Shown: piece by piece, positions 1 through 64,000 of the stretch
Position numbering within the stretch: position 1 is the first letter of the stretch
Layout of the letters: each line of letters begins with the position of its first letter
Origin: Bacillota bacterium
GTDB lineage: Bacteria; Bacillota; DTU030; DUMP01
Assembly (NCBI GenBank): GCA_030154105.1
Contig: JASKKP010000005.1
Coordinates: 1 to 64,000 of the forward strand
Direction: 5' to 3'
Length of the DNA stretch: 64,000 nt
Position numbers and translations under genes: made by a program
The notes under the pieces: model-generated
Seen by the model: only the letters and a program-made list of their open reading frames with translations
What the model was told of the DNA's origin: nothing
The model's database searches: none

Positions 1-70
1 CTGTCTACTTGTATATTCTACCAAAGGAGGGGTGAAGCCTTCTTCTTTAACCCCAAAATCCTTGATACTT

Positions 71-317
71 CTAGGCCCTGGAATATGAAATCGCCTCATT
101 CAATTGATCTATAATAAAGCGATCGATCGGTGCAGGGATTTTCAGCTTACCCAATCCAACCTTTCTTTATAGCCATTTCCCATCCGCTTGCCGCACTAAG
201 AAGGAGCTCATTTTTTGGCTGACTTAGAACCTGCCGGGCTCTAGGGGAGAGCCGGGGATCGTCCACGATCTACCACAGGAAGACGTGTGTGTCAAGAATA
301 ACCTTCACTTTGGCCAT
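71..317 (-). pseudogene. Decayed PIN-domain (VapC-like) toxin gene
   Basis: Reading leftward from the ATG at 317, the frame encodes a typical PIN/VapC start, MAKVKVILDTHVFLW, with the acidic LDTH motif. It then meets an in-frame TAG at 270-272 where these proteins usually carry a second Trp. Beyond the stop the family pattern resumes (IVDDPRLSPRARQVL, then WEMAIKKGWIG). A second in-frame stop follows at 147-149, and the sequence continues one phase over as KLKIPAPIDRFIIDQLNEAIS until a stop near 71. The C-terminal half expected of a roughly 125-residue toxin is not visible. The ATG overlaps the end of the antitoxin gene by 13 bases, the usual toxin-antitoxin arrangement. At least one nonsense mutation and one frameshift make an active toxin very unlikely. 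Bases 1-70 show nothing further. Confidence 0.8.
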
Positions 318-553
318 CCTTCTTCGAATGCTTTTAGGACATCTTCAGGAAGCGGTTCATCAAAGTCGGGGGCGATCACAACCTTCCCCTTAGCGCTACC
401 GGGAATACGCTGGGGCTGGTCGGTAGGAACAGGTACCAGGAGGGCAATTGGTGTGCCGGCCTTGGCAATGACGACTTCGTGCCCCTCCATTACATATTGC
501 AGCAGTTTAGACAGCTGTGTCTTGGCCTCGTGGATATTCACCTGTATACTCAT
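305..553 (-). CDS. Type II antitoxin, Phd/YefM family
   Basis: An 82-residue protein beginning MSIQVNIHEAKTQLSKLLQ, which matches the N-terminal fold of Phd/YefM antitoxins: a DNA-binding dimer domain followed by a flexible toxin-neutralising tail (here DEPLPEDVLKAFEEGW). The start at 553 is preferred over an in-frame ATG at 607 because a GGGAG ribosome site lies just upstream and the family motif begins there. Family members bind and mask a cognate PIN or RelE toxin and repress their own operon. The partner gene immediately downstream is a broken PIN toxin, so this antitoxin is now apparently an orphan and may persist only as a DNA-binding protein or as protection against related toxins elsewhere. 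Confidence 0.85.
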   Translation of the reverse strand: MSIQVNIHEAKTQLSKLLQYVMEGHEVVIAKAGTPIALLVPVPTDQPQRIPGSAKGKVVIAPDFDEPLPEDVLKAFEEGWPK

Positions 554-733
554 AGGAACCAGTCTCCCTTCGGATATATGATAGACTAAGCTACTGGACT
601 CAGCCAAGTGCTCGCAATCACTGCTCTGCTGCTCGCTTTTCCCAACTCCTCGACAAACGGAACTTTTCCAGCACCTGGCGCGTCATAAACTTAGGCAAGG
701 GAACGGTGCAGCGAAAGGAGCGACTCGAGGACG

Positions 734-2329
734 ATGAGAAGAAAGTTGGTTATAGGGTTGGTGGTAGCCTTAGTGCTGGCCGGAAGCGGGTTTTTCGGCT
801 GGCGCGCGCTGAAAGGGAAAGGTACGGACAAGCAGGCGAAACCGGACGTGATAGCCACGGGCCGGGTGGAGCGAGGGGACGTGCGCCTCACCGTAGAAGG
901 GTGGGGGCCGCTTGCGGCCGGCGAAGAAAAGGACGTGGCCCCGCTCAGCGAGGGGCTGGTGGATCAAGTTTTTGTAAAGGAAGGCCAGGAAGTAAAGGAG
1001 GGCGACCCACTCCTTTCCCTTTATAACGCCACTTTAGGCATGGAGGTGGAGAAGGCGAGGCTGGAGCTGGAGCAGGCGCGCCTTGACTTGGCCAAGATCC
1101 TGGGCGTGCCGCCGGAGGAGGTGGACGGCGCCGACCCGGACTTGGCCCTGGCGATACGTGCACCGGTGACGGGGCGGGTGGCTGAACTTAAGGTGAAAGA
1201 GGGCGATCAGATCGGCGCCAAGCAGGACCTGCTGCGACTGGTGGACGACAGCGAGGTCCTGGTGGAGCTTTACCTGGACGAGGGCTCCGCGCGCGACATT
1301 AAGGTGGGCCAAAAGGCCGAACTACAGTTTCACGACTTTTCCGGTAGTACGCCCGGCCGCGTCGCGGAGGTGGACCCCAATCGGTATCCGCAGGGCGGTG
1401 CTTTCATGCGGCGGGTAGTCATCAGCGTACCGAATCCGGGGCTCTTAGCTCCCCAGATGAAGGCTGAGGTGAACATCGACACCGGCGGCAGCATCGTGGC
1501 CGGGACGGGCACCGCCACCAAGTGGAAGGAAGACACCTGGGTGACGAGCGGCGTGGGCGGACGCCTGGAAAAGATCCTGGTGAAAGAGGGAAGCCGCGTG
1601 CGCGCGGGCGAGGTGTTGGCCAGGCTGGAGAGAAGTTCGGCGCTTCTAGATGTGTACAGCAAGATCTTAGGGCTTCAGCAAGCCCGCGTGGAGCTCGAGC
1701 GCAAACAAGAAGAACTGGCCGGCCTCACCCTTCGCGCGCCCCTCGCCGGGCAGGTGATCGAGGTGAACACGGCGCCGGGACAAAAGGTCGAGGCCGGCAA
1801 AACGGTGGTTAAGATTGCCAGCTACGCCAAGATGAGTGCAGAAATCATGATTGACGAACTGGATATTGTGCACGTAAAGCCAGGGATGCAGGCCACCGTA
1901 CGGGTAGATGCCCTGCCGGGAAAGACGTTTGCCGCCCGGGTGGTGGAGGTGGCGGCGCAGGGAACGCAAAAGGAAGGCGTACCCGGCTTCCCGGTGAAGG
2001 TTGAAGTGCTCGAGCCGGGGGAGTTGCGCGCCGGCATGACGGCCAACGTCTCCATCTTCGTGGACGAGCGCCGGAATGTCTTGACCGTGCCCATAGAGGC
2101 GGTGTACGAAGAGGGCGGCCAGACTTTTGTCCAGGTTGTGGAAGCGGGCCAGCTGCGGGAGGTGCCGGTAAAACTCGGGCTTCAGGATCGGCGCGTAGCC
2201 GAGGTTCTGGAGGGGCTGAGCGAGGGGCAAGAGGTGGTCACCGGGAGTTCAACCGACCAGGAGCGCTTCTTCGGCGGCCCGACCGGCCCGGGCGGGGTGA
2301 GGCGCCGTACGGTGCGGGTGCTCCCCTAG
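734..2329 (+). CDS. Membrane fusion protein of a MacAB-like exporter, with two biotinyl-lipoyl-like hairpins
   Basis: A 531-residue HlyD/MacA-type adaptor. It starts with one N-terminal membrane anchor (about residues 4-25) and then an extracytoplasmic region. Two barrel-sandwich units are visible. The first has half-motifs around GLVDQVFVKEGQEVKEGDPL and IRAPVTGRVAELKVKEGDQI. The second has VGGRLEKILVKEGSRVRAGE and LRAPLAGQVIEVNTAPGQKV. Each pair is separated by a short coiled coil of 40-60 residues. A beta-barrel and membrane-proximal domain follow (TVPIEAVYEEGGQTFVQVV). Ordinary MacA homologues have one such unit and about 370-400 residues, so this looks internally duplicated. It is followed 20 bases later by an ATPase and a permease gene, which makes a tripartite ABC export operon likely. 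The substrate cannot be read from sequence. Confidence 0.85.
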   Translation: MRRKLVIGLVVALVLAGSGFFGWRALKGKGTDKQAKPDVIATGRVERGDVRLTVEGWGPLAAGEEKDVAPLSEGLVDQVFVKEGQEVKEGDPLLSLYNATLGMEVEKARLELEQARLDLAKILGVPPEEVDGADPDLALAIRAPVTGRVAELKVKEGDQIGAKQDLLRLVDDSEVLVELYLDEGSARDIKVGQKAELQFHDFSGSTPGRVAEVDPNRYPQGGAFMRRVVISVPNPGLLAPQMKAEVNIDTGGSIVAGTGTATKWKEDTWVTSGVGGRLEKILVKEGSRVRAGEVLARLERSSALLDVYSKILGLQQARVELERKQEELAGLTLRAPLAGQVIEVNTAPGQKVEAGKTVVKIASYAKMSAEIMIDELDIVHVKPGMQATVRVDALPGKTFAARVVEVAAQGTQKEGVPGFPVKVEVLEPGELRAGMTANVSIFVDERRNVLTVPIEAVYEEGGQTFVQVVEAGQLREVPVKLGLQDRRVAEVLEGLSEGQEVVTGSSTDQERFFGGPTGPGGVRRRTVRVLP

Positions 2330-2349
2330 GAGTGGAGGAGGAATAAGTT

Positions 2350-3114
2350 ATGAGCGCGGCGTTTATGCTGGAGGTGGAGAACGTAACCAAGGTGTACCGG
2401 CTGGGGCGCATAAAAGTGCCGGCTCTGCGCGGGGTAACTCTGGCGATCCGCCCGGGCGAGATGGTGGCCGTCATGGGGCCTTCCGGGTCGGGCAAATCCA
2501 CGCTGATGAACATCCTAGGCTGCCTGGACCGTCCGACCGGCGGCGCCTATCGTCTGGACGGCGAAGAGGTGGGGAAAAAGAGCGACCGGGAGCTCGCCTC
2601 CATCCGTAACCGCAAGATCGGTTTTATCTTTCAAAGCTACAACCTCCTCCCACAACTTACGGCGCTGGAGAACGTGGAGCTGCCCCTCATCTACCGGGGG
2701 CTGCCGGCGCGGGAACGGCGCCGGCGGGCGGAAGAGGCCCTGGTGCGCTTGGGGCTTAAAGACCGGCTGCGCCACAGCCCGCGCGAGCTTTCCGGCGGCC
2801 AGCAGCAACGCGTGGCCATCGCCCGGGCGCTGGCGGCGCGGCCGGAGGTAATCCTGGCCGACGAGCCTACGGGCAACCTGGATTCGCGCGCCGGCGAAGA
2901 GATCCTGGCCGTGTTCCAGGAGCTCAACGCCGAGGGAATTACCCTGGTGATGGTGACGCACGACCCGAACGTGGCCCGCCATTCGGAGCGCATCCTGCGC
3001 CTGGCCGACGGCCGCATCGTGAGCGATGAGCGCGTGCGGCCGCAAGAGCGCATTTCAGCGCGGGAGCTTTTGGCGGTACTCCCGGCGGCGGAGGAAGGGG
3101 TGAACGAAAAGTGA
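2350..3114 (+). CDS. ABC exporter ATP-binding protein, MacB/LolD type
   Basis: A 254-residue ATPase with all core motifs: Walker [10 protein letters not shown] (residues 43-51), Q-loop in [10 protein letters not shown], signature LSGGQQQR (147-154), Walker B VILADE (167-172) and a switch histidine in VMVTHDP. The sequence EPTGNLDS is typical of the LolD/MacB/FtsE subfamily rather than of importers. A GGAGGAG ribosome site sits directly upstream. It would drive the FtsX-like permease encoded next, with which it overlaps by four bases. The C-terminal extension after the nucleotide-binding domain ([17 protein letters not shown]) is unremarkable. Confidence 0.93.
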
Positions 3115-4271
3115 CGTTTCTTCTCAGCATGAAGCTGGCCTGGCGCAGCATCGTGGCTAATAAGGTGCGCTCCTTCCTTGCCATGCTGGGCGTGATCATC
3201 GGCGTGGCCTCGGTAATAGCCCTCGTCTCCGTGGGCCAGGGGGCACGGCTCAGCATCCAGCGGCACCTGGAGAGCTTAGGCTCGAACGTCATCGAGGTAC
3301 ACAGCCAAGGGTGGGAAGTGCGTTTTACGCCGGAACTGATAGAAGACTTAAAGACGCGCGTGGCCGGTGTCAAGTACGCAATGCCCGTGATCGGGCTGGG
3401 GGGAAACCTCAAGTGGCGCAACAACTTCATCGATACCCCGGCCCAGGGCGTAACGCAGGATTTTCTAGAAATTCGCGAGTTTAAGCTGGCTGGGGGCCGC
3501 AACCTGAGCGAGGTAGACGTGCGGCAGCGGCGGCGGGTGCTGGTAGTCGGCGCCGCCGTAGCCAAGCAACTCTTCCGTGGTGTAAACCCGGTGGGCCAAG
3601 AGGTGTACTTTAATAACCAGCGCTTCACCGTGGTGGGCGTCCTCGCGGCCAAAATGCCCGACCAGGAATACGGGATCGACCGCACCATCTACCTGCCCTA
3701 CACCACGGCTCAACGCCTTATGGGCGGAGCGAGCCGCATTGACACCATCAACATTAAAGCCGCCGGCGCCAAAGAGGCTTCCCAGGCGGCCCTGCAGCTG
3801 AGGCGCATCTTCTTTAAGATGTACCGCCGGCCCGATGCGGCGTACGTCATGAGCCGAGACGACATGCTAAAACAGGTGGCGGAGATGAACCGCACGATGA
3901 CACTTATGCTCGGGGCCATAGCCGGCATTTCGCTTTTGGTCGGCGGGATCGGCATTATGAATATCATGCTGGTATCGGTAACTGAGCGCACGCGCGAGAT
4001 CGGCATCAGGAAGGCCGTGGGCGCCCAGAATTCCCAGATCCTGGGCCAGTTCCTCATCGAGGCGGCTATCATCAGCGGCGCCGGCGGCATCATCGGGATC
4101 CTGGTGGGCTCGGGAGCGTCCTTCCTCATCCGCCGCTTCGGTCCACCCACCGCCCTTTCCTCGTTTTCCATCTTCGTCGCCTTCGGCTTTGCCCTCCTAG
4201 TCGGCGCCGCCTCCGGCGTCTGGCCGGCCGCCAAAGCCGCTGCCCTTCAGCCCACCGACGCGCTTCGCTAG
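3111..4271 (+). CDS. ABC exporter permease, MacB/FtsX type
   Basis: A 386-residue integral membrane protein with the MacB-PCD plus FtsX layout: TM1 near the N-terminus ([20 protein letters not shown]), a large extracytoplasmic domain of roughly 210 residues, then three C-terminal helices beginning with [20 protein letters not shown]. The motif [18 protein letters not shown] is the conserved cytoplasmic loop of this family. Translation starts at a GTG that overlaps the ATPase stop codon (GTGA), indicating coupling. With the adaptor and ATPase it should form a MacAB-like mechanotransmission exporter, which in Gram-positives usually serves peptide or drug export or envelope stress. Confidence 0.92.
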
Positions 4272-4377
4272 GCGTGCGGCGGGCTATCAGCTGCGCGAGA
4301 TGCCCCGGCAGGAAAACAATCCTGGGAGACGAAAAGGAGAAGGGAAAAGCAGAAGGCGTACGAGCAAAGAGGGAAGG

Positions 4378-5982
4378 ATGGTCTGGGTGAGCCGGTGGGA
4401 AGCGGCGAAGGCCGCAGGGATTATCTTTATGGCAACGGTGGTTAGTAAGGTGCTGGGATTTGGGCGTGAGGCGGCGCTGGCAGCCGGGTTTGGAGCCAGC
4501 GCGGCCATGGATGCCTACCTGGTAGCCCAGGTGGTGCCGATGATGCTCCTCGGTTTAGTAGGTGCGGCGCTGACGACGGCGGCCATCCCGGTCTTTACCG
4601 CCTACGGTACGGCGGAGAAAAAAGAAGAGCTCTCCCGCGTGATCTGGAGCGTGTTTCACGCGGTGCTCTTGGCTCTTTCTGCCCTTACGCTGGTGGGCAT
4701 CTTCGTCTCTCCGCTTATAATCCGCCTGGTCGCTCCCGGCTTCTCCCCTGCCCAGGCCGAGCTCGCCGCCGGCCTGAGCCGTATCATTATGCCGACGATG
4801 CTCGTCCTCGGCCTTTCCGGGTGGGCCACGGCGGTGCTCCAGGCCCGCAAGAGCTTTGTTGCTCCGGCGGTGGTGGGTATTCCCAGCAACATCTGCCTTA
4901 TAATTTTTGCCCTTTGGGCCGCCCGGCACGGCGGCATTTACGCCCTCGCCTGGTTGACCGTCCTTGCTACGAGCACGCAGCTTCTCGTCCAGCTGCCTGC
5001 CCTTTTTAGACTCGGGTTTCGCTACCGGCCGGCTTTAGACCTTACCCACCCGGCGGTGCGGCGGATTGCGGTTCTTATGACGCCGGTAATACTCGGGGTG
5101 GCTATAGGCCAGATAAACACGGTGGTCGACCGCATCCTGGCCTCCGGCCTTTCAGAAGGAAGCATAGCGGCGCTGAGCTACGCCAACCGTGTGGCCATGC
5201 TCCCCATCGGCTTTCTCATCACTCCCATTCTCACCGTGTTTTATCCCAGTTTGGCGGCTCGGTGGTCGGCCGGTGAGCGCGTACGTTTCCGCGAACTGGT
5301 GGAGGAAGGTTTAAACATCTGCCTTTTTCTCTTGGTGCCCGTAACCGTCGGGCTGGCCCTTTTGCGCGTGGATATAGTGCGCTTTGTCTTCGAACGCGGT
5401 GCCTTTGACGCCCGGGCCACCCAGGCTACAGCCATTGCCGCTCTGTACTACGGCCTAGGGCTTCTGCCCATTGCTTGGCGCGACCACCTGAGCCGGGCCT
5501 ACTACGCCCTTCAGGACACGACTACTCCTGTTCTAACAGGGTTTGCCTCCATCGTAGCCAACGTCATCCTTAATTTTATCCTCGTCCGCTACATGGCTCA
5601 TGCTGGCCTCGCTCTGGCCACCACGCTGGCCAATTCCTTAGGCTGCCTTCTTCTCCTCATCCTATTACGCCGGCGTTTGGGCGGCCTGGGCGGAAAAAAG
5701 CTGGCCGCCAACGCGGCGCGGGTCCTTGCAGGCTCACTGGTGATGGCCGTGGTCGTTGCTTTTCTCCAGCGCTTCTTTCCTTGGCCGGGACCGGCTTTCA
5801 TCCGGCTTACGGGCCGCCTAACGTTTCTGCCCGGCCTGGTAACCTTTGCCGCCCAGGCTCTCCGACTTATTTTCTTCATCGGCGCCGGTGCGCTCACTTA
5901 CGCGTTGGTAATTGGGCGGCAGCTTCGGATCTACCTCAATGAATACAGACGGCAGAAAGCGGCTTTCGGCACACGGCACTAG
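4378..5982 (+). CDS. murJ: Lipid II flippase MurJ (MviN family)
   Basis: A polytopic membrane protein of about 534 residues of the MATE-like MurJ/MviN family, which moves lipid II across the cytoplasmic membrane in peptidoglycan synthesis. The family signature is clear at the N-terminus (VVSKVLGFGREAALAAGFG, then MDAYLVAQVVPMM) and in the middle (RVAMLPIGFLITPILTVFYPSLA). Fourteen or so hydrophobic segments can be followed. An in-frame ATG at 4300 would add 26 basic, non-homologous residues and has no ribosome site. The ATG at 4378 follows AGAGGGAAGG and begins almost exactly where family members begin, so it is preferred; a GTG at 4387 is a further option. It lies alone after the exporter operon and converges with the NYN gene. 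Confidence 0.88.
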   Translation: MVWVSRWEAAKAAGIIFMATVVSKVLGFGREAALAAGFGASAAMDAYLVAQVVPMMLLGLVGAALTTAAIPVFTAYGTAEKKEELSRVIWSVFHAVLLALSALTLVGIFVSPLIIRLVAPGFSPAQAELAAGLSRIIMPTMLVLGLSGWATAVLQARKSFVAPAVVGIPSNICLIIFALWAARHGGIYALAWLTVLATSTQLLVQLPALFRLGFRYRPALDLTHPAVRRIAVLMTPVILGVAIGQINTVVDRILASGLSEGSIAALSYANRVAMLPIGFLITPILTVFYPSLAARWSAGERVRFRELVEEGLNICLFLLVPVTVGLALLRVDIVRFVFERGAFDARATQATAIAALYYGLGLLPIAWRDHLSRAYYALQDTTTPVLTGFASIVANVILNFILVRYMAHAGLALATTLANSLGCLLLLILLRRRLGGLGGKKLAANAARVLAGSLVMAVVVAFLQRFFPWPGPAFIRLTGRLTFLPGLVTFAAQALRLIFFIGAGALTYALVIGRQLRIYLNEYRRQKAAFGTRH

Positions 5983-6003
5983 CTGCAGGCCGAAGAGAAC
6001 GGT

Positions 6004-6744
6004 CTAAATGGAGGCAATAGCCAGGGAGGGAGTTTTGAGGACGCGAACGTCGGCTTGCGGAGTATGTTCTATGACCTGGATGAAGACACCTTCGTCGATG
6101 AGGGAGGCCAGGGCTCGACGCACGGCGACTTCGTCGACCTGGCGAACTTTGCTGTAAATGGCTACAGTTTTGTTGAAGGTGACAAAGGGGTGGGTGCGGA
6201 TAGAGTTGGTGACGAAGGCTATGAGGTCGTCCCGATTAACCGGCGTCGCAGCAGGCTCTACCACCAGCTCGCGTACCTCGGAGGCGCTCTGGTACAGTTC
6301 GCGGCTGATGAAGTGCGGCAGCCCTACCACGACAATGTTTTTCTTGCAGCGCACGCGCAGGCGCGCCACCACGCTGGAAAAGTGCCCGTCGCCGGTGACG
6401 ATAACGAAGGTATTAATGTCTTCTTGATCTAAGTACGTGCCGTAAATAGCGTCCAGCATGGCGAAGTCGGTGTAATTCTTCGCCCTTTCGCGGGTTCTGT
6501 CGGAAGCGGCGTCGACCATTTCGATGCTCTGCGTCCGGAGGAGATACGCCGCGCGGCGAAGCTCCTCGGAGCTAGTTAGGTCGGCAAAGGCTTTGGCCAC
6601 CTTTAGTTCTCCGTACTCCGAAGCTATCCGGATTAGCTCTTCCGGCCTAGGGGAAATGCCGTACTGGTTGGCCAGGGTGAAAAAGAGGTACTCAAAGTCG
6701 ATAAAGAGAGCCACCTTTTGTTCTTTAGCCATTAACCTTATCAT
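6004..6744 (-). CDS. NYN-domain (LabA/DUF88-like) putative RNase with C-terminal helix-turn-helix region
   Basis: A 246-residue protein. Residues 8-165 fit the NYN/PIN-like nuclease fold: an early Asp in VALFIDFEYLF, a central Asp in NYTDFAMLDAIYG and the signature VIVTGDGHFSSVVARLR. These acidic residues would bind metal for RNA cleavage in active members. The C-terminal 75 residues (RDDLIAFVTNSIRTHPFVTF to the end) resemble the small winged-helix/OST-HTH-like modules often attached to NYN domains. The start could also be the ATG four codons in, since a purine-rich AAAAGGAAGG site lies just before the first ATG. It converges with murJ with only about 20 bases between stops. The biological target is unknown. 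Confidence 0.75.
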   Translation of the reverse strand: MIRLMAKEQKVALFIDFEYLFFTLANQYGISPRPEELIRIASEYGELKVAKAFADLTSSEELRRAAYLLRTQSIEMVDAASDRTRERAKNYTDFAMLDAIYGTYLDQEDINTFVIVTGDGHFSSVVARLRVRCKKNIVVVGLPHFISRELYQSASEVRELVVEPAATPVNRDDLIAFVTNSIRTHPFVTFNKTVAIYSKVRQVDEVAVRRALASLIDEGVFIQVIEHTPQADVRVLKTPSLAIASI

Positions 6745-6945
6745 CCTTCCTTTTAAGCTAAATTTTCTACTATTAGTCTTCCTATGGCGAGCTTCCTATA
6801 TACTGCCACGAGCTATTTTCTCGCGCCCTGCCCCACTCCTACCGGAACACCTATCAAACTTCAACCCTGGTGTTTAAGTCCCTGGATGATTCGAAGGGTG
6901 TATTATAATGTAGGCAAGACATGCTAATAGTGCGACAAAATAGAC

Positions 6946-6974
6946 TTGACATCGCCTTGCTAATATTATATAAT
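6946..6974 (+). promoter_or_regulatory. SigA-type promoter for the secreted M20 gene
   Basis: TTGACA at 6946-6951 and TATAAT at 6969-6974 are separated by exactly 17 bases, a perfect vegetative promoter match. The expected transcription start near 6981 lies about 70 bases before the ATG at 7053. Confidence 0.85.
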
Positions 6975-6983
6975 CCACCACAA

Positions 6984-7022
6984 CTAACCAGCGCGCAGGT
7001 TAGGCAAGGAGACCCCGGGGTC
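6984..7022. promoter_or_regulatory. Two palindromes at the transcription start (candidate operators)
   Basis: CTAACC (6984-6989) pairs with GGTTAG (6998-7003) across eight bases, placed almost at the predicted start site. A 12-base perfect palindrome GACCCCGGGGTC follows at 7011-7022. Both lie between the -10 box and the ribosome site, where a repressor would act. The RpiR regulator encoded downstream is the obvious candidate, but this is inference. Confidence 0.4.
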
Positions 7023-7052
7023 ACCCATTCTTGGGGCAAGGGGGATATTACT

Positions 7053-8381
7053 ATGCCGGTAGGCAGAAGACTGCGGCGGCTCCTGGCGCCGGCCCTAACC
7101 TTGGTTTTACTGCTTTCTTTAACCATCCAGGCGGCACCGCGGGCCGATAAGCTGCGCGCCGATGCTGTGGCCCTGGTTGAAGCTCAGGCCCAAAAGCTTT
7201 ACGAGATGGGGGACTGGATGTACAAGAACCCAGAACCTGGTTACCATGAATTTGAAGCAGTGAAGCTCCTCACAGGTTACCTCAAGGAGAATGGGTTCAA
7301 CGTGGAGGTGGGCGTGGCCGGGCTAGAAACGGCCTTCAAAGCCACTTTCCAGCAAGGGAGCGGTGGACCTACCGTGGCCTACATTGTGGAGTATGACGCG
7401 CTGCGCGGCCCGGGGGGCAAGGCCTTCCACGGCTGCCAGCACAACCTACAGGGTCCGGCCGGTCTGGGCGCAGCCGTAGCCTTGAAACAGGTCATGGAGA
7501 AAAACAAGATTCCGGGCTGCGTTTGGGTGGTAGGCACTCCGGCGGAGGAGATACCGCCACCGGCGAAAGGCAAGATGCTTGCCGCCGGCGTTTTCGACGG
7601 CGCGGACGTGCTCCTCATGTTCCACGGCAGCGGCACTACCAGCCGCCTCGCCCCAGGCTGGTCGGGGGTGACTCTGGATTCAACCCGGTACCTCTTTAAG
7701 GGCAAGAGCGCCCACGCCTCCGGCGACCCCTGGAACGGGCTCGATGCGCTCGATGCCGTCCGCCTGATGTTCGCGGCGGTTGACGCTTACCGCGAACACA
7801 TCCTTCCGGACGCCCGCATTCACGGCGTAATCACCAAAGGCGGCGACGCTCCCAACGTCATCCCCTCCGTCGCCGAGGCCGACTTCTTCTACCGCCATCC
7901 TACCCGCGAGTATGTGGATAAAATGGGCGAGCGCATGGCGAACATTGCTAGGGCGGCGGCCATGATGACCGGGACCGAGGTAGAGATCACCAACTACGGC
8001 AAATACTACAACACCCTGGCCTTGGCCGCCCTCGAAGAGCGCGCCTTTGCCTATGCCAAGCAGTACGGGGCGCAGGCTGTGGATGAAGAGCCAAAGGCGG
8101 GTGGTTCCACCGACTTTGCGGAGCTCTCTGGTAAGTTCCCGGCCATCTCCCTGAGCATAGCCAGCAAGCCGAAGGACGCGGCCGGGCACTCTGTCGAAGC
8201 TGCCGATGCCACCGTTGCCGAAATTGGGCACCAGGGGATGCTCGTTGCCTCCAAAGTTTTGGCCTCGCTCGGGATCGACATTATTACGGACGCCAGGTAC
8301 CTAAAGAGCATTAAGGACGAGTTCAAGAAGGCGGGCCCTGCGCCCACCCTGGCCACATATAAGAAGGTGGTTCGCTGGTAG
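7053..8381 (+). CDS. Secreted M20-family amidohydrolase (AbgB-like)
   Basis: A 442-residue hydrolase starting at the ATG at 7053, preceded by AAGGGGG seven bases upstream; an upstream in-frame start would read through the promoter. Residues 1-27 form a Sec signal peptide (basic RRLRRLL, hydrophobic ALTLVLLLSLTI, then AAPRA), so the enzyme is probably exported. The M20 dinuclear metal pattern is recognisable: GCQHN where most homologues have GCGHN, PAEE with the catalytic Glu, a dimerisation region with SAHASGDPWNGLDALDA, and a late His in AAGHSVEA. AbgB and related proteins cleave N-acyl or p-aminobenzoyl amino acids. The gene stands before, but is separated by a terminator from, an RpiR - opine dehydrogenase - symporter set, so it may supply their substrate outside the cell. 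Confidence 0.88.
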   Translation: MPVGRRLRRLLAPALTLVLLLSLTIQAAPRADKLRADAVALVEAQAQKLYEMGDWMYKNPEPGYHEFEAVKLLTGYLKENGFNVEVGVAGLETAFKATFQQGSGGPTVAYIVEYDALRGPGGKAFHGCQHNLQGPAGLGAAVALKQVMEKNKIPGCVWVVGTPAEEIPPPAKGKMLAAGVFDGADVLLMFHGSGTTSRLAPGWSGVTLDSTRYLFKGKSAHASGDPWNGLDALDAVRLMFAAVDAYREHILPDARIHGVITKGGDAPNVIPSVAEADFFYRHPTREYVDKMGERMANIARAAAMMTGTEVEITNYGKYYNTLALAALEERAFAYAKQYGAQAVDEEPKAGGSTDFAELSGKFPAISLSIASKPKDAAGHSVEAADATVAEIGHQGMLVASKVLASLGIDIITDARYLKSIKDEFKKAGPAPTLATYKKVVRW

Positions 8382-8416
8382 CTGTTGGCAACTCAAGTAT
8401 TCGATAAGAAGTAATC

Positions 8417-8451
8417 AGCCGGATCTGCCCCCGGGCAGGTCTGGCTTTTTC
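8417..8451 (+). terminator. Intrinsic terminator after the M20 gene
   Basis: AGCCGGATCTGCCC pairs with GGGCAGGTCTGGCT, with two mismatches, around a CC loop, and is followed by TTTTT. It ends the M20 transcript before the regulator gene. Confidence 0.85.
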
Positions 8452-8617
8452 TTGCCTGAGAATGATACTTTTCTAACAATGAAGGAAAACTCGGCAAGTA
8501 GATCTAATAAGTATGATGTACAGACTGCAACCATATTAATCATTGATGGTGCAGCTGCATCCGTCATAAAATTATGCAACAGCAATGGCGATTGATAAAC
8601 AACTAAGGGGGGACTTC

Positions 8618-9478
8618 ATGAACAAAGCCAAAGAAACCTTCAGCCGCCGCCTGAAGGAGAAATGTAACGAGCTTACGCCTGCCCAACGGCGCATGGGGGA
8701 TTATCTCCTGGAACACCTTGAGGAAGTAGCTTATACCTCGGCGGCGCAGCTGGGCAGGCAGGCGGGCGTCAGCGAATCCACTGTGCTTCGCCTGCTGACT
8801 CGCCTGGGGTACGACGGGTTTGCTGCCTTTCAGAAAGCAGTGCAGAAGGACCTTACCATTCCAATTACCCTTGAGCGCCTTAACCAAACTGCCAGCCATG
8901 TAGGTACTAAGGGGGCCGTATGGGAAGAATCCTTTGCTATGGACAAGGATAATTTGAACAACGCCCTGGCCCAAGTTACCCCATCTGACTTTGAGAGGGC
9001 GGTAGGCTACCTCACTCAAGCGCGACAGATCTACGTGATCGGCCTGCGCTCTTCCTACGCTGCTGCCTATTTCCTGGCCTTTACCCTGAACGCAGTGCGC
9101 GGCAACGCCCGCTGCCTCAGCCCTGGGGTGGGCGACCTGGCAGAAGGCCTCCGGGCTATCGGACCCGAGGATGTTGTGGTGGGTATAGCGTTCCCGCGCT
9201 ACACCCGCGACACTGTGCGCGTCCTCCAGTTTGCCCGCGGGCGCGGGGCGCATACGATCGCCCTGACGGACGGCGTATCCTCGCCGCTCGCCCCTTTGGC
9301 CGACGTGGTTTTTTTCCTTCCCAACGCATCCCTACACCCCATTGGTTCGGCTGTGCCGGCGGTGGCTTTTGCCAATGCGCTTGTAAGTGCGGTGGCTTTA
9401 GCACAAAAGAAGGAGGTGATGGGTGTTCTCGCGGCCGTGGAAGAAGCTTTCGATTTGTTGGAAACCTTTGCCCGTTAA
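8618..9478 (+). CDS. MurR/RpiR-family transcriptional regulator
   Basis: A 286-residue regulator with an N-terminal helix-turn-helix of the RpiR type (TPAQRRMGDYLLEHLEEVAY, then AAQLGRQAGVSESTVLRLLTRLGYDGFAAF) and a C-terminal SIS domain (about residues 120-250, including IYVIGLRSSYAAAYFLAF). SIS domains usually bind phosphosugars, but RpiR proteins also control amino-acid and opine pathways. The ATG at 8618 follows AGGGGGGA; an in-frame ATG 11 codons earlier lacks a site. It precedes the dehydrogenase by about 40 bases and the symporter beyond it, so it probably regulates this cassette. The 170 bases upstream contain a weak ACCAT-N11-ATGGT inverted repeat near 8531. Confidence 0.9.
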   Translation: MNKAKETFSRRLKEKCNELTPAQRRMGDYLLEHLEEVAYTSAAQLGRQAGVSESTVLRLLTRLGYDGFAAFQKAVQKDLTIPITLERLNQTASHVGTKGAVWEESFAMDKDNLNNALAQVTPSDFERAVGYLTQARQIYVIGLRSSYAAAYFLAFTLNAVRGNARCLSPGVGDLAEGLRAIGPEDVVVGIAFPRYTRDTVRVLQFARGRGAHTIALTDGVSSPLAPLADVVFFLPNASLHPIGSAVPAVAFANALVSAVALAQKKEVMGVLAAVEEAFDLLETFAR

Positions 9479-9518
9479 CGCGACAAAATCTAAGCAATGA
9501 GAAAAGGAGATGTTTTCG

Positions 9519-10619
9519 GTGCGCTTACGCCGTGACACAATCGCTGTGATAGGGGGTGGTAACGGTGCGCGAGCCTTTGCTGGGCATCTCGCCCTAAAGG
9601 GGGCTACCGTGCGCCTGGCCAGCCGCTTTCCAGACGAGCTGGCCGGCATCGCCGAAGCTGGAGGCGTGACCGTAGAGGGGGCAATCACCGGCTTTGGCCG
9701 TGTGGAGGTGGTGGGCGCTGACTTCGAACGAGCGTTGCAAGATGCCGCTCTCATTTTGGTGGTGGTCCCGGCCTTTGCCCACCGGGAAATAGCCCGGGCC
9801 CTCGCTCCCTATCTTGTCGACGAGCAAACAGTTGTCCTCAACCCGGGCCGCACGGGTGGCGCCCTGGAGTTTGCCCACGTGCTTCGGGAAAGCGGCTGCC
9901 GTGCCCGTGTTTACCTGGCTGAAACGCAGACACTCCTTTACGCCTGTCGGGCCGTAGGGGTATCCGCGGTAAGCATTAAAGGAATCAAGAAAGAAGTGGC
10001 CCTGGCTGCTTTTCCGGCCGTCGACACTCCGGCGGTACTGGCTGCTTTAAAGCCGCACTTTACGGAGTTTAAACCTGCACCTACAGTTTTGGAAACGAGT
10101 CTTATGAACATCGGGGCTGTGTTTCACCCTGCTACGGTGCTTCTTAACGCCGGGCGCGTGGAAGCCGGAGAAGATTTTGAGTTCTACCGCCACGGCATGA
10201 CGCCCGGGGTTGCAGCAGTGCTGGAACAGATTGATGCAGAGCGCGTGGCCGTGGCCCGGAAGCTAAACGCCCATGTGCTTACGGCCAAAGAATGGCTGGC
10301 GGCTGTGTACGGCGCCAAAGGGAATAATTTGCGAGAAGCGCTTCTCAACAATCCGGCCTACCACGGTATCAAAGCGCCCACCAGCCTACACGTGCGCTAT
10401 CTCCTGGAAGATTTGCCCACCGGCCTTGTTCCCCTTGTTTCCCTAGGCGAAGTTGCAGGTGAGCCTACTCCCACTTGTCGGGCAGTTGTCGACCTCGGCA
10501 ACGCGGCTTTAGGGGAAAACTTCTGGCGGACCGGGCGCACGGCGGCCAACTTAGGATTAGCCGGATTGGACAGCTCCACGTTGCGGGTGTACCTAGAAAC
10601 CGGAAGAAAGGAGAAGTAG
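9519..10619 (+). CDS. NAD(P)-dependent octopine/nopaline dehydrogenase family protein
   Basis: About 366 residues. The N-terminal Rossmann domain has the dinucleotide-binding GGGNGARAFAGHLALKG, and the C-terminal helical domain matches opine dehydrogenases (SLMNIGAVFHPATVLLNAG, with the conserved NxxxHP-like His, and FYRHGMTPGVAAVLEQID). Family members reversibly couple an amino acid and a 2-oxo acid to make N-carboxyalkyl amino acids (opines), or run in reverse for catabolism. The GTG at 9519 lies nine bases after AAGGAG; the ATG at 9510 directly abuts that site and would be poorly placed. It is sandwiched between an RpiR regulator and a GltS-type symporter four bases downstream. The exact substrate is unknown; oxidation of an imported opine or secondary amine is an inference. 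Confidence 0.87.
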   Translation: MRLRRDTIAVIGGGNGARAFAGHLALKGATVRLASRFPDELAGIAEAGGVTVEGAITGFGRVEVVGADFERALQDAALILVVVPAFAHREIARALAPYLVDEQTVVLNPGRTGGALEFAHVLRESGCRARVYLAETQTLLYACRAVGVSAVSIKGIKKEVALAAFPAVDTPAVLAALKPHFTEFKPAPTVLETSLMNIGAVFHPATVLLNAGRVEAGEDFEFYRHGMTPGVAAVLEQIDAERVAVARKLNAHVLTAKEWLAAVYGAKGNNLREALLNNPAYHGIKAPTSLHVRYLLEDLPTGLVPLVSLGEVAGEPTPTCRAVVDLGNAALGENFWRTGRTAANLGLAGLDSSTLRVYLETGRKEK

Positions 10620-10622
10620 AAC

Positions 10623-11990
10623 ATGAACTTTACGGCCTGGAGTGTTTTCGTCGATTTTGGCCTTATGGGCGGGCTCCTGGTCTTAGGCCAAATCCTGCGC
10701 GCCAAGGTTAAGCTCTTTCAGGATCTCCTTCTCCCTGCTGCTCTCATCGCCGGCTTCCTGGCTTGGGCGCTTGGACCTAACGGGCTAGGCTGGTTGCCCT
10801 TCTCCGGCTCGGTAGGCACCTATTCCAGCGTCCTTATTATCCTCGTTTTTGCTTCCATGCCCATTGGGGACAAACCAGTGGACTGGCGTAAAAGCGGTCG
10901 GGGCATCGGCGAGATGTTCACTAACTACACAGGGATCGCCCTCGCCCAGTACGGCCTGGGAATGGTCCTTTCCCTATACATCCTAGGAGCAATTTGGAAA
11001 TTGCACCCAGGCTTTGGCTTGATGCTGGCCACTGGCTTTTATGGCGGGCACGGAACAGCTGCCGCTGTAGGCGCGGCTTTTGAGGGCCTAGGTTGGGATG
11101 AAGCCCTAGGCCTCGGTATGACCTCGGCTACGGTAGGAATTATCGGCGGTATCGTCGGCGGTGTAGCACTCATCAACTGGGCTACCCGAAAAAGGATTAC
11201 TAGTTTCATCGAGTCTCCAAGCGAACTCCCCCGCGAGCTGCGCACGGGTTTGGTGGTTCCGGAAAATCAAAAGTCCCTTGGCAAGGCCACCGTTGCCTCC
11301 ATATCCATCGACCCGCTTACTTTCCATCTCGCCCTAATCCTAATTCCGTCGCTCATCGGCTATTACCTTTCCAAATGGGTTAGTGCTTTAAATAAGAACC
11401 TACAGATTCCAGGATTTGCTTGGGCGCTTATCGTCGCCTACGTGCTTCAGTATCTTCTCCTTAAAACCGGGACAAACAAGTATGTGGACCGCGCCACGAT
11501 TACCCGCATCAGCGGCACCGCTACTGACCTCCTCATTGTTGCCGGCATGGAATCCATCAAACTTTCGGTAATCGTAAAATACGCTGTTCCGCTGGCCATC
11601 CTGTTCGCTTTTGGTTTTATTCTCAACTGGGTCTGGCTGATGTACTTGGGGTCCCACATGTCCCGGGAATACTGGTTTGAGCGCAACATGATCGTTTGGG
11701 GCAGCGCCTGCGGCGTTCTCACTACCGGTATCATGCTGCTCCGTGTAGTGGATCCTGAGTTTAAGTCCCGGGCCATGGAAGATACCGCGGCTGCCTTGGT
11801 GCTGAACCGCCCCATTGTGATTGCCCTAACTGCCCTGCCGCCGCTTCTTGTTGCCCGGGGCCTCGCCGGCCCGTTCACCTGGGTTACGCTGGGTGCCCTT
11901 CTCTTAGTGATGGTTGCCGCTCGCATCTTCGGCTGGTGGACACCGCGGGTTCCGGTGGCCAATCCCACCCGAGTAAGCGACCGGGCTTAG
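10623..11990 (+). CDS. Sodium:glutamate symporter (GltS)-family transporter
   Basis: A 455-residue membrane protein with ten or more hydrophobic segments and the duplicated GltS layout. Recognisable stretches are GLMLATGFYGGHGTAAAVGAAFE in the first half and the second re-entrant-like region around WGSACGVLTTGIMLLRVVDP. GltS carriers import glutamate or related acidic amino acids with sodium. AAAGGAGAAG precedes the ATG, and the gene begins four bases after the opine dehydrogenase stop, so the two are almost certainly co-transcribed. The substrate is therefore more likely an opine or other amino-acid derivative than plain glutamate, but that is inferred from context. Confidence 0.82.
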   Translation: MNFTAWSVFVDFGLMGGLLVLGQILRAKVKLFQDLLLPAALIAGFLAWALGPNGLGWLPFSGSVGTYSSVLIILVFASMPIGDKPVDWRKSGRGIGEMFTNYTGIALAQYGLGMVLSLYILGAIWKLHPGFGLMLATGFYGGHGTAAAVGAAFEGLGWDEALGLGMTSATVGIIGGIVGGVALINWATRKRITSFIESPSELPRELRTGLVVPENQKSLGKATVASISIDPLTFHLALILIPSLIGYYLSKWVSALNKNLQIPGFAWALIVAYVLQYLLLKTGTNKYVDRATITRISGTATDLLIVAGMESIKLSVIVKYAVPLAILFAFGFILNWVWLMYLGSHMSREYWFERNMIVWGSACGVLTTGIMLLRVVDPEFKSRAMEDTAAALVLNRPIVIALTALPPLLVARGLAGPFTWVTLGALLLVMVAARIFGWWTPRVPVANPTRVSDRA

Positions 11991-12035
11991 GGTTGCCGGC
12001 TACCCTTTCTCAGCTTAGCTCTTTGCCCTTTACCC

Positions 12036-12072
12036 CCGGCCCGTTTGTTTTTTCCACGGGCCGGCTTTAATT
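12036..12072 (+). terminator. Intrinsic terminator after the symporter gene
   Basis: CCGGCCCGT (12036-12044) pairs perfectly with ACGGGCCGG (12056-12064), followed by CTTTAATTT. It closes the RpiR - dehydrogenase - symporter transcript. Confidence 0.8.
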
Positions 12073-12117
12073 TGCCCCCACAAAAATAGCCTAGTATGCG
12101 AATAAAGCGGTAAAAGC

Positions 12118-12223
12118 GGGATCACCTAAGCACGTGGTCCCAAGTAAAGAGGGAGCGACCCTGCAAACAGGAAAAGCTACCAGCGGTCCCCAGCCGGGCA
12201 GGAATCACCCCCAACGGGTCGAA
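12118..12223 (+). other. Structured leader candidate upstream of sigI
   Basis: GGGATCAC (12118-12125) pairs with GTGGTCCC (12134-12141). A small hairpin CCTGCAAACAGG (12160-12171) and GC-rich segments follow before the ribosome site. I could not match this to a known riboswitch family. It may be a leader or simply hairpin-rich spacer. Confidence 0.3.
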
Positions 12224-12261
12224 TACATAAAAAAACGCAGGGCCCAAGAGGGGGAGAAGGA

Positions 12262-12993
12262 GTGGCGGCGTGCGAAGAGATTCGCACCCTGGTGGAGCGG
12301 GCCAGGCAGGGCGACGCATCGGCCCGTGAGGAGCTCATTGCTACCCACCGGGAGTACATACTAAAGATTGTGTCCTGGCGCTGTGGGCGGCCGCTGGACT
12401 GCCATAGCGATGAATTTAGCATTGGCCTTCTGGCATTCGATGAGGCCATAAACACTTACGACCCAATGCGCGGCGCTGCCTTTTTAAGTTACGCCCAGCG
12501 CGTCATCACGGCTCGCCTGGCCGACTACTATCGGCGGGAGAAGGCGCGCGGGCAGGAGGTGCCGCTGGAAGTGGCGGGGCCGGATGGTGAAACCTACATG
12601 CACCCTGAGGTGCTTACGGCGGCGGAAGAGAAGAGCGCCGAGGAAGAAAAGAGGCGCGAACGCGCCGAGGAAATTGCAGCTTTCAGCGCCGAGCTGGCGG
12701 CCTACGGTTTAACCCTAGAAGATCTCGAACGGAGCTCTCCCCGGCATCGCGATGCACGGGCGCGGCTTTTAAAAGCAGCAGATACCCTGGCCAGAAACCC
12801 TGAGCTTATGGAGCGCCTGCGCCGCACGCACCAGGTGCCGCTTAAGGAACTGGCGGAAAAAACAGGTTTGAGCTACAAGCTCTTAGAGCGCGGCCGCCGC
12901 TATATTCTCGCCGTAAGCCTGATACGCTCCAACCCGGCCTATACCCACCTGGCTGAATATGTAAAACCGGAGCAGAAGGGGGTTCAGGGGTGA
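12262..12993 (+). CDS. sigI: SigI-type RNA polymerase sigma factor
   Basis: A 243-residue sigma factor of the SigI group. The region-2-like segment runs REYILKIVSWRCGRPLDCHSD, then FSIGLLAFDEAINTYDPMRG and FLSYAQRVITARLADYYRRE, a pattern distinctive for SigI rather than ordinary ECF factors. The C-terminal region (TGLSYKLLERGRRYILAVSLI) supplies the helix-turn-helix for -35 binding. Translation starts at GTG after GGGGGAGAAGGA, and the stop overlaps the next gene's GTG (GTGA). In Bacillus SigI serves heat and wall stress; in cellulolytic Clostridia it controls polysaccharide-degrading enzymes. It is held by the membrane anti-sigma factor encoded next. The targets here are unknown. Confidence 0.92.
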   Translation: MAACEEIRTLVERARQGDASAREELIATHREYILKIVSWRCGRPLDCHSDEFSIGLLAFDEAINTYDPMRGAAFLSYAQRVITARLADYYRREKARGQEVPLEVAGPDGETYMHPEVLTAAEEKSAEEEKRRERAEEIAAFSAELAAYGLTLEDLERSSPRHRDARARLLKAADTLARNPELMERLRRTHQVPLKELAEKTGLSYKLLERGRRYILAVSLIRSNPAYTHLAEYVKPEQKGVQG

Positions 12994-14273
12994 GTCGCGG
13001 CAAAGCCTTAGTGCTTAAGACCTATAGCAACGGGATACTGGTCCTAACAGCCCAAGGCGAATTCCGCCGCTTAAAGAAGCACCCGCCCCTGCCCCAGCCC
13101 GGGGAAGAGATTGACTTGCAGCCGGCTTCCCGGGCTCGCTGGCTGCCTTTGGCCCTGGCGGCAGTTCTTATGCTCGCAGCCATCCTCCCGCTCAGGGCTT
13201 TGGCCTTACGCCCGGCTGCGTACATCGCCCTGGACATCAACCCGAGCCTCGGCCTTACGGTCGGGAGGAGCGGCACGGTAAAGAGCGCCGAAGGACTAAA
13301 CGCCGACGGTGCGCGCCTGCTGAAGGAGGTACAGGTGGTTGGGAAGCCGCCTGCCGTAGCGGTGGAAGCCTTGGTGCGACAGGCAGCCCTGGACGGCTAT
13401 TTGGCGGACCGGCCGGAAGATCTAGTGGTGGTGACCCGTGTGGATCTCGATGGCGGTTCTGCCGTTCCTCTAGGAGACTTGGAAGCCGCCGTCCGCCGTG
13501 CGCTGGAGAAGACCGGGCGGGACGCATTTGTTGCGGTGGAAGAGGCTCAGCCGTCGGAGCTTATGGAGGCCCGAAACGGCAACATCTCCCTCAATAAGCT
13601 GCGGCTTTTGAAAAAGCTGACGCCTGGTACCTCCCAGAAGCAGTTGCAACAAGAAGATGTGGTGAAGAATCGAGATGAAGGCATAAAAGAAATCCTGGCC
13701 CGCGCGGGCAAACGGGCAGATGAGGTGTACCCTGCCGGGCGTTGGGAAGGGAAGAATAATAAAAGCCAGAAGCCCGGCGGACCTGAAGTTCGAGAGGGGG
13801 CCGGCAAGAAGCCCGGGGAGCCCAAGCACCCGGCACAGTCGGAGCCGGCCGGAGAGCACTCGGCACAACCCAAACCGGGGGGCAAACCGGCCGGAGAGCA
13901 ATCAGCACAACCAAAACCGGGCAAACCGGCCGAAGAGCACTCGGCGCAGCCCAAGCCGGGTAAAAAAATAGCGCTTCCGGCCGGCGAGGCCAAGGTCGAG
14001 CCAACGGAGAGGATTCTTCCCCGCCGGCCGGAGCCGGCCCTAACTGAGGGGCCCGTGTCGGCACCCGGAGTGCGGGAAGAGTCCTCGTCGGCCGAGAAGG
14101 ACGGCGAAGAAAGGGAAACAGGAGGCGGAGCGGACAACAAGCAGGTACCGGATAAAGCGTCCCCAGGTGCCGGAAGCAAGAAAAAAGAGCCTTCCGACGC
14201 TTCCGGCTCTACCGGCGGCAAGAAAAAGAGCTCCACCCCGCGAGCGAAGGACCGCGCGGATAAGGAAAGCTGA
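12990..14273 (+). CDS. rsgI: RsgI-type transmembrane anti-sigma factor
   Basis: 427 residues. Residues 1-48 form the cytoplasmic SigI-binding domain (KALVLKTYSNGILVLTAQGE), 51-73 a membrane helix, and the rest is extracytoplasmic. The motif AYIALDINPSLGL (DINPS at 82-86) is the conserved RsgI segment in which the Asn-Pro bond is known in characterised homologues to undergo self-cleavage ahead of regulated proteolysis. The tail from about residue 230 is low-complexity Pro/Lys/Glu/Gln with three imperfect 13-14-residue repeats (PAGEHSAQPKPG type, about 286-326). It carries no recognisable carbohydrate-binding or hydrolase domain, unlike many clostridial RsgI proteins. It is translationally coupled to sigI. 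Confidence 0.9.
   Translation: MSRGKALVLKTYSNGILVLTAQGEFRRLKKHPPLPQPGEEIDLQPASRARWLPLALAAVLMLAAILPLRALALRPAAYIALDINPSLGLTVGRSGTVKSAEGLNADGARLLKEVQVVGKPPAVAVEALVRQAALDGYLADRPEDLVVVTRVDLDGGSAVPLGDLEAAVRRALEKTGRDAFVAVEEAQPSELMEARNGNISLNKLRLLKKLTPGTSQKQLQQEDVVKNRDEGIKEILARAGKRADEVYPAGRWEGKNNKSQKPGGPEVREGAGKKPGEPKHPAQSEPAGEHSAQPKPGGKPAGEQSAQPKPGKPAEEHSAQPKPGKKIALPAGEAKVEPTERILPRRPEPALTEGPVSAPGVREESSSAEKDGEERETGGGADNKQVPDKASPGAGSKKKEPSDASGSTGGKKKSSTPRAKDRADKES
13845..13965 (+). repeat. In-frame tandem repeat in the rsgI tail
   Basis: Three successive imperfect copies of a 39-42 base unit encode PAGEHSAQPKPGGK, PAGEQSAQPKPGK and PAEEHSAQPKPGK. The repeat could expand or contract by slippage without losing frame and would set the length of a wall-spanning stalk. 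Confidence 0.8.
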
Positions 14274-14305
14274 GCCTCCTTTCTTTGGATGAACCCCTTT
14301 TACGG

Positions 14306-14326
14306 CTACTTCATATGCTGAAGTAG
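14306..14326. promoter_or_regulatory. Perfect 8-bp inverted repeat between rsgI and the small ORF
   Basis: CTACTTCA (14306-14313) and TGAAGTAG (14319-14326) flank five bases. There is no T-run after it, so it is not a terminator. An operator, an RNA-processing hairpin or a stability element are all possible. Confidence 0.5.
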
Positions 14327-14347
14327 ACCCGGAAAGGGGGAATGCTG

Positions 14348-14647
14348 ATGCCCTTTGACCATGGTGAATGGGGACCCACCGGCGAATGGGCCGGGCCGGG
14401 CGGTTGGCCCGGCGGCTGGGATCAGCCGCCGTTCGTCCCGGGTAGACCCCCGCAGGATCCTCGCCAGCTCATCCGTTATCTTGAACCTGTAGCCCAGCAC
14501 GGTTTGCGCCAGCTGCAGGCAGGGGTAGACCCTCTTCATGTTATGCGGCAGGTGGCCGCCATGGGCTACCTGGTGGGTACGGGCTATACACCCTACCAGG
14601 CCATCCAGACGGTAGAACAGTGGGAACAGATGGGTTTTCTGCCTTGA
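14348..14647 (+). CDS. Small Trp/Gly/Pro-rich protein of unknown function
   Basis: A 99-residue protein I do not recognise. The first 40 residues are unusually rich in Trp, Gly and Pro (GEWGPTGEWAGPGGWPGGWDQP). The rest is a compact helical-looking segment ending VEQWEQMGFLP. Two ATGs are available: the one at 14342 sits two bases after AAAGGGGGA, while the one at 14348 has a normal eight-base spacing and is preferred. No signal peptide or membrane helix is visible. It lies 74 bases after rsgI and before a terminator, so it may ride on the sigI transcript. The N-terminal composition resembles spore-surface or wall-associated linker peptides, but function cannot be assigned. Confidence 0.65.
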   Translation: MPFDHGEWGPTGEWAGPGGWPGGWDQPPFVPGRPPQDPRQLIRYLEPVAQHGLRQLQAGVDPLHVMRQVAAMGYLVGTGYTPYQAIQTVEQWEQMGFLP

Positions 14648-14665
14648 AAAAGCATTCTTCTTAAG

Positions 14666-14697
14666 GAGCCCGGGCTGCCTCGGGCTCTATAATTTTG
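14666..14697 (+). terminator. Intrinsic terminator after the small ORF
   Basis: GAGCCCG (14666-14672) pairs with CGGGCTC (14681-14687), followed by the moderately T-rich TATAATTTTGG. Confidence 0.65.
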
Positions 14698-14784
14698 GTA
14701 GCCGGTTTCCTGCCGGGATAAAGGAGGAATTTTTCCTGCTGCCGCCAATTATACTAAGGGTAAAGAAAAGGTTGGAGGCTAAAA

Positions 14785-16056
14785 ATGCACCAAACAGGTT
14801 ACGCCGGCAGGACGAAAAGTCTTGCTTTTTTCGCTGCCTCTTTGCTCGCTGTCCGGACCACCTTCTTCCTGCTCTTCCCTTCGTCAGCCCAAGCGGCCTC
14901 CCTTAACCCCCCAGCGCTAGTGGCGAGGGCGGCCGTGCTTATGGAAGCGGAAACGGGGACGGTGCTCGCCGCGAAAAACGCCGACGAAAAGCTCCCCATA
15001 GCCAGCACAACCAAAATCATGACTGCCCTTTTGGCCTTGGAACGCGGCAAACTGGACGAGAGAATAACCATTAGCGAGGAAGCGGCCTATCAAGAAGGGA
15101 GCTCCATGTACACCAGCCCGGGGGAAACTTATACCCTGGAAGACCTCCTGTACGGGTTGCTTCTTAATTCGGGCAACGACGCCGCCTGGGCCATTGCCGA
15201 GCACATATCCGGAAGCGTTCCTGCCTTCGTTGCGGAGATGAACCAGCGCGCCCGCGAACTCGGGGCGACGAACACGCACTTTACCAACCCCAGCGGCCTG
15301 CCCGACCCGGGCCATTACAGCACTGCGCGCGACCTGGCCTTGATTACCAAAGCCGCCCTGGCGCGGTCCGACTTCCGCCGCATCGTGAGCACCAAGGCTC
15401 GAAAGGTTCCTTGGCCGGCCAAAGGCGAGGAAAAGCTCCTCATCAACCATAACCGCCTCCTGTGGCGCTACGAAGGGGCAGATGGTGTTAAGACCGGCTA
15501 TACCAATGAAGCCCGCCAGTGCCTGGTGGCTTCCGCCACGCGAAATGGGCAGAGCCTTATTGCCGTTATCTTAAGAAGCGAGGGGAACAGCGTCTGGACC
15601 GACGCGGAGCGGCTCCTTGATTACGGGTTTGCCAACTTCACTACCCGCACTCTGGTCCGTGCCGGGGAGGGTTTTGGCGAGGTAAAAGTTAAGGGTGGTG
15701 AGGTAGCGAGCGTTCCGGTGCAGGCGGCCCGCGGGCTTACCGTGACGGTGCCGAAAGAAAAAAGCAACCAGCTCAACCGGTCGGTCGAGCTGAGCGATGA
15801 CCTTACCGCTCCTGTGGCTGCCGGGCGTAAGCTGGGCGAGGTTATCTTCACCCTGGCCGGGGAGGAGATCGGACGGGTGCCCCTGGTTGCTGCCGCCGAT
15901 GTGGCGCGGCCGCTCAGGCGCAGCTGGTGGTTTTGGGCGTTGGTCGCTGTGGGGGTGTACACGTTGGGGTATTCCCTGGTGAGCTGGGACCTGCGCCGGC
16001 GTAGACAGCGGGTTCGTTGGAAACGGCTAATAGCCCGGTACCGCGACCGGGAATGA
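14785..16056 (+). CDS. dacF: D-alanyl-D-alanine carboxypeptidase (DacF/PBP5 family)
   Basis: A 423-residue class C low-molecular-weight penicillin-binding protein. A signal peptide ends near SSAQAA (residues 33-38). All three active-site motifs are present: STTK (74-77, with the acylated Ser), SGN (129-131) and KTG (236-238). A PBP5-like C-terminal beta domain follows, then a true membrane helix (WWFWALVAVGVYTLGYSLV) with a basic cytoplasmic tail, where many homologues have an amphipathic helix. It trims the terminal D-Ala from peptidoglycan pentapeptides outside the membrane; DacF proteins often act in sporulation. TTGGAGG precedes the ATG by seven bases. The gene symbol is by similarity; DacA or DacB naming is equally possible. 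Confidence 0.9.
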   Translation: MHQTGYAGRTKSLAFFAASLLAVRTTFFLLFPSSAQAASLNPPALVARAAVLMEAETGTVLAAKNADEKLPIASTTKIMTALLALERGKLDERITISEEAAYQEGSSMYTSPGETYTLEDLLYGLLLNSGNDAAWAIAEHISGSVPAFVAEMNQRARELGATNTHFTNPSGLPDPGHYSTARDLALITKAALARSDFRRIVSTKARKVPWPAKGEEKLLINHNRLLWRYEGADGVKTGYTNEARQCLVASATRNGQSLIAVILRSEGNSVWTDAERLLDYGFANFTTRTLVRAGEGFGEVKVKGGEVASVPVQAARGLTVTVPKEKSNQLNRSVELSDDLTAPVAAGRKLGEVIFTLAGEEIGRVPLVAAADVARPLRRSWWFWALVAVGVYTLGYSLVSWDLRRRRQRVRWKRLIARYRDRE

Positions 16057-16126
16057 GCCAAAGCTCATCTTGACGGCGTTACCTCCCGTGACTCCTCACG
16101 GCCCCAAAAGAGCATAATACACTCCC

Positions 16127-16150
16127 TTCGCGGGGAAAATACTCCGCGAA
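16127..16150. promoter_or_regulatory. 7-bp inverted repeat abutting the coat-gene ribosome site
   Basis: TTCGCGG (16127-16133) and CCGCGAA (16144-16150) pair across ten bases, immediately before AAGGGGGG. A hairpin here could control access to the TTG start, or it could be an operator. A CATAATACA element just upstream loosely resembles late sporulation -10 boxes. Confidence 0.4.
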
Positions 16151-16166
16151 AAGGGGGGATGGGACT

Positions 16167-16361
16167 TTGGCCAGGACTTCCCGTGAGCTACTTATGCTCC
16201 AGGACCATCTAGCCATGGAAAATACCATGGCCCAGTTCATGAGCGCCTGCAGCGAGCTCTGCACCGATCCACAGCTTAAGACCATGTGCCAGAACATGGC
16301 CCGGGATCACGAGAGCCACGTGCAGATGCTCGGCCAGCACCTCAGGACGACCATGCAGTGA
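16167..16361 (+). CDS. Small CotF-like helical protein (spore coat)
   Basis: A 64-residue, all-helical protein rich in Met, His and Cys (MENTMAQFMSACSELCTDPQ, then CQNMARDHESHVQMLGQHL). It resembles the paired short proteins that accompany CotF-family spore coat proteins in Clostridia and carries the ferritin-like two-helix look of that family. The start is a TTG at 16167, eight bases after AAGGGGGG; the ATG at 16159 is out of frame. It lies 11 bases upstream of a longer CotF-type gene, so the two are co-transcribed. Confidence 0.75.
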   Translation: MARTSRELLMLQDHLAMENTMAQFMSACSELCTDPQLKTMCQNMARDHESHVQMLGQHLRTTMQ

Positions 16362-16372
16362 GGAGGAAGAGG

Positions 16373-16651
16373 ATGCCTGCTTCCAACAAGATCAATGACC
16401 AGATCCTGGCGGACGTGATGCTGAACCAGCATAAGCTTGCGGCCAGCATGTTAACAAACTCGATTCTGGAGGCCTCGGACGACCGGCTGCGGCGCGACTA
16501 CCAGAGCATACTGAACGCTACCCTGGGCCACCAAAAACAAATCTTCAACTTCATGGCCCAAAAGGGCTGGTATCAACCGCCTGCGGCGAGTCCTCAGGAG
16601 ATCAACCAGGCCCAGCGCATGATGAACCAGATGCAGGCACAAACGCCGTAA
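16373..16651 (+). CDS. Spore coat protein, CotF family
   Basis: A 92-residue protein with the CotF-like pattern: an N-terminal NDQILADVMLNQHKLAASML helix, then a second helix LRRDYQSILNATLGHQKQIFNFM, then a C-terminal YQPPAASPQEINQAQRMMNQ tail. Many Clostridia carry tandem short CotF-type genes expressed in the mother cell and deposited on the spore coat. GAGGAGGAAGAG precedes the ATG. This is direct evidence for sporulation ability, although no sporulation promoter was confirmed. A strong terminator follows. Confidence 0.85.
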   Translation: MPASNKINDQILADVMLNQHKLAASMLTNSILEASDDRLRRDYQSILNATLGHQKQIFNFMAQKGWYQPPAASPQEINQAQRMMNQMQAQTP

Positions 16652-16659
16652 AGCGCCTA

Positions 16660-16690
16660 AACTACCCGGGCAACCGGGTAGTTTTCTTTA
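16660..16690 (+). terminator. Intrinsic terminator after the CotF gene
   Basis: ACTACCCGG (16661-16669) pairs perfectly with CCGGGTAGT (16674-16682) around GCAA and is followed by TTTCTTT. Confidence 0.95.
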
Positions 16691-16716
16691 CTCTTCATCC
16701 TCCCGAATGATATAAT
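16687..16716 (+). promoter_or_regulatory. Probable promoter for the prenyltransferase gene
   Basis: An extended -10 element TGATATAAT (16708-16716) lies 36 bases before the GTG start, with a weak -35 TTTACT at 16687-16692 (18-base spacing). Confidence 0.55.
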
Positions 16717-16751
16717 CAGAACGAAATAAAAAAGGCACAGGGGGGGAACGT

Positions 16752-17672
16752 GTGAACGACAGGCCGGTCTCTGTATCTTCCGAACTGGCGGTACGCGAGC
16801 GGCTGGCGGCTTATTTAACCCTCCTCAGGCCGCGCCAGTGGACCAAGAACGGTTTTGTGCTGGCCGGTGTAGTTTTCTCCGGCCTCTTCACTAATGCATC
16901 TGCCCTAGCGGCAGCTATAGCTGCTTTTTTCGTTTTCTGCCTCATCTCGAGCGCGAGTTACGTCTATAACGACATGTGCGACTTGGAAGAAGACCGCCTC
17001 CACCCGGTGAAATGCTTGCGCCCGCTGGCTGCAGGCACGGTGACGCTCGGCGAGGCCCGGGCCTTGCTTGTGTTACTCCTGACGGCCGCGCTGGCGGGTG
17101 GCTTTAGCCTGGGGCCTTCTTTCGGGGGCTTAGTGCTCCTTTACTTTCTTTGGACCATGGCCTATACGCGCTGGCTGAAAAAGATCGTACTCATAGACCT
17201 TATCTCCCTGGCCGCCGGCTTTGTGCTGCGGGCTGCTGCCGGTGCGGTGGCCGTGGGGGTGGGTATATCCCCCTGGCTTCTTATTTGCACCACGCTACTG
17301 TCGCTTTTTCTTGGGCTAGGAAAGCGGCGCCATGAGCTCCTGCTCCTGGAAACCCAGGCCGGCGCCCACCGCGCCGCACTTGCCGATTACTCACCAGAGC
17401 TTCTTAACCAGCTTCTGGCCACCGTGACGGCAGCAACCCTGGTCTCTTATTCGGTGTACACCTTTACGGCCGGACACAGCCTGTATATGATGCTCACGAT
17501 TCCCTTTGTGCTCTTCGGACTCTTCCGTTACCTTTACCTCATCTACCGCTGCGACCTGGGAGGCAGTCCGGAAGAGGCGCTTCTTACGGACAAACAGCTT
17601 CTCATCGACGTTCTCCTTTGGGGGCTCTCCGTGCTGACGGTGCTTTACCTAAACGGGCGGGGCATAGTGTAG
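16752..17672 (+). CDS. UbiA-family prenyltransferase, decaprenyl-phosphate phosphoribosyltransferase-like
   Basis: A 306-residue polytopic protein. The motif NDMCDLEEDRLHP (73-85) is the Asp-rich NDxxDxxxD site of UbiA enzymes, and the framing sequences RPRQWTKNGFVLAGVVFSG and CLRPLAAGTVTL match the DPPR-synthase subgroup (Rv3806c-like) more closely than menaquinone MenA. Those enzymes move 5-phosphoribose from PRPP to a polyprenyl phosphate. The start is a GTG behind AGGGGGGG. The neighbour downstream is a GT-C glycosyltransferase that could use a polyprenyl-phosphosugar, so the pair may build a surface glycan. This assignment rests on motif resemblance; another polyprenyl acceptor reaction is possible. 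Confidence 0.75.
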   Translation: MNDRPVSVSSELAVRERLAAYLTLLRPRQWTKNGFVLAGVVFSGLFTNASALAAAIAAFFVFCLISSASYVYNDMCDLEEDRLHPVKCLRPLAAGTVTLGEARALLVLLLTAALAGGFSLGPSFGGLVLLYFLWTMAYTRWLKKIVLIDLISLAAGFVLRAAAGAVAVGVGISPWLLICTTLLSLFLGLGKRRHELLLLETQAGAHRAALADYSPELLNQLLATVTAATLVSYSVYTFTAGHSLYMMLTIPFVLFGLFRYLYLIYRCDLGGSPEEALLTDKQLLIDVLLWGLSVLTVLYLNGRGIV

Positions 17673-17746
17673 ACCGCCGGCCGAACCTAAGGCTGCTGCC
17701 TTCCCGGGCAAGAGAAGCCCGAAAGGTCAATAAGGTGGTATGGCTC

Positions 17747-18964
17747 ATGAAGAAAAAAAGCGAATGGTGGGACCTGGCTGCCATTTTTCTGGTGGCCCTA
17801 GGTCTCCGCCTCCTCTTTAACTGGGGATTTGTCACCAACAAGGCCCATCCGGACATTGCGAGCATGTACCGGTACTCGCTGCGGGTGGCGCAAGGGGTTT
17901 ATTATGGCGAAGGCGCTTACTGGCCGCCTGGATTTATTTTCCTCTCGGGCGGCCTCATCCGCCTCTTCGGCCCCGGTGGCTACTGGACGGCTGTCCGCTA
18001 CCTGCAATCGGTGCTGGGGGCGGCTACCTGCGTCTTTGGTTACCTTATTGGCCGGGCGGCCTTTGGCAGCCGCGCGGCCGGCCTCCTGTCCGGGCTTCTC
18101 CTGGCCGGCTACCTGCCGCTTATCTACTATACCGGCCTGGCCTTCAGCGAGACTTTGTTCCTTTTTTTGTTCCTGGCAGCCGTCTGCTGCCTTTACCGGC
18201 TGGCGCGCACGCAGGCGCCGCACGACGCCGCCTGGGGTGGGTTTTTCCTCGGCCTGGCTACCCTTACGCGACCGGTTTCTCTTCTGGTACCCGTTTTGGT
18301 GATTCCCTGGTATTGGTTTCTCTGGAAGCGCAGGCTGCGCCTGGTACTAGGGCGCTTCCTGCTCCTTACGGCGGGGCTACTTCTCACCCTTTCCCCCTGG
18401 ACCGTGCGCAACCTGATTGTGACGGGTGAACCAGTGTTGGTGGACGTGAACGGCGGGATCAACTTCTACATAGGCCATAATGAGCGGGCCACCGGAACGT
18501 GGATGGACCTCGGCCAGAAGACGAACCCGGTTATCCTCCTGGGCGGCTCGCCCGAGGCCGGAAAGCTGGGCTACCGGCGCGGTCTGGAGTTCATCCTGAC
18601 CCATCCGCGTAAGGAACTATCCCTGGCCTGGACCAAGTTCAAGTGGTTTTGGACCAAGCCTTCGGACTGGTACATCACCCGCTACGCCCGCGAGCGGGGC
18701 CTACCTCATCTAGAGCCGCCCATCTGGGGTGCCTTGGCTGTGGCCGGAGCCATCCTTACCCGGCGGCGCTGGCGAGGCACGCTGTTTCTCCTCCTGTTCG
18801 TGCTGTATTACAACGCTATTATCGTAGCCTTCTACTTCGCGCCTCGCTATAGACTTGTCGTCGAGCCCTTTTTCCTCCTTCTTACCGCCGGCGGTATGGC
18901 GGAGGTCTTCTGCTGCCTATTGCGCCGTAAAGGGGCAGAGGAGCCGCGAGGCAACGAGGCATAG
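17747..18964 (+). CDS. GT-C glycosyltransferase (ArnT/PMT-like, polyprenyl-phosphosugar dependent)
   Basis: About 405 residues with ten or more membrane segments. The first extracytoplasmic loop carries acidic residues (KAHPDIASMYRYSLRVAQG, PPGFIFL) as in GT39/GT83 enzymes, and LTRPVSLLVPVLVIPWYWFLW and TLSPWTVRNLIVTGEPVLV are typical of the family. These enzymes transfer a sugar from a polyprenyl phosphate to a lipid, protein or glycan outside the membrane. The start is uncertain: the ATG at 17747 follows AAGGTGG, while a GTG at 17735 follows AAAGG. It begins 74 bases after the prenyltransferase, suggesting a donor-maker and donor-user pair. Confidence 0.8.
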   Translation: MKKKSEWWDLAAIFLVALGLRLLFNWGFVTNKAHPDIASMYRYSLRVAQGVYYGEGAYWPPGFIFLSGGLIRLFGPGGYWTAVRYLQSVLGAATCVFGYLIGRAAFGSRAAGLLSGLLLAGYLPLIYYTGLAFSETLFLFLFLAAVCCLYRLARTQAPHDAAWGGFFLGLATLTRPVSLLVPVLVIPWYWFLWKRRLRLVLGRFLLLTAGLLLTLSPWTVRNLIVTGEPVLVDVNGGINFYIGHNERATGTWMDLGQKTNPVILLGGSPEAGKLGYRRGLEFILTHPRKELSLAWTKFKWFWTKPSDWYITRYARERGLPHLEPPIWGALAVAGAILTRRRWRGTLFLLLFVLYYNAIIVAFYFAPRYRLVVEPFFLLLTAGGMAEVFCCLLRRKGAEEPRGNEA

Positions 18965-19054
18965 AGACCCGCCTTTTTCGAACTTGGGAAGACCCTAACG
19001 CTGCGCAGGTTCCCGCACGCCAAGAGTCCCGTGACTTCGCGGCCTAGGCTGGTT

Positions 19055-20146
19055 CTATTCGTAGACCTCGCCTTGGCCGAGCGCGTCGGCGGCCAGGATG
19101 GCATCCACCACCATTTCGGCGGTTACCGGGAAGGGTTCGTTGTGGATAGTTTCGTTTTGGGCGGTCGCACCCTGCGCTACCTTCATGAGGTCGTCGCGGG
19201 TGGGGTTTTCGATCCCCAGCTCGGCCAGGGTAGTGGGAAGCCCTACCGTCTGGCAAAACTCGAGCACTTCGTAAATCTTCTCCATCGGCTGGCCTTCCAG
19301 AACCAGCTGTACGAGGGTGGAGAAGGCCACTTTTTCACCGTGGTAGTAATGGTGAGTGGCTTCCAAGGCGGTGAAACCGTTGTGGACAGCATGGGCTGCT
19401 GCGAGCCCGCCACTTTCGAAGCCTAGGCCGGAAAGAAGCGTGTTGGCTTCGACGACTTTTTCCACGGCGGGGGTGACGGCGTTCTTCTCTACGGCGAGTT
19501 TGGCGGCGTAACCGTACTCGATCAAGGTACGGTAGCAGAGGTCGGCCAGGGCAATGGCGGTGGTGGTGGGGGTACCACCGGAAAGGGCAGCCTTACCGGC
19601 GGCATTGTTGGCTTCGGCCTCGAACTTAGTGGCCAAGGCGTCTCCCATGCCAGAGACCAAAAAGCGCGCCGGCGCCTGTGCGATGAGCTGGGTGTCTACC
19701 AGCACCAGGTTCGGGTTGCGGGGCAGAACCAGGTACTCCTCAAAAACCCCTTCCGGCGTATAGATTACCGAAAGGGCGCTGCAGGGCGCGTCTGTCGCGG
19801 CGATGGAAGGCAGAATGGCCACGGGGAGGTCGAGGTAGTAGGCTACGGCCTTAGCCGTGTCCAAGGTCTTACCACCGCCAAAGCCGACAATGACTTCGGC
19901 ACCCACGTCCTGGGCGATCTTTTTCACGCGTTCGATTTCCGGCTTGCTGCATTCACCACCAAAGTGCTCCACCGTAATCCTGAACTCGGCCAGGCCGCTC
20001 TCCAAAGTTGCCCCGGCCGTGCGCCAGGCGCTCTTCGAGGTAAGGATGAGCACGTTCTTGCCGAGCGGGCCGATAAACCTGCCGGCTTCCTTCAGCGCTC
20101 CTGCCCCCTGCACATATTTCCCTGGGGAAATTAGAGCCTTGACCAT
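19055..20146 (-). CDS. gldA: Glycerol dehydrogenase
   Basis: A 363-residue iron-containing-alcohol-dehydrogenase-superfamily enzyme of the GldA type. The NAD-binding region VIVGFGGGKTLDTAKAVAYYL and the metal-binding segments LDLPVAILPSIAATDAPCSALS and FESGGLAAAHAVHNGFTAL are present, followed by a final metal His in HHYYHGEKVAFS. It oxidises glycerol to dihydroxyacetone with NAD in the cytoplasm. The ATG at 20146 follows AAAGGAG eight bases upstream; an in-frame ATG 18 codons earlier is not needed. The gene stands alone on the minus strand between two plus-strand operons; no terminator or promoter was convincing. Confidence 0.93.
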   Translation of the reverse strand: MVKALISPGKYVQGAGALKEAGRFIGPLGKNVLILTSKSAWRTAGATLESGLAEFRITVEHFGGECSKPEIERVKKIAQDVGAEVIVGFGGGKTLDTAKAVAYYLDLPVAILPSIAATDAPCSALSVIYTPEGVFEEYLVLPRNPNLVLVDTQLIAQAPARFLVSGMGDALATKFEAEANNAAGKAALSGGTPTTTAIALADLCYRTLIEYGYAAKLAVEKNAVTPAVEKVVEANTLLSGLGFESGGLAAAHAVHNGFTALEATHHYYHGEKVAFSTLVQLVLEGQPMEKIYEVLEFCQTVGLPTTLAELGIENPTRDDLMKVAQGATAQNETIHNEPFPVTAEMVVDAILAADALGQGEVYE

Positions 20147-20338
20147 TCGGATCACTCCTTTCAGGTTGTGCTGCTGGGTATTCGAGCCGCTAATGAACAT
20201 TGGCCAGTTGCCTGCCGCCCATCCCCCCTCTTGCTGAGATCTTCCATTTAATAATAAGCGTTTTTTCTCTCGGCGAAAAGATGTTTTTGCCTTTACTCAG
20301 TATGGTATTTCAGCTTAGGCGGTATGTATTTTTCCCGC

Positions 20339-20367
20339 TTGACAGCTACCAAAATGCGGCATATAAT
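20339..20367 (+). promoter_or_regulatory. SigA-type promoter of the RND efflux operon
   Basis: TTGACA (20339-20344) and TATAAT (20362-20367) with exactly 17 bases between them. It reads into the adaptor gene at 20483. Confidence 0.9.
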
Positions 20368-20376
20368 GAAGCCGTT

Positions 20377-20396
20377 CCGACTGACCGGTCGGTCGG
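20377..20396. promoter_or_regulatory. 20-bp palindromic operator, probably for the operon's TetR regulator
   Basis: CCGACTGACCGGTCGGTCGG is a near-perfect inverted repeat: nine of ten base pairs match around the GACCGGTC core at 20383-20390. It lies ten bases after the -10 box, over the transcription start. TetR/AcrR repressors of efflux operons commonly bind GACCGGTC-like sites, and the last gene of this operon encodes one. Confidence 0.75.
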
Positions 20397-20482
20397 GACT
20401 TGTCTCCGTCTCGGCCGGACTGGGGGGCAGCACGGGAGAACACTTCCTTAACAGCCTAAGACTCTAAACGGGAGGAGAAAGG

Positions 20483-21667
20483 ATGCTGAGGCGCTACATA
20501 GTACTAGGAGTGCTCGCTGGTACGGTCCTCTTAGTTTTGAACGGCTGCAAGCCACCGGTAAGAGAGGTAGGTCCCCAGCCTGTGGCAGTGGAAGTGGCCA
20601 AGGTGACGCGTGGGAATATCGAGGTCACCAGCACGCTGACCGGGCGCGTTGAAGCACAGACGGAGGTACCCGTGCCGGCCAAGCTTTCAGCCCAGGTGGT
20701 GGCGGTTCGGGTGCGCGTTGGGGAGAAGGTTAAAGCGGGTCAGGTATTGGTGGAGCTGGACAAGAAAGACGTATCTGAACAGGTGCGTCAGGCGGAGGCC
20801 AATTTAAAGGTGGCTGAAGCCTCCCTGCCGCCGGCTTCAGGGGAGTCGGCCGCCGCTGCAAGCGCGCGCGTGGCCCTGGAGAGCGCGCAGGCCGACCTTA
20901 AGCGCATTGAAAGTTTAAAGGAACAGGGCCTTGCCTCTGAGCAAGCTTGGGAACAGGCGAAGGCGCGGGCGGCGGGAGCGGCGGCGCAGTACCAGGCGGT
21001 ACTGGATCAAGAAAGGGCGGCGAAGGCCCGTTATGAGCAGGCTCAAGCGGCTTTAGAGCTGGCACGTTCTCAGCTGGCCGACGCCACGATCACCGCGCCG
21101 ATTTCCGGCATTGTGGCTAGCCTTCCGGTAGAGGTGGGCCAAACGGTCTCTCCGGGGGTGGCGGTGGCGACCATTGTGAATATGGACCAGGTAAAAATCA
21201 AGCTTAACGTGCCGGAGAAAGATGTCGTTCATCTTAAAGAAGGGCAAGCGGCGAAAGTGCGCGTAACCAGCTTGAAGGGAAAGGAATTTACGGGCAAGCT
21301 CACTTCCCTGGCTCCGGCTGCTGACGCCAGGACGCGGAGTTTCCTCGCCGAAGTAACTTTAGATAACCCCGGATACGAACTTAAGCCCGGAATGTTTGCC
21401 GAAGTACGCTTGGTTACAGAGACACGCAAGGACGTAGTGATGGTACCTCAGGACGCTGTGCTCGTGGAGGGGGACGAGCACGTAGTCTACGTGGTGAGCG
21501 GTAATAGGGCACACCGCCGTGAAGTGAAGTTGGGCTTGGGCAACGACGAAGCGGTGGAGGTTCTAAGCGGCGTCAAGGAAGGCGAGGACTTGGTTGTTAC
21601 CGGACAGGACTACTTGGAAGACGGGGTACCGGTAACCGTAGTAGAAGGCCGGGGTGAGAGCAAGTGA
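20483..21667 (+). CDS. RND efflux periplasmic-adaptor-type lipoprotein
   Basis: A 394-residue adaptor with a lipoprotein signal (hydrophobic stretch ending VLNGC, lipidated Cys22). The order is a lipoyl half (KLSAQVVAVRVRVGEKVKAG), an alpha-hairpin of about 110 residues rich in Ala, Glu and Gln, the second lipoyl half (ITAPISGIVASLPVEVGQTV), a beta-barrel, and the membrane-proximal domain (VVMVPQDAVLVEGDEHVVYV). It links the inner-membrane pump to the outer channel. GGGAGGAGAAAGG precedes the ATG. Its stop overlaps the pump gene's GTG by four bases, so stoichiometry is probably coupled. Confidence 0.92.
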   Translation: MLRRYIVLGVLAGTVLLVLNGCKPPVREVGPQPVAVEVAKVTRGNIEVTSTLTGRVEAQTEVPVPAKLSAQVVAVRVRVGEKVKAGQVLVELDKKDVSEQVRQAEANLKVAEASLPPASGESAAAASARVALESAQADLKRIESLKEQGLASEQAWEQAKARAAGAAAQYQAVLDQERAAKARYEQAQAALELARSQLADATITAPISGIVASLPVEVGQTVSPGVAVATIVNMDQVKIKLNVPEKDVVHLKEGQAAKVRVTSLKGKEFTGKLTSLAPAADARTRSFLAEVTLDNPGYELKPGMFAEVRLVTETRKDVVMVPQDAVLVEGDEHVVYVVSGNRAHRREVKLGLGNDEAVEVLSGVKEGEDLVVTGQDYLEDGVPVTVVEGRGESK

Positions 21668-24600
21668 ACCTGGCACAGTTTTCGACGCGGCGACCGGTTG
21701 CCGTAACCATGGTGATTCTGGTCCTCATCGTTTTAGGGACTGTCTCCCTTACGCGCATTTCCATCGATCTTTTGCCTAAAATGACGCTGCCCATTGCCGC
21801 CGTGATGGCCACTTACCCCGGTGCAGGGCCAGAGGAGGTAGAAGAACTGGTGGCCAAGCCTTTGGAAAGCGTGCTGGCCACCGTGAGCAATGTCGATTCA
21901 ATTCAGTCGATAAGCTCGGCCGACTCGGCCACGATAATCGTCCAGTTTAACTGGGGTACGGACATGGATTTTGCTACCCTGGATATGCGCGAGAAGATCG
22001 ACCTCGTCATGCCGCGTTTACCGGACGGCGTCGATCGCCCTAGAGTGGTCAAGTTTGATCCCTCGATGATGCCGATTATGATCCTCAGCGTGTCCAGCGA
22101 GGGACGCGATCTGGCTTCCTTGAAGACGCTTTTGGAGGACAAGGTTGCTCCGCGGCTCGAACGCATAGAAGGCGTGGCGTATGCAACCGTGATCGGGGGG
22201 CCGAAGGAAGAAGTACGGGTGTTGGTAGATAGCCGGCGGCTTGCCGGGTACGGTTTCACGCTCGCCCAGCTTGTGCAGGCCCTGAAGGCAGAGAACCTCA
22301 ACATGCCCGGCGGAACCATCGAGCAAGGCACGCGCGAGTTCATCCTGAGAACTACCGGTGAGTTCAAGAGCCTGGACGAGCTTCGCAACCTGGTGCTTAC
22401 GAGCCCTCAGGGGGTCAGCGTACGCTTGGGCGACCTGGCAGACATAGAGGAAGTGGAGGATCAAGAGGAGTACACCCTGCTTAACGGCCGTCCCAGCATC
22501 GGGATCATGATTCAAAAGGAAGCAGGGGCCAACACGGTAAAGGTAGCCAACCAGGTACACCGGGAAATGGAGAAGCTGAGCCAAGAGCTCAGGGGGCTGA
22601 AATACACGTATGTATTTGACCAGGCGAAGTTCATCCAAAGGTCCATTGGCAGGCTTACCTCCAACGCTATTTCCGGTGCCGTCCTGGCCATCGTCATTTT
22701 GTACCTCTTCCTCCGCAACGTGCGAAGCACGCTGGTAATCGCTCTTTCCATTCCTATCTCGATAATTGCTACTTTCACTCTAGTGTACTTCAACGGCCTC
22801 ACCATCAACCTGATGTCCCTTGGTGGGTTGGCCCTCGGTGTTGGCATGTTGGTAGATAATTCGATTGTCGTCTTGGAAAACATCTACCGCCACCGGGAAG
22901 AGGGCGAAAGCCGTCTTCTCGCGGCGCAAAATGGTGCTGGCGAGGTGGCCATGGCCATCACCGCTTCCACCCTGACCACGATAGCCGTGTTTCTGCCCAT
23001 CGTATTCATTCAGGGGCTGACCGCCCAGATTTTCCGTGAACTGGCCCTCACCGTAACCTTTTCTCTCCTGGCTTCGCTCCTGGTGGCGCTTACGGTGGTG
23101 CCGATGCTGGCGAGCAAAATCTTAGTTATCGGCGAAAACGATGGCGGCCGGACTTCCGCACGGCCGGGTATTTTCTACCGCGCTTCAGAATGGATGGTAA
23201 GACAACTGGCGGCGGTAAGCGGCCGCTACCGGGCGCTCTTGGCCTGGGCCCTCGATCATCGGAGGGTGGTCCTGGCCGGAGCGGCAGCAGCCTTTATTTT
23301 GAGCCTTCTGGCCGTTCCACTGGTGGGCACGGAGTTTTTCCCCTCTACCGACGCGGGGCGGCTGAGCATCAGCATTGAACTTCCTTCGGGAGCAACCCTG
23401 GAGGAAACCGATAAGGTTGCCGAGCGCGTGGGGAAAATCGTCTCCTCTTATCCTGAGGTAGAGACGGTCTTTGTCAGTGCTGGGCGGTCAATGCAAGGCA
23501 TGAGCATAAGCGGGACGGACTCCAACACTGCCAGCCTCAACATCGAACTTGTACCCAAAGAGGAGCGGCGCCGCTCGGACCGCGAGATAGCGGATGCCAT
23601 CCGCCGCCAGGTGGAAAAAATACCGGGAGCGGAAATTCGCGTTACAACTCAGGACGTTATGACCATGGGCGGCGGCGGGATAGCCCAGCCCATAAGTCTG
23701 AGCATCCGCGGCGACGACCTAGACGTACTGCGCGATTTGGCCGACAAGGCGAAAGCTCTGGTGGCCAAGGTTCCGGGAACGCGAGAGATTCGGACGAGCT
23801 TCAGCGAAGGCCGACCGGAGGTGCAGGTGCGGCTTAACCGGGCCAAGGCAGCTTCCTTGGGGCTCAGCGCCGCGCAGGTGGCCCAAGCTGTGAGCACTGC
23901 CGTTCAGGGAGAAGTGGCGACCGAATACCGGGTGGGCGGAAAAGAAAAAGACATCCGCGTTCGGCTGGTCGAAGAAAGCGCCAACAGCTTGTCCGATCTT
24001 AAGAGCCTACTCATTTCGACGCCGACAGGGCTCACCGTACCCCTCGCCGATGTGGCGGATATCGTGATCGCCCGGGGCCCGGTGACGATCAACCGTGAGG
24101 ACCAGGCACGCGTAGTTACGGTTTCCTCGGACGTTTTCGGCCGGCCGCTCGGTGCCGTCAGCCGAGACATAGAGCGCCAGCTGGCCGGGCTTAAACTGCC
24201 GCCTGGATACACCATTACCTTTGGCGGGCAAAACAAGGAAATGAGCGAAGCGTTTTCTGGGCTCAGCCTGGCGCTCGGTCTGGCGGTGATTCTGGTCTAC
24301 ATGGTGATGGCGGCGCAGTTTGAATCCCTGCTCCATCCCTTTACCATCATGTTCTCCATGCCGCTCGCCCTAGTCGGGGTGGTGCTGGCCTTACTCATCA
24401 CGCGCAGGCCCATATCTGTTCCTGCTTTTATCGGCATTATCGTCCTGGCCGGGATTGTGGTGAATAATGCCATCGTGCTGGTAGATTACATCAACACGCT
24501 GCGGGCGCGGGGACTCGGCATGCGCGAGGCCATCCTTACGGCAGGGCCTATCCGCCTGCGTCCGATCCTGATGACCACCCTGACTACCGTTCTCGGCCTA

Positions 24601-24816
24601 ATTCCCTTAGCCCTGGGTTTGGGCGAAGGCGGCGAGATGCAGGCGCCCTTGGCGATTACGGTCATCGGCGGGCTATCGATGTCTACCCTGCTTACCCTGG
24701 TGGTTGTTCCCCTGGTTTATACCTTGTTCGAGGATATCGGAAGCGGACTAAAGAGGCGCCTGCGGCAGCTTGTGCTTGGGCGCGCTGAAACGAAAGGAGC
24801 GGAGATGGATGCTTAG
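21664..24816 (+). CDS. RND-family efflux pump permease (HAE1/AcrB-like)
   Basis: A full-length 1050-residue RND transporter. The hallmark N-terminus (NLAQFSTRRPVAVTMVILVLIVLG), two large extracytoplasmic loops and the twelve-helix layout are all present. In TM4 the proton-relay motif reads GVGMLVDNSIVVLENIYRH, so the pair is Asp-Asn rather than the Asp-Asp of AcrB, as in many Gram-positive and HAE-2-like members. TM10 carries GIVVNNAIVLVDYINTL. It would use the proton gradient to expel drugs, lipids or metabolites. The GTG start overlaps the adaptor stop codon. The substrate is unknown. Confidence 0.94.
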   Translation: MNLAQFSTRRPVAVTMVILVLIVLGTVSLTRISIDLLPKMTLPIAAVMATYPGAGPEEVEELVAKPLESVLATVSNVDSIQSISSADSATIIVQFNWGTDMDFATLDMREKIDLVMPRLPDGVDRPRVVKFDPSMMPIMILSVSSEGRDLASLKTLLEDKVAPRLERIEGVAYATVIGGPKEEVRVLVDSRRLAGYGFTLAQLVQALKAENLNMPGGTIEQGTREFILRTTGEFKSLDELRNLVLTSPQGVSVRLGDLADIEEVEDQEEYTLLNGRPSIGIMIQKEAGANTVKVANQVHREMEKLSQELRGLKYTYVFDQAKFIQRSIGRLTSNAISGAVLAIVILYLFLRNVRSTLVIALSIPISIIATFTLVYFNGLTINLMSLGGLALGVGMLVDNSIVVLENIYRHREEGESRLLAAQNGAGEVAMAITASTLTTIAVFLPIVFIQGLTAQIFRELALTVTFSLLASLLVALTVVPMLASKILVIGENDGGRTSARPGIFYRASEWMVRQLAAVSGRYRALLAWALDHRRVVLAGAAAAFILSLLAVPLVGTEFFPSTDAGRLSISIELPSGATLEETDKVAERVGKIVSSYPEVETVFVSAGRSMQGMSISGTDSNTASLNIELVPKEERRRSDREIADAIRRQVEKIPGAEIRVTTQDVMTMGGGGIAQPISLSIRGDDLDVLRDLADKAKALVAKVPGTREIRTSFSEGRPEVQVRLNRAKAASLGLSAAQVAQAVSTAVQGEVATEYRVGGKEKDIRVRLVEESANSLSDLKSLLISTPTGLTVPLADVADIVIARGPVTINREDQARVVTVSSDVFGRPLGAVSRDIERQLAGLKLPPGYTITFGGQNKEMSEAFSGLSLALGLAVILVYMVMAAQFESLLHPFTIMFSMPLALVGVVLALLITRRPISVPAFIGIIVLAGIVVNNAIVLVDYINTLRARGLGMREAILTAGPIRLRPILMTTLTTVLGLIPLALGLGEGGEMQAPLAITVIGGLSMSTLLTLVVVPLVYTLFEDIGSGLKRRLRQLVLGRAETKGAEMDA

Positions 24817-26107
24817 ATGGCAACGCCTACCGGGGATGAAATGGGGCATGGCCCTCTTGATTGCCCTGCTTATGCTAGGGACTTTTCCGGAGAGAGCTTT
24901 TGCCGCTTCCGGGGAGGTGCACGAGCTTACCTTGGAAGAGTGCCTTGAGCTGGCCGAAAAAAATAGCCCCCGGCTTAAGCTCGCCCAAGTGGCTCTGGAC
25001 CAGGCCAAGCTGGGGCTGAAGGAGGCTAGGAGCCGCAAGAAAAGCATCGACGAGGCAGAAGAAGCACTAGAGGAAATTAAGGGTGTACCATCAGAGGACG
25101 AGACAAGAGCTGCCGAATTGCAGGCCGCTGCTGCGCAGTTGGCTTCCTTTGATGTCCAGTTTTTTAAAGAAAACGGCCTATGGCAGGCCGAGCAGCAGCT
25201 TGCCCTGGCCCAGGCGTCTTACGACTTAGCGGGCGAAGGAGTGCGCCTGGCGGTGAAGCGGGCCTACTACGACCTCCTTAAGGCCGAGGCCGATCTGGCC
25301 CTAGCCGAGGCGGCGGAAAGGGAGGCGGCCGAGTTTCAGCGGGCTACGGCCGCCCAGGCCAAGGTAGGGATGGCTACACCTGCCCAGCTCTTGGCGGCGG
25401 AGACGGCCCTGGCCCAGGCCCGCGCCGGACGCCTGGCGGCAGAAAGCGCGCGGGAAGCCAAGCGTCTGGCGCTCCTTAAGGAAATCGGCCTCGACCTAAA
25501 CACGGCGGTAAAGCTGACCCCGGCGCCAGTGGAGAAGGAAGAATTCGACCTGGAGAAAACGGTAGCCCAGGCGCTGGAGAACAGCTTAGAGATCAAGGCG
25601 GCGGCTTTTCAGAAGGAGCTGGCCGACAGGCGATTTGACCTGACCAAGCGCTGGTACCCCGAGATTACGTACAAGTATAAGGGCGCCGAATATGAGGCCC
25701 TGAGCGCCGCCCTGAAACTTACCGATACCCGCTTGGCCGTTGAAACGAGCGTACGTTCAAGCTACAACCTCCTCCTGGCCGCGTACGAGCAGCTGGGGCC
25801 GGCCAGGAAGGCCGTGGACCAGGCGAAGGAGAACCTCCGCCTGGCCCAGGCCAAACTCAAAGTGGGCGCTGCCACCCAGTTGGATGTTCTGCAGGCCGAG
25901 CGCGCCCTGGCCCAGGCGAGGAGCAATCTTACCGGCGTGGAGCAGAGCGCGGCCCTGGCTGCCGCCAGCCTTAGGGCGGCGGCCTTGGGCCTCAGCCTTA
26001 GCAGCGGGCAGGGGTCCACCGGCGTAGCTTCTACATCGGGAGCAAGTACGGCCTCCAGTGGTTCCAACGCGTCTGCTGCCTCAGCGGCAGGAGGTGGCGG
26101 TTTCTAG
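24809..26107 (+). CDS. TolC-family outer-channel protein
   Basis: A 432-residue protein starting at the ATG at 24809, eight bases inside the pump gene, after AAAGGAGCGGAG. A signal peptide ends near RAFAAS. It contains the repeated long helical units of the OMF/TolC family (LTLEECLELAEKNSPRLKLAQ near the N-terminus; DTRLAVETSVRSSYNLLLAAYEQLG and LRLAQAKLKVGAATQLDVLQ in the second half). The extreme C-terminus is Ser/Gly/Ala-rich. TolC channels normally cross an outer membrane, which spore-forming Gram-positive Clostridia usually lack, so the location of this protein is a real question. Its operon position leaves little doubt that it works with the RND pump. Confidence 0.88.
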   Translation: MLRWQRLPGMKWGMALLIALLMLGTFPERAFAASGEVHELTLEECLELAEKNSPRLKLAQVALDQAKLGLKEARSRKKSIDEAEEALEEIKGVPSEDETRAAELQAAAAQLASFDVQFFKENGLWQAEQQLALAQASYDLAGEGVRLAVKRAYYDLLKAEADLALAEAAEREAAEFQRATAAQAKVGMATPAQLLAAETALAQARAGRLAAESAREAKRLALLKEIGLDLNTAVKLTPAPVEKEEFDLEKTVAQALENSLEIKAAAFQKELADRRFDLTKRWYPEITYKYKGAEYEALSAALKLTDTRLAVETSVRSSYNLLLAAYEQLGPARKAVDQAKENLRLAQAKLKVGAATQLDVLQAERALAQARSNLTGVEQSAALAAASLRAAALGLSLSSGQGSTGVASTSGASTASSGSNASAASAAGGGGF

Positions 26108-26697
26108 TGGAGCAAACGACCGGTAAAGCGGAGGCAATCCTCACTGCTGCCCTACGGGTTTTTGCCGAACAGGGCTTCAGCCAGGCACGCGTGGAGGACA
26201 TTGCCCGGGCGGCCGGGGTAGGCAAGGGTACCATCTATGAGTACTTTGCTTCCAAACAGGCGATCTTTGAACAGGCGGTAGAGCAGGGCATGGCCCGCTA
26301 TCTGAACTGCCTGGATGAGGAACTGACCGCTCTTCGCCCGGCGGAGGAAAAGCTCAGGCGCATTGCCCGCCTGCACGTGGCCTTTGTAGCCGAACACAGG
26401 GATTTCGCCCGCATTGTGTCCAGCGAACCGGGAGTAGTCTCCAAGCGGCTCAAGGAGCGGATGCTTAGCCTCCGGCAGCGTATTGAGGAAAAATTTGCCC
26501 AGGTGCTAAAGGCCGGAATGGCCGAAGGCAGGCTCAGGCCGGTGGAGGAGTGGTTCGCGGCCCGCGTATTCTTGGGGGCGCTCATGGCCGCGGCTGGGGT
26601 CCACCTTGACCGGTGCGTAAACTGGGATACGGCCAGAACTGCGGACAAGGTGAGCGCTCTTTTGCTGGAGGGCCTCTGCCGGCGTGACGGAAGGTAA
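26107..26697 (+). CDS. TetR/AcrR-family transcriptional repressor
   Basis: A 196-residue regulator with an N-terminal TetR helix-turn-helix (AALRVFAEQGFSQARVEDIARAAGVGKGTIYEYFASKQAIF) and a helical ligand-binding C-terminal domain. The start is a GTG overlapping the TolC stop codon by one base, with AGGAGGTGG about ten bases upstream. As the last gene of the efflux operon it probably represses the promoter at 20339 through the palindrome at 20377-20396 and is released when the pump substrate binds. That link is inferred from position and site type. Confidence 0.92.
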   Translation: MEQTTGKAEAILTAALRVFAEQGFSQARVEDIARAAGVGKGTIYEYFASKQAIFEQAVEQGMARYLNCLDEELTALRPAEEKLRRIARLHVAFVAEHRDFARIVSSEPGVVSKRLKERMLSLRQRIEEKFAQVLKAGMAEGRLRPVEEWFAARVFLGALMAAAGVHLDRCVNWDTARTADKVSALLLEGLCRRDGR

Positions 26698-26828
26698 ACT
26701 TCAGATAACCGGAGAGTTTTTGCCTGGGAACTACGCCGGGTGGGCAGGTTTTGTCGCGCCCGGCATCGAATATATACATAGCGGTTAGGGAACTTCTTGA
26801 GCCCACTTAGCAAATGGAGATGAAGCGG

Positions 26829-28229
26829 ATGCGCGGTAAAAGGGGAAAATGGTGGGTCATTTTAGCGGCGGTCATAATCTTGGGTTCTTTAGCCCTAAGT
26901 GTTCCAAGCTTAGTACGGGCTTGGGGTAGCACGGACGAGGGCATGGCCCTGTTCATCGAGGTAATGAACCGGGTGCGCGAGTCGTACGTCGAAGAGGTAC
27001 CGGTGGATAAGCTCATTGAAGGAGCGCTGCGCGGCATGGTGGAGTCCTTAGGCGACCCTTATTCCACCTACATGACGCCCCAGGAGTTTCAGGATTTCCA
27101 GGCCGGTACCAATGGTACCTTCGGCGGCGTGGGTATCGTGATTACTGAGGAAGACGGTTACATTGTAGTCGTGGCCCCTATTAAAGGCACACCTGGAGAC
27201 CGGGCGGGCATACGCCCGCGCGACCGCATCATCAGGGTTGATGGGCGTGACCTCCGCGGGGTGGACGTGGATACCGCCGGAGAGCTGATGAGGGGGAAAC
27301 CGGGGACGGAGGTGGTACTCGAGATCGAGCGGGACGGGAAAATCCTGCGCGTGCCCATTACTCGCGAGGTGATCGAGGTAAACCCGGTGGAAAGCAAGCT
27401 ACTTGAAGGCGGGTACGGCTACATCCGCCTGACCAGTTTCAACGAGCATGCCGGCCAGCGGGTACGGGAGGCCCTGGCCGCCTTTGAAAAACAGGGCGTA
27501 CGGGGGATTATTCTGGACCTTAGGGGCAACCCCGGCGGGCTGCTTTCCCAGGCGCTGGAGGTGGCGCGCGAGTTTGTACCGGCGGGGCCAGTGGTGTATA
27601 TCGAGGAGCGGCAGCAGAAGGAGCGCCGGGTGCTCTCTTCCAACCTTCCCAAGGAGCGGTGGCCCCTGGTGGTGCTGGTGGACGGCGGCAGCGCCAGTGC
27701 GGCGGAGATTGTAGCCGGGGCGATCCAGGACCGGAAGGCAGGCGTGCTGGTGGGTGAAAAAACTTTTGGCAAAGCCACGGTGCAGGATGTGTTCCGCCTC
27801 GCCAATGGCGGCGCGGTGAAGCTCACCATCGGACGTTACCTTACCCCGAGCGGGCGCTCCATCGACAAGGCCGGGATTACCCCTGATGTTTTGGTACCTG
27901 TGCCGCACAACTTGAAGGACCTCGGGCTGCTCAAGCTCAGCCGTACGCTACGGCTCGGGACGGGGGGCTTGGACGTAGCCGAGCTGCAGAAGAGACTACA
28001 AGCCCTGGGCTACGGCATTACTAAAATCGACGGCATCTTCGGACCCGAGACCAAGGAGGCCGTCCGGCACCTGCAACGGGATGCGGGGCTCCCGGCGACC
28101 GGAACGGTGGATAAGGCGACGCTTACGGCCCTCAACCGGCGCCTCAGTGGTGAGGGGACGAAGGATGTTCAGCTGGAAAAGGCCGTGGAGGTGCTAAAGG
28201 GGCTTTTGGCGAAGAAACCGGCCGCTTGA
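26829..28229 (+). CDS. Carboxy-terminal processing protease (CtpA-like, S41) with peptidoglycan-binding domain
   Basis: A protease of about 466 residues. It has an N-terminal membrane anchor or signal (WWVILAAVIILGSLALSVPS), a PDZ domain (about 95-180: GVGIVITEEDGYIVVVAPIK, then GTPGDRAGIRPRDRIIRVDG), an S41 catalytic domain with GGSASAAE (Ser nucleophile) and TFGKATVQ (catalytic Lys), and a C-terminal PG_binding_1 repeat (LGTGGLDVAELQKRLQALGY and onward). Bacillus CtpB cleaves sporulation checkpoint proteins; others trim wall hydrolases. Several ATGs cluster at 26814-26829; GGAG is best spaced for the last one. It begins about 130 bases after the TetR gene. Confidence 0.9.
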   Translation: MRGKRGKWWVILAAVIILGSLALSVPSLVRAWGSTDEGMALFIEVMNRVRESYVEEVPVDKLIEGALRGMVESLGDPYSTYMTPQEFQDFQAGTNGTFGGVGIVITEEDGYIVVVAPIKGTPGDRAGIRPRDRIIRVDGRDLRGVDVDTAGELMRGKPGTEVVLEIERDGKILRVPITREVIEVNPVESKLLEGGYGYIRLTSFNEHAGQRVREALAAFEKQGVRGIILDLRGNPGGLLSQALEVAREFVPAGPVVYIEERQQKERRVLSSNLPKERWPLVVLVDGGSASAAEIVAGAIQDRKAGVLVGEKTFGKATVQDVFRLANGGAVKLTIGRYLTPSGRSIDKAGITPDVLVPVPHNLKDLGLLKLSRTLRLGTGGLDVAELQKRLQALGYGITKIDGIFGPETKEAVRHLQRDAGLPATGTVDKATLTALNRRLSGEGTKDVQLEKAVEVLKGLLAKKPAA

Positions 28230-28551
28230 GCCTCCCTCTACTTGGAAAAAACGCTATCCCGCTCTTGTTTAGCACCAACTGAGGCCGAGGTGCATCCCCC
28301 GCACGGTGCATTACGTACCGCCGTTAAAAAGAACGCAGGCGAGCGAGGGAAAGCGACAGGAAGCGCAGACGGCGGCGAAAACGGTCAGCCGCTGTCTTAT
28401 TTTTCCAAGGCCCTTACCCCCGCAAAACGCCGGCGTGCTGCGACATATATCACCGGAAGAGGCCACAACCCTGTAAGCGCTCTCCCGGGAGGGCAGCGTG
28501 GGCCTGCTTCAAGAGTTGGGGGAAGGACACGAAGAGAGGAGGAGTGACGGA
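28230..28551. other. Intergenic stretch with repeat copy A
   Basis: No convincing gene lies here. It holds repeat copy A (28285-28355), then a possible hairpin in which GACAG (28355-28359) pairs with CTGTC near 28393 before TTATTTTT, and finally the GAGGAG ribosome site for the downstream S-layer gene. Confidence 0.5.
28285..28355 (+). repeat. Dispersed intergenic repeat, copy A
   Basis: A 71-base element identical at 61 of 71 positions to the reverse complement of 43881-43951, with a 27-base exact run at its 3' end. It shares its first half with 38039-38076. Core words are TTACGTACCGCC and GAACGCAGGCGAGCGAGGG. Confidence 0.85.
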
Positions 28552-30453
28552 ATGAAGAGGATTACCAAGATTCTGGGGGCGGCGTTGTTGGTGTTGGCGC
28601 TGGTTGCGGGGATCCTGCCCCAGAGCGTACAGGCGGCACCCAAGGGCTACATGGCTTCCGGCCCTGCCAAGGTGAAAGGCCACAAGAAGGTTAAGTTCAA
28701 GGACATTGAGAAGAGCTGGGCGCGGGAATACATTGCCGAGATGGCGGCGGCAGGAGTGCTGAAGGGCGTCAGTGAAGACCGCTTTGCGCCCGAAGAGCCG
28801 GTCGAAAGCGCACAGGTGCTGGTCATGCTGGTGCGGGCGATGGGATTGGAGGAAGAGGCATTATCTCTTGACCCAGGCGAGCTGGACCAAGATTACCTGG
28901 CGTCCGTACCTGACTGGGCGCGGCGTTACGCCCAGGTGGCCGTAGAAAAGGGGATAGTAAGTCCGCAAGAGCTGGCCACCTGGCGGCGCGGTCAAAAGGC
29001 TACGCGCCTCGACGTGGCCCGGTATTTGACCAAGCTGCTGGGAAAAGAAGAGGAAGAACAGCGGCAAGATGAAGCTCTTTTAAGTTCTCTGCGCTTCAAA
29101 GACCTGGCCGGACTGCCGGCACCGCTTAGGGTTTACATTCTGGTTGTATCCAACGCCGGGCTCATGACCGGTGATACCAATGGCAATTGGATGCCGCACG
29201 GCCTCATCAACCGGGGCCAGATGGCCAAGATTCTCTCTCTGCTTCTAAGTCGCCTGGTGCCCATGCCCGGGGCGCTGCGAACGGTGGTGAGCGGCGAAAT
29301 CGTGGACATAGATGAAGGCGATAACGAGGAAGCGGTGGAAATTACCGTTAAAACGGCCGAAGGCGAAGTAACCTATCCTTTAGCAGAAGGTGTTAACATC
29401 ATCGTCGACGGTAAGGATGCCGATGTGGAAGATCTTGCTATCGGCCAGAGGGTGCGCTTGGTCTTGGCCCCGACTGATGACGGTAGAGCCGAGGCGGTGT
29501 ACATCCGCGCTGAGAACCTCGGCCCGGAGAAGGTTGAAGTGAAAGGTACAATTACCGGCCTTACCTTGGGGCTTAACGCCAGCATCACCGTGCGCGCGGT
29601 TTACGGGCAGGAAGTTACTTTGGCCGTACGCGAGGACACGGTCATCACCATGGCTGGTCGGGAGGTCTTTCTCAGCGACCTCGAGCGCGGCCAAAAGGTG
29701 GAGGTGAAGGGCTTCCGAGAGGGAAACAAACTCGTAGCCACGGAAATCAACGCCGAGCTAGAGGAGGAAGAAATCTCCGGCCGGGTGGTCGCTGTTGTTA
29801 CCGGTGACCAGGCGGCGCTCACCCTGGAGGATGGGCGTAGGAACCGGTACACCCTCCGAATCTCCGCCCGGACGCGCATCCGGCTGAACGGGGCGACGGC
29901 CGTTCTGGCAGACCTGAAGCCGGGCGATGAAGTTACCGTACGGGTAGCAGGCGGCGAGGCGCTTGCCGTTGAAGCCGGTCGGCCGGAAGAAGAGGAACAA
30001 GAGGTCTCCGGCCGGGTCGTGACGCTCGTTTTTGGGGAGAGCCCTTCGCTCAGCGTAAAGACAGGGTCGGGCAAGGTTTATACTTATCGCATCACCCAGG
30101 ACACCCGTATCTACCTGGACGGGGAGGCCGCGACCCTGGACGAACTGCGCACGGGGTGGGAAGTCGTACTAGTCGTCAAGGGGGACGTGGCGCTTACGGT
30201 CGAGGCTAAGTCGCCTCAGCCGAAAGAAGAAGAGGTCGCCGGAGAACTGGTTCAGCTTCAGCTCGGGAACAAAAACTTTTTGGTCGTTGAAGGCCAAGAT
30301 GGCCGCCGGCGGGAGTTTCCGGTGAGCAAGGGCGTCCGCGTGCTCCTAGACGGCAAGGAAGGAACGCTTTGGCAACTCGATTTAGGCATGGAACTTACGC
30401 TTAAGATTAAGAGCGGCGTGGTTTACGAGATCGAGGTCGCGGAGAAAAGTTAA
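28552..30453 (+). CDS. SLH-domain surface protein with five tandem beta-type repeats
   Basis: A 633-residue secreted protein. A signal peptide ends near SVQAAP. Residues about 48-235 contain three degenerate S-layer-homology units (FKDIEKSWAREYIAEMAAAG, then WARRYAQVAVEKGIV, then VYILVVSNAGLMTGDTNGNW), which anchor proteins to secondary wall polymer. From about 247 the protein is five tandem units of 77-84 residues starting near 247, 331, 409, 486 and 563. Each has the pattern (S/A/K)GxxxxL, YxLRIxxxTRIxLDG, (A/D)xLxxLxxGxEVxxxV, and an acidic linker. They resemble DUF5666-like OB or beta-barrel modules of unknown role. The ATG at 28552 follows GAGGAG. It pairs with the larger SLH protein downstream. 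Confidence 0.85.
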   Translation: MKRITKILGAALLVLALVAGILPQSVQAAPKGYMASGPAKVKGHKKVKFKDIEKSWAREYIAEMAAAGVLKGVSEDRFAPEEPVESAQVLVMLVRAMGLEEEALSLDPGELDQDYLASVPDWARRYAQVAVEKGIVSPQELATWRRGQKATRLDVARYLTKLLGKEEEEQRQDEALLSSLRFKDLAGLPAPLRVYILVVSNAGLMTGDTNGNWMPHGLINRGQMAKILSLLLSRLVPMPGALRTVVSGEIVDIDEGDNEEAVEITVKTAEGEVTYPLAEGVNIIVDGKDADVEDLAIGQRVRLVLAPTDDGRAEAVYIRAENLGPEKVEVKGTITGLTLGLNASITVRAVYGQEVTLAVREDTVITMAGREVFLSDLERGQKVEVKGFREGNKLVATEINAELEEEEISGRVVAVVTGDQAALTLEDGRRNRYTLRISARTRIRLNGATAVLADLKPGDEVTVRVAGGEALAVEAGRPEEEEQEVSGRVVTLVFGESPSLSVKTGSGKVYTYRITQDTRIYLDGEAATLDELRTGWEVVLVVKGDVALTVEAKSPQPKEEEVAGELVQLQLGNKNFLVVEGQDGRRREFPVSKGVRVLLDGKEGTLWQLDLGMELTLKIKSGVVYEIEVAEKS

Positions 30454-30467
30454 GGCGACAGCCTTTC

Positions 30468-30527
30468 GGCCGGTCTGGTCCGTGGGGTTAGCGCCCCTAC
30501 GGCAGACCGGCCTCCTTCATTTATTTA
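30468..30527 (+). terminator. Intrinsic terminator after the first SLH gene
   Basis: GGCCGGTCTG (30468-30477) pairs with CAGACCGGCC (30503-30512), with an inner GTGGGG/CCCCTAC stem, and T-rich CTCCTTCATTTATTT follows. Confidence 0.85.
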
Positions 30528-30608
30528 CCAGCAGACAATGCAGGGAGGATTTTCTTTTTTTACCAACGAATAGATACCTAAACGGGATATGTGCTGAGGG
30601 GGATAGCT

Positions 30609-33600
30609 ATGGTGCAGAAGGCTAAATGGATAACTGTACTCCTGGTGATTGCCTCCCTGATGTTCGGAGTTCTCACCCCGGGTCGGGCCACGGGAACGTT
30701 CAGCGATCTTGAGGGCCACTGGGTCAAGGAAAAAGTGGAAGACCTGGTGGCGGCCGGGATAATCAGCCCGGGCGAGAAGTTCCGGCCGCGCGAACCGGTG
30801 ACACGGGCGGACTTCGTGAAGATGCTGGTACTGGCGGTCGGGCTGCCCCAGGTGGTTTCTTTTCCGCCAACGTTCAGTGACGTCCGGCAAGACCAATGGT
30901 TTTATAATTATGTAGAAACTGCCGCCCACTATGGTCTGGTAAAAGGCGACAGCTCCGGGCGCTTCCGGCCATTTGAAGGGCTTACGCGTGAGCAAATGGC
31001 CAGCATGGTGATGCGCGCCCTAGGGGATACCACGGAGGCCAGCACGGCCTTCCTGGCGCGTTTTAAGGACAGCGCAAAGATTTCTTCCTGGGCCAAGGAA
31101 GACGTGGCCCGGGCTGTGGCGCGCGGCATTCTCTCCGGCACGGACCAGGGCTTTCTTTTCGCCGAGCAGGCGGCAACCCGCGATCAGGCGGCGGCGGTGA
31201 TCTGGAGGGTATGGCAGCAGCGCACCCAGGAGAGCACAACGCCTTCGGCAGGGGAGGAATCCCCGACTTCGCCGGCTGAAGAGGCGACCTCCGGCGGGGG
31301 AGTTACAGTGCTCGGGCCGACACGCCTTAAGGTGGTTTTCCCGCAAGACCTCGACCCGGCTTCAATCCAGGCCGGGGCAGGGGGGAACTTCACCCTGGTG
31401 CTGGCCGGTACTGCCTTCAGCCCCGGCATTGTGACCGAGGCCTTCCTCGTCTCCCCTCAGGAGGTCGTGCTTACCGTGCCCGCCTTAGAGAGCGGCAAAG
31501 AATACACCCTGAGCGCTTATGACCTGCGCACTGCCGACGGCCAGAAGCTGTCTTCTACCCCTCTCAGCTTTACCTTCAGGGTGCCGGCGGACGGCGAGGC
31601 GCCCAGGCTTCTAGACGCAAACTCCACCGGCCCTGCCGGCCTGGAGCTTACGTTTAGCGAAGAGCTTGATGCAACTCAGGCGGCCGACCCGGCCCTTTAC
31701 CGGCTGCGGGAGAACGGGGCTTCCCCGCAAACGGCATTGGTTAGCGGCCGGATGGTATCGCTTATCTTTGCCGCGCCTCTTACCGTGGGCGAAACTTATA
31801 CCGTTGAAGTGGCCAGTGTGCAGGACCTCTGGGGTAACCGCGCCCAAACCCTTACCTCCTCCTTCACTGTGCGGGCGGATACCTACCCGCCGCGGCTTCT
31901 TACGGCCAGAGCCGTGTCGGACACGGCGGTAGAGGCGTACTTTAACGAGAACCTTGCGGCTTTAGGGAGTTTCACCTTGAAGCGGAACGGGCGTGCCGTA
32001 GAGATAGTGCGCGCCGAGCAGGTGGCTCCGGGTGTGGTACGGCTTACTGCCTACCTGGGAGCTGAGGGGACTTATGCGCTCGAGGCCCAGGGCGCTTTGG
32101 ACCTGGCGGGGAACAAGACGGCGGCTGCCCGTGTGTACTTTACCTATACGGAAGCTACCGGCGGCCTGGAATTCCCACCTGAGGTGGAGGCGGTGAAGCC
32201 GGCACTTGCCCGCGCCGATCAGGTGGAGATAACCTTTTCCGGGCCTGTGCGGGCCGCCGAGGCCGAGAAGGTGCGTAATTACCGCCTAACTTTGGCCGAT
32301 GACCTGAGTTCGGCCATAGAGATAGATGAAGCAGAGCTTCTGGAGGATGGCAAAACGGTGCGCCTTACCTTGGCCGAACCCCTTCAGCCTGGGGCATCGT
32401 ACCGCTACTTTGTCTCCGGGGTGGAAGGACTCAATGGTGAGGAGATAATACCTGCCGCCGGTTACTTCGTTGCCGGAAGCGGGAGCGGCTGGGTGACGGC
32501 GGTGGCGGCGCTCGATTCGCGGCGCTTAGAGGTGCGCTTCGGACAGAACGTGGTAGGGCAGTATGCGGCCAGCAACTATGGGCTCGTGGCCGAAGCGACG
32601 GGTCGCCTTGTACCGATTTTAGCCATAGAGAGCACAGGCGACCCACGGCGGGTGGTGCTGCGCCTGGGGCAGGACCTGGAAGAGGATGAAGACTACACCC
32701 TAAGCGTCGGCAACGCCATAACCGATACTTTCGGGCGTGCGCTTCCCACCTTCACCGGAAGCTTCCGTGCGCGCTTCCGGGAAGCGGCGCGACTCCGTTT
32801 GCTGACCGCCGACCCGGTAGACAGCCGCACCTTTCGCCTTACCTTCAACAAACCCGTGCAGGAGGTCAAGGTGGAACTTGCCGGTTATGTCTTTGACTAC
32901 GAGTATTACGACACCGTGGTTCTAGTGCGGGGAAACAAGAGCTTTAAGAGCGGCGAGAGCTACCGCCTGAAAGTGTGGGCGCGTGACAGAGACAACCCGT
33001 CCGAGGTGCTTGACTGGGAGCGCGAGACGCTGGAGTTCGACGAGACGAGCGGCCAAGTAGAAGTGGAAGAGGTGACAGCCGCCACCAGCCAGCGGGTAAA
33101 GGTGACGTTCAACGGACCGCTGGATGAGGAAACGGCTGCCGACGCGGCCAACTATTACCTGCGCGAAGGTTCTTCAGACGGACCTGTGCTGCGGCCGGTC
33201 CGGGCCGAGTACGACCCGGCTCGGTTCCTGGTTTGGCTCTATCTACCCACTTCCGCTTCGCTGCGCGAGGAGCGCTATTACCTCACCCTGGACGGGGTTA
33301 AGGACGCGCAGGGTAACCGCTTTGATCCGGACGAGTCTTACCGGTTCTACGGTGTAGATACGGTGCCTCCGGTTGTGGTTCTGCCCTATCTTCCCAACCA
33401 GGAAGGCCAGCCGCTAATTCTCCGTTCCACCGGGGGGTCCGTAACCCTAGAAGGAGGACCGGGAGCCGTGGAAGGCGAGGCCTACCTCCGGGTTTATCTG
33501 GACGACCGCTTAGTTGAGGTACGGCGGGCCGAGGAAGACGGAAGCTTTTCGGCAGTGAGCCTCGGCGCCCTCAGCGGGCGGCACACGCTGCGCCTTGTAG

Positions 33601-33653
33601 TAACCGATACGGCCGGCAATACCGGTGAGCGCAGTCAGGTATACGAGTTTTAA
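30609..33653 (+). CDS. SLH-domain protein with tandem SbsA-type Ig-like (Big_5) domains
   Basis: A 1014-residue secreted protein. A signal peptide ends near GRATG. Three clear SLH motifs follow (FSDLEGHWVKEKVEDLVAAG; FSDVRQDQWFYNYVETAAHYG with FRPFEGLTREQMASMV; SWAKEDVARAVARGIL with TRDQAAAVIWRV). After a Ser/Thr/Pro linker near 210-235 come about seven bacterial Ig-like units of 90-110 residues with recurring phrases such as LTFSEELDATQAADPALYRL, YTVEVASVQDLWGN and YYLTLDGVKDAQGN, as in SbsA-type S-layer proteins. The last unit (VTDTAGNTGERSQVYEF) resembles a different Ig subtype. Anchoring to the wall by SLH and projecting a stiff stalk is the likely role; it may be a main S-layer component. 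The ATG at 30609 follows GAGGGGG. Confidence 0.9.
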   Translation: MVQKAKWITVLLVIASLMFGVLTPGRATGTFSDLEGHWVKEKVEDLVAAGIISPGEKFRPREPVTRADFVKMLVLAVGLPQVVSFPPTFSDVRQDQWFYNYVETAAHYGLVKGDSSGRFRPFEGLTREQMASMVMRALGDTTEASTAFLARFKDSAKISSWAKEDVARAVARGILSGTDQGFLFAEQAATRDQAAAVIWRVWQQRTQESTTPSAGEESPTSPAEEATSGGGVTVLGPTRLKVVFPQDLDPASIQAGAGGNFTLVLAGTAFSPGIVTEAFLVSPQEVVLTVPALESGKEYTLSAYDLRTADGQKLSSTPLSFTFRVPADGEAPRLLDANSTGPAGLELTFSEELDATQAADPALYRLRENGASPQTALVSGRMVSLIFAAPLTVGETYTVEVASVQDLWGNRAQTLTSSFTVRADTYPPRLLTARAVSDTAVEAYFNENLAALGSFTLKRNGRAVEIVRAEQVAPGVVRLTAYLGAEGTYALEAQGALDLAGNKTAAARVYFTYTEATGGLEFPPEVEAVKPALARADQVEITFSGPVRAAEAEKVRNYRLTLADDLSSAIEIDEAELLEDGKTVRLTLAEPLQPGASYRYFVSGVEGLNGEEIIPAAGYFVAGSGSGWVTAVAALDSRRLEVRFGQNVVGQYAASNYGLVAEATGRLVPILAIESTGDPRRVVLRLGQDLEEDEDYTLSVGNAITDTFGRALPTFTGSFRARFREAARLRLLTADPVDSRTFRLTFNKPVQEVKVELAGYVFDYEYYDTVVLVRGNKSFKSGESYRLKVWARDRDNPSEVLDWERETLEFDETSGQVEVEEVTAATSQRVKVTFNGPLDEETAADAANYYLREGSSDGPVLRPVRAEYDPARFLVWLYLPTSASLREERYYLTLDGVKDAQGNRFDPDESYRFYGVDTVPPVVVLPYLPNQEGQPLILRSTGGSVTLEGGPGAVEGEAYLRVYLDDRLVEVRRAEEDGSFSAVSLGALSGRHTLRLVVTDTAGNTGERSQVYEF

Positions 33654-33695
33654 TCGGCCGGGGCGTACCCTTTACGGCAAAAAGTTGGGGACAAA

Positions 33696-33724
33696 AGAGG
33701 AATTCTTGAGCTGGTCGCGAAAAT
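33696..33724 (+). promoter_or_regulatory. Possible SigH-type promoter before the Spo0F-like gene
   Basis: AGAGGAATT (33696-33704) is a full match to the SigH -35 pattern RNAGGAWWW. Eleven bases later, CGCGAAAAT (33716-33724) is a two-mismatch version of RNNGAATWW. Bacillus spo0F is transcribed by SigH, so the placement is suggestive. Confidence 0.4.
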
Positions 33725-33783
33725 AAGCTAGTGGTCATGCTTGCCAAGCGGAGAGGAGGAATGGGCTAAAAGGAGGGAGGCGC

Positions 33784-34170
33784 ATGCCAACGCTCCTTGT
33801 AGTCGACGACCAACCGGGCATACGGCACCTTCTTATTGAAGTTTTCCGCGACCAAGGGGTGAGCGTAATTACCGCCGGCACAGGCAGCGAAGCCCTGGTT
33901 TGCCTAAAGGCCGAGCGCCCGGACGTCCTACTACTGGATGTGAAATTACCCGGTGGGGACGGTTTCTTCGTTCTGCACGAGGCGCGGAAACTGTTCCCAC
34001 ACCTCCCGGTGATCCTGATGACAGGCTACCGCGAAGGCGAGCTGGCCTGCGAGGCTGTGGCCCGGCAGGAGAGCGGCGTCGTGGCCGTGCTGCGGAAACC
34101 TTTTGACATATTTGAGGCTCGACGCCTGGTCCTTAAGCTGTGCCTGGCTCCACTGGCCCAGGAAGCCTAG
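33784..34170 (+). CDS. spo0F: Stand-alone response regulator receiver (Spo0F-like)
   Basis: A 128-residue protein that is only a receiver domain. It has the acidic pair D8-D9, the phosphoacceptor D52 (LLLDVKLPGGDG), T80 (ILMTG) and K105 (VLRKPFD). There is no output domain. Single-domain receivers upstream of fba and fsa in Clostridia and Bacilli are Spo0F, the first phosphocarrier of the sporulation phosphorelay, and this synteny with the aldolase genes supports that name, although a two-gene exporter has been inserted between them here. AGGAGGGAGG precedes the ATG. Spo0F assignment from sequence alone remains moderately sure. Confidence 0.75.
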   Translation: MPTLLVVDDQPGIRHLLIEVFRDQGVSVITAGTGSEALVCLKAERPDVLLLDVKLPGGDGFFVLHEARKLFPHLPVILMTGYREGELACEAVARQESGVVAVLRKPFDIFEARRLVLKLCLAPLAQEA

Positions 34171-34273
34171 TGTTAGCTGCATTCCCGAACCTCCCCGGAT
34201 TGGCTTCTTCTTTTAGCGAAGCGAAGCACCGGGATGGGGTGCCAAGTGGCGCCGTCGGGCTTACCCCGGCGGC

Positions 34274-34296
34274 TTTCCTTTCGGCCGGGAAGGAAA
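34274..34296 (+). promoter_or_regulatory. Leader hairpin upstream of the LysO genes
   Basis: TTTCCTT (34274-34280) pairs with AAGGAAA (34290-34296) around a GC-rich loop. No T-run follows directly, and the segment does not match the lysine riboswitch consensus I looked for. Confidence 0.3.
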
Positions 34297-34349
34297 ATTG
34301 CCTTTGCTCAAGAATATCATACGGGGACAACAAGGGGAGGGGAGAAAGT

Positions 34350-34637
34350 TTGCTAAGCATCATCGGTGCCCTGGCCCTGGGTTTTGTACTGGGCCAGCGA
34401 GGTTGGCTGGGAAAGGCCGGGGCTTGGGCTGGCCCGGCCAGCACGGCCGGCGTGGCGTTGCTCCTCTTTTTGATTGGAGCAAAAATTGGAAGCGATGCGG
34501 AAATTATTCAGACCCTCGGTACCCTGGGACTAGAAGCAGCTCTTTATGCGGTAGCGGCGGTGACCGGAAGCCTGCTGGCGGTGAAGATTTTGGAACGACT
34601 CCTGGTGGATCGGCTGGAGAAAGGGGAAGAGGGATGA
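34350..34637 (+). CDS. LysO-family exporter, small N-terminal subunit
   Basis: A 95-residue membrane protein with three hydrophobic helices (SIIGALALGFVLGQRGWLG; AGVALLLFLIGAKIGSD; AALYAVAAVTGSLLAVKIL), matching the first part of LysO (YbjE/DUF340) lysine exporters. Translation starts at a TTG about six bases after GGGGAGGGGAGAAAG, and the stop overlaps the next ATG (ATGA). E. coli LysO is one chain of about 299 residues; here it is split into two coupled genes, an arrangement also seen in other Firmicutes. Confidence 0.75.
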   Translation: MLSIIGALALGFVLGQRGWLGKAGAWAGPASTAGVALLLFLIGAKIGSDAEIIQTLGTLGLEAALYAVAAVTGSLLAVKILERLLVDRLEKGEEG

Positions 34638-35239
34638 TCATCCTTATTCTTTTTCCCCTTGCCCTTGGGCTTCTGGCCGGATACCTGGGGCTTACGCCGG
34701 CCGGCTATGCCCTCAAGGCGGATGGGCTGATATCAGGAGTGCTGCTTCTTGTGGTCTTTGCCGTAGGGGTAGATATGGGGCGGCGGCAAGAGGCCTTGCG
34801 GGAACTCGCCCTCCTGGGCCCGCGGGCGCTTTTGGTGCCGGTGGGTGTCGCTCTCGGCAGCGTGGCCGGAGCGGCCCTTGTCGGGCTCGCCCTAGGCCTT
34901 AAGTGGAACGAGGGAGCAGCTATTGGGGCCGGCTTTGGCTGGTACAGCCTTTCCGGCGTGCTCATCACCAAGCTGCACTCGGTGCGCCTGGGGACGTTGA
35001 CGTTTCTCAGCAACGTGCTCCGGGAAGCGCTCTCAATGGTAATCCTCCCTTGGGTGCACAAGTATTTGGGAAAGCTGGCCGCCATCGCGCCGGGCGGGGC
35101 GACAACCATGGACGTGACGCTGCCGCTCATCGCGAAAGTGGCCGGAAAAGAGGTGGTCCTAGTTGCCTTTGCCAGCGGCTTTATTCTGTCGCTTTTGGTA
35201 CCCGTTCTCGTACCGCTTCTAATTGGAATCGGGAAGTAG
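34634..35239 (+). CDS. LysO-family exporter, large C-terminal subunit
   Basis: A 201-residue polytopic protein with the conserved DUF340/LysO core (GVDMGRRQEALRELALLGPR, GAAIGAGFGWYSLSGVLITK and ATTMDVTLPLIAKVAGKEVV). In E. coli LysO exports lysine and its toxic analogue thialysine. It should assemble with the small subunit encoded just upstream, since the four-base ATGA overlap couples them. The pair interrupts the usual spo0F-fba neighbourhood. The exact amino acid is not proven by sequence. Confidence 0.82.
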   Translation: MIILILFPLALGLLAGYLGLTPAGYALKADGLISGVLLLVVFAVGVDMGRRQEALRELALLGPRALLVPVGVALGSVAGAALVGLALGLKWNEGAAIGAGFGWYSLSGVLITKLHSVRLGTLTFLSNVLREALSMVILPWVHKYLGKLAAIAPGGATTMDVTLPLIAKVAGKEVVLVAFASGFILSLLVPVLVPLLIGIGK

Positions 35240-35369
35240 CTTTGTGCTGCTTCTTTCACGGCTACAGGCGAAAAATCCCTCCTATGCCCCCTCTTCTTTC
35301 GCGCGGTGCATTGGAAAAACGGCTGCGAAGCATGCTGTAAGTAAGCTGAAGAAAGGACGGAGGACGAGG

Positions 35370-36224
35370 ATGAGCCTTGTTACCATTGCCGAGCTCATGC
35401 CCCAGGCGGAGAGAGAAGGGTACGCCATCGGGGCCTTTAATGCCAATAACCTGGAATTCGTTCAGGCCATCGTGGCAGCGGCCGAAAACCAAAGGAGCCC
35501 GGTGATTATCCAGGCAAGCCAGGGGGCCATCAAGTACGCCGGGCTGGAGCAGATTACCGCCATGGTGAAGACGGCGGCCGAGAAGGCTACCGTGCCGGTG
35601 GCTCTGCACCTGGATCACGGCACCGACTTCAACCAGGTGATGCGCTGCATCCGAACGGGTTTTACCTCGGTAATGATAGACGCTTCCAAGCTCCCGCTGG
35701 CCGAGAACATTGCCCTAGTGCGGCGGGTGGTAGAGGTGGCGCACGCCGTAGGTGTGTCCGTGGAGGCCGAGCTGGGCAGGATCGGCGGCACGGAGGAGCA
35801 CATTACGGTGAGCGAACGCGAGGCCTTCTTCACCGATCCGGAAGAAGCGGAAGCCTTCGTGCACGCCACGGGAGTCGACACCTTGGCGGTGGCCATCGGT
35901 ACAGCCCACGGCCCGTATAAGGGCGAGCCCAAGCTCGACTTTGAACGGTTGAGCGAGATCCGCGCGCGGGTGAAAATTCCCATCGTGCTGCACGGTTCTT
36001 CCGGCGTGCCAGATGACGCCATCCGGCGGGCGGTGGCCTTGGGCGTGCGCAAAATCAACATCGACACCGACCTCAGGCAGGGCTTTATGGCCCGCCTGCG
36101 CGAGGTGATGGCCGAACATCCGGAGGAGTACGACCCGCGCAAGCTCCTCGGCCCGGCACGCGATGCTCTGCAAAAGATCATCGAATACAAGATGCAGGTG
36201 TTTGGTTCGGCCGGGCGGGTTTGA
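35370..36224 (+). CDS. fba: Class II fructose-bisphosphate aldolase
   Basis: A 284-residue metal-dependent aldolase. The zinc site is visible as LHLDHGTDF (catalytic Asp and metal His), with VEAELGRIGGTE, the metal His in GTAHGPYKGEPKLDF and a third in VLHGSSGVPD. Substrate-binding INIDTDLR follows. It cleaves fructose 1,6-bisphosphate to two triose phosphates in glycolysis, or makes it in gluconeogenesis. The ATG at 35370 follows GGACGGAGG. The fsa gene begins about 30 bases downstream, an arrangement conserved in Firmicutes behind spo0F. Related tagatose or ketose-bisphosphate aldolases are possible but less likely here. Confidence 0.93.
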   Translation: MSLVTIAELMPQAEREGYAIGAFNANNLEFVQAIVAAAENQRSPVIIQASQGAIKYAGLEQITAMVKTAAEKATVPVALHLDHGTDFNQVMRCIRTGFTSVMIDASKLPLAENIALVRRVVEVAHAVGVSVEAELGRIGGTEEHITVSEREAFFTDPEEAEAFVHATGVDTLAVAIGTAHGPYKGEPKLDFERLSEIRARVKIPIVLHGSSGVPDDAIRRAVALGVRKINIDTDLRQGFMARLREVMAEHPEEYDPRKLLGPARDALQKIIEYKMQVFGSAGRV

Positions 36225-36256
36225 AGCGCACTTAGAGAGATTAGGAGGAAGTAGAG

Positions 36257-36925
36257 ATGAAGCTCTTTCTTGATTCAGCCAACCTGGATGAGGTGCGAGA
36301 GGCGGCGAGTTGGGGAATTATTTCCGGCGTAACCACCAATCCCACCCTAATGGCCCAAGCCGGCGCGCGGGACTTCAAGAGCGTCATTCGGGAGATCTGC
36401 GCCCTGGTGCCCGGCGGCCCGATCAGCGCCGAGGTGGTGAGCGAGGATACGGAGGGGATGCTCAGGGAGGCGCGCGAACTCGCGGCGCTTCATCCGCAGG
36501 TGGTGATTAAGATTCCCATGACGCCGGCGGGAACGGCGGCGGTGCGCGCCCTCAAGGCGGAGGGCATCCGGACCAACGTCACTCTGGTCTTTTCCACCGC
36601 CCAGGCGCTCCTGGCAGCGGCAGCCGGAGCCAGCTTTGTCAGTCCGTTTGTTGGGCGGCTCGACGACACCGGAGCCGACGGGATGACCGTGGTGCGAGAG
36701 ATTGTGAGCATTTACCGTACTTACGGGTATCCGACCGAAGTGATCGCCGCCAGCATCCGTCACCCTCGCCATGTGGTGGAAGCGGCGCTGGCCGGGGCCC
36801 ACATCGCCACCGTTCCCTTCAAGGTACTCCGCCAGCTTTTCGAGCACCCGCTCACCAAGCAGGGAATTGAACGTTTTCTCGCGGACTGGCGTGCCTTTAC
36901 CGCACCGAAGGGCATAGAGGTCTGA
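36257..36925 (+). CDS. fsa: Fructose-6-phosphate aldolase / small transaldolase
   Basis: A 222-residue TalC/FSA-type enzyme. The Schiff-base lysine is K85 in VVIKIPMTP, the same position as in the E. coli enzyme, with N28 in [11 protein letters not shown] and the [15 protein letters not shown] and [14 protein letters not shown] signatures. The short length sets it apart from the 320-residue TalB class. It either splits fructose 6-phosphate into dihydroxyacetone and glyceraldehyde 3-phosphate or acts as a transaldolase; many Firmicute members do the latter. A nearby gldA could handle free dihydroxyacetone. It is translated from an ATG after AGGAGGAAG. Confidence 0.92.
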
Positions 36926-36982
36926 GAGCCTTCGGGCTGCAATCACCTTGCAATCTCCCTGTAAAGGTTCTGAAACATTTTA

Positions 36983-37012
36983 TTGACATCTACCCGCAAG
37001 CGGTGCTATAAT
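36983..37012 (+). promoter_or_regulatory. SigA-type promoter for a leader RNA / the M23 gene
   Basis: TTGACA (36983-36988) and TATAAT (37007-37012) with an 18-base spacer. Transcription should begin near 37019. Confidence 0.85.
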
Positions 37013-37076
37013 GAAGGTGCATGGTATTCCCGACCAGCGTTAAGAACAAATCCTCCTCGGTGTGTGTCCTGTTACA

Positions 37077-37105
37077 AGGCCCGGCGTGGGCCTCTTTCTT
37101 TTTTG
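37077..37105 (+). terminator. Early terminator-like hairpin in the leader
   Basis: AGGCCC (37077-37082) pairs with GGGCCT (37088-37093), followed by CTTTCTTTTTTG. It lies before, not after, the M23 gene, so it would yield an RNA of about 85 bases unless read through. Confidence 0.7.
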
Positions 37106-37232
37106 CTTTTCCTGGCGGAAGGAAGCACTGAGGCAGGCGGTTGCTCCTGGGTATTTCTGGTAATTCTGGCTATGCATACGTTTTCCGCCAGCGCACATAC
37201 TACTTGCAACCTTTTCACTGAGGTGAGGATGG

Positions 37233-38027
37233 TTGCTTAGAAAGCGATCGGGCCGGGTGTGGCCGGCTGTTCTGGCCGGTGCGCTGGCGGCGGTGTTGGC
37301 CTTGGCGCCGGCTTTGCGGGCGCAGGCGCCGGTTATTGAACACGTCGTCAAGAAAGGGGAGACTCTTTCCGCCATTGCGCGCAGCTACGGAAGCAGCGTG
37401 GCCGCTCTGGCGGTGAGCAATGCTTTGGCCGATCCGGATCTCATTTTTCCTGGACAGAAGCTGAAGATACCCCTTTCCGGAGGGGTGGTACACAGGGTCG
37501 CCCGCGGCGAAACCTTGTGGCAAATTGCCAAAAGTTACGGTGTTTCCCTTGCGGCCCTAAAAGAAGCCAACCCCGGCCTCAACCCGAGGAATCTCGCCGT
37601 GGGCGAAGAGGTTATAGTACCTGGCGTGGCCCGCACTATTTCCTCCCGCCAGGCCGGCGGGATGGGCCTGGCCTGGCCCGTTTCAGGGCGAATTTCTTCG
37701 GGTTACGGGTGGCGTGGCGGGCGGATGCACTACGGCCTGGATATTGCTGCCCCGCAAGGGAGCACGGTGGTCGCCGCTGCTCCGGGGCGGGTGGTGAGCG
37801 CCGCTTGGAACGGCGGGTACGGGCGCATGGTGCTTTTGGAGCACGACCGTAACCTCCGCACCCTGTACGCCCACTGTTCCAACCTCTTCGTAAAACCCGG
37901 GCAGCAGGTGTGGCGGGGCCAAGCCATTGCCAGCGTGGGCGCCACCGGCAATGCCACCGGCCCCCACCTCCACTTTGAAGTCCACGTGGGCGGCCGCCCG
38001 CAAAATCCCCTCCGCTTTCTACCTTGA
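37233..38027 (+). CDS. LysM-containing M23 peptidoglycan endopeptidase
   Basis: A 264-residue exported wall hydrolase. A signal peptide ends near ALRAQA. Two LysM domains follow (about 36-80: HVVKKGETLSAIARSYGSSV; and 86-130: HRVARGETLWQIAKSYGVSL), then an M23 LytM-type zinc peptidase with HYGLDIAA (metal His and Asp) and HLHFEV (catalytic and metal His). It would bind peptidoglycan glycan strands and cut peptide cross-links. The start is a TTG after GAGGTGAGGA; the nearby ATG at 37229 is out of frame and stops at once. The gene has its own promoter and a structured leader. Confidence 0.92.
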   Translation: MLRKRSGRVWPAVLAGALAAVLALAPALRAQAPVIEHVVKKGETLSAIARSYGSSVAALAVSNALADPDLIFPGQKLKIPLSGGVVHRVARGETLWQIAKSYGVSLAALKEANPGLNPRNLAVGEEVIVPGVARTISSRQAGGMGLAWPVSGRISSGYGWRGGRMHYGLDIAAPQGSTVVAAAPGRVVSAAWNGGYGRMVLLEHDRNLRTLYAHCSNLFVKPGQQVWRGQAIASVGATGNATGPHLHFEVHVGGRPQNPLRFLP

Positions 38028-38038
38028 AAATACTGGGG

Positions 38039-38076
38039 CCGAGGGCCATCCCCTGGAAGGCGCGTTACGTACCGCC
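38039..38076 (+). repeat. Dispersed intergenic repeat, copy C (5' half)
   Basis: Matches the first 38 bases of the 43881-43951 element (reverse strand) at 32 positions, including the exact 18-base word GGCGCGTTACGTACCGCC. It sits between the convergent M23 and M20 genes. The second half of the element is absent. Confidence 0.75.
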
Positions 38077-38096
38077 CCGGTCGTCCGGTACCTTCC

Positions 38097-39284
38097 TTAG
38101 GCCCTTTCACCCCAGCGGGCGAGGAAGAGGAGGAAAAAGGCGGTGGCTTCCACCAGCTTTTCTATTTCCACGTACTCTTCCGGTTGATGTGCCAGGGCAG
38201 GTTGGCCCGGTCCGAAGATGAAAAAGGGGATTTTGCCTTCGGGGAGGAGCACGGCGGCGTCGGTGTAGTAATTTACCCCCTGGGGAAGGAGGTCCCGATC
38301 CCAGAGATCGTGGCCTACCCGCCGTGCCAGGCGCACGATGGGCTCATCGGCGGCCGTAGCCACCGAGGGTAGGTCCTTGATCACCTTTACTTCAGCCTTA
38401 AACTCCGGGTCGGCCGCTGCCAGGCGGTCCAAACGCTCCTGCACGAGAGCGACGATTTCGGCATGGGGGCGCCCGGGTACGGTTCGCATGTCGAAGGTGG
38501 CGGTGGCGCGGTCGGGTACCACGTTGGTCTTAAACCCGCCATTTAGGGTACCCAGGCTCACCGTGGCCCGGCCCAAGAGAGGGTGCCTTTCTTCGCTGGG
38601 CTGGAAATCGGCCAGTGCGCTGAGCACCTTGTGCATCTTCCAGACGGCGTTGATGCCCAGGTGGGGCATGGAGCCGTGCGCGGTGCGGCCGTACGTGGTT
38701 ACCTCCAACCAGAGGGCGCCCTTTTCGGCGATAAAAAGTTCATTGGCGCTGGGCTCGGCGATAACCACGCCGCCTACACCGTCCAGCCCGCCGGCGTGGC
38801 GGAAGGCGTGGGCGCCCAGGCTGTCCGTCTCTTCGCCGCAGGTGGCGACGAAGATGAGGTCGCCGGCCGGGGTAAGGCCGGCGCGGCGGGCCAAAACGGC
38901 GGCCATGGCCTGCGCGGCCACTCCGCCCTTCATGTCGCTGGCGCCGCGGCCGTAGAGGCGGCCGTCTGAAAGCTCGCCGCCATACGGATCATGGGTCCAG
39001 GCGGCCGTCTCTCCCGGCGGCACCGTATCCAGGTGCCCGGCGTAGAGGAGCGCCGGGGCCTGGCCGCGGCCGGGCAGCCGGGATATTACGTTGGCCCGCC
39101 CTTCCTCCAGGGACACCAGCTCGGCGCTGAGGCCTGCCGCCAGGAACTTTTCCTTAAGCACTTCGGCCACCGCCTGCTCCCGGCCGGGCGGATTGGGACT
39201 GGGAGTGCGAATGAGGGCCTGGGTGAGGGCCCGGATTTCGTCGCTCGCTTCTTGGGCTAAACGCCGTGCTTCTTCGGGGGTCAT
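38097..39284 (-). CDS. M20-family peptidase (ArgE/DapE/CPG2-like)
   Basis: A 395-residue cytoplasmic di-zinc hydrolase. It shows the ArgE/DapE pattern: first metal His in YAGHLDTVPPGE, bridging Asp in GRGASDMKGGVAAQAMA, catalytic Glu in VATCGEETDSLG, and a dimerisation domain with GRTAHGSMPHLGINAVWKM. These enzymes remove acyl groups or split dipeptides of amino-acid derivatives. AGGAGGAAAACC precedes the ATG. It is the third gene of a leftward set that also includes another M20 enzyme and two membrane proteins, so uptake and deacylation of an amino-acid derivative is a reasonable guess. Confidence 0.88.
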   Translation of the reverse strand: MTPEEARRLAQEASDEIRALTQALIRTPSPNPPGREQAVAEVLKEKFLAAGLSAELVSLEEGRANVISRLPGRGQAPALLYAGHLDTVPPGETAAWTHDPYGGELSDGRLYGRGASDMKGGVAAQAMAAVLARRAGLTPAGDLIFVATCGEETDSLGAHAFRHAGGLDGVGGVVIAEPSANELFIAEKGALWLEVTTYGRTAHGSMPHLGINAVWKMHKVLSALADFQPSEERHPLLGRATVSLGTLNGGFKTNVVPDRATATFDMRTVPGRPHAEIVALVQERLDRLAAADPEFKAEVKVIKDLPSVATAADEPIVRLARRVGHDLWDRDLLPQGVNYYTDAAVLLPEGKIPFFIFGPGQPALAHQPEEYVEIEKLVEATAFFLLFLARWGERA

Positions 39285-39336
39285 GGTTTTCCTCCTCGCT
39301 GCTCAGAATGAACCAAACCGGCAGGGGAATGCCCGT

Positions 39337-40536
39337 TTAGTCTTTGCGGTCCGGCCAGGTTAAAGCGCTGGCGGCAAGCACGGCGGTGCCGCGCCAGAAA
39401 ACATCTTCATCCACATCAAAGGTAGGCGAATGGTGGGTGCGCACAATACCCTTGGCCGGGTTGGCCCCGCCCAAGAAGATGAAGGTGCCGGGCACTCGCT
39501 CTAAGAAGAAGGCCATGTCTTCGCCCCCCATAGTGGGCTCGGAAATGGTAATCACCGCTTCCGGGCCGAGAAGTTCGCGCGCCGTCTGCTCCACGTGGCG
39601 CGTCACGGCTTCGTCGGTGATGAGAGGCGGGTAACCGAAATTATACTTAAACTCGTAACTTCCGCGCATGGCCTGGGTGATGCCCGCCACCACCTCTTCC
39701 ATGCGGCGGGCGATATTCTGCCGTTCGTCCTCGCGGATGGCCCGCACGGTACCCTCCAGCTCTACGAAGCTGGGGATTACGTTGTAGGCGGTCCCGCCCT
39801 GGATGCGCCCAATGGTGAGCACCAGCGGGTGGGTGGGCTTTTGCTCGCGGCTGACTAGCTGCTGGAGCGCGCCGATGAGGGTGGCGGTAATAACCACCGG
39901 ATCCACAGTAGTCTCCGGCATGGCTCCGTGGCCGCCCTTGCCGATGACTTTAATGTAGAAGCGATCCAGCGAGGCCATAAGGGAACCGTAACCGACGCCG
40001 ATAGCCCCGGCCGGAACTTCTTTAAATATAGAGCCGATGTGCAGGCCGAGGATGGCCTCTACCGGTGGGTCGGCCAGCACGCCATCCCGAATCATGGGTT
40101 CGGCCCCGCCGGGGCCTTCCTCCGCCGGCTGAAAGATGAGCTTAACCTTGCCCTTAAGTTCTGCCCGGTGCGCAAGGAGGAGCTTCGCCGCCCCCAGGAG
40201 CATGGCCATGTGCGTGTCGTGACCGCAGGCGTGCATGCATCCGGGGTGGCGCGAAGCGAAGGGCAGCCCGGTTTCTTCTTGAATCGGCAGGGCATCCATA
40301 TCGGCGCGCAGGGCGAAGGTGGGGCCGGGTTCGCCCCCTTCGATAAGACCTACCACGCCCGACTTACCTACCTTTGTCTTCACCGGAATGCCCATATCCC
40401 GAAGCGCCTGTTCAATGTAAGCCGAGGTTTTCGGTAGGTCCAGCCCGATCTCGGGAATTTGGTGAAGGTCGCGGCGCCACTTAACGATTTGATCCTGCAG
40501 CTTTTCCGCTTCCTGCCTGAGTGCCTGAAGATCCAT
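39337..40536 (-). CDS. M20D amidohydrolase (N-acyl-amino-acid / hippurate hydrolase type)
   Basis: A 399-residue enzyme with the M20D signatures: RRDLHQIPEIGLDLPKT near the N-terminus, the metal-binding CMHACGHDTHMAMLLGAA, PAEEGPGGAEPMIRDG with the catalytic Glu, IGKGGHGAMPETTVDPV in the dimerisation domain, and a late His in RTHHSPTFDVDEDVF. Family members hydrolyse N-acyl-L-amino acids, hippurate or IAA conjugates. AGGAGAGGC lies before the ATG. It lies between another M20 peptidase and a pair of membrane proteins, all leftward. It lacks a signal peptide, unlike the M20 proteins at 7053 and 53365. Confidence 0.9.
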   Translation of the reverse strand: MDLQALRQEAEKLQDQIVKWRRDLHQIPEIGLDLPKTSAYIEQALRDMGIPVKTKVGKSGVVGLIEGGEPGPTFALRADMDALPIQEETGLPFASRHPGCMHACGHDTHMAMLLGAAKLLLAHRAELKGKVKLIFQPAEEGPGGAEPMIRDGVLADPPVEAILGLHIGSIFKEVPAGAIGVGYGSLMASLDRFYIKVIGKGGHGAMPETTVDPVVITATLIGALQQLVSREQKPTHPLVLTIGRIQGGTAYNVIPSFVELEGTVRAIREDERQNIARRMEEVVAGITQAMRGSYEFKYNFGYPPLITDEAVTRHVEQTARELLGPEAVITISEPTMGGEDMAFFLERVPGTFIFLGGANPAKGIVRTHHSPTFDVDEDVFWRGTAVLAASALTWPDRKD

Positions 40537-40554
40537 GAAAAGCCTCTCCTTTCT

Positions 40555-41241
40555 CTAGCGGCGTTGCCGTTCCAGGTTATAAAAGATCCGGGCGATGCCG
40601 ATGCTGCCGAAGACCGAAGCCGGAATCACCAGCCATACGGGAATACCCTTTAGCACCCCGAGAAGCAGCAGCGGAATGCCGAGGCCGAAGACGGCCACCT
40701 TGGGATAGCGCAGGCTGAACTGCCCGAAAACGGCGCCAAATATAGCCGGCACCGTATACACCTTAAAAGCGTCGGCGATGGCCGGCGGGAAGAGGCGGAT
40801 TAGCGCGTAACCGAGTAAGGCGGCCAGGGTGACGCCAATGAGATTAGTGATAATTGATCCGGCAATGCCTAAAGTGGCAACAATTTCTGCCTCAGGCGTG
40901 CCGGCTTTAACCTCGGTAACTTCCTGAGCCATGCTGGCGCAAGGCAGGCGCAAATTGGAGATGTTCCCGGACAGAAAGCTCATGTAGGTCCCGGATAAGC
41001 CTAAGATGGCGTAATAGGATATCGGCTCCACGATGTAAAAAGCCCCGAAGGCTGCGGCGATCATACCCCAGGCCTTAAGAGCCATTGAGAGTGGAGGAAA
41101 TACGCCATATCGGAGCCACAGATAAAGAGACGGCAGAAAAGCAAAAAGCCCTCCGAGAAGCACCGTAATGCTCCCAATGCGGATGACCGGTTTCTTCCAG
41201 ATCCGTTCGAACTCTTCTAAGCGCTTCGTGGCCTCGTCCAT
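40555..41241 (-). CDS. Uncharacterised membrane protein, partner of the DUF5058 protein
   Basis: A 228-residue protein with five or six hydrophobic segments (SITVLLGGLFAFLPSLYLWL, MIAAAFGAFYIVEPISYYAI, IVATLGIAGSIITNLIGVTL, YTVPAIFGAVFGQFSLRYPK, VWLVIPASVFGSIGIARIF). I do not recognise a named family. It begins 15 bases after the DUF5058 gene, with GGGAGG at the ribosome site, so the two proteins are probably subunits of one transporter. The M20 hydrolases downstream suggest an acylated amino acid or dipeptide as cargo, which is inference only. Confidence 0.65.
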   Translation of the reverse strand: MDEATKRLEEFERIWKKPVIRIGSITVLLGGLFAFLPSLYLWLRYGVFPPLSMALKAWGMIAAAFGAFYIVEPISYYAILGLSGTYMSFLSGNISNLRLPCASMAQEVTEVKAGTPEAEIVATLGIAGSIITNLIGVTLAALLGYALIRLFPPAIADAFKVYTVPAIFGAVFGQFSLRYPKVAVFGLGIPLLLLGVLKGIPVWLVIPASVFGSIGIARIFYNLERQRR

Positions 41242-41256
41242 CTAGAGTTCCTCCCT

Positions 41257-41955
41257 TCAGCCGAGCCAGACGGCCAAGGCCATGCCGATGAGCATGGCCA
41301 AGCCCAGAGTATACTCGCGGAGCCACTTGGCCCGTTCGGCAATTTTGAGCAGGATCACCATGGCAATTGCCCCCGTGGCTACAGCGATGAGACGACCACC
41401 ACCGGCCAGGACGTGACTGGTATTCAGATAGCCGAACACGCCGAGCATGGCTGCGCCGCTTAAAGCGGCCAACCACTTGGGATCGCCGCCGCCGATTTTC
41501 TCGCGGATGTCTTCGAGCTTATGCGTAAACAAGCTGACGATGATCAGCCACCCGAAACCGTTGATAGCCATCGTCCACCAAGAGGTGGCCAGGGCCAAGA
41601 GGTCATAATTCGGACCGCCGAATTCGACCCCGCGCGCCTGGGCGCCGACCGTGGCAGCCGTGAGCTCGGTAGGTGCGGCCCCGATAACGGACAGGCGCAG
41701 CCAGGTGATGGGGCCGCCTACTACGGACATCATGCCGACCATGACGATAAAGATAGCGATGGAGGGACCGATGGCGGTGATGAGGCCGGTCCGGAAGGCT
41801 TGGCGGCACTTTTCCCGCGGGTAGCCGATTTTGTCGGCCGTGGTATAGGCTAAACGGGTGAAGAGCACCGCCTGGATCAGCACCATGCTCACGGTTACTG
41901 CCGCTAAGACCCAAACCCCAAAACTGTTGGCGATCTTCAGTATCTCCGGCGACAC
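41257..41955 (-). CDS. DUF5058-family membrane protein (putative transporter subunit)
   Basis: A 232-residue polytopic protein with the DUF5058-like pattern: ILKIANSFGVWVLAAVTVSM, the charged FRTGLITAIGPSIAIFIVMV, and ATSWWTMAINGFGWLIIVSL. It starts at a GTG ten bases after AAGGAGG and is the first gene of a leftward set of four (DUF5058, second membrane protein, two M20 hydrolases). No biochemical role is established for the family as far as I know; its repeated linkage to M20 peptidases suggests transport of peptides or acyl amino acids. Confidence 0.75.
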   Translation of the reverse strand: MSPEILKIANSFGVWVLAAVTVSMVLIQAVLFTRLAYTTADKIGYPREKCRQAFRTGLITAIGPSIAIFIVMVGMMSVVGGPITWLRLSVIGAAPTELTAATVGAQARGVEFGGPNYDLLALATSWWTMAINGFGWLIIVSLFTHKLEDIREKIGGGDPKWLAALSGAAMLGVFGYLNTSHVLAGGGRLIAVATGAIAMVILLKIAERAKWLREYTLGLAMLIGMALAVWLG

Positions 41956-42322
41956 TAAGCCAAGCCTCCTTCACGCTGTGTTCGGCCTTGGGGCCTTTTC
42001 CAACCTTGCTTTGCTTCTTGCCTCTTATACTACCCCCCTTTAAAGCGGCGAATTCTGCGAAATTCCCCTGGATGATTCAACTAAACACTAAGAAATTCCT
42101 TCATTTGTCACGGCAGCTTTTCTGCGCACCGAGATTAGATGCTTGCGAGGGGATATTGAGTTCAGCATGGGTGGTGTGGCCCGTGGGGCGAGATGATGAA
42201 GGAGCGGAGGAGGAGAAAAAACGAAACACCAGAAGGGGAATGCCTAGGGGACGGCGAAATGTTACTGCTGCTATCTCAATGCCGCTTAACGGGGATTGAA
42301 TGAGCCTGGAGGGGATGGTTGC
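41956..42322. other. Divergent intergenic stretch
   Basis: It separates the leftward transporter/M20 set from the rightward radical SAM set. I see no convincing gene. A weak leftward promoter (TTGAAT, 17 bases, CAGAAT near 42050-42080 on the minus strand) and the GGAGGGG ribosome site for the small ORF are the only signals. Confidence 0.4.
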
Positions 42323-42457
42323 GTGCTGGCGATGACGGTGGAAGAGTTTCCAGACGTGGGGGCGGGAGACGCGCCGGCACCGGAAGGCGGGAGTGCGGCG
42401 GCGCGCGAGCAGGCGGAGCAGGTGCCGGTGCGGGTGGCGGCGCGCGTCCATGCCTGA
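42323..42457 (+). CDS. Candidate 44-residue upstream ORF coupled to the radical SAM gene
   Basis: A GTG eight bases after GGAGGGG opens a 44-codon frame (MLAMTVEEFPDVGAGDAPAP at the start) rich in Ala, Glu and Val. Its stop (42455-42457) overlaps the radical SAM ATG at 42450 by eight bases. The radical SAM start has no ribosome site of its own, so its translation may depend on this frame. There is no recognisable motif. It may encode a small peptide, a regulatory leader, or only a translation-coupling device. Confidence 0.45.
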   Translation: MLAMTVEEFPDVGAGDAPAPEGGSAAAREQAEQVPVRVAARVHA

Positions 42458-43715
42458 AGAGGGTTTCCGGCTGGCCGTGGCCGATGCCCGTGGCCGGCTG
42501 TACGAGCACCCGCACCTGGCTCCGGCCGGCCGGGCCGGCGAGAGCCTGGTCGCCCTGAAGGCCGATGAGCTAATCCCTCTTCCCGAGGGCGCTACCCTCA
42601 CCCTGCTCCCGGGGCGCACGGCCATCGGCGTAACCGCGCGAGGAGCCTTCCGGCGCGCTCCGACTCTTCCCGGTGTGGCGGGCCCCCTTTTTGCCGTGGG
42701 CGCGCTTCTTCCCATGGGCTACACCCGCACGTATCTGCCGGCGGCCTTCGCCGGGCGCGGCGCTCCGCCGCTGCCGCTTTTTGGTTACACGGCCGTAGCC
42801 TTTCGGAACGGTAAACTGTACACCGCAGCCGTGCAGGTAGAGCCCGACAACACCACCTGGCATCCGCGTTATTACAATACCGCCGACTTGCCCGCGCGGG
42901 TGGAGGCCCTCCGTGCTGCTCACCCCCAAAACCGCATCTTGAGACAACTCGCCCGCTGTGCCCTGGAGTACGGCTGCTTTACGGCGCAGAACATCTTCTA
43001 CCGGCGTTGGGAGGGCGGCATACCGGTTTCTCCGGCCTGCAACGCCCGCTGCCTGGGCTGTATTTCCAAGCAGGTGAGCGAGTGTTGCCCTTCGCCCCAG
43101 GAGAGGATTGGTTTTTTTCCCACCGAAGAAGAAATCGTGGAAGTGGCGGCGCCGCACTTGGCGGAGGCGGAGGGGGCCATTGTGAGCTTTGGCCAGGGAT
43201 GTGAGGGCGAGCCCACCCTGGCTGAAGCGCCCCTTGAGGCGGCCGTCCGCCGCCTTAGGGCCTGCACGCGGCGCGGCGTCATCAACGTCAACACGAACGG
43301 CAGCCGGCCGGCCGCGGTGTACCGCCTTGCCCGTGCCGGCTTAAACAGCGTGCGCGTAAGCCTCATCAGCCCGCAGGAGGAGATTTTCTCTGCCTACGTG
43401 CGCCCGCGCGGCTACGGCTTGGCCGAGGTGAGGGAAACCCTGCGCGTGGCCAGGGAGGAAGGCCTGAGCCTTTCGCTCAACTACCTTATTTTCCCCGGGG
43501 TCAGCGACCGGGAAGAGGAGGTGGAGGCCCTCATCCGGCTCCTGCGCGAGCGCCCGGTAGACCTCGTCCAGCTGCGCAATCTGAATATCGACCCCGACTT
43601 GTACCGGCGGATCGTTCCACCCCGCCGTGGGCGGCTCCTCGGCATCCGCGGCCTCATCGGCGCGCTGAAAAGAGAGTTCCCCCATCTTCTCCTCGGGAGC
43701 TTCACGCACGCGTGA
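42450..43715 (+). CDS. Radical SAM protein with a long N-terminal extension
   Basis: A 421-residue protein. The radical SAM cluster motif is CNARCLGC (C197, C201, C204; CxxxCxxC). It is followed by the glycine-rich SAM-binding-like VSFGQGCEGEP and the NVNTNGSRPAAVYRLARAGLNSVRVSL barrel strands. Further cysteines at about 170, 176 and 212-213 could hold a second cluster or metal. About 190 residues precede the cluster, with no domain I can name. The C-terminal part (VDLVQLRNLNIDPDLYRRIV) fits the family. The ATG at 42450 has no ribosome site and overlaps the small upstream ORF, suggesting coupled translation. The substrate is unknown. Confidence 0.82.
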   Translation: MPEEGFRLAVADARGRLYEHPHLAPAGRAGESLVALKADELIPLPEGATLTLLPGRTAIGVTARGAFRRAPTLPGVAGPLFAVGALLPMGYTRTYLPAAFAGRGAPPLPLFGYTAVAFRNGKLYTAAVQVEPDNTTWHPRYYNTADLPARVEALRAAHPQNRILRQLARCALEYGCFTAQNIFYRRWEGGIPVSPACNARCLGCISKQVSECCPSPQERIGFFPTEEEIVEVAAPHLAEAEGAIVSFGQGCEGEPTLAEAPLEAAVRRLRACTRRGVINVNTNGSRPAAVYRLARAGLNSVRVSLISPQEEIFSAYVRPRGYGLAEVRETLRVAREEGLSLSLNYLIFPGVSDREEEVEALIRLLRERPVDLVQLRNLNIDPDLYRRIVPPRRGRLLGIRGLIGALKREFPHLLLGSFTHA

Positions 43716-44120
43716 CCACGGCCGGGCGGATGATCGGAGGCCGGGTGTGGCAGGGGCGAGGGTGTGATCGGCTACCCATCGGGCCTCCCCCCCGCGGCGC
43801 GAACGACCTGAGGACGAACGAACTCGGCTCGCTTTGGGGCGCGGGCAGAACTCGGCCCTGCGGGCCTCAAACACTGCCCGCGCTTTCCCTCGCTCGCCTG
43901 CGTTCTTCTTAATGGCGGTACGTAACGCGCCGCTTGGGGGATAGCCCTCGGGGTAGTGGTGCCATTTTTCGCGGTAGACCCCGCTGACACGGTGCCGAGA
44001 GAGGGATGGGCAGGTTTGCCCCGCGGGCATCCCCTTGCGGCGCCGACGGCCCGGCGGGAGCGGGGGCCTGGCCCGGGCCTTTGCGCGGTGGTACAAAAAA
44101 GTGCCTCTGGAGGTGGGAAA
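43716..44120. other. Intergenic stretch with repeat copy B
   Basis: No convincing gene is present. It contains repeat copy B (43881-43951, minus), directly next to a GCGCGGGCAG/CTGCCCGCGC inverted repeat (about 43838-43883), and the GGAGGTGGG ribosome site of the nicotinamidase-like gene at its right end. Confidence 0.5.
43881..43951 (-). repeat. Dispersed intergenic repeat, copy B
   Basis: The reverse complement matches 28285-28355 at 61 of 71 positions, and its first half matches 38039-38076. It lies in opposite orientation to the other two copies and ends in a GC-rich inverted repeat. Confidence 0.85.
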
Positions 44121-44669
44121 ATGCGGCGGGTGCTCATCGTGGTGGACATGCAGAACGACTTCGTGGCGGAGGGAGGAGTGCTCAGCTTTCCGGAAGCCCA
44201 GGCGGTACTGCCGTTTATCCGGGAAAAGGTGGCCGCGGCCTTGGCCCGAGGAGAAGAGGTGGTCTTCACCCTAGACACCCACAAGGAAGGAGACTTGGAA
44301 TTTGCTAAGTTTCCTCCGCATTGCCTCGCAGGCACCTGGGGCCATGAACTGGTACCCGAACTCAAGGAGCTGGCGGCGCGCTCACCACGGCAGGTGCTCT
44401 TTCTGCAAAAAAGTCGCTACAGCGCCTTCTTCGGTACCGACTTAGAAGACTATCTGGGTCTTACGCCGGGGGCCGAGCGCCCGCGTGTGGATGAGGTTGA
44501 GCTCGTGGGGGTGTGCACCAACATCTGCTGTTTCTTTACGGCGGAGGAGCTGGCCAACCGGGACGTACCCACCCGCGCCTTTTCCGCCGGGATGGCCAGT
44601 TTCGACCGGGCAGCCCATGCTTTTGCCCTCCAGCAGATGGAGAAAGTCCTCGGCCTTACTGTGGAGTGA
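44121..44669 (+). CDS. Nicotinamidase-related cysteine hydrolase (isochorismatase fold)
   Basis: A 182-residue enzyme with the catalytic triad D9 (IVVDMQNDF), K97 (LFLQKSRYSAF) and C132 (VGVCTNICC). The nicotinamidase-type metal ligands are in LDTHKEG (D52, H54) and PPHCLAGTWGHEL (H67), which supports PncA-like amide hydrolysis in NAD salvage rather than isochorismate cleavage. The ATG at 44121 follows GGAGGTGGG; a longer in-frame start would read back into the repeat region. It stands alone between a radical SAM gene and the pst operon. Confidence 0.85.
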   Translation: MRRVLIVVDMQNDFVAEGGVLSFPEAQAVLPFIREKVAAALARGEEVVFTLDTHKEGDLEFAKFPPHCLAGTWGHELVPELKELAARSPRQVLFLQKSRYSAFFGTDLEDYLGLTPGAERPRVDEVELVGVCTNICCFFTAEELANRDVPTRAFSAGMASFDRAAHAFALQQMEKVLGLTVE

Positions 44670-44706
44670 AGTCTGAAGTCTAGGGGAAGATTCTAAGTAA
44701 GCGTTC

Positions 44707-44723
44707 TTAACACAATCCTAACA
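44707..44723 (+). promoter_or_regulatory. Pho-box-like direct repeat upstream of pstS
   Basis: TTAACA (44707-44712) and CTAACA (44718-44723) are spaced 11 bases apart, as in Bacillus PhoP-binding TTAACA repeats. A TACAAT at 44755-44760 is a likely -10 box without a good -35, as expected for a PhoP-activated promoter. Confidence 0.65.
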
Positions 44724-44818
44724 CATGGACAACCTTGCCTTAATACTCCTATGCTACAATCCTACTTGGTAGCGAATGGCGCACCGAATCCGGGGAAAGA
44801 AAACAGGAGGTAAGGCAA

Positions 44819-45721
44819 GTGTTGAAAGGCAAAGCTCGCTGGCTCCTAGTCGGTATCCTCTCCCTCGTTTTGCTCATGGCCCTGGCCGGGTGCGGGTCCA
44901 GGCCAGCTAAGGAAGAAGGCAGTGCGGCTTCCAGCCAGTCGGACGAACTTTCCGGTTCCATCACGATCTCCGGCTCTACGGCGCTCCAGCCCCTGGTGGA
45001 AGAGGCTGCCAATCAGTTCATGGCGGAACATAAGAACGCTCAGATTTCCGTCCAGGGTGGCGGCAGCGGTACCGGGCTTTCTCAGGTGTTCCAGGGCGCA
45101 GTAAATATCGGTATGTCCGACATTTTCGCGGAAGAGAAAGAAGGCATCGATGCCTCCCAGCTTAAGGATCACAAGGTGGCCGTAATCGGGTTTGCCGCCG
45201 TGGTCAACCCGGCCAATCCCATCGACAACCTGAGTAAAGAAGACCTTATCAAGGTGTTCACCGGCAAGATTACCAACTGGAAAGAACTCGGCGGCCCGGA
45301 TGAGAAGATCGTGATCATTAACCGGCCGAAGGGTTCCGGCACCCGGACTGCCTTTAAGGCCTTCGCCCTGGATGGCCAGGAAGAGGCGGAGGGTACTACC
45401 CAGGAGTCTTCCGGTGCAGTGCGCCAGACGGTGGCGCAGACCAAGGGTGCCATCTCCTACCTGGCTCTTTCCTACGTGGATAGCAGCGTAAAGGCCCTGA
45501 AGATCGACGGCGTGGAACCCACCGAGGAAAATATCAAAACCGGCAAGTATCCTGTTTGGTCGTACGAGCATATGTACACCAAAGGCGAGCCTGCCGGCCT
45601 CACCAAGGCCTTTCTGGATTACATGCTAAGTGATGCTGTGCAGAAGGACCTGGTGAGAAAAGGCGGCTACATTCCAATTACCGAGATGAAGGTGGAACGC
45701 CAGGCTCCGGTGAAGAAGTAA
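44819..45721 (+). CDS. pstS: Phosphate ABC transporter substrate-binding lipoprotein
   Basis: A 300-residue PstS with a lipoprotein signal (ALAGC, Cys25) and the phosphate-binding loops SGSTALQPLVEEAANQF, GGGSGTGLSQVFQGAVNIGM and RPKGSGTRTAFKAFAL. It captures phosphate outside the membrane. The start is a GTG after AGGAGGTAAGG. It is the first gene of pstS-pstC-pstA. A Pho-box-like repeat upstream indicates induction by phosphate limitation. An imperfect terminator-like hairpin follows, which would let more PstS than permease be made. Confidence 0.94.
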   Translation: MLKGKARWLLVGILSLVLLMALAGCGSRPAKEEGSAASSQSDELSGSITISGSTALQPLVEEAANQFMAEHKNAQISVQGGGSGTGLSQVFQGAVNIGMSDIFAEEKEGIDASQLKDHKVAVIGFAAVVNPANPIDNLSKEDLIKVFTGKITNWKELGGPDEKIVIINRPKGSGTRTAFKAFALDGQEEAEGTTQESSGAVRQTVAQTKGAISYLALSYVDSSVKALKIDGVEPTEENIKTGKYPVWSYEHMYTKGEPAGLTKAFLDYMLSDAVQKDLVRKGGYIPITEMKVERQAPVKK

Positions 45722-45755
45722 ATCGCGGCAACCAGCATTATCGCGATCCACGACC

Positions 45756-45799
45756 GCCGGGCAGTAGGCAGGTATTGCCTTCTGCCTTGTGGCGTTTTT
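45756..45799 (+). terminator. Partial terminator-like hairpin between pstS and pstC
   Basis: GGCAGTAGGC (45760-45769) pairs with GCCTTCTGCC (45777-45786) with one mismatch. An outer GCC/GGC pair and TTTTT (45795-45799) follow. It likely lowers transcription into pstC relative to pstS. Confidence 0.55.
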
Positions 45800-45828
45800 C
45801 CTTGAAACTCGGGTAAAGGAGTAGCAAA

Positions 45829-46728
45829 ATGGCCGAGCATAGAGGCCGTAAACCCACACGCAGCTGGGCGGAGCTTGTTCCGCCCGTTTGCGCCGGGGTG
45901 CTGATAGTGGCTACCCTGGCCGTCATCGTCTTCATTGCCGAGCGCGGCTTGGCGACGTTTTTGGTACACGGAGTAAGTCCAAGGGAGTTCTTCTTCAGTA
46001 CCCTTTGGAAGCCGGACCGTCCTCCTGAAGCCGGCGGGCCGGCTTTGGGCGCGCTTCCTTTCATCATCGGTTCGGTTCTGGTTACGGGACTGGCCGTTCT
46101 TCTGGCCGCCCCGCTCAGCATTATGACGGCCTTCTTCATCGTGGAAATTGCGCCGTCCGCCGGCCGGCGCATCATCCAGCCGGCGGTGGAGATCCTGGCT
46201 GGGATACCTTCGGTGGTATACGGTTGGGTGGGCCTGTCGGTAATCGTCGTCTTTATCCGCGAGCACTTCGGCGGGCTCGGCTTTTCGGTATTGGCCGGGG
46301 GCTTAGTTTTGGCAGTAATGATTGTACCTACTATCGTCAGCGTAGCTACGGAAGCCGTGCGCAGTTTTCCGCCCGAGGCTAAAGAAGCGGCCCTGGCCTT
46401 GGGAAGCACGCGCTGGCAGATGCTGCGCTGGGTGGTGTTTCCGGCCGTGCTGCCCGGCCTAATTACGGCCGTGATTCTAGGGATGGCGCGGGCCTTTGGC
46501 GAGGCGCTGGCGGTACAGATGGTCATCGGCAATACGCACACCGTGCCGCGTTCCCTCCTCGACCAAACTATTACGCTGACGAGCGGCATTACCCTGGATA
46601 TGGGTTATACGGTGATGGGTACGGCCTGGAATAACGCCCTCTGGACCATGGCCCTGGTGCTCCTTATTATCTCGCTTTTCTTCATTGTCCTCAGCCGTAC
46701 GATTGCCAAACGGGGGGTGCTGCGGTGA
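45829..46728 (+). CDS. pstC: Phosphate ABC transporter permease PstC
   Basis: A 299-residue permease with six membrane segments and the ABC importer EAA loop (EAAKEALALG-type sequence at EAKEAALALGSTRWQMLRWV). PstC features include PAVEILAGIPSVVYGWVGLS and GMARAFGEALAVQMVIGN. The start follows AAAGGAG. It pairs with PstA to form the membrane channel for phosphate. The next gene overlaps by four bases (GTGA). Confidence 0.94.
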   Translation: MAEHRGRKPTRSWAELVPPVCAGVLIVATLAVIVFIAERGLATFLVHGVSPREFFFSTLWKPDRPPEAGGPALGALPFIIGSVLVTGLAVLLAAPLSIMTAFFIVEIAPSAGRRIIQPAVEILAGIPSVVYGWVGLSVIVVFIREHFGGLGFSVLAGGLVLAVMIVPTIVSVATEAVRSFPPEAKEAALALGSTRWQMLRWVVFPAVLPGLITAVILGMARAFGEALAVQMVIGNTHTVPRSLLDQTITLTSGITLDMGYTVMGTAWNNALWTMALVLLIISLFFIVLSRTIAKRGVLR

Positions 46729-47609
46729 AGAGTAAAACGGCGGACAGGGTGGCCACCTGGGCATTTTGGCTTACGGCTGCCATAATCCTCGCCGTGCTGG
46801 CGCTCTTTGTCGGCTACATTCTTTATCGCGGGCTGCCCGTGCTTTCGCCCAAGTTCCTCTTCGGCCGCTCAGAATCGGTGCGGGCGGGTGGAGGCATCGG
46901 GCCACAGCTTTTTGATTCCTTTTACCTCCTCTGCCTTTCTACCTTATTTACCGTGCCTCTAGGTGTAGGGGCGGCCATCTACTTGGCGGAATACGCCCGC
47001 CCCGGACGGCTTTTGGAGCTGATCCGGACGAGCACCGAAACCCTGGCCTCCCTACCTTCCATCGTGGCGGGTTTGTTCGGGCTCCTGGTCTTCGTGAACC
47101 TTACCGGTTGGGGCTATTCCCTCATGGCCGGGGCGCTCGTTCTCACCCTCCTGAACCTGCCGGTGATGGTGAGGGTAACCGAGGACTCGCTGCGGGCAGT
47201 ACCTAGCTCCTTACGCGAGGCAAGCCTGGCCTTAGGCGCTACAAAGTGGCAGACCATCTGGCATGTGCTCCTACCGGTTGCCCTGCCCGGGATCGTTACC
47301 GGCGTGATCATTACCGCCGGGAGGGCCCTAGGTGAAGCGGCAGCGCTCCTTTACACGGCCGGGCAGAGCGTTGGCGCCCTAGATTTCCACAACTGGGACA
47401 TCACCAGCCCCCGTTCGCCCCTTAACCCCTTCCGCCCCGGTGAGACCATGGCCGTCCACGTCTGGAAGGTGAACACAGAGGGTAAGATTCCAGACATCCG
47501 GCGCGTGGCCGACGGCACGGCCGCCACCCTGGTACTAGTGGTACTTCTCTTCAATGTGGCCGTGCGGTGGTTTACGCACCGTCTACGGCGCCGTTTGCAG
47601 GGTGCTTAG
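46725..47609 (+). CDS. pstA: Phosphate ABC transporter permease PstA
   Basis: A 294-residue permease with the EAA loop [20 protein letters not shown] and PstA-type segments [20 protein letters not shown] and [20 protein letters not shown]. It starts at a GTG overlapping the pstC stop codon. It completes the membrane part of the phosphate importer. No pstB ATPase or phoU gene follows; the next gene is rpmE on its own promoter, so the ATPase must be encoded elsewhere. Confidence 0.94.
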
Positions 47610-47616
47610 CGCGTAG

Positions 47617-47646
47617 TTGTCAAACACAGGGCGCGCATGTTATAAT
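47617..47646 (+). promoter_or_regulatory. SigA-type promoter for rpmE
   Basis: TTGTCA (47617-47622) and TATAAT (47641-47646) with an 18-base spacer, 35 bases before the rpmE ATG. Confidence 0.8.
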
Positions 47647-47680
47647 GAAGCAGTTGCTGGATGTGAGGGGAGTGAGACGG

Positions 47681-47881
47681 ATGAAGAAGGGAATTCATCC
47701 CGAATACTACAAGACTGTGGTGACCTGCGCCTGTGGGGCGACCTTTGAGACCGGTTCCACCAAGAAAAACCTGCGCGTGGAAATTTGCTCGCGCTGCCAC
47801 CCGCTTTTTACCGGGCAGCAGAAGATTATCGACACCGGCGGGCGGGTTGAGCGCTTTACCAAGAAGTTCGGTCTTCAGTAG
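47681..47881 (+). CDS. rpmE: 50S ribosomal protein L31
   Basis: A 66-residue L31 beginning [20 protein letters not shown]. The four zinc-binding cysteines are present (C16, C18, C36, C39), so this is the zinc-containing form rather than the zinc-free paralogue made in zinc shortage. The true start at 47681 follows GGGGAG; longer in-frame starts would read into the promoter. Its own promoter and a terminator at the stop make it a single-gene unit, while synteny with prfA and prmC downstream is typical of Firmicutes. Confidence 0.96.
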
Positions 47882-47903
47882 CAGAGCGCCGGCTCTGCTT
47901 TTC
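47881..47903 (+). terminator. Intrinsic terminator of rpmE
   Basis: GCAGAGC (47881-47887) pairs with GCTCTGC (47892-47898) around GCCG, followed by TTTTCTG. It begins at the last base of the stop codon. Confidence 0.8.
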
Positions 47904-48024
47904 TGTGCCGGGACATGCCCGGTGCAGGAGGGCGAAGCCGGCATTTCTTGCACCAGGGGGCGTTACAAGGAAAAGCCCCGAAGGATCGTGGGTCAATCAT
48001 CAGGTTGGGGCGGGAGGGCCAAGC

Positions 48025-48879
48025 ATGGAACGACAAGTGGGCGGGCAGGCGGTGATCGAAGGGGTAATGATGCGCGGCCGGCGCTGGGTGGCTACGGCCG
48101 TGCGGCGGGAAGACGGGGAGATAGTGGTGCAGGTGAAGGAATCCTGGGCCCCCGCTCGGCGCCTGCCCTTCCTGCGCTGGCCCCTGGTGCGGGGCGCTAC
48201 AGCGCTCGTCGAATCTCTGGTAGTGGGCCTGGACGCCCTCACTTTTTCCGCCAACCAGTTCGGCAGGGATGACGAAAAACTATCTCCACGCGACCTGGCC
48301 CTCACCGTGGCCACGGCTCTGGGCCTCGGAATCGCCCTCTTTATCTTGTTACCTACGGTGCTCATGCGCTGGCTGGCGGGAGAGAAAAATCCGCTCCTCC
48401 TTAACCTCGGCGAAGGCCTGCTGCGCATGGCCATTTTCTTCCTGTATATCCTAACCATAACGCGCCTAAAAGACATCCGCCGGATCTTTGAATACCACGG
48501 GGCGGAGCATAAGGTGGTGCACGCCTACGAGCAGGGCCGGCCGCTTACGGTGGAGGCGGCCCGCCCGTTCAGCACCTTGCACCCTCGGTGCGGCACCAGT
48601 TTTCTCCTCTATGTCATGGTGGTGAGCATCGTGCTATTCTCTTTCCTGGGCTGGCCGGCCCTGTGGCTGCGCATCATTTCGCGCCTGCTCCTCCTGCCGG
48701 CGGTGGCCGGGCTGTCCTACGAGTTTCTGCGCCTGGCGGGCCGCAGCAACTGTCCCTTGGTGCGCTTTCTTTCCTGGCCGGGGCTTTTGCTGCAGCGGCT
48801 TACGACCAGGGAACCGGATACGGGACAAATCGAGGTGGCCCTCCGCGCCCTGGAAGAAGTTGTAAAACGAGAGGCCTGA
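48025..48879 (+). CDS. DUF1385 family membrane protein
   Basis: A 284-residue protein with the DUF1385 signatures: [21 protein letters not shown] at the N-terminus, [16 protein letters not shown] in the middle, and [20 protein letters not shown] with a conserved Cys. Four or five membrane helices are visible. The biochemical role is not established; the conserved His/Glu/Cys residues suggest a metal site. The ATG at 48025 follows GGGCGGGAGGG. The gene is conserved between rpmE and prfA in many Firmicutes. The 120-base gap upstream has small GC hairpins. Confidence 0.9.
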
Positions 48880-48889
48880 GGTGACGGAA

Positions 48890-49966
48890 ATGACCACGCT
48901 TATGGAGAAATTGGCGGCTATTGAGGAACGCTACGAAGAGCTGAGCCGTTATTTGGCCGACCCTGAGGTGATCCAGCGCCAGGAAGAGTGGCGGCGGCAT
49001 GTGAAAGCCCATGCCGAGTTGGAACCGGTGGTTAACGCTTTCCGCGAATATAAGAAGGTGCGGGAAGAACTCGCCGAAAACCGTGAACTTTTAAAGGAAA
49101 AGCTGGATCCGGACTTCCGGGAACTGGTGCTCAGCGAAGTGGACCGGCTGGAGCGCCGGGAAGAAGAACTGGAGCGGGAGCTGCGCATCCTGCTCCTCCC
49201 TAAGGACCCCCTCGACGAAAAGAACGTCATCATGGAAATCCGGGCCGGCGCCGGAGGGGACGAGGCGGCTCTTTTTGCCGGCGAGCTTTTCCGCATGTAC
49301 CAGCGGTATGCCGAAGCCAGGGGATGGCGTACGGAAGTGCTCGATTCCCATCCCACCGAACTGGGCGGCTTTAAAGAGGTCATCTTCGCCGTAAGCGGTG
49401 AGGGCGCTTACAGCCGCCTCAAATATGAAAGCGGCGTACACCGCGTGCAGCGCATACCGGTGACCGAGTCGGGAGGGCGCATCCACACCTCGACGGTCAC
49501 GGTAGCGGTTCTTCCGGAGGCGGAGGAAGTGGACGTAAAGATCGATCCCGACGATCTTAGGATCGATACCTTCTGCTCCAGCGGTCACGGCGGGCAGAGC
49601 GTTAACACCACCTACTCGGCCGTGCGCATAACGCATCTGCCCACCGGGCTGGTGGTGACCTGTCAGGATGAAAAATCCCAGTTAAAAAATAAAGAAAAGG
49701 CCATGCGCGTGCTCCGCGCGCGGCTCTTGGACCGGGCGCGCGCCGAACAGCATGCCGAGCTAGCCGAAGCCCGCCGCAGCCAGGTGGGTACCGGGGATCG
49801 AAGCGAGCGCATCCGTACCTACAACTTCCCGCAAAACCGGGTAACCGATCACCGCATCAATCTAACCGTGCACGAGCTGGGCACCATCCTTGCCGGAGAC
49901 TTAGACCAGATCATCGATCCCCTCATCACCACCGACCAGGCGGAGAGGCTGAAACAGGTGGGATAA
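48890..49966 (+). CDS. prfA: Peptide chain release factor 1
   Basis: A release factor of about 358 residues that reads UAA and UAG. It carries the anticodon-like PVT tripeptide in [17 protein letters not shown] and the peptidyl-hydrolysis GGQ motif in [20 protein letters not shown] (about 234-236). The absence of an SPF motif excludes RF2. The ATG at 48890 follows GAGGTGA five bases upstream; a GTG at 48881 is the alternative start. The modifying methyltransferase PrmC is encoded immediately downstream, as usual. Confidence 0.97.
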
Positions 49967-49967
49967 G

Positions 49968-50840
49968 GTGACGACCTTAAGAACTGCCTGGCAGGAAGCA
50001 GCGGCCTTCTTGAGCCAGGCGGGGGTGGGTACCCCACAGCTCGATGCAGAGGTGCTCCTTCGTAGCGTTACCGGAAAAAGCCGGGAAGAGTTCTACCGGG
50101 ACCTAGAAGAGCCTTTGCCGGCTTCCTGTCTTCACCGCCTGCATGACCTACTGGCGGAGAGGGCCATGGGCACGCCCGTGGCCTACCTCACTGGTTCGAA
50201 GGAGTTTTTCGGCTTGGAATTCAAGGTCACGCCGGCGGTTCTCATCCCCCGGCCGGAAACGGAGCTTTTGGTGGAGCAGGCCCTAGGGCTGGTAAGGCAG
50301 GGAATGCTCCCGCCTGACCCGCGTGTCCTCGACTTAGGCACGGGCAGCGGGGCCATTGCCGTGACCCTGGCCGTGCACCTTCCGGCGGCGCATGTGGTGG
50401 CCACCGATCTTTCGGCTGCCGCCCTGGCCGTAGCGGCCGAAAACGCGCGCCGCCATAAGGTGGAAGAACGCATTGAATTCCGCCGGGGAGATCTCTGGGC
50501 CGCGCTGGCGGAAGAGGGCGCGGGCGCAACTGGCCCGCGCTTTGATCTTATTGTGTCGAATCCGCCCTACATCCCTACTGAGGAGCTTCGGCATCTCCCG
50601 CGCGAGGTGCAAAAGGAACCGGCGGCGGCGCTCGACGGCGGCCCCGACGGCCTGGCTTTTTACCGGCGCCTCGCCCGGGGACTTCCGGCCTTCGTCGCTC
50701 CGGGCGGCTGGGTGCTCCTCGAAGTTGGCGATGGACAGGCCCCCGCCGTCTGCCGGCTGCTTGCGGAGGTAGGGCTCACGCTGCTCTCAGCCGCGAGGGA
50801 TTTGGCCGGTATCGAACGGGTAGTCCAGGCCACTCACTGA
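49968..50840 (+). CDS. prmC: Release factor glutamine methyltransferase
   Basis: A 290-residue class I methyltransferase. It has the SAM-binding VLDLGTGSGAIAVTLAVH and the amide-N-methyltransferase signature SNPPYIP (in IVSNPPYIPTEEL) that binds the glutamine of GGQ. The N-terminal 85 residues form the release-factor-binding bundle (RSVTGKSREEFYRDLEEPLP). It methylates the GGQ glutamine of RF1 and RF2. The start is a GTG two bases after prfA ends, so the two are co-translated. Confidence 0.95.
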   Translation: MTTLRTAWQEAAAFLSQAGVGTPQLDAEVLLRSVTGKSREEFYRDLEEPLPASCLHRLHDLLAERAMGTPVAYLTGSKEFFGLEFKVTPAVLIPRPETELLVEQALGLVRQGMLPPDPRVLDLGTGSGAIAVTLAVHLPAAHVVATDLSAAALAVAAENARRHKVEERIEFRRGDLWAALAEEGAGATGPRFDLIVSNPPYIPTEELRHLPREVQKEPAAALDGGPDGLAFYRRLARGLPAFVAPGGWVLLEVGDGQAPAVCRLLAEVGLTLLSAARDLAGIERVVQATH

Positions 50841-50872
50841 TAAAGCAAAGGCAAAAGACGGGGGAATAAACA

Positions 50873-52042
50873 ATGCTGATGGAACTTATAGCAATTCTTT
50901 TAGCCACAAAAGCCGGCGGCTGGTTGGCCCAAAGGCTCGGCCAGCCGGCCGTGCTGGGTGAGCTGATTGCCGGGGTAGTGCTCGGGCCTTCCGTGTTCGG
51001 GCTCCTGCACCCGTCGGAGTTGATCACCGACCTGGCGCAGCTGGGTGTGATCATTCTCATGTTTATCGCCGGCCTCGAAACCGACCTGCAGCAGCTGGGC
51101 GAGTCGGGCGGGCCGGCGCTCCTGGTGGCCAGCGGCGGCGTGGTGCTACCTTTTCTTGGCGGCGTTTTAGTGGGCCGCACCTTCGGTCTTTCTTGGGCGC
51201 AGAGTGCCTTCGCTGGCACCATCCTTACTGCTACCAGCGTCAGCATTTCGGCTCAGACCTTGCTAGAAATGAACCGCATCCAGAGCCGGGAGGGGGTAAC
51301 CATCCTGGGCGCGGCGGTGATCGACGACGTCTTGGGCATTATTGTGCTTACCCTGGTGGCGAGCTTCACCGGGACAAAGGGGGCCACCAGATCCGTGGTC
51401 GGTGTCCTTGAACACATGACCCTCTATTTCTTGGCGGCCGGGCTGGCCGGCTTGTTCGTCCTGCCGCACCTGGCCGGGTTTGTGGCCCAGCTTGATATCA
51501 GCGAAGGCCTTTTAACTTTTAGCCTGGTGGTGTGCCTGCTCTTTTCCTGGGGGGCGGAGGTCTCAGGCGTGGCGGCCATCACTGGGGCCTACCTGGCGGG
51601 CGTATTCTTTTCCCGCACCCCGTACGGCCGTAAGGTGGAAGACAGGGTGCAGGCGCTGGGCTACGCCTTGCTGGTGCCGGTTTTCTTCATCAACATCGGC
51701 CTCAACGCCCAGCTAGGCAGCATCCGGGGCAGCCTCATTGCGTTTAGTGCAGTATTTGTTGTCGTCGCCGTCCTCGGCAAGGTGCTGGGCTGCGGCTTGG
51801 GTGCCGGGCTGGCCCACTACCCCTGGGTAAGTGCGCTACGGGTGGGGGTGGGAATGATTGCCCGCGGTGAGGTGGGGATCATTGTGGCGGACCTGGGCCT
51901 GAAAGGCGGCATCATCGACCCAGCGCTTTACTCCATGGCGGTGTTGGTGGTACTTTTGACGACACTGGTTACGCCACCGCTTCTCAGGCTGGCGTTCGTA
52001 TTGGGCGGCGAGAAGGCCGTTCAGCATCAGACGGAGCCGTAA
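50873..52042 (+). CDS. CPA2-family cation:proton antiporter
   Basis: A 389-residue transporter with about twelve helices of the CPA2 (KefB/NapA) type. Signatures are QPAVLGELIAGVVLGPSVFG near the N-terminus and AAVIDDVLGIIVLTLVASF, where the Asp pair forms the ion site, with MIARGEVGIIVADLGLKGG later. No TrkA-N regulatory domain is attached. It exchanges Na+ or K+ for protons. A GGGGGAATAAACA site precedes the ATG. A PII-like protein is encoded 75 bases downstream and may regulate it. Confidence 0.9.
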   Translation: MLMELIAILLATKAGGWLAQRLGQPAVLGELIAGVVLGPSVFGLLHPSELITDLAQLGVIILMFIAGLETDLQQLGESGGPALLVASGGVVLPFLGGVLVGRTFGLSWAQSAFAGTILTATSVSISAQTLLEMNRIQSREGVTILGAAVIDDVLGIIVLTLVASFTGTKGATRSVVGVLEHMTLYFLAAGLAGLFVLPHLAGFVAQLDISEGLLTFSLVVCLLFSWGAEVSGVAAITGAYLAGVFFSRTPYGRKVEDRVQALGYALLVPVFFINIGLNAQLGSIRGSLIAFSAVFVVVAVLGKVLGCGLGAGLAHYPWVSALRVGVGMIARGEVGIIVADLGLKGGIIDPALYSMAVLVVLLTTLVTPPLLRLAFVLGGEKAVQHQTEP

Positions 52043-52117
52043 AAAGGGCTGTGCAGCAGGTTTTGTGCATTGAGTGGCGAATATGAAAAATGGTAAGAAA
52101 GGGGGCAGTGGGACCTC

Positions 52118-52477
52118 ATGAAGAAGGAAGGGGATAACTTGCATCTGTTGGTAATAGTCTTGAACAAGACTAACTTGCTGACAGAGGTGCTGGAGCTTCT
52201 GGCCGCGAAGGGGGCTAAAGGTGCCACCATCATCGACAGCGTGGGTATGGGGCGAACCTTAGTAAAATCAGGTTATTCGGGCCCGCTTGTGGCCAGCTTT
52301 ACCCGCGCCCTCAAAGGCTTGCCGCCTATGAACAAGACTATCTTTTCTGTACTGGACTCTAATGAAGTACTGGATGCGGCAGTCGCTGCCGTGCAGGCTT
52401 TTTTGGATCTTAAGGAGCCGGGATCAGGGATCATGTTTACCATGCCGGTACAAAACGTCTACGGCCTGGTGGAGTAA
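52118..52477 (+). CDS. PII-like signalling protein, probable antiporter partner
   Basis: A 119-residue protein with a ferredoxin-like PII pattern: strand HLLVIVLNKTNLLTEVLELL, then a glycine-rich GAKGATIIDSVGMGRTLVKSG and a final KTIFSVLDSNEVLDAAVAAVQAFL. The segment where GlnB has its long T-loop is short and lacks the uridylylated Tyr motif. PII-like proteins encoded next to membrane transporters (for example SbtB beside SbtA) bind adenine nucleotides and gate the transporter. The neighbour here is a CPA2 antiporter, so ion-flux control is a reasonable guess. The fold assignment is by pattern, not certain. Confidence 0.65.
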   Translation: MKKEGDNLHLLVIVLNKTNLLTEVLELLAAKGAKGATIIDSVGMGRTLVKSGYSGPLVASFTRALKGLPPMNKTIFSVLDSNEVLDAAVAAVQAFLDLKEPGSGIMFTMPVQNVYGLVE

Positions 52478-52490
52478 GAGTACGGGTAAC

Positions 52491-52524
52491 GGAAAGGGCC
52501 ACCCCTCGCAGGGTGGCCCTTTCC
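52491..52524. terminator. Bidirectional terminator between the PII-like gene and bioY
   Basis: GGAAAGGGCCACCC (52491-52504) pairs perfectly over 14 bp with GGGTGGCCCTTTCC (52511-52524) around CTCGCA. It lies between convergent genes, with A- and T-containing stem ends that can serve both directions. Confidence 0.85.
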
Positions 52525-52536
52525 TATAAGCTGGTT

Positions 52537-53097
52537 TTAACTTTGGGCGCCGGCCTGGCGCGGGACGAGACGGTGGGCCGCCAGGCGCTGCGCCGCCACG
52601 GCGGCCACGGCGCACTTGATGAGATCGCCCGGGATGAAGGGAAGCGCTCCCTTGGCTATGGCCGGGAGAAGGTCAATGTGAGCCACGAGGGCAAGCTGGG
52701 TTACACCCAGCGTGTAAACCACCAGAATCCCGCCCAACACATTAGCGCCGAAGATCCTGAGGAAGCTGGGCCTTGGGACCTGCTCGGTTAGGTAGCCAAT
52801 AAGCCAGGCGGCCAGCGGCCAGCTTAAAATGTAACCGCCGGTAGGCCCGGCGAACACGCCCGGCCCGCCGCTCCCGCCGGCGAACACGGGGAAGACGAGG
52901 CCGATAAGGTCGAAGACGGCGAGCGCCAAAAAGCCTAAGCGGCTTCCCAGGAGCGCGCCGGCCAACATTACGCCGAACGTTTGACCGGTAATGGGCACCG
53001 GGCTGAAGGGAAGGGGGATTTCCACGTAGCCCAAGGCGGTCATGAGGGCGGCGAAAACACCTATGTAAGCCATTTCGCGTAAACTAAGCTTTTGCAC
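52537..53097 (-). CDS. bioY: Biotin ECF transporter substrate-binding protein
   Basis: A 186-residue S-component with six helices and BioY signatures: REMAYIGVFAALMTALGYVE, ISPVPITGQTFGVMLAGALLG-type sequence at SPVPITGQTFGVMLAGALLG, and GPTGGYILSWPLAAWLIGYL. It binds biotin and works with a shared EcfA/T energising unit, not encoded here. The start is a GTG nine bases after AAGGAGG. A promoter whose -35 is overlapped by a BirA-type operator lies upstream, so expression should fall when biotin is plentiful. Confidence 0.95.
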   Translation of the reverse strand: MQKLSLREMAYIGVFAALMTALGYVEIPLPFSPVPITGQTFGVMLAGALLGSRLGFLALAVFDLIGLVFPVFAGGSGGPGVFAGPTGGYILSWPLAAWLIGYLTEQVPRPSFLRIFGANVLGGILVVYTLGVTQLALVAHIDLLPAIAKGALPFIPGDLIKCAVAAVAAQRLAAHRLVPRQAGAQS

Positions 53098-53156
53098 TCG
53101 AGCCTACCTCCTTATTCTCCGTGCTCAGCTTCGGGCCTTTTCGGCGAACCCCTTCC

Positions 53157-53185
53157 AGTATAGCTATTTCCCGGGAAATTGTCAA
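53157..53185 (-). promoter_or_regulatory. SigA-type promoter for bioY
   Basis: On the minus strand, TTGACA (53180-53185) and TATACT (53157-53162) are separated by 17 bases, about 60 bases before the bioY start. Confidence 0.85.
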
Positions 53186-53210
53186 CCATAACAAAAAATA
53201 TGGTTAACAT
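53179..53210. promoter_or_regulatory. BirA-type biotin operator
   Basis: TTGTCAACC (53179-53187) and GGTTAACAT (53202-53210) form an inverted repeat with a 14-base AT-rich spacer, the arrangement of Firmicute BirA sites. Its left arm overlaps the bioY -35 box. Confidence 0.8.
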
Positions 53211-53364
53211 ATCGGACGGTTAACGGCCGCCTTAGCCGGCCGTCGGCACGAAGTCCCTATCCCTCCCCGCGGCTCTTTCGTAATTTTTAGGCGAATTAAT
53301 AGGAGCTCAGGAGCATAGATCTATGTTGGGACCAGAGGAAATAAGGAAAGGGGAGCTTCCTGGG

Positions 53365-55038
53365 ATGCAGAGAAACCGCTGGTTTGTGGCTGTCACCTGC
53401 GTCGCTATGGCTGTGTTTTTGCTGACGAGTACCGGTCTGGCCGAGCCGGCTCCTTACGTCGTCTCCCCTGCAGTTCGAAATGTTTACCATAAGCTCATGT
53501 CCCAGCCGGCGGTAAAACAAGGCCTCGACTTCCTTAAAGCCGATCAGGAAAGGACCGTGGCCGAACAAAGGGAAATCTGCGCCATTCCGGCTCCGCCTTT
53601 CAAGGAGCAGATGAGGGCGCAAGACTATCTAAAGAGGCTGGCGGCCCTGGGGCTGAGGGACGTACAGATGGATGCCGAAGGCAACGTTTTCGGCCTACGC
53701 CCCGGAACGGGCGTCGGGCCCAAACTTTTAGTTGCGGCGCACCTCGATACCGTGTTCCCGGAAGGGACGGAGACCACGGTTAAAGAAAAGGACGGCAGGC
53801 TGTACGCGCCCGGCATTGCCGACGACGCGCGCGGGCTGGCCGCCCTCCTTTCCGTGCTCAGGGCTTTTAACGCCACCGGCATTAAGACGGTGGGGGACAT
53901 CATTTTCTGCGGCAACGTCGGGGAAGAAGGGCTGGGTGACCTGCGGGGAGTTAAGGCCCTCTTTCGGGATCACAAGGATATCGACGGCTTCATTTCCATC
54001 GACGGCAGCGGCTCCGAAAATATTACCTACTTGGCCACGGGTAGCCACCGATATGAGATCACTTACCAGGGGCCGGGCGGCCATAGCTTCGGTGCCTTCG
54101 GCCTTCCCAGCGCCATCCACGCTCTTGGGCGCGCCATTGCCAAGATTGCCGACCTTCAGACGCCAAGGGAACCTAAGACTACCTTTACCGTCGGTACCGT
54201 GAGCGGCGGGACCTCGGTCAACTCCATCGCCGCCGAGGCCAAAATGCAGGTCGACATGCGTTCCAACAGCGAAGAGGAACTCCTTAAACTGGAGGCCAAG
54301 TTCTTGGAGATAGTTAAGCAGGCGGCGGCAGAAGAAAACGCGCGCTGGGGCAGCGACAAGATGACGGTGGACATAAAGCTGGTCGGCGACCGCCCGGCCG
54401 GCACGCAACCGGCGTCCGCAACAATCGTCCAGGCGGCATGGGCGGCCACCGAAGCCGTCGGGCAGAGCCCCAAGTTGGGTGAACCGAGCAGCACCGATGC
54501 CAACCTGCCGATCAGTTTGGGCATTCCGGCCATTACCATCGGCGGCGGCGGCCGGGCCGGGGGCGGGCATTCCCCCGGCGAATGGTACGACCCCACGGAC
54601 GCTTACTTTGGGCCGCAGCGGATCTTTCTTACCATCCTCGGGCTGGTGGGCATGGAAGGGGTCTCGGAGCCCCTGCTCGTGAAGGGCGCCGGCCGCTCCC
54701 TTTCGCTGGAGGTAAACGGGGCAGCGCTTGCCGCGCCGGTCGCCCCTTACCGGCTCGGGAACCGGGTCATGATTCCCCTGCGCGCCGCGGCCGAGGCTCT
54801 GGGGGGAAAGGTAACCTACGAGCAGGCCTCTAAAAGCGTAGAGGTGGAGTTGGCCGGGCACGTGCTTCAGGTAACCCAGGGTTCTCCCCGAGCAACCTTA
54901 GACGGCCGGACGCTTGAGCTACCCCTGGCGGTGGGGGTTGTTCAGGACCGGACCATCGTGCCGCTGGAGGCCTTTACCGCTCTTAGCTTAAAAGTGGAAA
55001 TGGCCCAGGACGGGCAGTTGGTTAGGATAAAGCCATAA
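53365..55038 (+). CDS. Secreted M20 peptidase fused to a copper-amine-oxidase-N-like domain
   Basis: About 557 residues. A signal peptide (CVAMAVFLLTSTGLAEPAP) is followed by an M20 domain (to about residue 430) with LLVAAHLDTVFPEGTETTVK, PGIADDARGLAALLSVLRAF, CGNVGEEGLGDLRG and GGHSPGEWYDP supplying the metal and catalytic residues. The C-terminal 125 residues (LEVNGAALAAPVAPYRLGNR, MIPLRAAAEALGG, then TIVPLEAFTALSLKVEM) match the Cu_amine_oxidN1/stalk-like domain often attached to secreted Clostridial proteins, where it may bind the wall. The ATG at 53365 follows AAAGGGGAG. It probably hydrolyses peptides or acyl amino acids outside the membrane. Confidence 0.88.
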   Translation: MQRNRWFVAVTCVAMAVFLLTSTGLAEPAPYVVSPAVRNVYHKLMSQPAVKQGLDFLKADQERTVAEQREICAIPAPPFKEQMRAQDYLKRLAALGLRDVQMDAEGNVFGLRPGTGVGPKLLVAAHLDTVFPEGTETTVKEKDGRLYAPGIADDARGLAALLSVLRAFNATGIKTVGDIIFCGNVGEEGLGDLRGVKALFRDHKDIDGFISIDGSGSENITYLATGSHRYEITYQGPGGHSFGAFGLPSAIHALGRAIAKIADLQTPREPKTTFTVGTVSGGTSVNSIAAEAKMQVDMRSNSEEELLKLEAKFLEIVKQAAAEENARWGSDKMTVDIKLVGDRPAGTQPASATIVQAAWAATEAVGQSPKLGEPSSTDANLPISLGIPAITIGGGGRAGGGHSPGEWYDPTDAYFGPQRIFLTILGLVGMEGVSEPLLVKGAGRSLSLEVNGAALAAPVAPYRLGNRVMIPLRAAAEALGGKVTYEQASKSVEVELAGHVLQVTQGSPRATLDGRTLELPLAVGVVQDRTIVPLEAFTALSLKVEMAQDGQLVRIKP

Positions 55039-55077
55039 TGATGGGCCGTTAGCTTTTGTTTGAGCAGCCGTTAAGGT

Positions 55078-55116
55078 GAGACCGGGCGCGCCGTCTGTGC
55101 CCGGCTCTATCTTTTG
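55078..55116 (+). terminator. Intrinsic terminator after the M20 fusion gene
   Basis: GAGACCGGGC pairs with GCCCGGCTC (one bulge) around an 11-base loop, followed by TATCTTTTG. Confidence 0.75.
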
Positions 55117-55228
55117 TCGGGAACTCTTCCGGGGGAAGCCGCCATAAGGTGAGGTGCCGGCTCTGAGCCCCCGCTGCTCTTTTTACCGCCGCAGACCAGA
55201 AGAAATATTGGAACTAGGGCCTACGTTC

Positions 55229-56071
55229 TCAGGAGAGGTGCACACCGCCCGGGGCCGGCCGAACGAGCGGGTGCCCCTCCGGCTCGCGCTCGTGTGCCGT
55301 CTCTTCCCCGGGCAACGTCGGCACCTGCCCGAGCAGCTCATGCAGCCTTTGACGGGCGGCGGCAAAGGCCGGGTCTTCCACTTGCCGCGGCCGGGGAAGG
55401 TCGTTGGGCACCAGCGCGCGCACGCTGCCTCCCCTGGCCAGGACTACGATATGATCGGCCGTAATGAGGGCCTCTTCGATATTGTGAGTGACGAAGATAA
55501 CGGTAACCCGAGTTTCCGACCATATGTTGAGGAGCTCTGCCGTCAGCCCGGCGCGGGTGATGGCGTCCAGACTGGCAAAGGGTTCGTCCATGAGGAGCAC
55601 CGCCGGTTGCACCCCCAGCGCCCGGGCAATGGCTACCCGCTGTTTCATGCCTCCCGAGAGCTGGTGCGGGTAAAGGTGGACGTACTCTTCGAGGCCGACC
55701 AGCCTGAGATAAAAGCGGGCCAGGTCGCAGCACTCCTTTCGGCTCTTGTCCGGCCAGGCCAGGCGCAGGGCCAAAAGGACGTTGCCCAATACCGTGTGCC
55801 AGGGGAAGAGCTGACCCAGGTCCTGAAACACCATCATGCGGTCGCGCCCGGGGCCGGTTACCCTGCGCCCGGCGACCAAGATCTCACCGCTGGTTGGCTT
55901 CTCGAAACCGGCCAGGCAGCGAAGCAGGGTGGTTTTGCCGGAGCCGGAGGGGCCGATGATCGTCCAGAACTCGCCCGGCCCGACGGCGAAACTGACCTCT
56001 CTTAGGGCGACGATCTTCTGCCCTCCGGCGGCAAAGACCTTGCTTACCTGCCGGAATTCCACCTGCTTCAT
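55229..56071 (-). CDS. ABC importer ATP-binding protein (SsuB/TauB/NrtD-like)
   Basis: A 280-residue ATPase: Walker A GPSGSGKTT, Q-loop MVFQDLGQLFPW, signature LSGGMKQR, Walker B VLLMDEPFASLD and switch VTHNIEEAL. The FPWxTVLxNV pattern and short C-terminal tail place it in the nitrate/sulfonate/taurine importer group. GGGAGTGAGAGC precedes the ATG. The permease is encoded just upstream on the same strand, but no binding protein adjoins the pair, so the ligand is unassigned. Confidence 0.9.
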   Translation of the reverse strand: MKQVEFRQVSKVFAAGGQKIVALREVSFAVGPGEFWTIIGPSGSGKTTLLRCLAGFEKPTSGEILVAGRRVTGPGRDRMMVFQDLGQLFPWHTVLGNVLLALRLAWPDKSRKECCDLARFYLRLVGLEEYVHLYPHQLSGGMKQRVAIARALGVQPAVLLMDEPFASLDAITRAGLTAELLNIWSETRVTVIFVTHNIEEALITADHIVVLARGGSVRALVPNDLPRPRQVEDPAFAAARQRLHELLGQVPTLPGEETAHEREPEGHPLVRPAPGGVHLS

Positions 56072-56082
56072 GCTCTCACTCC

Positions 56083-56853
56083 CTATTCTGAACTCATGCC
56101 CCAGCGTTCGATGGTCTGGCGTTCCAGGAACTTATAGAGCAGGTTTTCCACCAAAAGACCGATGGCGATAATCACCAGCATGCCGGCGAAGACGGCCGGC
56201 ACCTCCAGGAAATACCGCTTCTTGTACAGGAACCAGCCCAGGCCGCCGTCTTTTCCCGAAGCCCCGAAAACCATTTCTGCGGCCACCGAAGCCTGCCAGG
56301 CCCGCGCCCAACCTACGCGCAGGCCGGCGATGATGGCCGGCAAGGCGGCCGGGAGCATCACGTTCCAGACCAGGCCGAAGCCCTTGAGGCCCAGGTTTTT
56401 GCCCACTTCTACCTGGGTAACCGGGACGGAGCGCAGGCCGGCGTGAATGCTGGCGGTGAGGGGCCAAAAGGCGGAGAAAAGGATGAGGAGCACGATGGAG
56501 TGTGGGCCGGTCTTAAACCAGAGGAGGAGTATGGGAAGGATGGCGATGGCCGGAAGCGGGTGCAGCACGGCCATGAGCGCCGAGAGGGCGTCGGCGCAGG
56601 CCGGAAAAAGCATGGCCAGGGAAGAAGCCAGGAAGGACGCCAGGATGGCCAGGCCAAGCCCGGTACCGATGAGCGACAGCGAGTACCAGGTGCGGCCGGC
56701 AATCTCGCCGTGAGCGATTTCACTGGCCAAACTGGCGAAAACGCTGCTTAGAGACGGAAACAAGAGCTCCGGCCAAAGGCGAAGCCGGGCCAGAAATTCC
56801 CAGACCAGGGCTAGGGCGCACAAAAACCCCACCTGGCGTACGTACCTAGGCAA
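56083..56853 (-). CDS. ABC importer permease (SsuC/TauC-like)
   Basis: A 257-residue permease with six helices and an importer EAA-type loop (VEVGKNLGLKGFGLVWNVML). A GTG at 56952 would add 33 non-homologous residues and lacks a ribosome site; the TTG at 56853, after AAAAGGGG, gives the usual family length of about 255 and is preferred. Family members transport aliphatic sulfonates, taurine, nitrate or riboflavin-like compounds. It is encoded between its ATPase and a YqhV-like gene, both also leftward. Confidence 0.82.
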   Translation of the reverse strand: MPRYVRQVGFLCALALVWEFLARLRLWPELLFPSLSSVFASLASEIAHGEIAGRTWYSLSLIGTGLGLAILASFLASSLAMLFPACADALSALMAVLHPLPAIAILPILLLWFKTGPHSIVLLILFSAFWPLTASIHAGLRSVPVTQVEVGKNLGLKGFGLVWNVMLPAALPAIIAGLRVGWARAWQASVAAEMVFGASGKDGGLGWFLYKKRYFLEVPAVFAGMLVIIAIGLLVENLLYKFLERQTIERWGMSSE

Positions 56854-56952
56854 ACGATCACCCCTTTTCCCGGAAATAGGCGGAGGGCGCACCCCCCGGT
56901 GCCAATCCCTGCCCAGTATATGCGGGGAAAGAGGCGGCTGGTGCCTGGGCAC

Positions 56953-57219
56953 CTAGAGCTGGGTGCTGGCCAGGATGAAGATGACGGCCCCTAAGAGTAA
57001 GACGACCTTAAGCGGCGGGACCCGCCCCGCCATCCCGGTCAAGCCCAGGCTGCTGACAATAAGAAAGATGGCCGGCCCGATAATGCCCAGCCAGGCATTG
57101 ATGCGAAAGGCGCTCTCTACCTGCCCGAACCGCAGCATAAGAAGCGCCGCCCCAACTTCCAGGCTTCCGGCCAAGACGCGCATCAGGGCCATGGCCCGCA
57201 CAAGGCTCTCTTCCGGCAT
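56953..57219 (-). CDS. DUF2619 (YqhV-like) membrane protein
   Basis: An 88-residue protein with three hydrophobic helices and the YqhV pattern: LVRAMALMRVLAGSLEVGAALLMLRF, then RINAWLGIIGPAIFLIVSSLGLTG. Bacillus YqhV is about 93 residues and is a mother-cell sporulation gene of unknown function. The ATG at 57219 is eight bases after GGGGAGGAG; longer in-frame starts add residues absent from the family. It lies directly upstream of the SsuC-like permease gene and could be co-transcribed with it, though the functions are not obviously linked. Confidence 0.7.
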   Translation of the reverse strand: MPEESLVRAMALMRVLAGSLEVGAALLMLRFGQVESAFRINAWLGIIGPAIFLIVSSLGLTGMAGRVPPLKVVLLLGAVIFILASTQL

Positions 57220-57370
57220 TTCCATCTCCTCCCCGTCGGCGACGAATAAAATGCGGCCGCGCTTCAAAACCTCTTTTTCGAGTATATGGGCAGAAGAAAC
57301 TCCTCAGACCAGAAAAGGTAATCTTCCAAAGGCGGCAGGAGAACGGCTCTGCCCGCCGAATTAGTAAAGC

Positions 57371-57387
57371 GAACGGCCCTTCCGTTC
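57371..57387. promoter_or_regulatory. 6-bp inverted repeat upstream of the 5-oxoprolinase cluster
   Basis: GAACGG (57371-57376) and CCGTTC (57382-57387) flank five bases, about 80 bases before the first gene of the cluster. It is a possible operator; no promoter elements were convincing beside it. Confidence 0.35.
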
Positions 57388-57467
57388 CGTATTAGAGGGA
57401 GGTGAAATTGCCCACGGGGTTTCCTTTCCGGAATTTTTAGTAAGCTCACAAAGAGGAGGAGGAACTC

Positions 57468-58688
57468 GTGGCCACTCTGCCGACATCCAGCCAGAGCGGC
57501 AGGCAAAAGACGACTGCCGGAGTCCTTCTTGGTGCCGCCTTCTTAATGGCTACCTCCGCCATCGGTCCTGGTTTTCTTACGCAAACGGCGGTTTTTACCG
57601 AGCAATTCAAGGCCAATTTCGCCTTCGTAATCCTGGCTTCGGTTATCCTTGATATTGGTGCCCAGCTTAACGTCTGGCGCATCATCACCATGTCCGGCCT
57701 GCGCGGGCAGGACGTAGCGAATAAGGTGCTCCCAGGACTGGGTTACTTCGTTGCCTTTTTGGTAGCCCTCGGTGGCCTGGCTTTCAACGTGGGGAATGTC
57801 GGCGGCGCAGCCATGGGCCTTAACGTGATCTTTGGCCTTAACTTCAAACTAGGAGCACTCATTTCAGCCTTAGTTGCCTTTTATATCTTCCTTTCCAAGG
57901 AAATGGGCAAGGCCATGGACAACTTCACCAAGTTCCTGGGTTTCGTCATGCTGGTTTTGACCCTTTATGTGGCCATTGTTACTAAACCGCCTGTGGGCGA
58001 AGCCGTACTGCGCATGGTGGCGCCTACGCACGTGCCGTTCCTGCCCATCGTCACCCTGCTGGGCGGCACTGTCGGAGGTTACATTACCTTTTCCGGCGGC
58101 CACCGGCTCTTAGATGCCGGTATCACCGGTCCCGAGCACCTCGGCGAGGTAACAAAAAGTTCGGTCACCGGTATTGTGATCGCCTCATTGATGCGCGTCC
58201 TTCTCTTCTTGGCCGTGCTGGGCGTGGTGGCTACCGGTGCCAAACTGGATCCGAAAAACCCGCCGGCTTCCGCCTTCCAAATCGGTGCCGGTCTCCTCGG
58301 TTACAAGATCTTCGGCATCGTTCTCTGGGCGGCGGCCATTACCTCGGTGGTAGGTGCTTCCTACACGTCGGTGTCGTTTTTGCGGACGCTACACAAATCC
58401 ATTGACCGCCACAACGCCAAATGGATTATCGGCTTCATTACAGCTTCAACGCTTCTTTTCATCACCGTGGAAAAACCCGTGGCCCTGCTCATCTTGGCCG
58501 GCTCGCTCAACGGCCTCATCCTCCCCATTACCTTGGGTACCATGCTCTTGGCCTCGCGGCGCAAGGACATCGTCGGCGACTACCGGCATCCTACCTGGAT
58601 GATCGTCTTCGGGGTGCTCGTCGTGGCCATTGCCCTTTACGCCGGGATAAATTCCCTCAAAGGCATGGCTGCGCTCTGGAGCCGGTAG
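57468..58688 (+). CDS. NRAMP-superfamily transporter of the pxp cluster (YcsG-like)
   Basis: A 406-residue polytopic protein of the NRAMP superfamily. Where metal transporters have DPGN in the first helix, this reads SAIGPGFLTQTAVF, and the sixth-helix MPH motif is replaced by FSGGHRLLDAGITG. The metal-binding residues are therefore missing. Bacillus YcsG, also beside the pxp genes, is similar. Transport of 5-oxoproline or a related acid is more plausible than metal transport, but is inference. The start is a GTG after AGGAGGAGGAACTC. It is the first gene of a five-gene cluster. Confidence 0.83.
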   Translation: MATLPTSSQSGRQKTTAGVLLGAAFLMATSAIGPGFLTQTAVFTEQFKANFAFVILASVILDIGAQLNVWRIITMSGLRGQDVANKVLPGLGYFVAFLVALGGLAFNVGNVGGAAMGLNVIFGLNFKLGALISALVAFYIFLSKEMGKAMDNFTKFLGFVMLVLTLYVAIVTKPPVGEAVLRMVAPTHVPFLPIVTLLGGTVGGYITFSGGHRLLDAGITGPEHLGEVTKSSVTGIVIASLMRVLLFLAVLGVVATGAKLDPKNPPASAFQIGAGLLGYKIFGIVLWAAAITSVVGASYTSVSFLRTLHKSIDRHNAKWIIGFITASTLLFITVEKPVALLILAGSLNGLILPITLGTMLLASRRKDIVGDYRHPTWMIVFGVLVVAIALYAGINSLKGMAALWSR

Positions 58689-58715
58689 CAATAAAAAACT
58701 TACGGGGGAATTCCC

Positions 58716-59459
58716 ATGTACGATGAAGCGCGGTTCTTGCCGGCCGGTGATCGGGCTTTAGTGGTGGAGTTCGGGAACGAGATCTCCCCGGAGGTTAACG
58801 CCCGCATCCGAGCCATGACCGCAGCCCTAGAAGCTGAGCCTATAGCGGGGGTGGTAGAGGTGGTTCCCACCTACCGCTCGCTCCTCGTGCATTTCGATCC
58901 GCTGCAGGTGGCGCCGGAAGTGCTGGAGGAGCGCCTGGCTGAGCTTTGCAGGAACCTGGGAGAGTTAAAACTCCCTGAGCCTACGGTTACGGTAGTGCCG
59001 GTGTGTTACGGGGGCGAGTTCGGCCCCGACCTTCCCTTCGTCTGCCAGCATACCGGCCTTGCCGCCGAAGAGGTAATCCGTATCCACACCGGTACGGATT
59101 ACCTGATCTACATGCTGGGCTTTACCCCGGGGTTTCCCTATTTGGGCGGGATGGACGAACGGATTGCTACGCCGCGCCTCAAAACGCCGCGCACCAAGAT
59201 CCCCGCCGGGTCGGTCGGCATCGCCGGAAAGCAGACGGGGATCTACCCCATCGACAGCCCGGGCGGGTGGCAGCTCATTGGGCGCACGCCGCTTAAGCTC
59301 TATGATCCCTTCCGGGAGCCGCCGGTACTCCTTACGGCCGGAAATTACGTGCGTTTTAAGGCCGTGACGAAAGAGGAGTACGACGCCATTGCCACCGAGG
59401 TAGCTGCCGGCACGTACCGGGTGGAGGTCGTACCTAAGCGCGAAGGGAGGGAAGGGTGA
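58716..59459 (+). CDS. pxpB: 5-oxoprolinase subunit B (KipI-like)
   Basis: A 247-residue protein of the KipI/PxpB (DUF213/allophanate hydrolase subunit 1) family. Signatures are RFLPAGDRALVVEFGNEISP at the N-terminus and GFTPGFPYLGGMDERIATPR, then IAGKQTGIYPIDSPGGWQLIG. With PxpA and PxpC it forms the prokaryotic ATP-dependent 5-oxoprolinase that opens 5-oxoproline to glutamate. The ATG follows GGGGGAATTCCC. The stop overlaps the pxpC start. Confidence 0.93.
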   Translation: MYDEARFLPAGDRALVVEFGNEISPEVNARIRAMTAALEAEPIAGVVEVVPTYRSLLVHFDPLQVAPEVLEERLAELCRNLGELKLPEPTVTVVPVCYGGEFGPDLPFVCQHTGLAAEEVIRIHTGTDYLIYMLGFTPGFPYLGGMDERIATPRLKTPRTKIPAGSVGIAGKQTGIYPIDSPGGWQLIGRTPLKLYDPFREPPVLLTAGNYVRFKAVTKEEYDAIATEVAAGTYRVEVVPKREGREG

Positions 59460-60487
59460 TGGCGGCGGTCTTCGAAGTGATTGCGCCGGGTCTCCTCACC
59501 ACGGTTCAGGACCGAGGCCGGCACGGCTACCAGGCCTTCGGCATGCCGGTGGCCGGGGCGGTAGACGAGTATGCCCTCCGGGTGGCCAATCTTTTGGTGG
59601 GCAATGAGGAGAACGCGGCGGCCTTGGAGATTACCCTCCTCGGCCCCGTGCTTAAAGTGCTCGCACCGGCCGTGATAGCCATCACCGGGGCCGACCTGGG
59701 GGCAATGCTGAACGGCGAACCCCTTCCGCTCTGGCAGGCGGTGGCGGTGAAGGCGGGCGATGAAATCAGCTTCAGCGGGGTAAGAAGCGGCTGCCGCTCT
59801 TACTTAGCGGTGGCCGGGGGCATTGATGTGCCGGTCGTGATGGGCAGCCGTTCTACCTACCTGCGCGGCAAAATCGGCGGCCTCGACGGCCGGGCGCTTA
59901 AGGCCGGGGACAAGCTCGCGGCGGGAGAGCCGCCGGCGGCGGCGCGGACGCGGGTGGGGCGACGCGTGCCGCCGGAGTTCATCCCCACGTACGGGAACAA
60001 CATTACTCTGCGCGTTGTGCTCGGCCCCCAGGACGATCACTTTACTCCTGCCGGGCGCGAGACCTTCCTTACCGGCGAGTACGTGGTAACCAACGAAGCG
60101 GACCGCATGGGTTACCGCCTCGACGGGCCGAAGATCGAGCACGCGGGTGGTGCGGACATTATATCCGACGGGATACCCTTAGGGGCGGTGCAGGTGCCGG
60201 GTCATGGCCTTCCCATTGTTATGCTGGCCGACCGCCAAACGACCGGCGGCTATCCCAAGATTGCTACGGTCATAAGTGCCGACCTCTACCTTATAGGCCA
60301 GGCCAAGCCGGGGGACAAGGTGCGTTTCTCTGCGGTGAGCCGGGAAGAGGCCGTCAAGCTTTTGCGCGAGCAGGAAGAAAACCTCCGGCGCCTGGCCGAG
60401 CTTCTTTCCCGTCCGGCCGGGCGAATACGCCAGTTCCGCATCACCGTACAGGGAAAGAAGTTTGAAGCCACTGTGGAAGAGCTGTGA
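59456..60487 (+). CDS. pxpC: 5-oxoprolinase subunit C (KipA-like)
   Basis: A 343-residue PxpC/KipA (DUF183/allophanate hydrolase subunit 2) protein, with FEVIAPGLLTTVQDRGRHGYQAFGMPVAGAVDEYALR-type sequence at its start, ATPGDLLGG-like ITGADLGAMLNGEPLPLWQA, and GAVQVPGHGLPIVMLADRQTTGGYP. It overlaps pxpB by four bases through a GTG (an ATG three bases later is the alternative start), so the two subunits are probably translated together. The long C-terminal segment is ordinary for the family. Confidence 0.93.
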   Translation: MMAAVFEVIAPGLLTTVQDRGRHGYQAFGMPVAGAVDEYALRVANLLVGNEENAAALEITLLGPVLKVLAPAVIAITGADLGAMLNGEPLPLWQAVAVKAGDEISFSGVRSGCRSYLAVAGGIDVPVVMGSRSTYLRGKIGGLDGRALKAGDKLAAGEPPAAARTRVGRRVPPEFIPTYGNNITLRVVLGPQDDHFTPAGRETFLTGEYVVTNEADRMGYRLDGPKIEHAGGADIISDGIPLGAVQVPGHGLPIVMLADRQTTGGYPKIATVISADLYLIGQAKPGDKVRFSAVSREEAVKLLREQEENLRRLAELLSRPAGRIRQFRITVQGKKFEATVEEL

Positions 60488-60562
60488 GACCGCCTGAAAC
60501 GTAGGCACCCCTGCTTAAGGCGGGGCGCTCGCATTGCTTTCTCCTTGGGAGGTGCACATTTT

Positions 60563-61336
60563 ATGGTTCGCGTGGATCTGAATTCGGACGTTGGCGAGAG
60601 CTTTGGCGCGTACAAGCTGGGTTTGGATGCCGAGGTCTTAAAACACGTCACTTCGGCCAACATCGCCTGTGGGCTCCACGCCGGCGACCCCATGGTCATG
60701 GCCAAGACCGTGGCGCTGGCGGCGGAAAACGGCGTAGGCGTAGGGGCGCATCCCGGGTATCCGGACCTCCAGGGTTTCGGGCGGCGCAACATGAACCTTA
60801 CCCCCGACGAAGTTAAGAACTTCGTCATCTACCAGGTAGGGGCTCTGGCCGCTTTCGCCCGCGCGGCCGGCCGCCCGCTCCAGCATGTGAAAGCCCACGG
60901 CGCCCTCTACAACATGGCCGCCAAAGATGCCAAACTGGCCCGGGCCATTGCCGAGGGCGTGAAGGCCGCGGCGCCGGACGCCATCCTGCTCGCTCTGGCC
61001 GGTTCGGAAATGGTTAAGGCCGCGCGGGAGGTGGGACTCAAGGTGGCGCAGGAGGTGTTTGCCGACCGCGCCTACAACCCGGACGGCACGCTCGTTCCCC
61101 GTTCCCAGCCCGGTTCCATGATCCACGACCCTGAAGTGGCCATCCCGCGAGCCGTGCGGATGGTGACGGAGGGGAAGGTTACGGCCATCACCGGCGAAGA
61201 GATCTCCATCCAGGCGGACAGCATCTGCGTCCACGGCGATAACCCCGAAGCCATCGCCTTTGTGGCCCGCATCCGGGATGCCCTGGCGGCGGCGGGAGTG
61301 GAGGTTGTCCCGCTGGCTCAGGTAATCGAGCGGTGA
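60563..61336 (+). CDS. pxpA: 5-oxoprolinase subunit A (LamB/YcsF family)
   Basis: A 257-residue PxpA with the LamB/YcsF signatures [19 protein letters not shown] at the N-terminus and [20 protein letters not shown], with [16 protein letters not shown] and [20 protein letters not shown]. The catalytic pocket of this fold holds the conserved Asp/His residues in these segments. The ATG at 60563 lies eight bases after GGAGGTG; an upstream in-frame start adds only six residues. A 75-base gap separates it from pxpC. Confidence 0.94.
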
Positions 61337-61348
61337 GGAGGGAGCCGA

Positions 61349-62137
61349 ATGAATGTTCGCGACCTCCCTTTGAACGAGCTCAGAGCGGCCATTCGCCGCG
61401 GCGAGTACACGCAGCCTACGCCGGGCTTGGCTCCCGGCTACGCCCAGGCCAACCTGGTGATCCTGCCCCAGAAGTACGCCTTTGATTTTCTCCTCTTTTG
61501 TATGCGCAACCCCAAACCCTGCCCGGTGCTGGACGTGACCGAAGTAGGCTCGCCCATCCCGCGCCTGGCGGCGCCCGGGGCAGACCTCAGGACGGACCTG
61601 CCCCGCTACCGCGTATGGGAGCACGGGGTGCTCACGGCTGAGGTGACGGACATCACCGCCTACTGGCGCGACGACCTTGTCGCCTTTCTCCTCGGCTGCA
61701 GCTTTACCTTTGAAGCGGCGCTTCTTACGGCCGGAATTCCCGTACGCCACATCGAGGAAGGACGTAACGTACCCATGTTCATCACCAACCGGGAATGTAC
61801 CCCGGCGGGTATCTTCCACGGCCCGATGGTGGTGAGCATGCGGCCCATTCCGCAGGAGCAGGTCGTGCGGGCAGTGCAGGTAACTTCGCGATACCCGGCC
61901 GTGCACGGCGCGCCGGTACACATCGGCGATCCGGCGGCAATTGGCATCCGCGACGTTATGAAGCCGGACTTCGGCGACGCGGTAACCATAAAGCCAGGCG
62001 AGGTTCCCGTCTTCTGGGCCTGCGGGGTGACGCCCCAGGCGGTGGCCATGGAGGCTAAACCCGACTTTATGATTACCCATGCCCCCGGGCATATGTTCAT
62101 CACCGACCTGAAAAACGAACAACTGGCCGCGCTCTAG
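61349..62137 (+). CDS. Putative hydro-lyase, DUF1445 (YcsI-like)
   Basis: A 262-residue DUF1445 protein with [49 protein letters not shown] and [20 protein letters not shown]. YcsI-type proteins occur beside pxp genes in many Bacilli and are annotated as possible hydro-lyases of D-glutamate or related cyclic acids, without firm biochemistry. GAGGAGGGAGCC precedes the ATG. As the last gene of the cluster it may process a by-product or isomer of 5-oxoproline. Confidence 0.87.
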
Positions 62138-62200
62138 GTTCCCTGGGCCGAGGCGCTCTCGCGGCCGGTGCCTTTTCCGACAAGAAGGGGGGTATAAAAA

Positions 62201-62242
62201 GGGGCCGGGTTACACCGGCCCCGCGGCTTTTTTGGCGGGGCC
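62201..62242. terminator. Overlapping hairpins between convergent operons
   Basis: GGGGCCGG (62201-62208) can pair with CCGGCCCC (62215-62222), or GGCCCCGC (62217-62224) can pair with GCGGGGCC (62235-62242) around a loop holding TTTTTT. The two share bases, so only one can form at a time. Either could end transcription from one side. Confidence 0.6.
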
Positions 62243-62268
62243 GGACGGAGGCCTGCGCCGGGGCCCCC

Positions 62269-63078
62269 TTAACCGGCCGCGTTCGTTAGTCTGCCCGCCT
62301 TTCCTTCCCGCCCTGCTTCCTGCGCTTGGGCAAACAGCCTGAGCAGCTCACCCCGGAGCTTGAGGAAGGCCGGAGCCGAGCGATCGCGGGGGTGAGGAAG
62401 GGAAACAGGCATGATCGCCCGGATGCGGCCCGGGCGCGGGGTAAGGACCACGATGCGGTCGCTCAAAAAGAGCGCTTCGTCGACATCGTGGGTGACGAGA
62501 ACGGTGGTGATCTCTTCGCCGGCCACAAGGCTGCGGAGGAGGTTTTGCATGTCCATCCGGGTAAAAGCATCCAGGGCGCCGAAGGGTTCATCGAGCAGCA
62601 GGACGCGCGGGTGGTTAATGAGCACCCGGGCTAAAGCGGCCCGCTGGGCCATGCCCCCCGACAGCTGGTGGGGGAAGGCGGAGGCAAAGTCCGCAAGCCC
62701 TACCCGCTCAAGAAACTGAAGGACCTCTTCCCGGCGGACGCCAAGGCCCCGCGCGGTAGGCCCCAAGGCTACGTTCTGGGATACGGTGAGCCAGGGAAAG
62801 AGGGTTGGGTCTTGGAAGACGAGGCCGCGCTCCGGGTGTGGCCCGCGCACCGGTGAGCCGAAAACAGAGATTTCACCTGCCGTCGGCGTATCCAGCCCGG
62901 CCAGGAGCCGCAAGAGAGTGGACTTGCCGCAACCGCTCGGTCCGAGCAGCGTAACAAACTCTCCATGCGCTATTTGGAGGTTAACGTCCGTAAGAACGGG
63001 GAGGAGCCGGCCGTTCCTTTGCTGAAACGCCTTGCTTACCTCTTTCAGGACCACCGCCGGGATTTCTTTTTCTTTCAC
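62269..63078 (-). CDS. ABC importer ATP-binding protein (SsuB/TauB-like), second system
   Basis: A 269-residue ATPase with Walker A GPSGCGKST, Q-loop LVFQDPTLFPW, signature LSGGMAQR, Walker B VLLLDEPFGALD and switch VTHDVDEALF. It belongs to the sulfonate/nitrate/taurine importer group. Starts at two successive GTG codons (63081 or 63078); the second overlaps the permease stop by four bases (GTGA), and AGAGGGGG lies upstream. The pair forms a second importer of the same class as that at 55229-56853. Confidence 0.9.
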   Translation of the reverse strand: MKEKEIPAVVLKEVSKAFQQRNGRLLPVLTDVNLQIAHGEFVTLLGPSGCGKSTLLRLLAGLDTPTAGEISVFGSPVRGPHPERGLVFQDPTLFPWLTVSQNVALGPTARGLGVRREEVLQFLERVGLADFASAFPHQLSGGMAQRAALARVLINHPRVLLLDEPFGALDAFTRMDMQNLLRSLVAGEEITTVLVTHDVDEALFLSDRIVVLTPRPGRIRAIMPVSLPHPRDRSAPAFLKLRGELLRLFAQAQEAGREGKAGRLTNAAG

Positions 63079-63806
63079 CACTTTATGAACCCCCTCTGCC
63101 AGGCCAGCACGCGGTCGCGAAGGCGAAAGAGGCCGGTGATGATAAGTGAGAAGAGGGCGGCCATGGTGAGCAAGGCGGCATAGACCTTGTAATACTCACC
63201 CCAGCCCATGTGCCACTGGATGTACCAGCCCAGCCCAGCCTTGACGCCCAGGAGCTCCGCCACCACCAGCGTGGTAAAGGACGTACCGAGGCCCATAAAA
63301 AGCCCGACGAAGATGTAAGGAAGCGCCGCCGGGACGGCCACGTGCCGGATGAGAAACCTTTCCCCAGCTCCCAGTGTCTCGGCTACTTCAAAGTAGGCAC
63401 GAGGTACGTTGCTGATCCCGGACCAGGTCATGACCGTCACCGGAAACCAAGTGGCGAGGGCCAGGATGAAAACGCTGGCGCTAAAGCTGGTGGGGAAGAT
63501 GGCCAGGGCAAGCGGTATCCAGGCCGTGGCCGGAAGGGGGCCGATGAAGCGGAGTACTGCGCCAAACCAGTAGCGCACGGGAAGGTACCAGCCCATGAGC
63601 ACGCCCGTTATGAGCCCTGCCCCGGCACCAATGGCGAAGCCGAGGAAGAGGAGCCTCAAAGAATGAAGTGCGCTTATGGCTAAAGACCGGTAGTCCGAGA
63701 AGAAAACGCTGAAAACCTTAACTGGGGAAGGGAAAAAGGGTAGGGGCAAGAGCCCCCACCCGTCCGTCAGGAGCTGCCAGAGGGCGACAAAGCCCAGTGC
63801 CGCCAC
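63075..63806 (-). CDS. ABC importer permease (SsuC/TauC-like), second system, 5' end altered
   Basis: A 243-residue permease with six helices (LGFVALWQLLTDGWGLLPLPF, SLRLLFLGFAIGAGAGLITG, and an EAA loop VAETLGAGERFLIRHVAVPA). Compared with relatives of 250-260 residues it lacks the N-terminal 10-20. Upstream of the GTG at 63806 the same frame reads KGPLVV back to a stop at 63822-63824, and there the sequence becomes a substrate-binding protein in another frame. AAAAAGG before the GTG could still start translation, so the permease may be functional. The junction suggests a deletion. Confidence 0.75.
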   Translation of the reverse strand: MAALGFVALWQLLTDGWGLLPLPFFPSPVKVFSVFFSDYRSLAISALHSLRLLFLGFAIGAGAGLITGVLMGWYLPVRYWFGAVLRFIGPLPATAWIPLALAIFPTSFSASVFILALATWFPVTVMTWSGISNVPRAYFEVAETLGAGERFLIRHVAVPAALPYIFVGLFMGLGTSFTTLVVAELLGVKAGLGWYIQWHMGWGEYYKVYAALLTMAALFSLIITGLFRLRDRVLAWQRGFIKW

Positions 63807-64000
63807 TACCAGCGGTCCTTTTTACCTTTCCTTCCTGAAGGGCGATTTCGGGGATGGGATCCCAGGTTACGTAAGCGTCAATTTCGCCTTTTTCCAGTGC
63901 TTGCTGCAGCTGCGGCGACGGATAGGCTTTCCAGGTTACATCCTTTTCGGGGTCGATGCCCAGACGGGTAAGTTCGCGGATGAGGGTGGTCATAGGCTGG
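63718..64000 (-). pseudogene. Truncated ABC substrate-binding protein (SsuA/TauA-like), 5' end outside the window
   Basis: The open frame entering from the right edge encodes an SsuA-like segment (QPMTTLIRELTRLGIDPEKD, then YPSPQLQQALEKGEIDAYVT and WDPIPEIALQEGKVK). At about 63820 the family sequence ends abruptly, and the frame runs on as an out-of-phase reading of the permease gene (RTAGSGGTGL) to a stop at 63718. The C-terminal half of a roughly 320-residue binding protein is therefore missing. It is either a genuine deletion that disabled the receptor or an assembly error at the junction. Confidence 0.75.

What the first reader, a model, noticed from the sequence alone, without database searches (positions are those of the whole stretch)
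7053..11990. Possible opine or acyl-amino-acid utilisation locus
A secreted AbgB-like amidohydrolase, an RpiR regulator, an opine-family dehydrogenase and a GltS-type symporter lie together, the last two only four bases apart. This combination suggests uptake and oxidation of an N-substituted amino acid released outside the cell. I do not know of a described pathway with this exact set.
Basis: inference. Interest (0 to 1): 0.6.

Follow-up and report, generated by a model that had tools for sequence, protein, structure and literature searches.

The report
Acidic-opine dehydrogenase with glutamate-type symporter
A three-gene operon (RpiR regulator, opine dehydrogenase, GltS-type symporter) in an anaerobic Bacillota lineage probably takes up and splits, or possibly makes, an aspartate- or glutamate-based opine; the secreted amidohydrolase upstream is a separate gene unit, and in relatives the symporter's slot holds an uncharacterised B12 protein.

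Summary
The four genes are real and intact. Three form the unit: RpiR (8618-9478), opine dehydrogenase (ODH, 9510-10619) and GltS-type symporter (10623-11990). This order occurs in all five genomes of the host family that carry this ODH. The amidohydrolase is HmrA/PM20D2-like rather than AbgB-like. It has its own promoter, palindrome and terminator, is linked only within the genus, and exists elsewhere without the ODH. The ODH matches CENDH (1bg6, 39% identity) and carries R114/G202, equivalent to R111/G198 in the Arthrobacter enzyme. Those two residues define metagenomic ODHs shown in vitro to prefer L-Asp/L-Glu plus pyruvate (PMC10787698). The predicted substrate is therefore an acidic N-(1-carboxyethyl) amino acid, which fits a GltS-type carrier. 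In the wider phylum the same R/G-type ODH is instead adjacent to a B12-binding protein (80 of 85 genomes), a link published in 2009 (PMC2667541). The window's ODH branch is nested in that clade, so the symporter appears to have taken the B12 gene's operon slot. I found no publication of the ODH-symporter pairing. Direction (catabolic or biosynthetic) and exact substrate are unproven.

The parts
6946..6974 (+). promoter of the amidohydrolase (TTGACA-17-TATAAT), separate from the ODH operon
   Evidence: perfect consensus match; kept in G001 and G002 apart from small changes
6984..7003 (.). operator-like palindrome CTAACC-AGCGCGCA-GGTTAG upstream of the amidohydrolase
   Evidence: one site per genome in G000, G001 and G002, always here; a similar TTACCCTGCGCGCGGGTAA precedes the orthologue in G007
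7053..8381 (+). secreted M20D-type amidohydrolase/dipeptidase (442 aa, Sec-type signal sequence); neighbour, probably not part of the conserved unit
   Evidence: TIGR01891 193.8 bits, PF01546/PF07687; HmrA and PM20D2 closest in PDB; linked to ODH only in genus g1
8417..8446 (+). intrinsic terminator (13-pair stem, TTTTCTT tail) between amidohydrolase and RpiR
   Evidence: pattern scan; hairpin kept with paired changes in G001 and G002
8618..9478 (+). RpiR-family regulator (HTH_6 + SIS domain)
   Evidence: PF01418 and PF01380 above cut-off; start from orthologues; an RpiR-type gene sits here in all five linked genomes
9510..10619 (+). opine dehydrogenase, R111/G198 type (window R114/G202), catalytic H206 and D301
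   Evidence: PF02317 159.6 bits; 1bg6 E 3.7e-77; AlphaFold model matches 1bg6 with TM 0.91/0.96; residues
10623..11990 (+). GltS-type (ESS family) sodium/solute symporter
   Evidence: PF03616 87.1 bits against cut-off 26; directly downstream of ODH in G000, G001, G002, G004, G006

Best explanation
RpiR-ODH-GltS is a small operon for uptake and cleavage of an acidic opine. The GltS-type symporter imports an N-(1-carboxyethyl) derivative of L-aspartate or L-glutamate. The dehydrogenase oxidises it with NAD(P)+ to pyruvate plus the free acidic amino acid, which glutamate dehydrogenase and pyruvate metabolism then use. RpiR controls expression. Shown: gene content, conserved linkage within the family, the active-site signature, and descent from B12-protein-linked dehydrogenases. 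Inferred: the substrate class (from two residues tested by mutagenesis in other enzymes). Further inferred: the catabolic direction and the transported compound. The upstream secreted hydrolase is a separate unit.
For: ODH is CENDH-like. It has R at ArODH position 111 and G at 198, the pair that sets preference for L-Asp/L-Glu in six metagenomic ODHs (PMC10787698). The ODH-GltS gap is 3 bases, and RpiR-ODH-GltS is kept in 5 of 5 family genomes with this ODH. Of the five closest GltS homologues outside the family, four adjoin MttB-type quaternary-amine demethylases, and the in-genome paralogue adjoins amidohydrolase-superfamily genes. Glutamate dehydrogenase lies just upstream of the unit in G004 and G006 and elsewhere in the host genome. 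Catabolic precedent: Arthrobacter 1C grew on an opine and uses the homologous NAD+-dependent enzyme (PMC4575208).
Against: The mODHs were assayed in the synthetic direction, mostly with NADPH, and window position 35 is R, an NADPH mark. The reaction usually favours synthesis (general knowledge). GltS specificity cannot be read from sequence, and the NCBIfam scan gave no match. No natural source of acidic opines in this habitat is known to me. RpiR ligands are often sugar phosphates.
Confidence: 0.45

Rival explanations
1. Biosynthetic reading: the symporter imports glutamate or aspartate, and the ODH condenses it with pyruvate using NAD(P)H to make an acidic opine as a redox sink or compatible solute.
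For: mODHs run well in this direction, most prefer NADPH, and most have R35 like the window enzyme. GltS-type carriers are named for glutamate. Opine formation is a known anaerobic redox sink in invertebrates (general knowledge).
Against: Position 35 is Ser in three of the five family members (G001, G004, G006), so the NADPH mark is not kept. No export gene is seen. A symporter inside the operon fits substrate import for breakdown at least as well.
Confidence: 0.3
2. One reading: the secreted hydrolase releases the substrate outside the cell, and the operon imports and oxidises it.
For: Adjacent in all three genomes of the genus; the hydrolase has a signal sequence and conserved metal-ligand motifs.
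Against: Separate promoter, palindrome and conserved terminator. In G004 and G006 the ODH-GltS unit lacks the neighbour. Orthologues occur in G007 without any ODH and in G012 on another contig from its ODH. The hydrolase palindrome travels with it to G007.
Confidence: 0.1
3. The ODH keeps the substrate of the ancestral B12-linked pathway, and the symporter replaced the B12 enzyme by importing that pathway's intermediate.
For: The window's ODH clade is nested in the B12-linked clade (support 100/100 with its f2 sisters). The symporter occupies the same downstream slot. The R/G signature is shared. The B12 protein is absent from all 8 family genomes tested.
Against: The B12 protein's substrate is unknown. 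Its similarity to MutE is weak (E 6e-4; probability 29%). Operon slots can be refilled without functional continuity.
Confidence: 0.15

Closest known systems
Metagenomic acidic opine dehydrogenases mODH-45/47/48/49/55/582 (PMC10787698)
   Same: CENDH-type fold, about 40% identity to ArODH, R at position 111 and G at 198, catalytic His/Asp dyad; window also has R at position 35
   Different: Those were studied as isolated enzymes without genome context; the window enzyme is untested and linked to a symporter
Arthrobacter sp. 1C CENDH/ArODH (PDB 1bg6)
   Same: Same fold (TM 0.91/0.96) and 39% identity; catabolic precedent on opines
   Different: A111/N198 in ArODH (apolar amino acids) against R/G in the window enzyme
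Octopine dehydrogenase plus novel B12-dependent protein operon (PMC2667541; Hore_09740/09750 in PMC2626281)
   Same: Same R/G-type ODH, same position in the operon
   Different: B12-binding protein downstream instead of a GltS-type symporter; the B12 protein is absent from the host family
occ/noc opine catabolic regions with flavin opine oxidases (PMC4575208)
   Same: Transporter plus opine-cleaving enzyme
   Different: ABC-type opine permeases and flavin oxidases against a symporter and an NAD(P)-dependent enzyme
HmrA / PM20D2 M20D peptidases (PDB 3ram, 7yh4)
   Same: Closest solved relatives of the upstream hydrolase
   Different: Window protein carries a signal sequence; its substrate is unknown

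Membership tests
Opine dehydrogenase (PF02317), CENDH branch | PF02317 domain and Rossmann GxGxxG/A | tested here: met
   159.6 bits against cut-off 30; GGGNGA motif
Opine dehydrogenase (PF02317), CENDH branch | catalytic His-Asp dyad and fold | tested here: met
   H206 and D301 aligned to ArODH H202 and D297; Foldseek best 1bg6
Opine dehydrogenase (PF02317), CENDH branch | reductive amination or oxidation activity on opines | not testable with these tools
   needs enzyme assay
Acidic-amino-acid mODH subclass | R at 111 and G at 198 (ArODH numbering) | tested here: met
   window R114 and G202; rule from PMC10787698
Octopine-DH/B12-protein operon | adjacent B12-binding protein | tested here: not met
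   no match in the host or 7 family genomes; GltS in that slot
GltS / ESS sodium-glutamate symporter | PF03616 domain | tested here: met
   87.1 bits against cut-off 26
GltS / ESS sodium-glutamate symporter | glutamate transport | not testable with these tools
   needs transport assay; the NCBIfam scan gave no match
AbgAB p-aminobenzoyl-glutamate hydrolase | closest to AbgB, with AbgA partner and AbgT nearby | tested here: not met
   HmrA and PM20D2 are closer; no second M20 gene or AbgT family hit among the adjacent genes scanned
RpiR regulators | HTH_6 plus SIS domains | tested here: met
occ/noc flavin opine oxidase systems | OoxAB/NoxAB genes | not tested
   no search of the genome for these genes was made

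The most novel reading that the evidence does not exclude
In this family the symporter has replaced a B12-dependent enzyme. The dehydrogenase still handles the ancestral pathway's acidic opine (for example an opine of glutamate or of a rearranged, 3-methylaspartate-like amino acid), which the host no longer makes but imports from its community. That would link an orphan B12 protein family, known only as a genomic prediction since 2009, to acidic opine metabolism.
Probability: 0.15. Interest if true: 0.7.

Novelty: new variant of a known kind. Interest (0 to 1): 0.42.

Why it matters
The in vitro preference of the R111/G198 dehydrogenases for aspartate and glutamate has had no physiological setting. 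This operon ties one such enzyme to a glutamate-type carrier and a regulator, giving a concrete, testable substrate class. It also shows that the same enzyme type belongs to the unexplained octopine-dehydrogenase/B12-protein operon found in 85 of 398 sampled genomes of the phylum. The substrate of that orphan B12 family can therefore be sought among acidic amino-acid opines.

Tried and rejected
Rfam scan of 5900-13000: no RNA family. GltS against PDB sequences: nothing. Genome-contig scan with the ODH: only 5 loci, because degenerate patterns reach close relatives only. Structure of the B12 protein from three sequences: mean pLDDT 42, discarded. B12-protein profile against PDB: only the B12-binding domain is recognised, so the catalytic domain type is unproven. 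hhalign to MutE: probability 29%, weak. AbgB/AbgT reading rejected. Idea that the hydrolase palindrome also controls the ODH operon rejected: one site per genome, upstream of the hydrolase only. Idea that GDH is part of the operon in G004/G006: an intervening terminator-like hairpin (read by eye) makes it a neighbour, not a member. Literature on an ODH plus GltS pairing: none found in the held library. One paper search failed on an illegal term and one family search on wrong coordinates.

Full report
WHAT IS THERE. The window carries, all on the + strand, an M20D amidohydrolase (7053-8381), an RpiR regulator (8618-9478), an opine dehydrogenase (9510-10619) and a GltS-type symporter (10623-11990). 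Pfam supports each: M20/M20_dimer, HTH_6+SIS, Octopine_DH (159.6 bits) and Glt_symporter (87.1 bits). The hydrolase start at 7053 is supported because a perfect TTGACA-N17-TATAAT promoter lies at 6946-6974, inside the longer ORF, and orthologues begin at the same place. Its closest solved relatives are HmrA and PM20D2, not AbgB.

WHAT BELONGS TOGETHER. In the host family, five genomes hold this ODH, and in all five the order is RpiR-ODH-GltS on one strand (positions). The hydrolase precedes it only in the three genomes of the genus; in G004 and G006 a glutamate dehydrogenase stands there instead. A 13-pair terminator at 8417-8446 separates the hydrolase from RpiR and is kept with paired changes in G001 and G002. 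The hydrolase has its own palindrome, CTAACC-N8-GGTTAG at 6984-7003, found once per genome, always upstream of the hydrolase. A similar element precedes the orthologue in G007, a genome without any ODH. In G012 the hydrolase and the ODH lie on different contigs. The hydrolase is therefore best treated as a neighbour. The RpiR proteins of G004/G006 are only about 33% identical to the window's, so the position is conserved better than the regulator.

WHAT THE DEHYDROGENASE IS. Its best solved relative is N-(1-D-carboxylethyl)-L-norvaline dehydrogenase 1bg6 (phmmer E 3.7e-77). An AlphaFold model (pLDDT 86.5) matches 1bg6 with TM 0.91/0.96 and 39% identity. The catalytic pair His202/Asp297 is H206/D301 in the window protein. 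A 2024 study characterised six hot-spring metagenome enzymes of about 40% identity to ArODH that prefer L-aspartate and L-glutamate with pyruvate. It traced the preference to Arg at 111 with Gly at 198, confirmed by a double mutant, and linked Arg at 35 to NADPH use (PMC10787698). The window enzyme has R35, R111 and G198 equivalents (R39, R114, G202). Among 68 ODH homologues compared here, every GltS-linked or B12-protein-linked one has the R/G pair, whereas the amidohydrolase-linked paralogues have S, G or N at 111 and N at 198. The predicted substrate class is thus an acidic opine. This rests on two residues and on assays of other enzymes.

WHERE IT COMES FROM. In 398 genomes of the phylum, 113 have an ODH match and 85 have a B12-binding, weakly MutE-like protein of about 549 aa. 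All 85 also have the ODH (Fisher p 1e-62), and in 80 of them the two genes are within 3 kb on one strand, the B12 gene nearly always just downstream. This link was already published: Zhang et al. 2009 predicted the B12 family as always adjacent to pfam02317, with a D-Ala-D-Ala ligase nearby in some organisms (PMC2667541), and the Halothermothrix orenii genome paper notes the pair as an operon of unknown role (PMC2626281). The host family lacks the B12 protein in all 8 genomes tested. In the tree the five GltS-linked ODHs form one clade (100/99), sister to B12-linked ODHs of the neighbouring family (100/100), inside the larger B12-linked clade. The simplest reading is that the symporter took over the B12 gene's slot. 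GltS homologues occur in 38 of 398 genomes, with no overall association with ODH (Fisher p 0.45), and are adjacent to it only in the host family.

WHAT THE SYMPORTER MAY CARRY. Of the five closest GltS homologues outside the family (34-41% identity), four adjoin MttB-type methyltransferase genes, three of these with corrinoid proteins. One of the four (G301) also lies beside glutamate mutase genes and one (G381) beside histidine-utilisation genes. The paralogue in the host genome (63%) adjoins amidohydrolase-superfamily genes that look like D-aminoacylases. More distant homologues show no such pattern. This suggests, without proving, that this carrier subgroup handles N-substituted amino acids.

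MECHANISM AND DIRECTION. The favoured reading is import of an N-(1-carboxyethyl)-L-Asp/Glu and oxidation to pyruvate plus the amino acid. Glutamate dehydrogenase is available in the host (C43) and sits just upstream of the unit in two relatives. The catabolic use of a homologous enzyme has a precedent in Arthrobacter 1C (PMC4575208). Against it, the characterised relatives were assayed synthetically and often prefer NADPH, so a synthetic role remains a serious rival (0.30). Within the family position 35 is R in two and S in three members, so cofactor preference may differ.

VERDICT. The four-gene pathway is not supported. The ODH-GltS pairing appears to be a new variant of a known enzyme's genomic setting.

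Noticed in passing
L055:2703-5475; L033:490-5488; L061:7876-13744: R/G-type ODH next to a B12-binding protein of about 549-622 aa, with GlmL, D-Ala-D-Ala ligase-like and ornithine-racemase-like genes in some loci. The 2009 prediction can now be tied to acidic amino-acid opines through the R111/G198 signature.
   Followed up: partly
L055:3826-5475 and alignment A1: The B12-binding motif DxHxxG reads CxHxxG in most Bacillota copies of this protein but DxHxxG in L033, L034 and one Bacillota copy (L062).
   Followed up: no
L155:648-9919; L153:768-8953; L154, L156: GltS-type symporters beside MttB-type methyltransferases, most with corrinoid proteins, once with glutamate mutase genes and once with histidine-utilisation genes: possible demethylation of glutamate betaine or hercynine.
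   Followed up: partly
window 6984-7022: Two palindromes (CTAACC-N8-GGTTAG and GACCCCGGGGTC) between promoter and start of the secreted hydrolase; the first occurs once per genome in three genomes.
   Followed up: yes
L043 near 6670-7773 (G000:C3:81669-82772): Second ODH in the host with S at position 111 and N at 198; its orthologues in G001, G002 and G005 adjoin a 440-aa amidohydrolase.
   Followed up: partly
window 12262-14273: SigI-type sigma factor with an RsgI-like anti-sigma gene overlapping it, directly downstream of the symporter.
   Followed up: no
window 8548-8564: Conserved palindrome-like GATGGTGCAGCTGCATC upstream of RpiR in three genomes of the genus (G002 differs by one base); candidate RpiR operator.
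   Followed up: no
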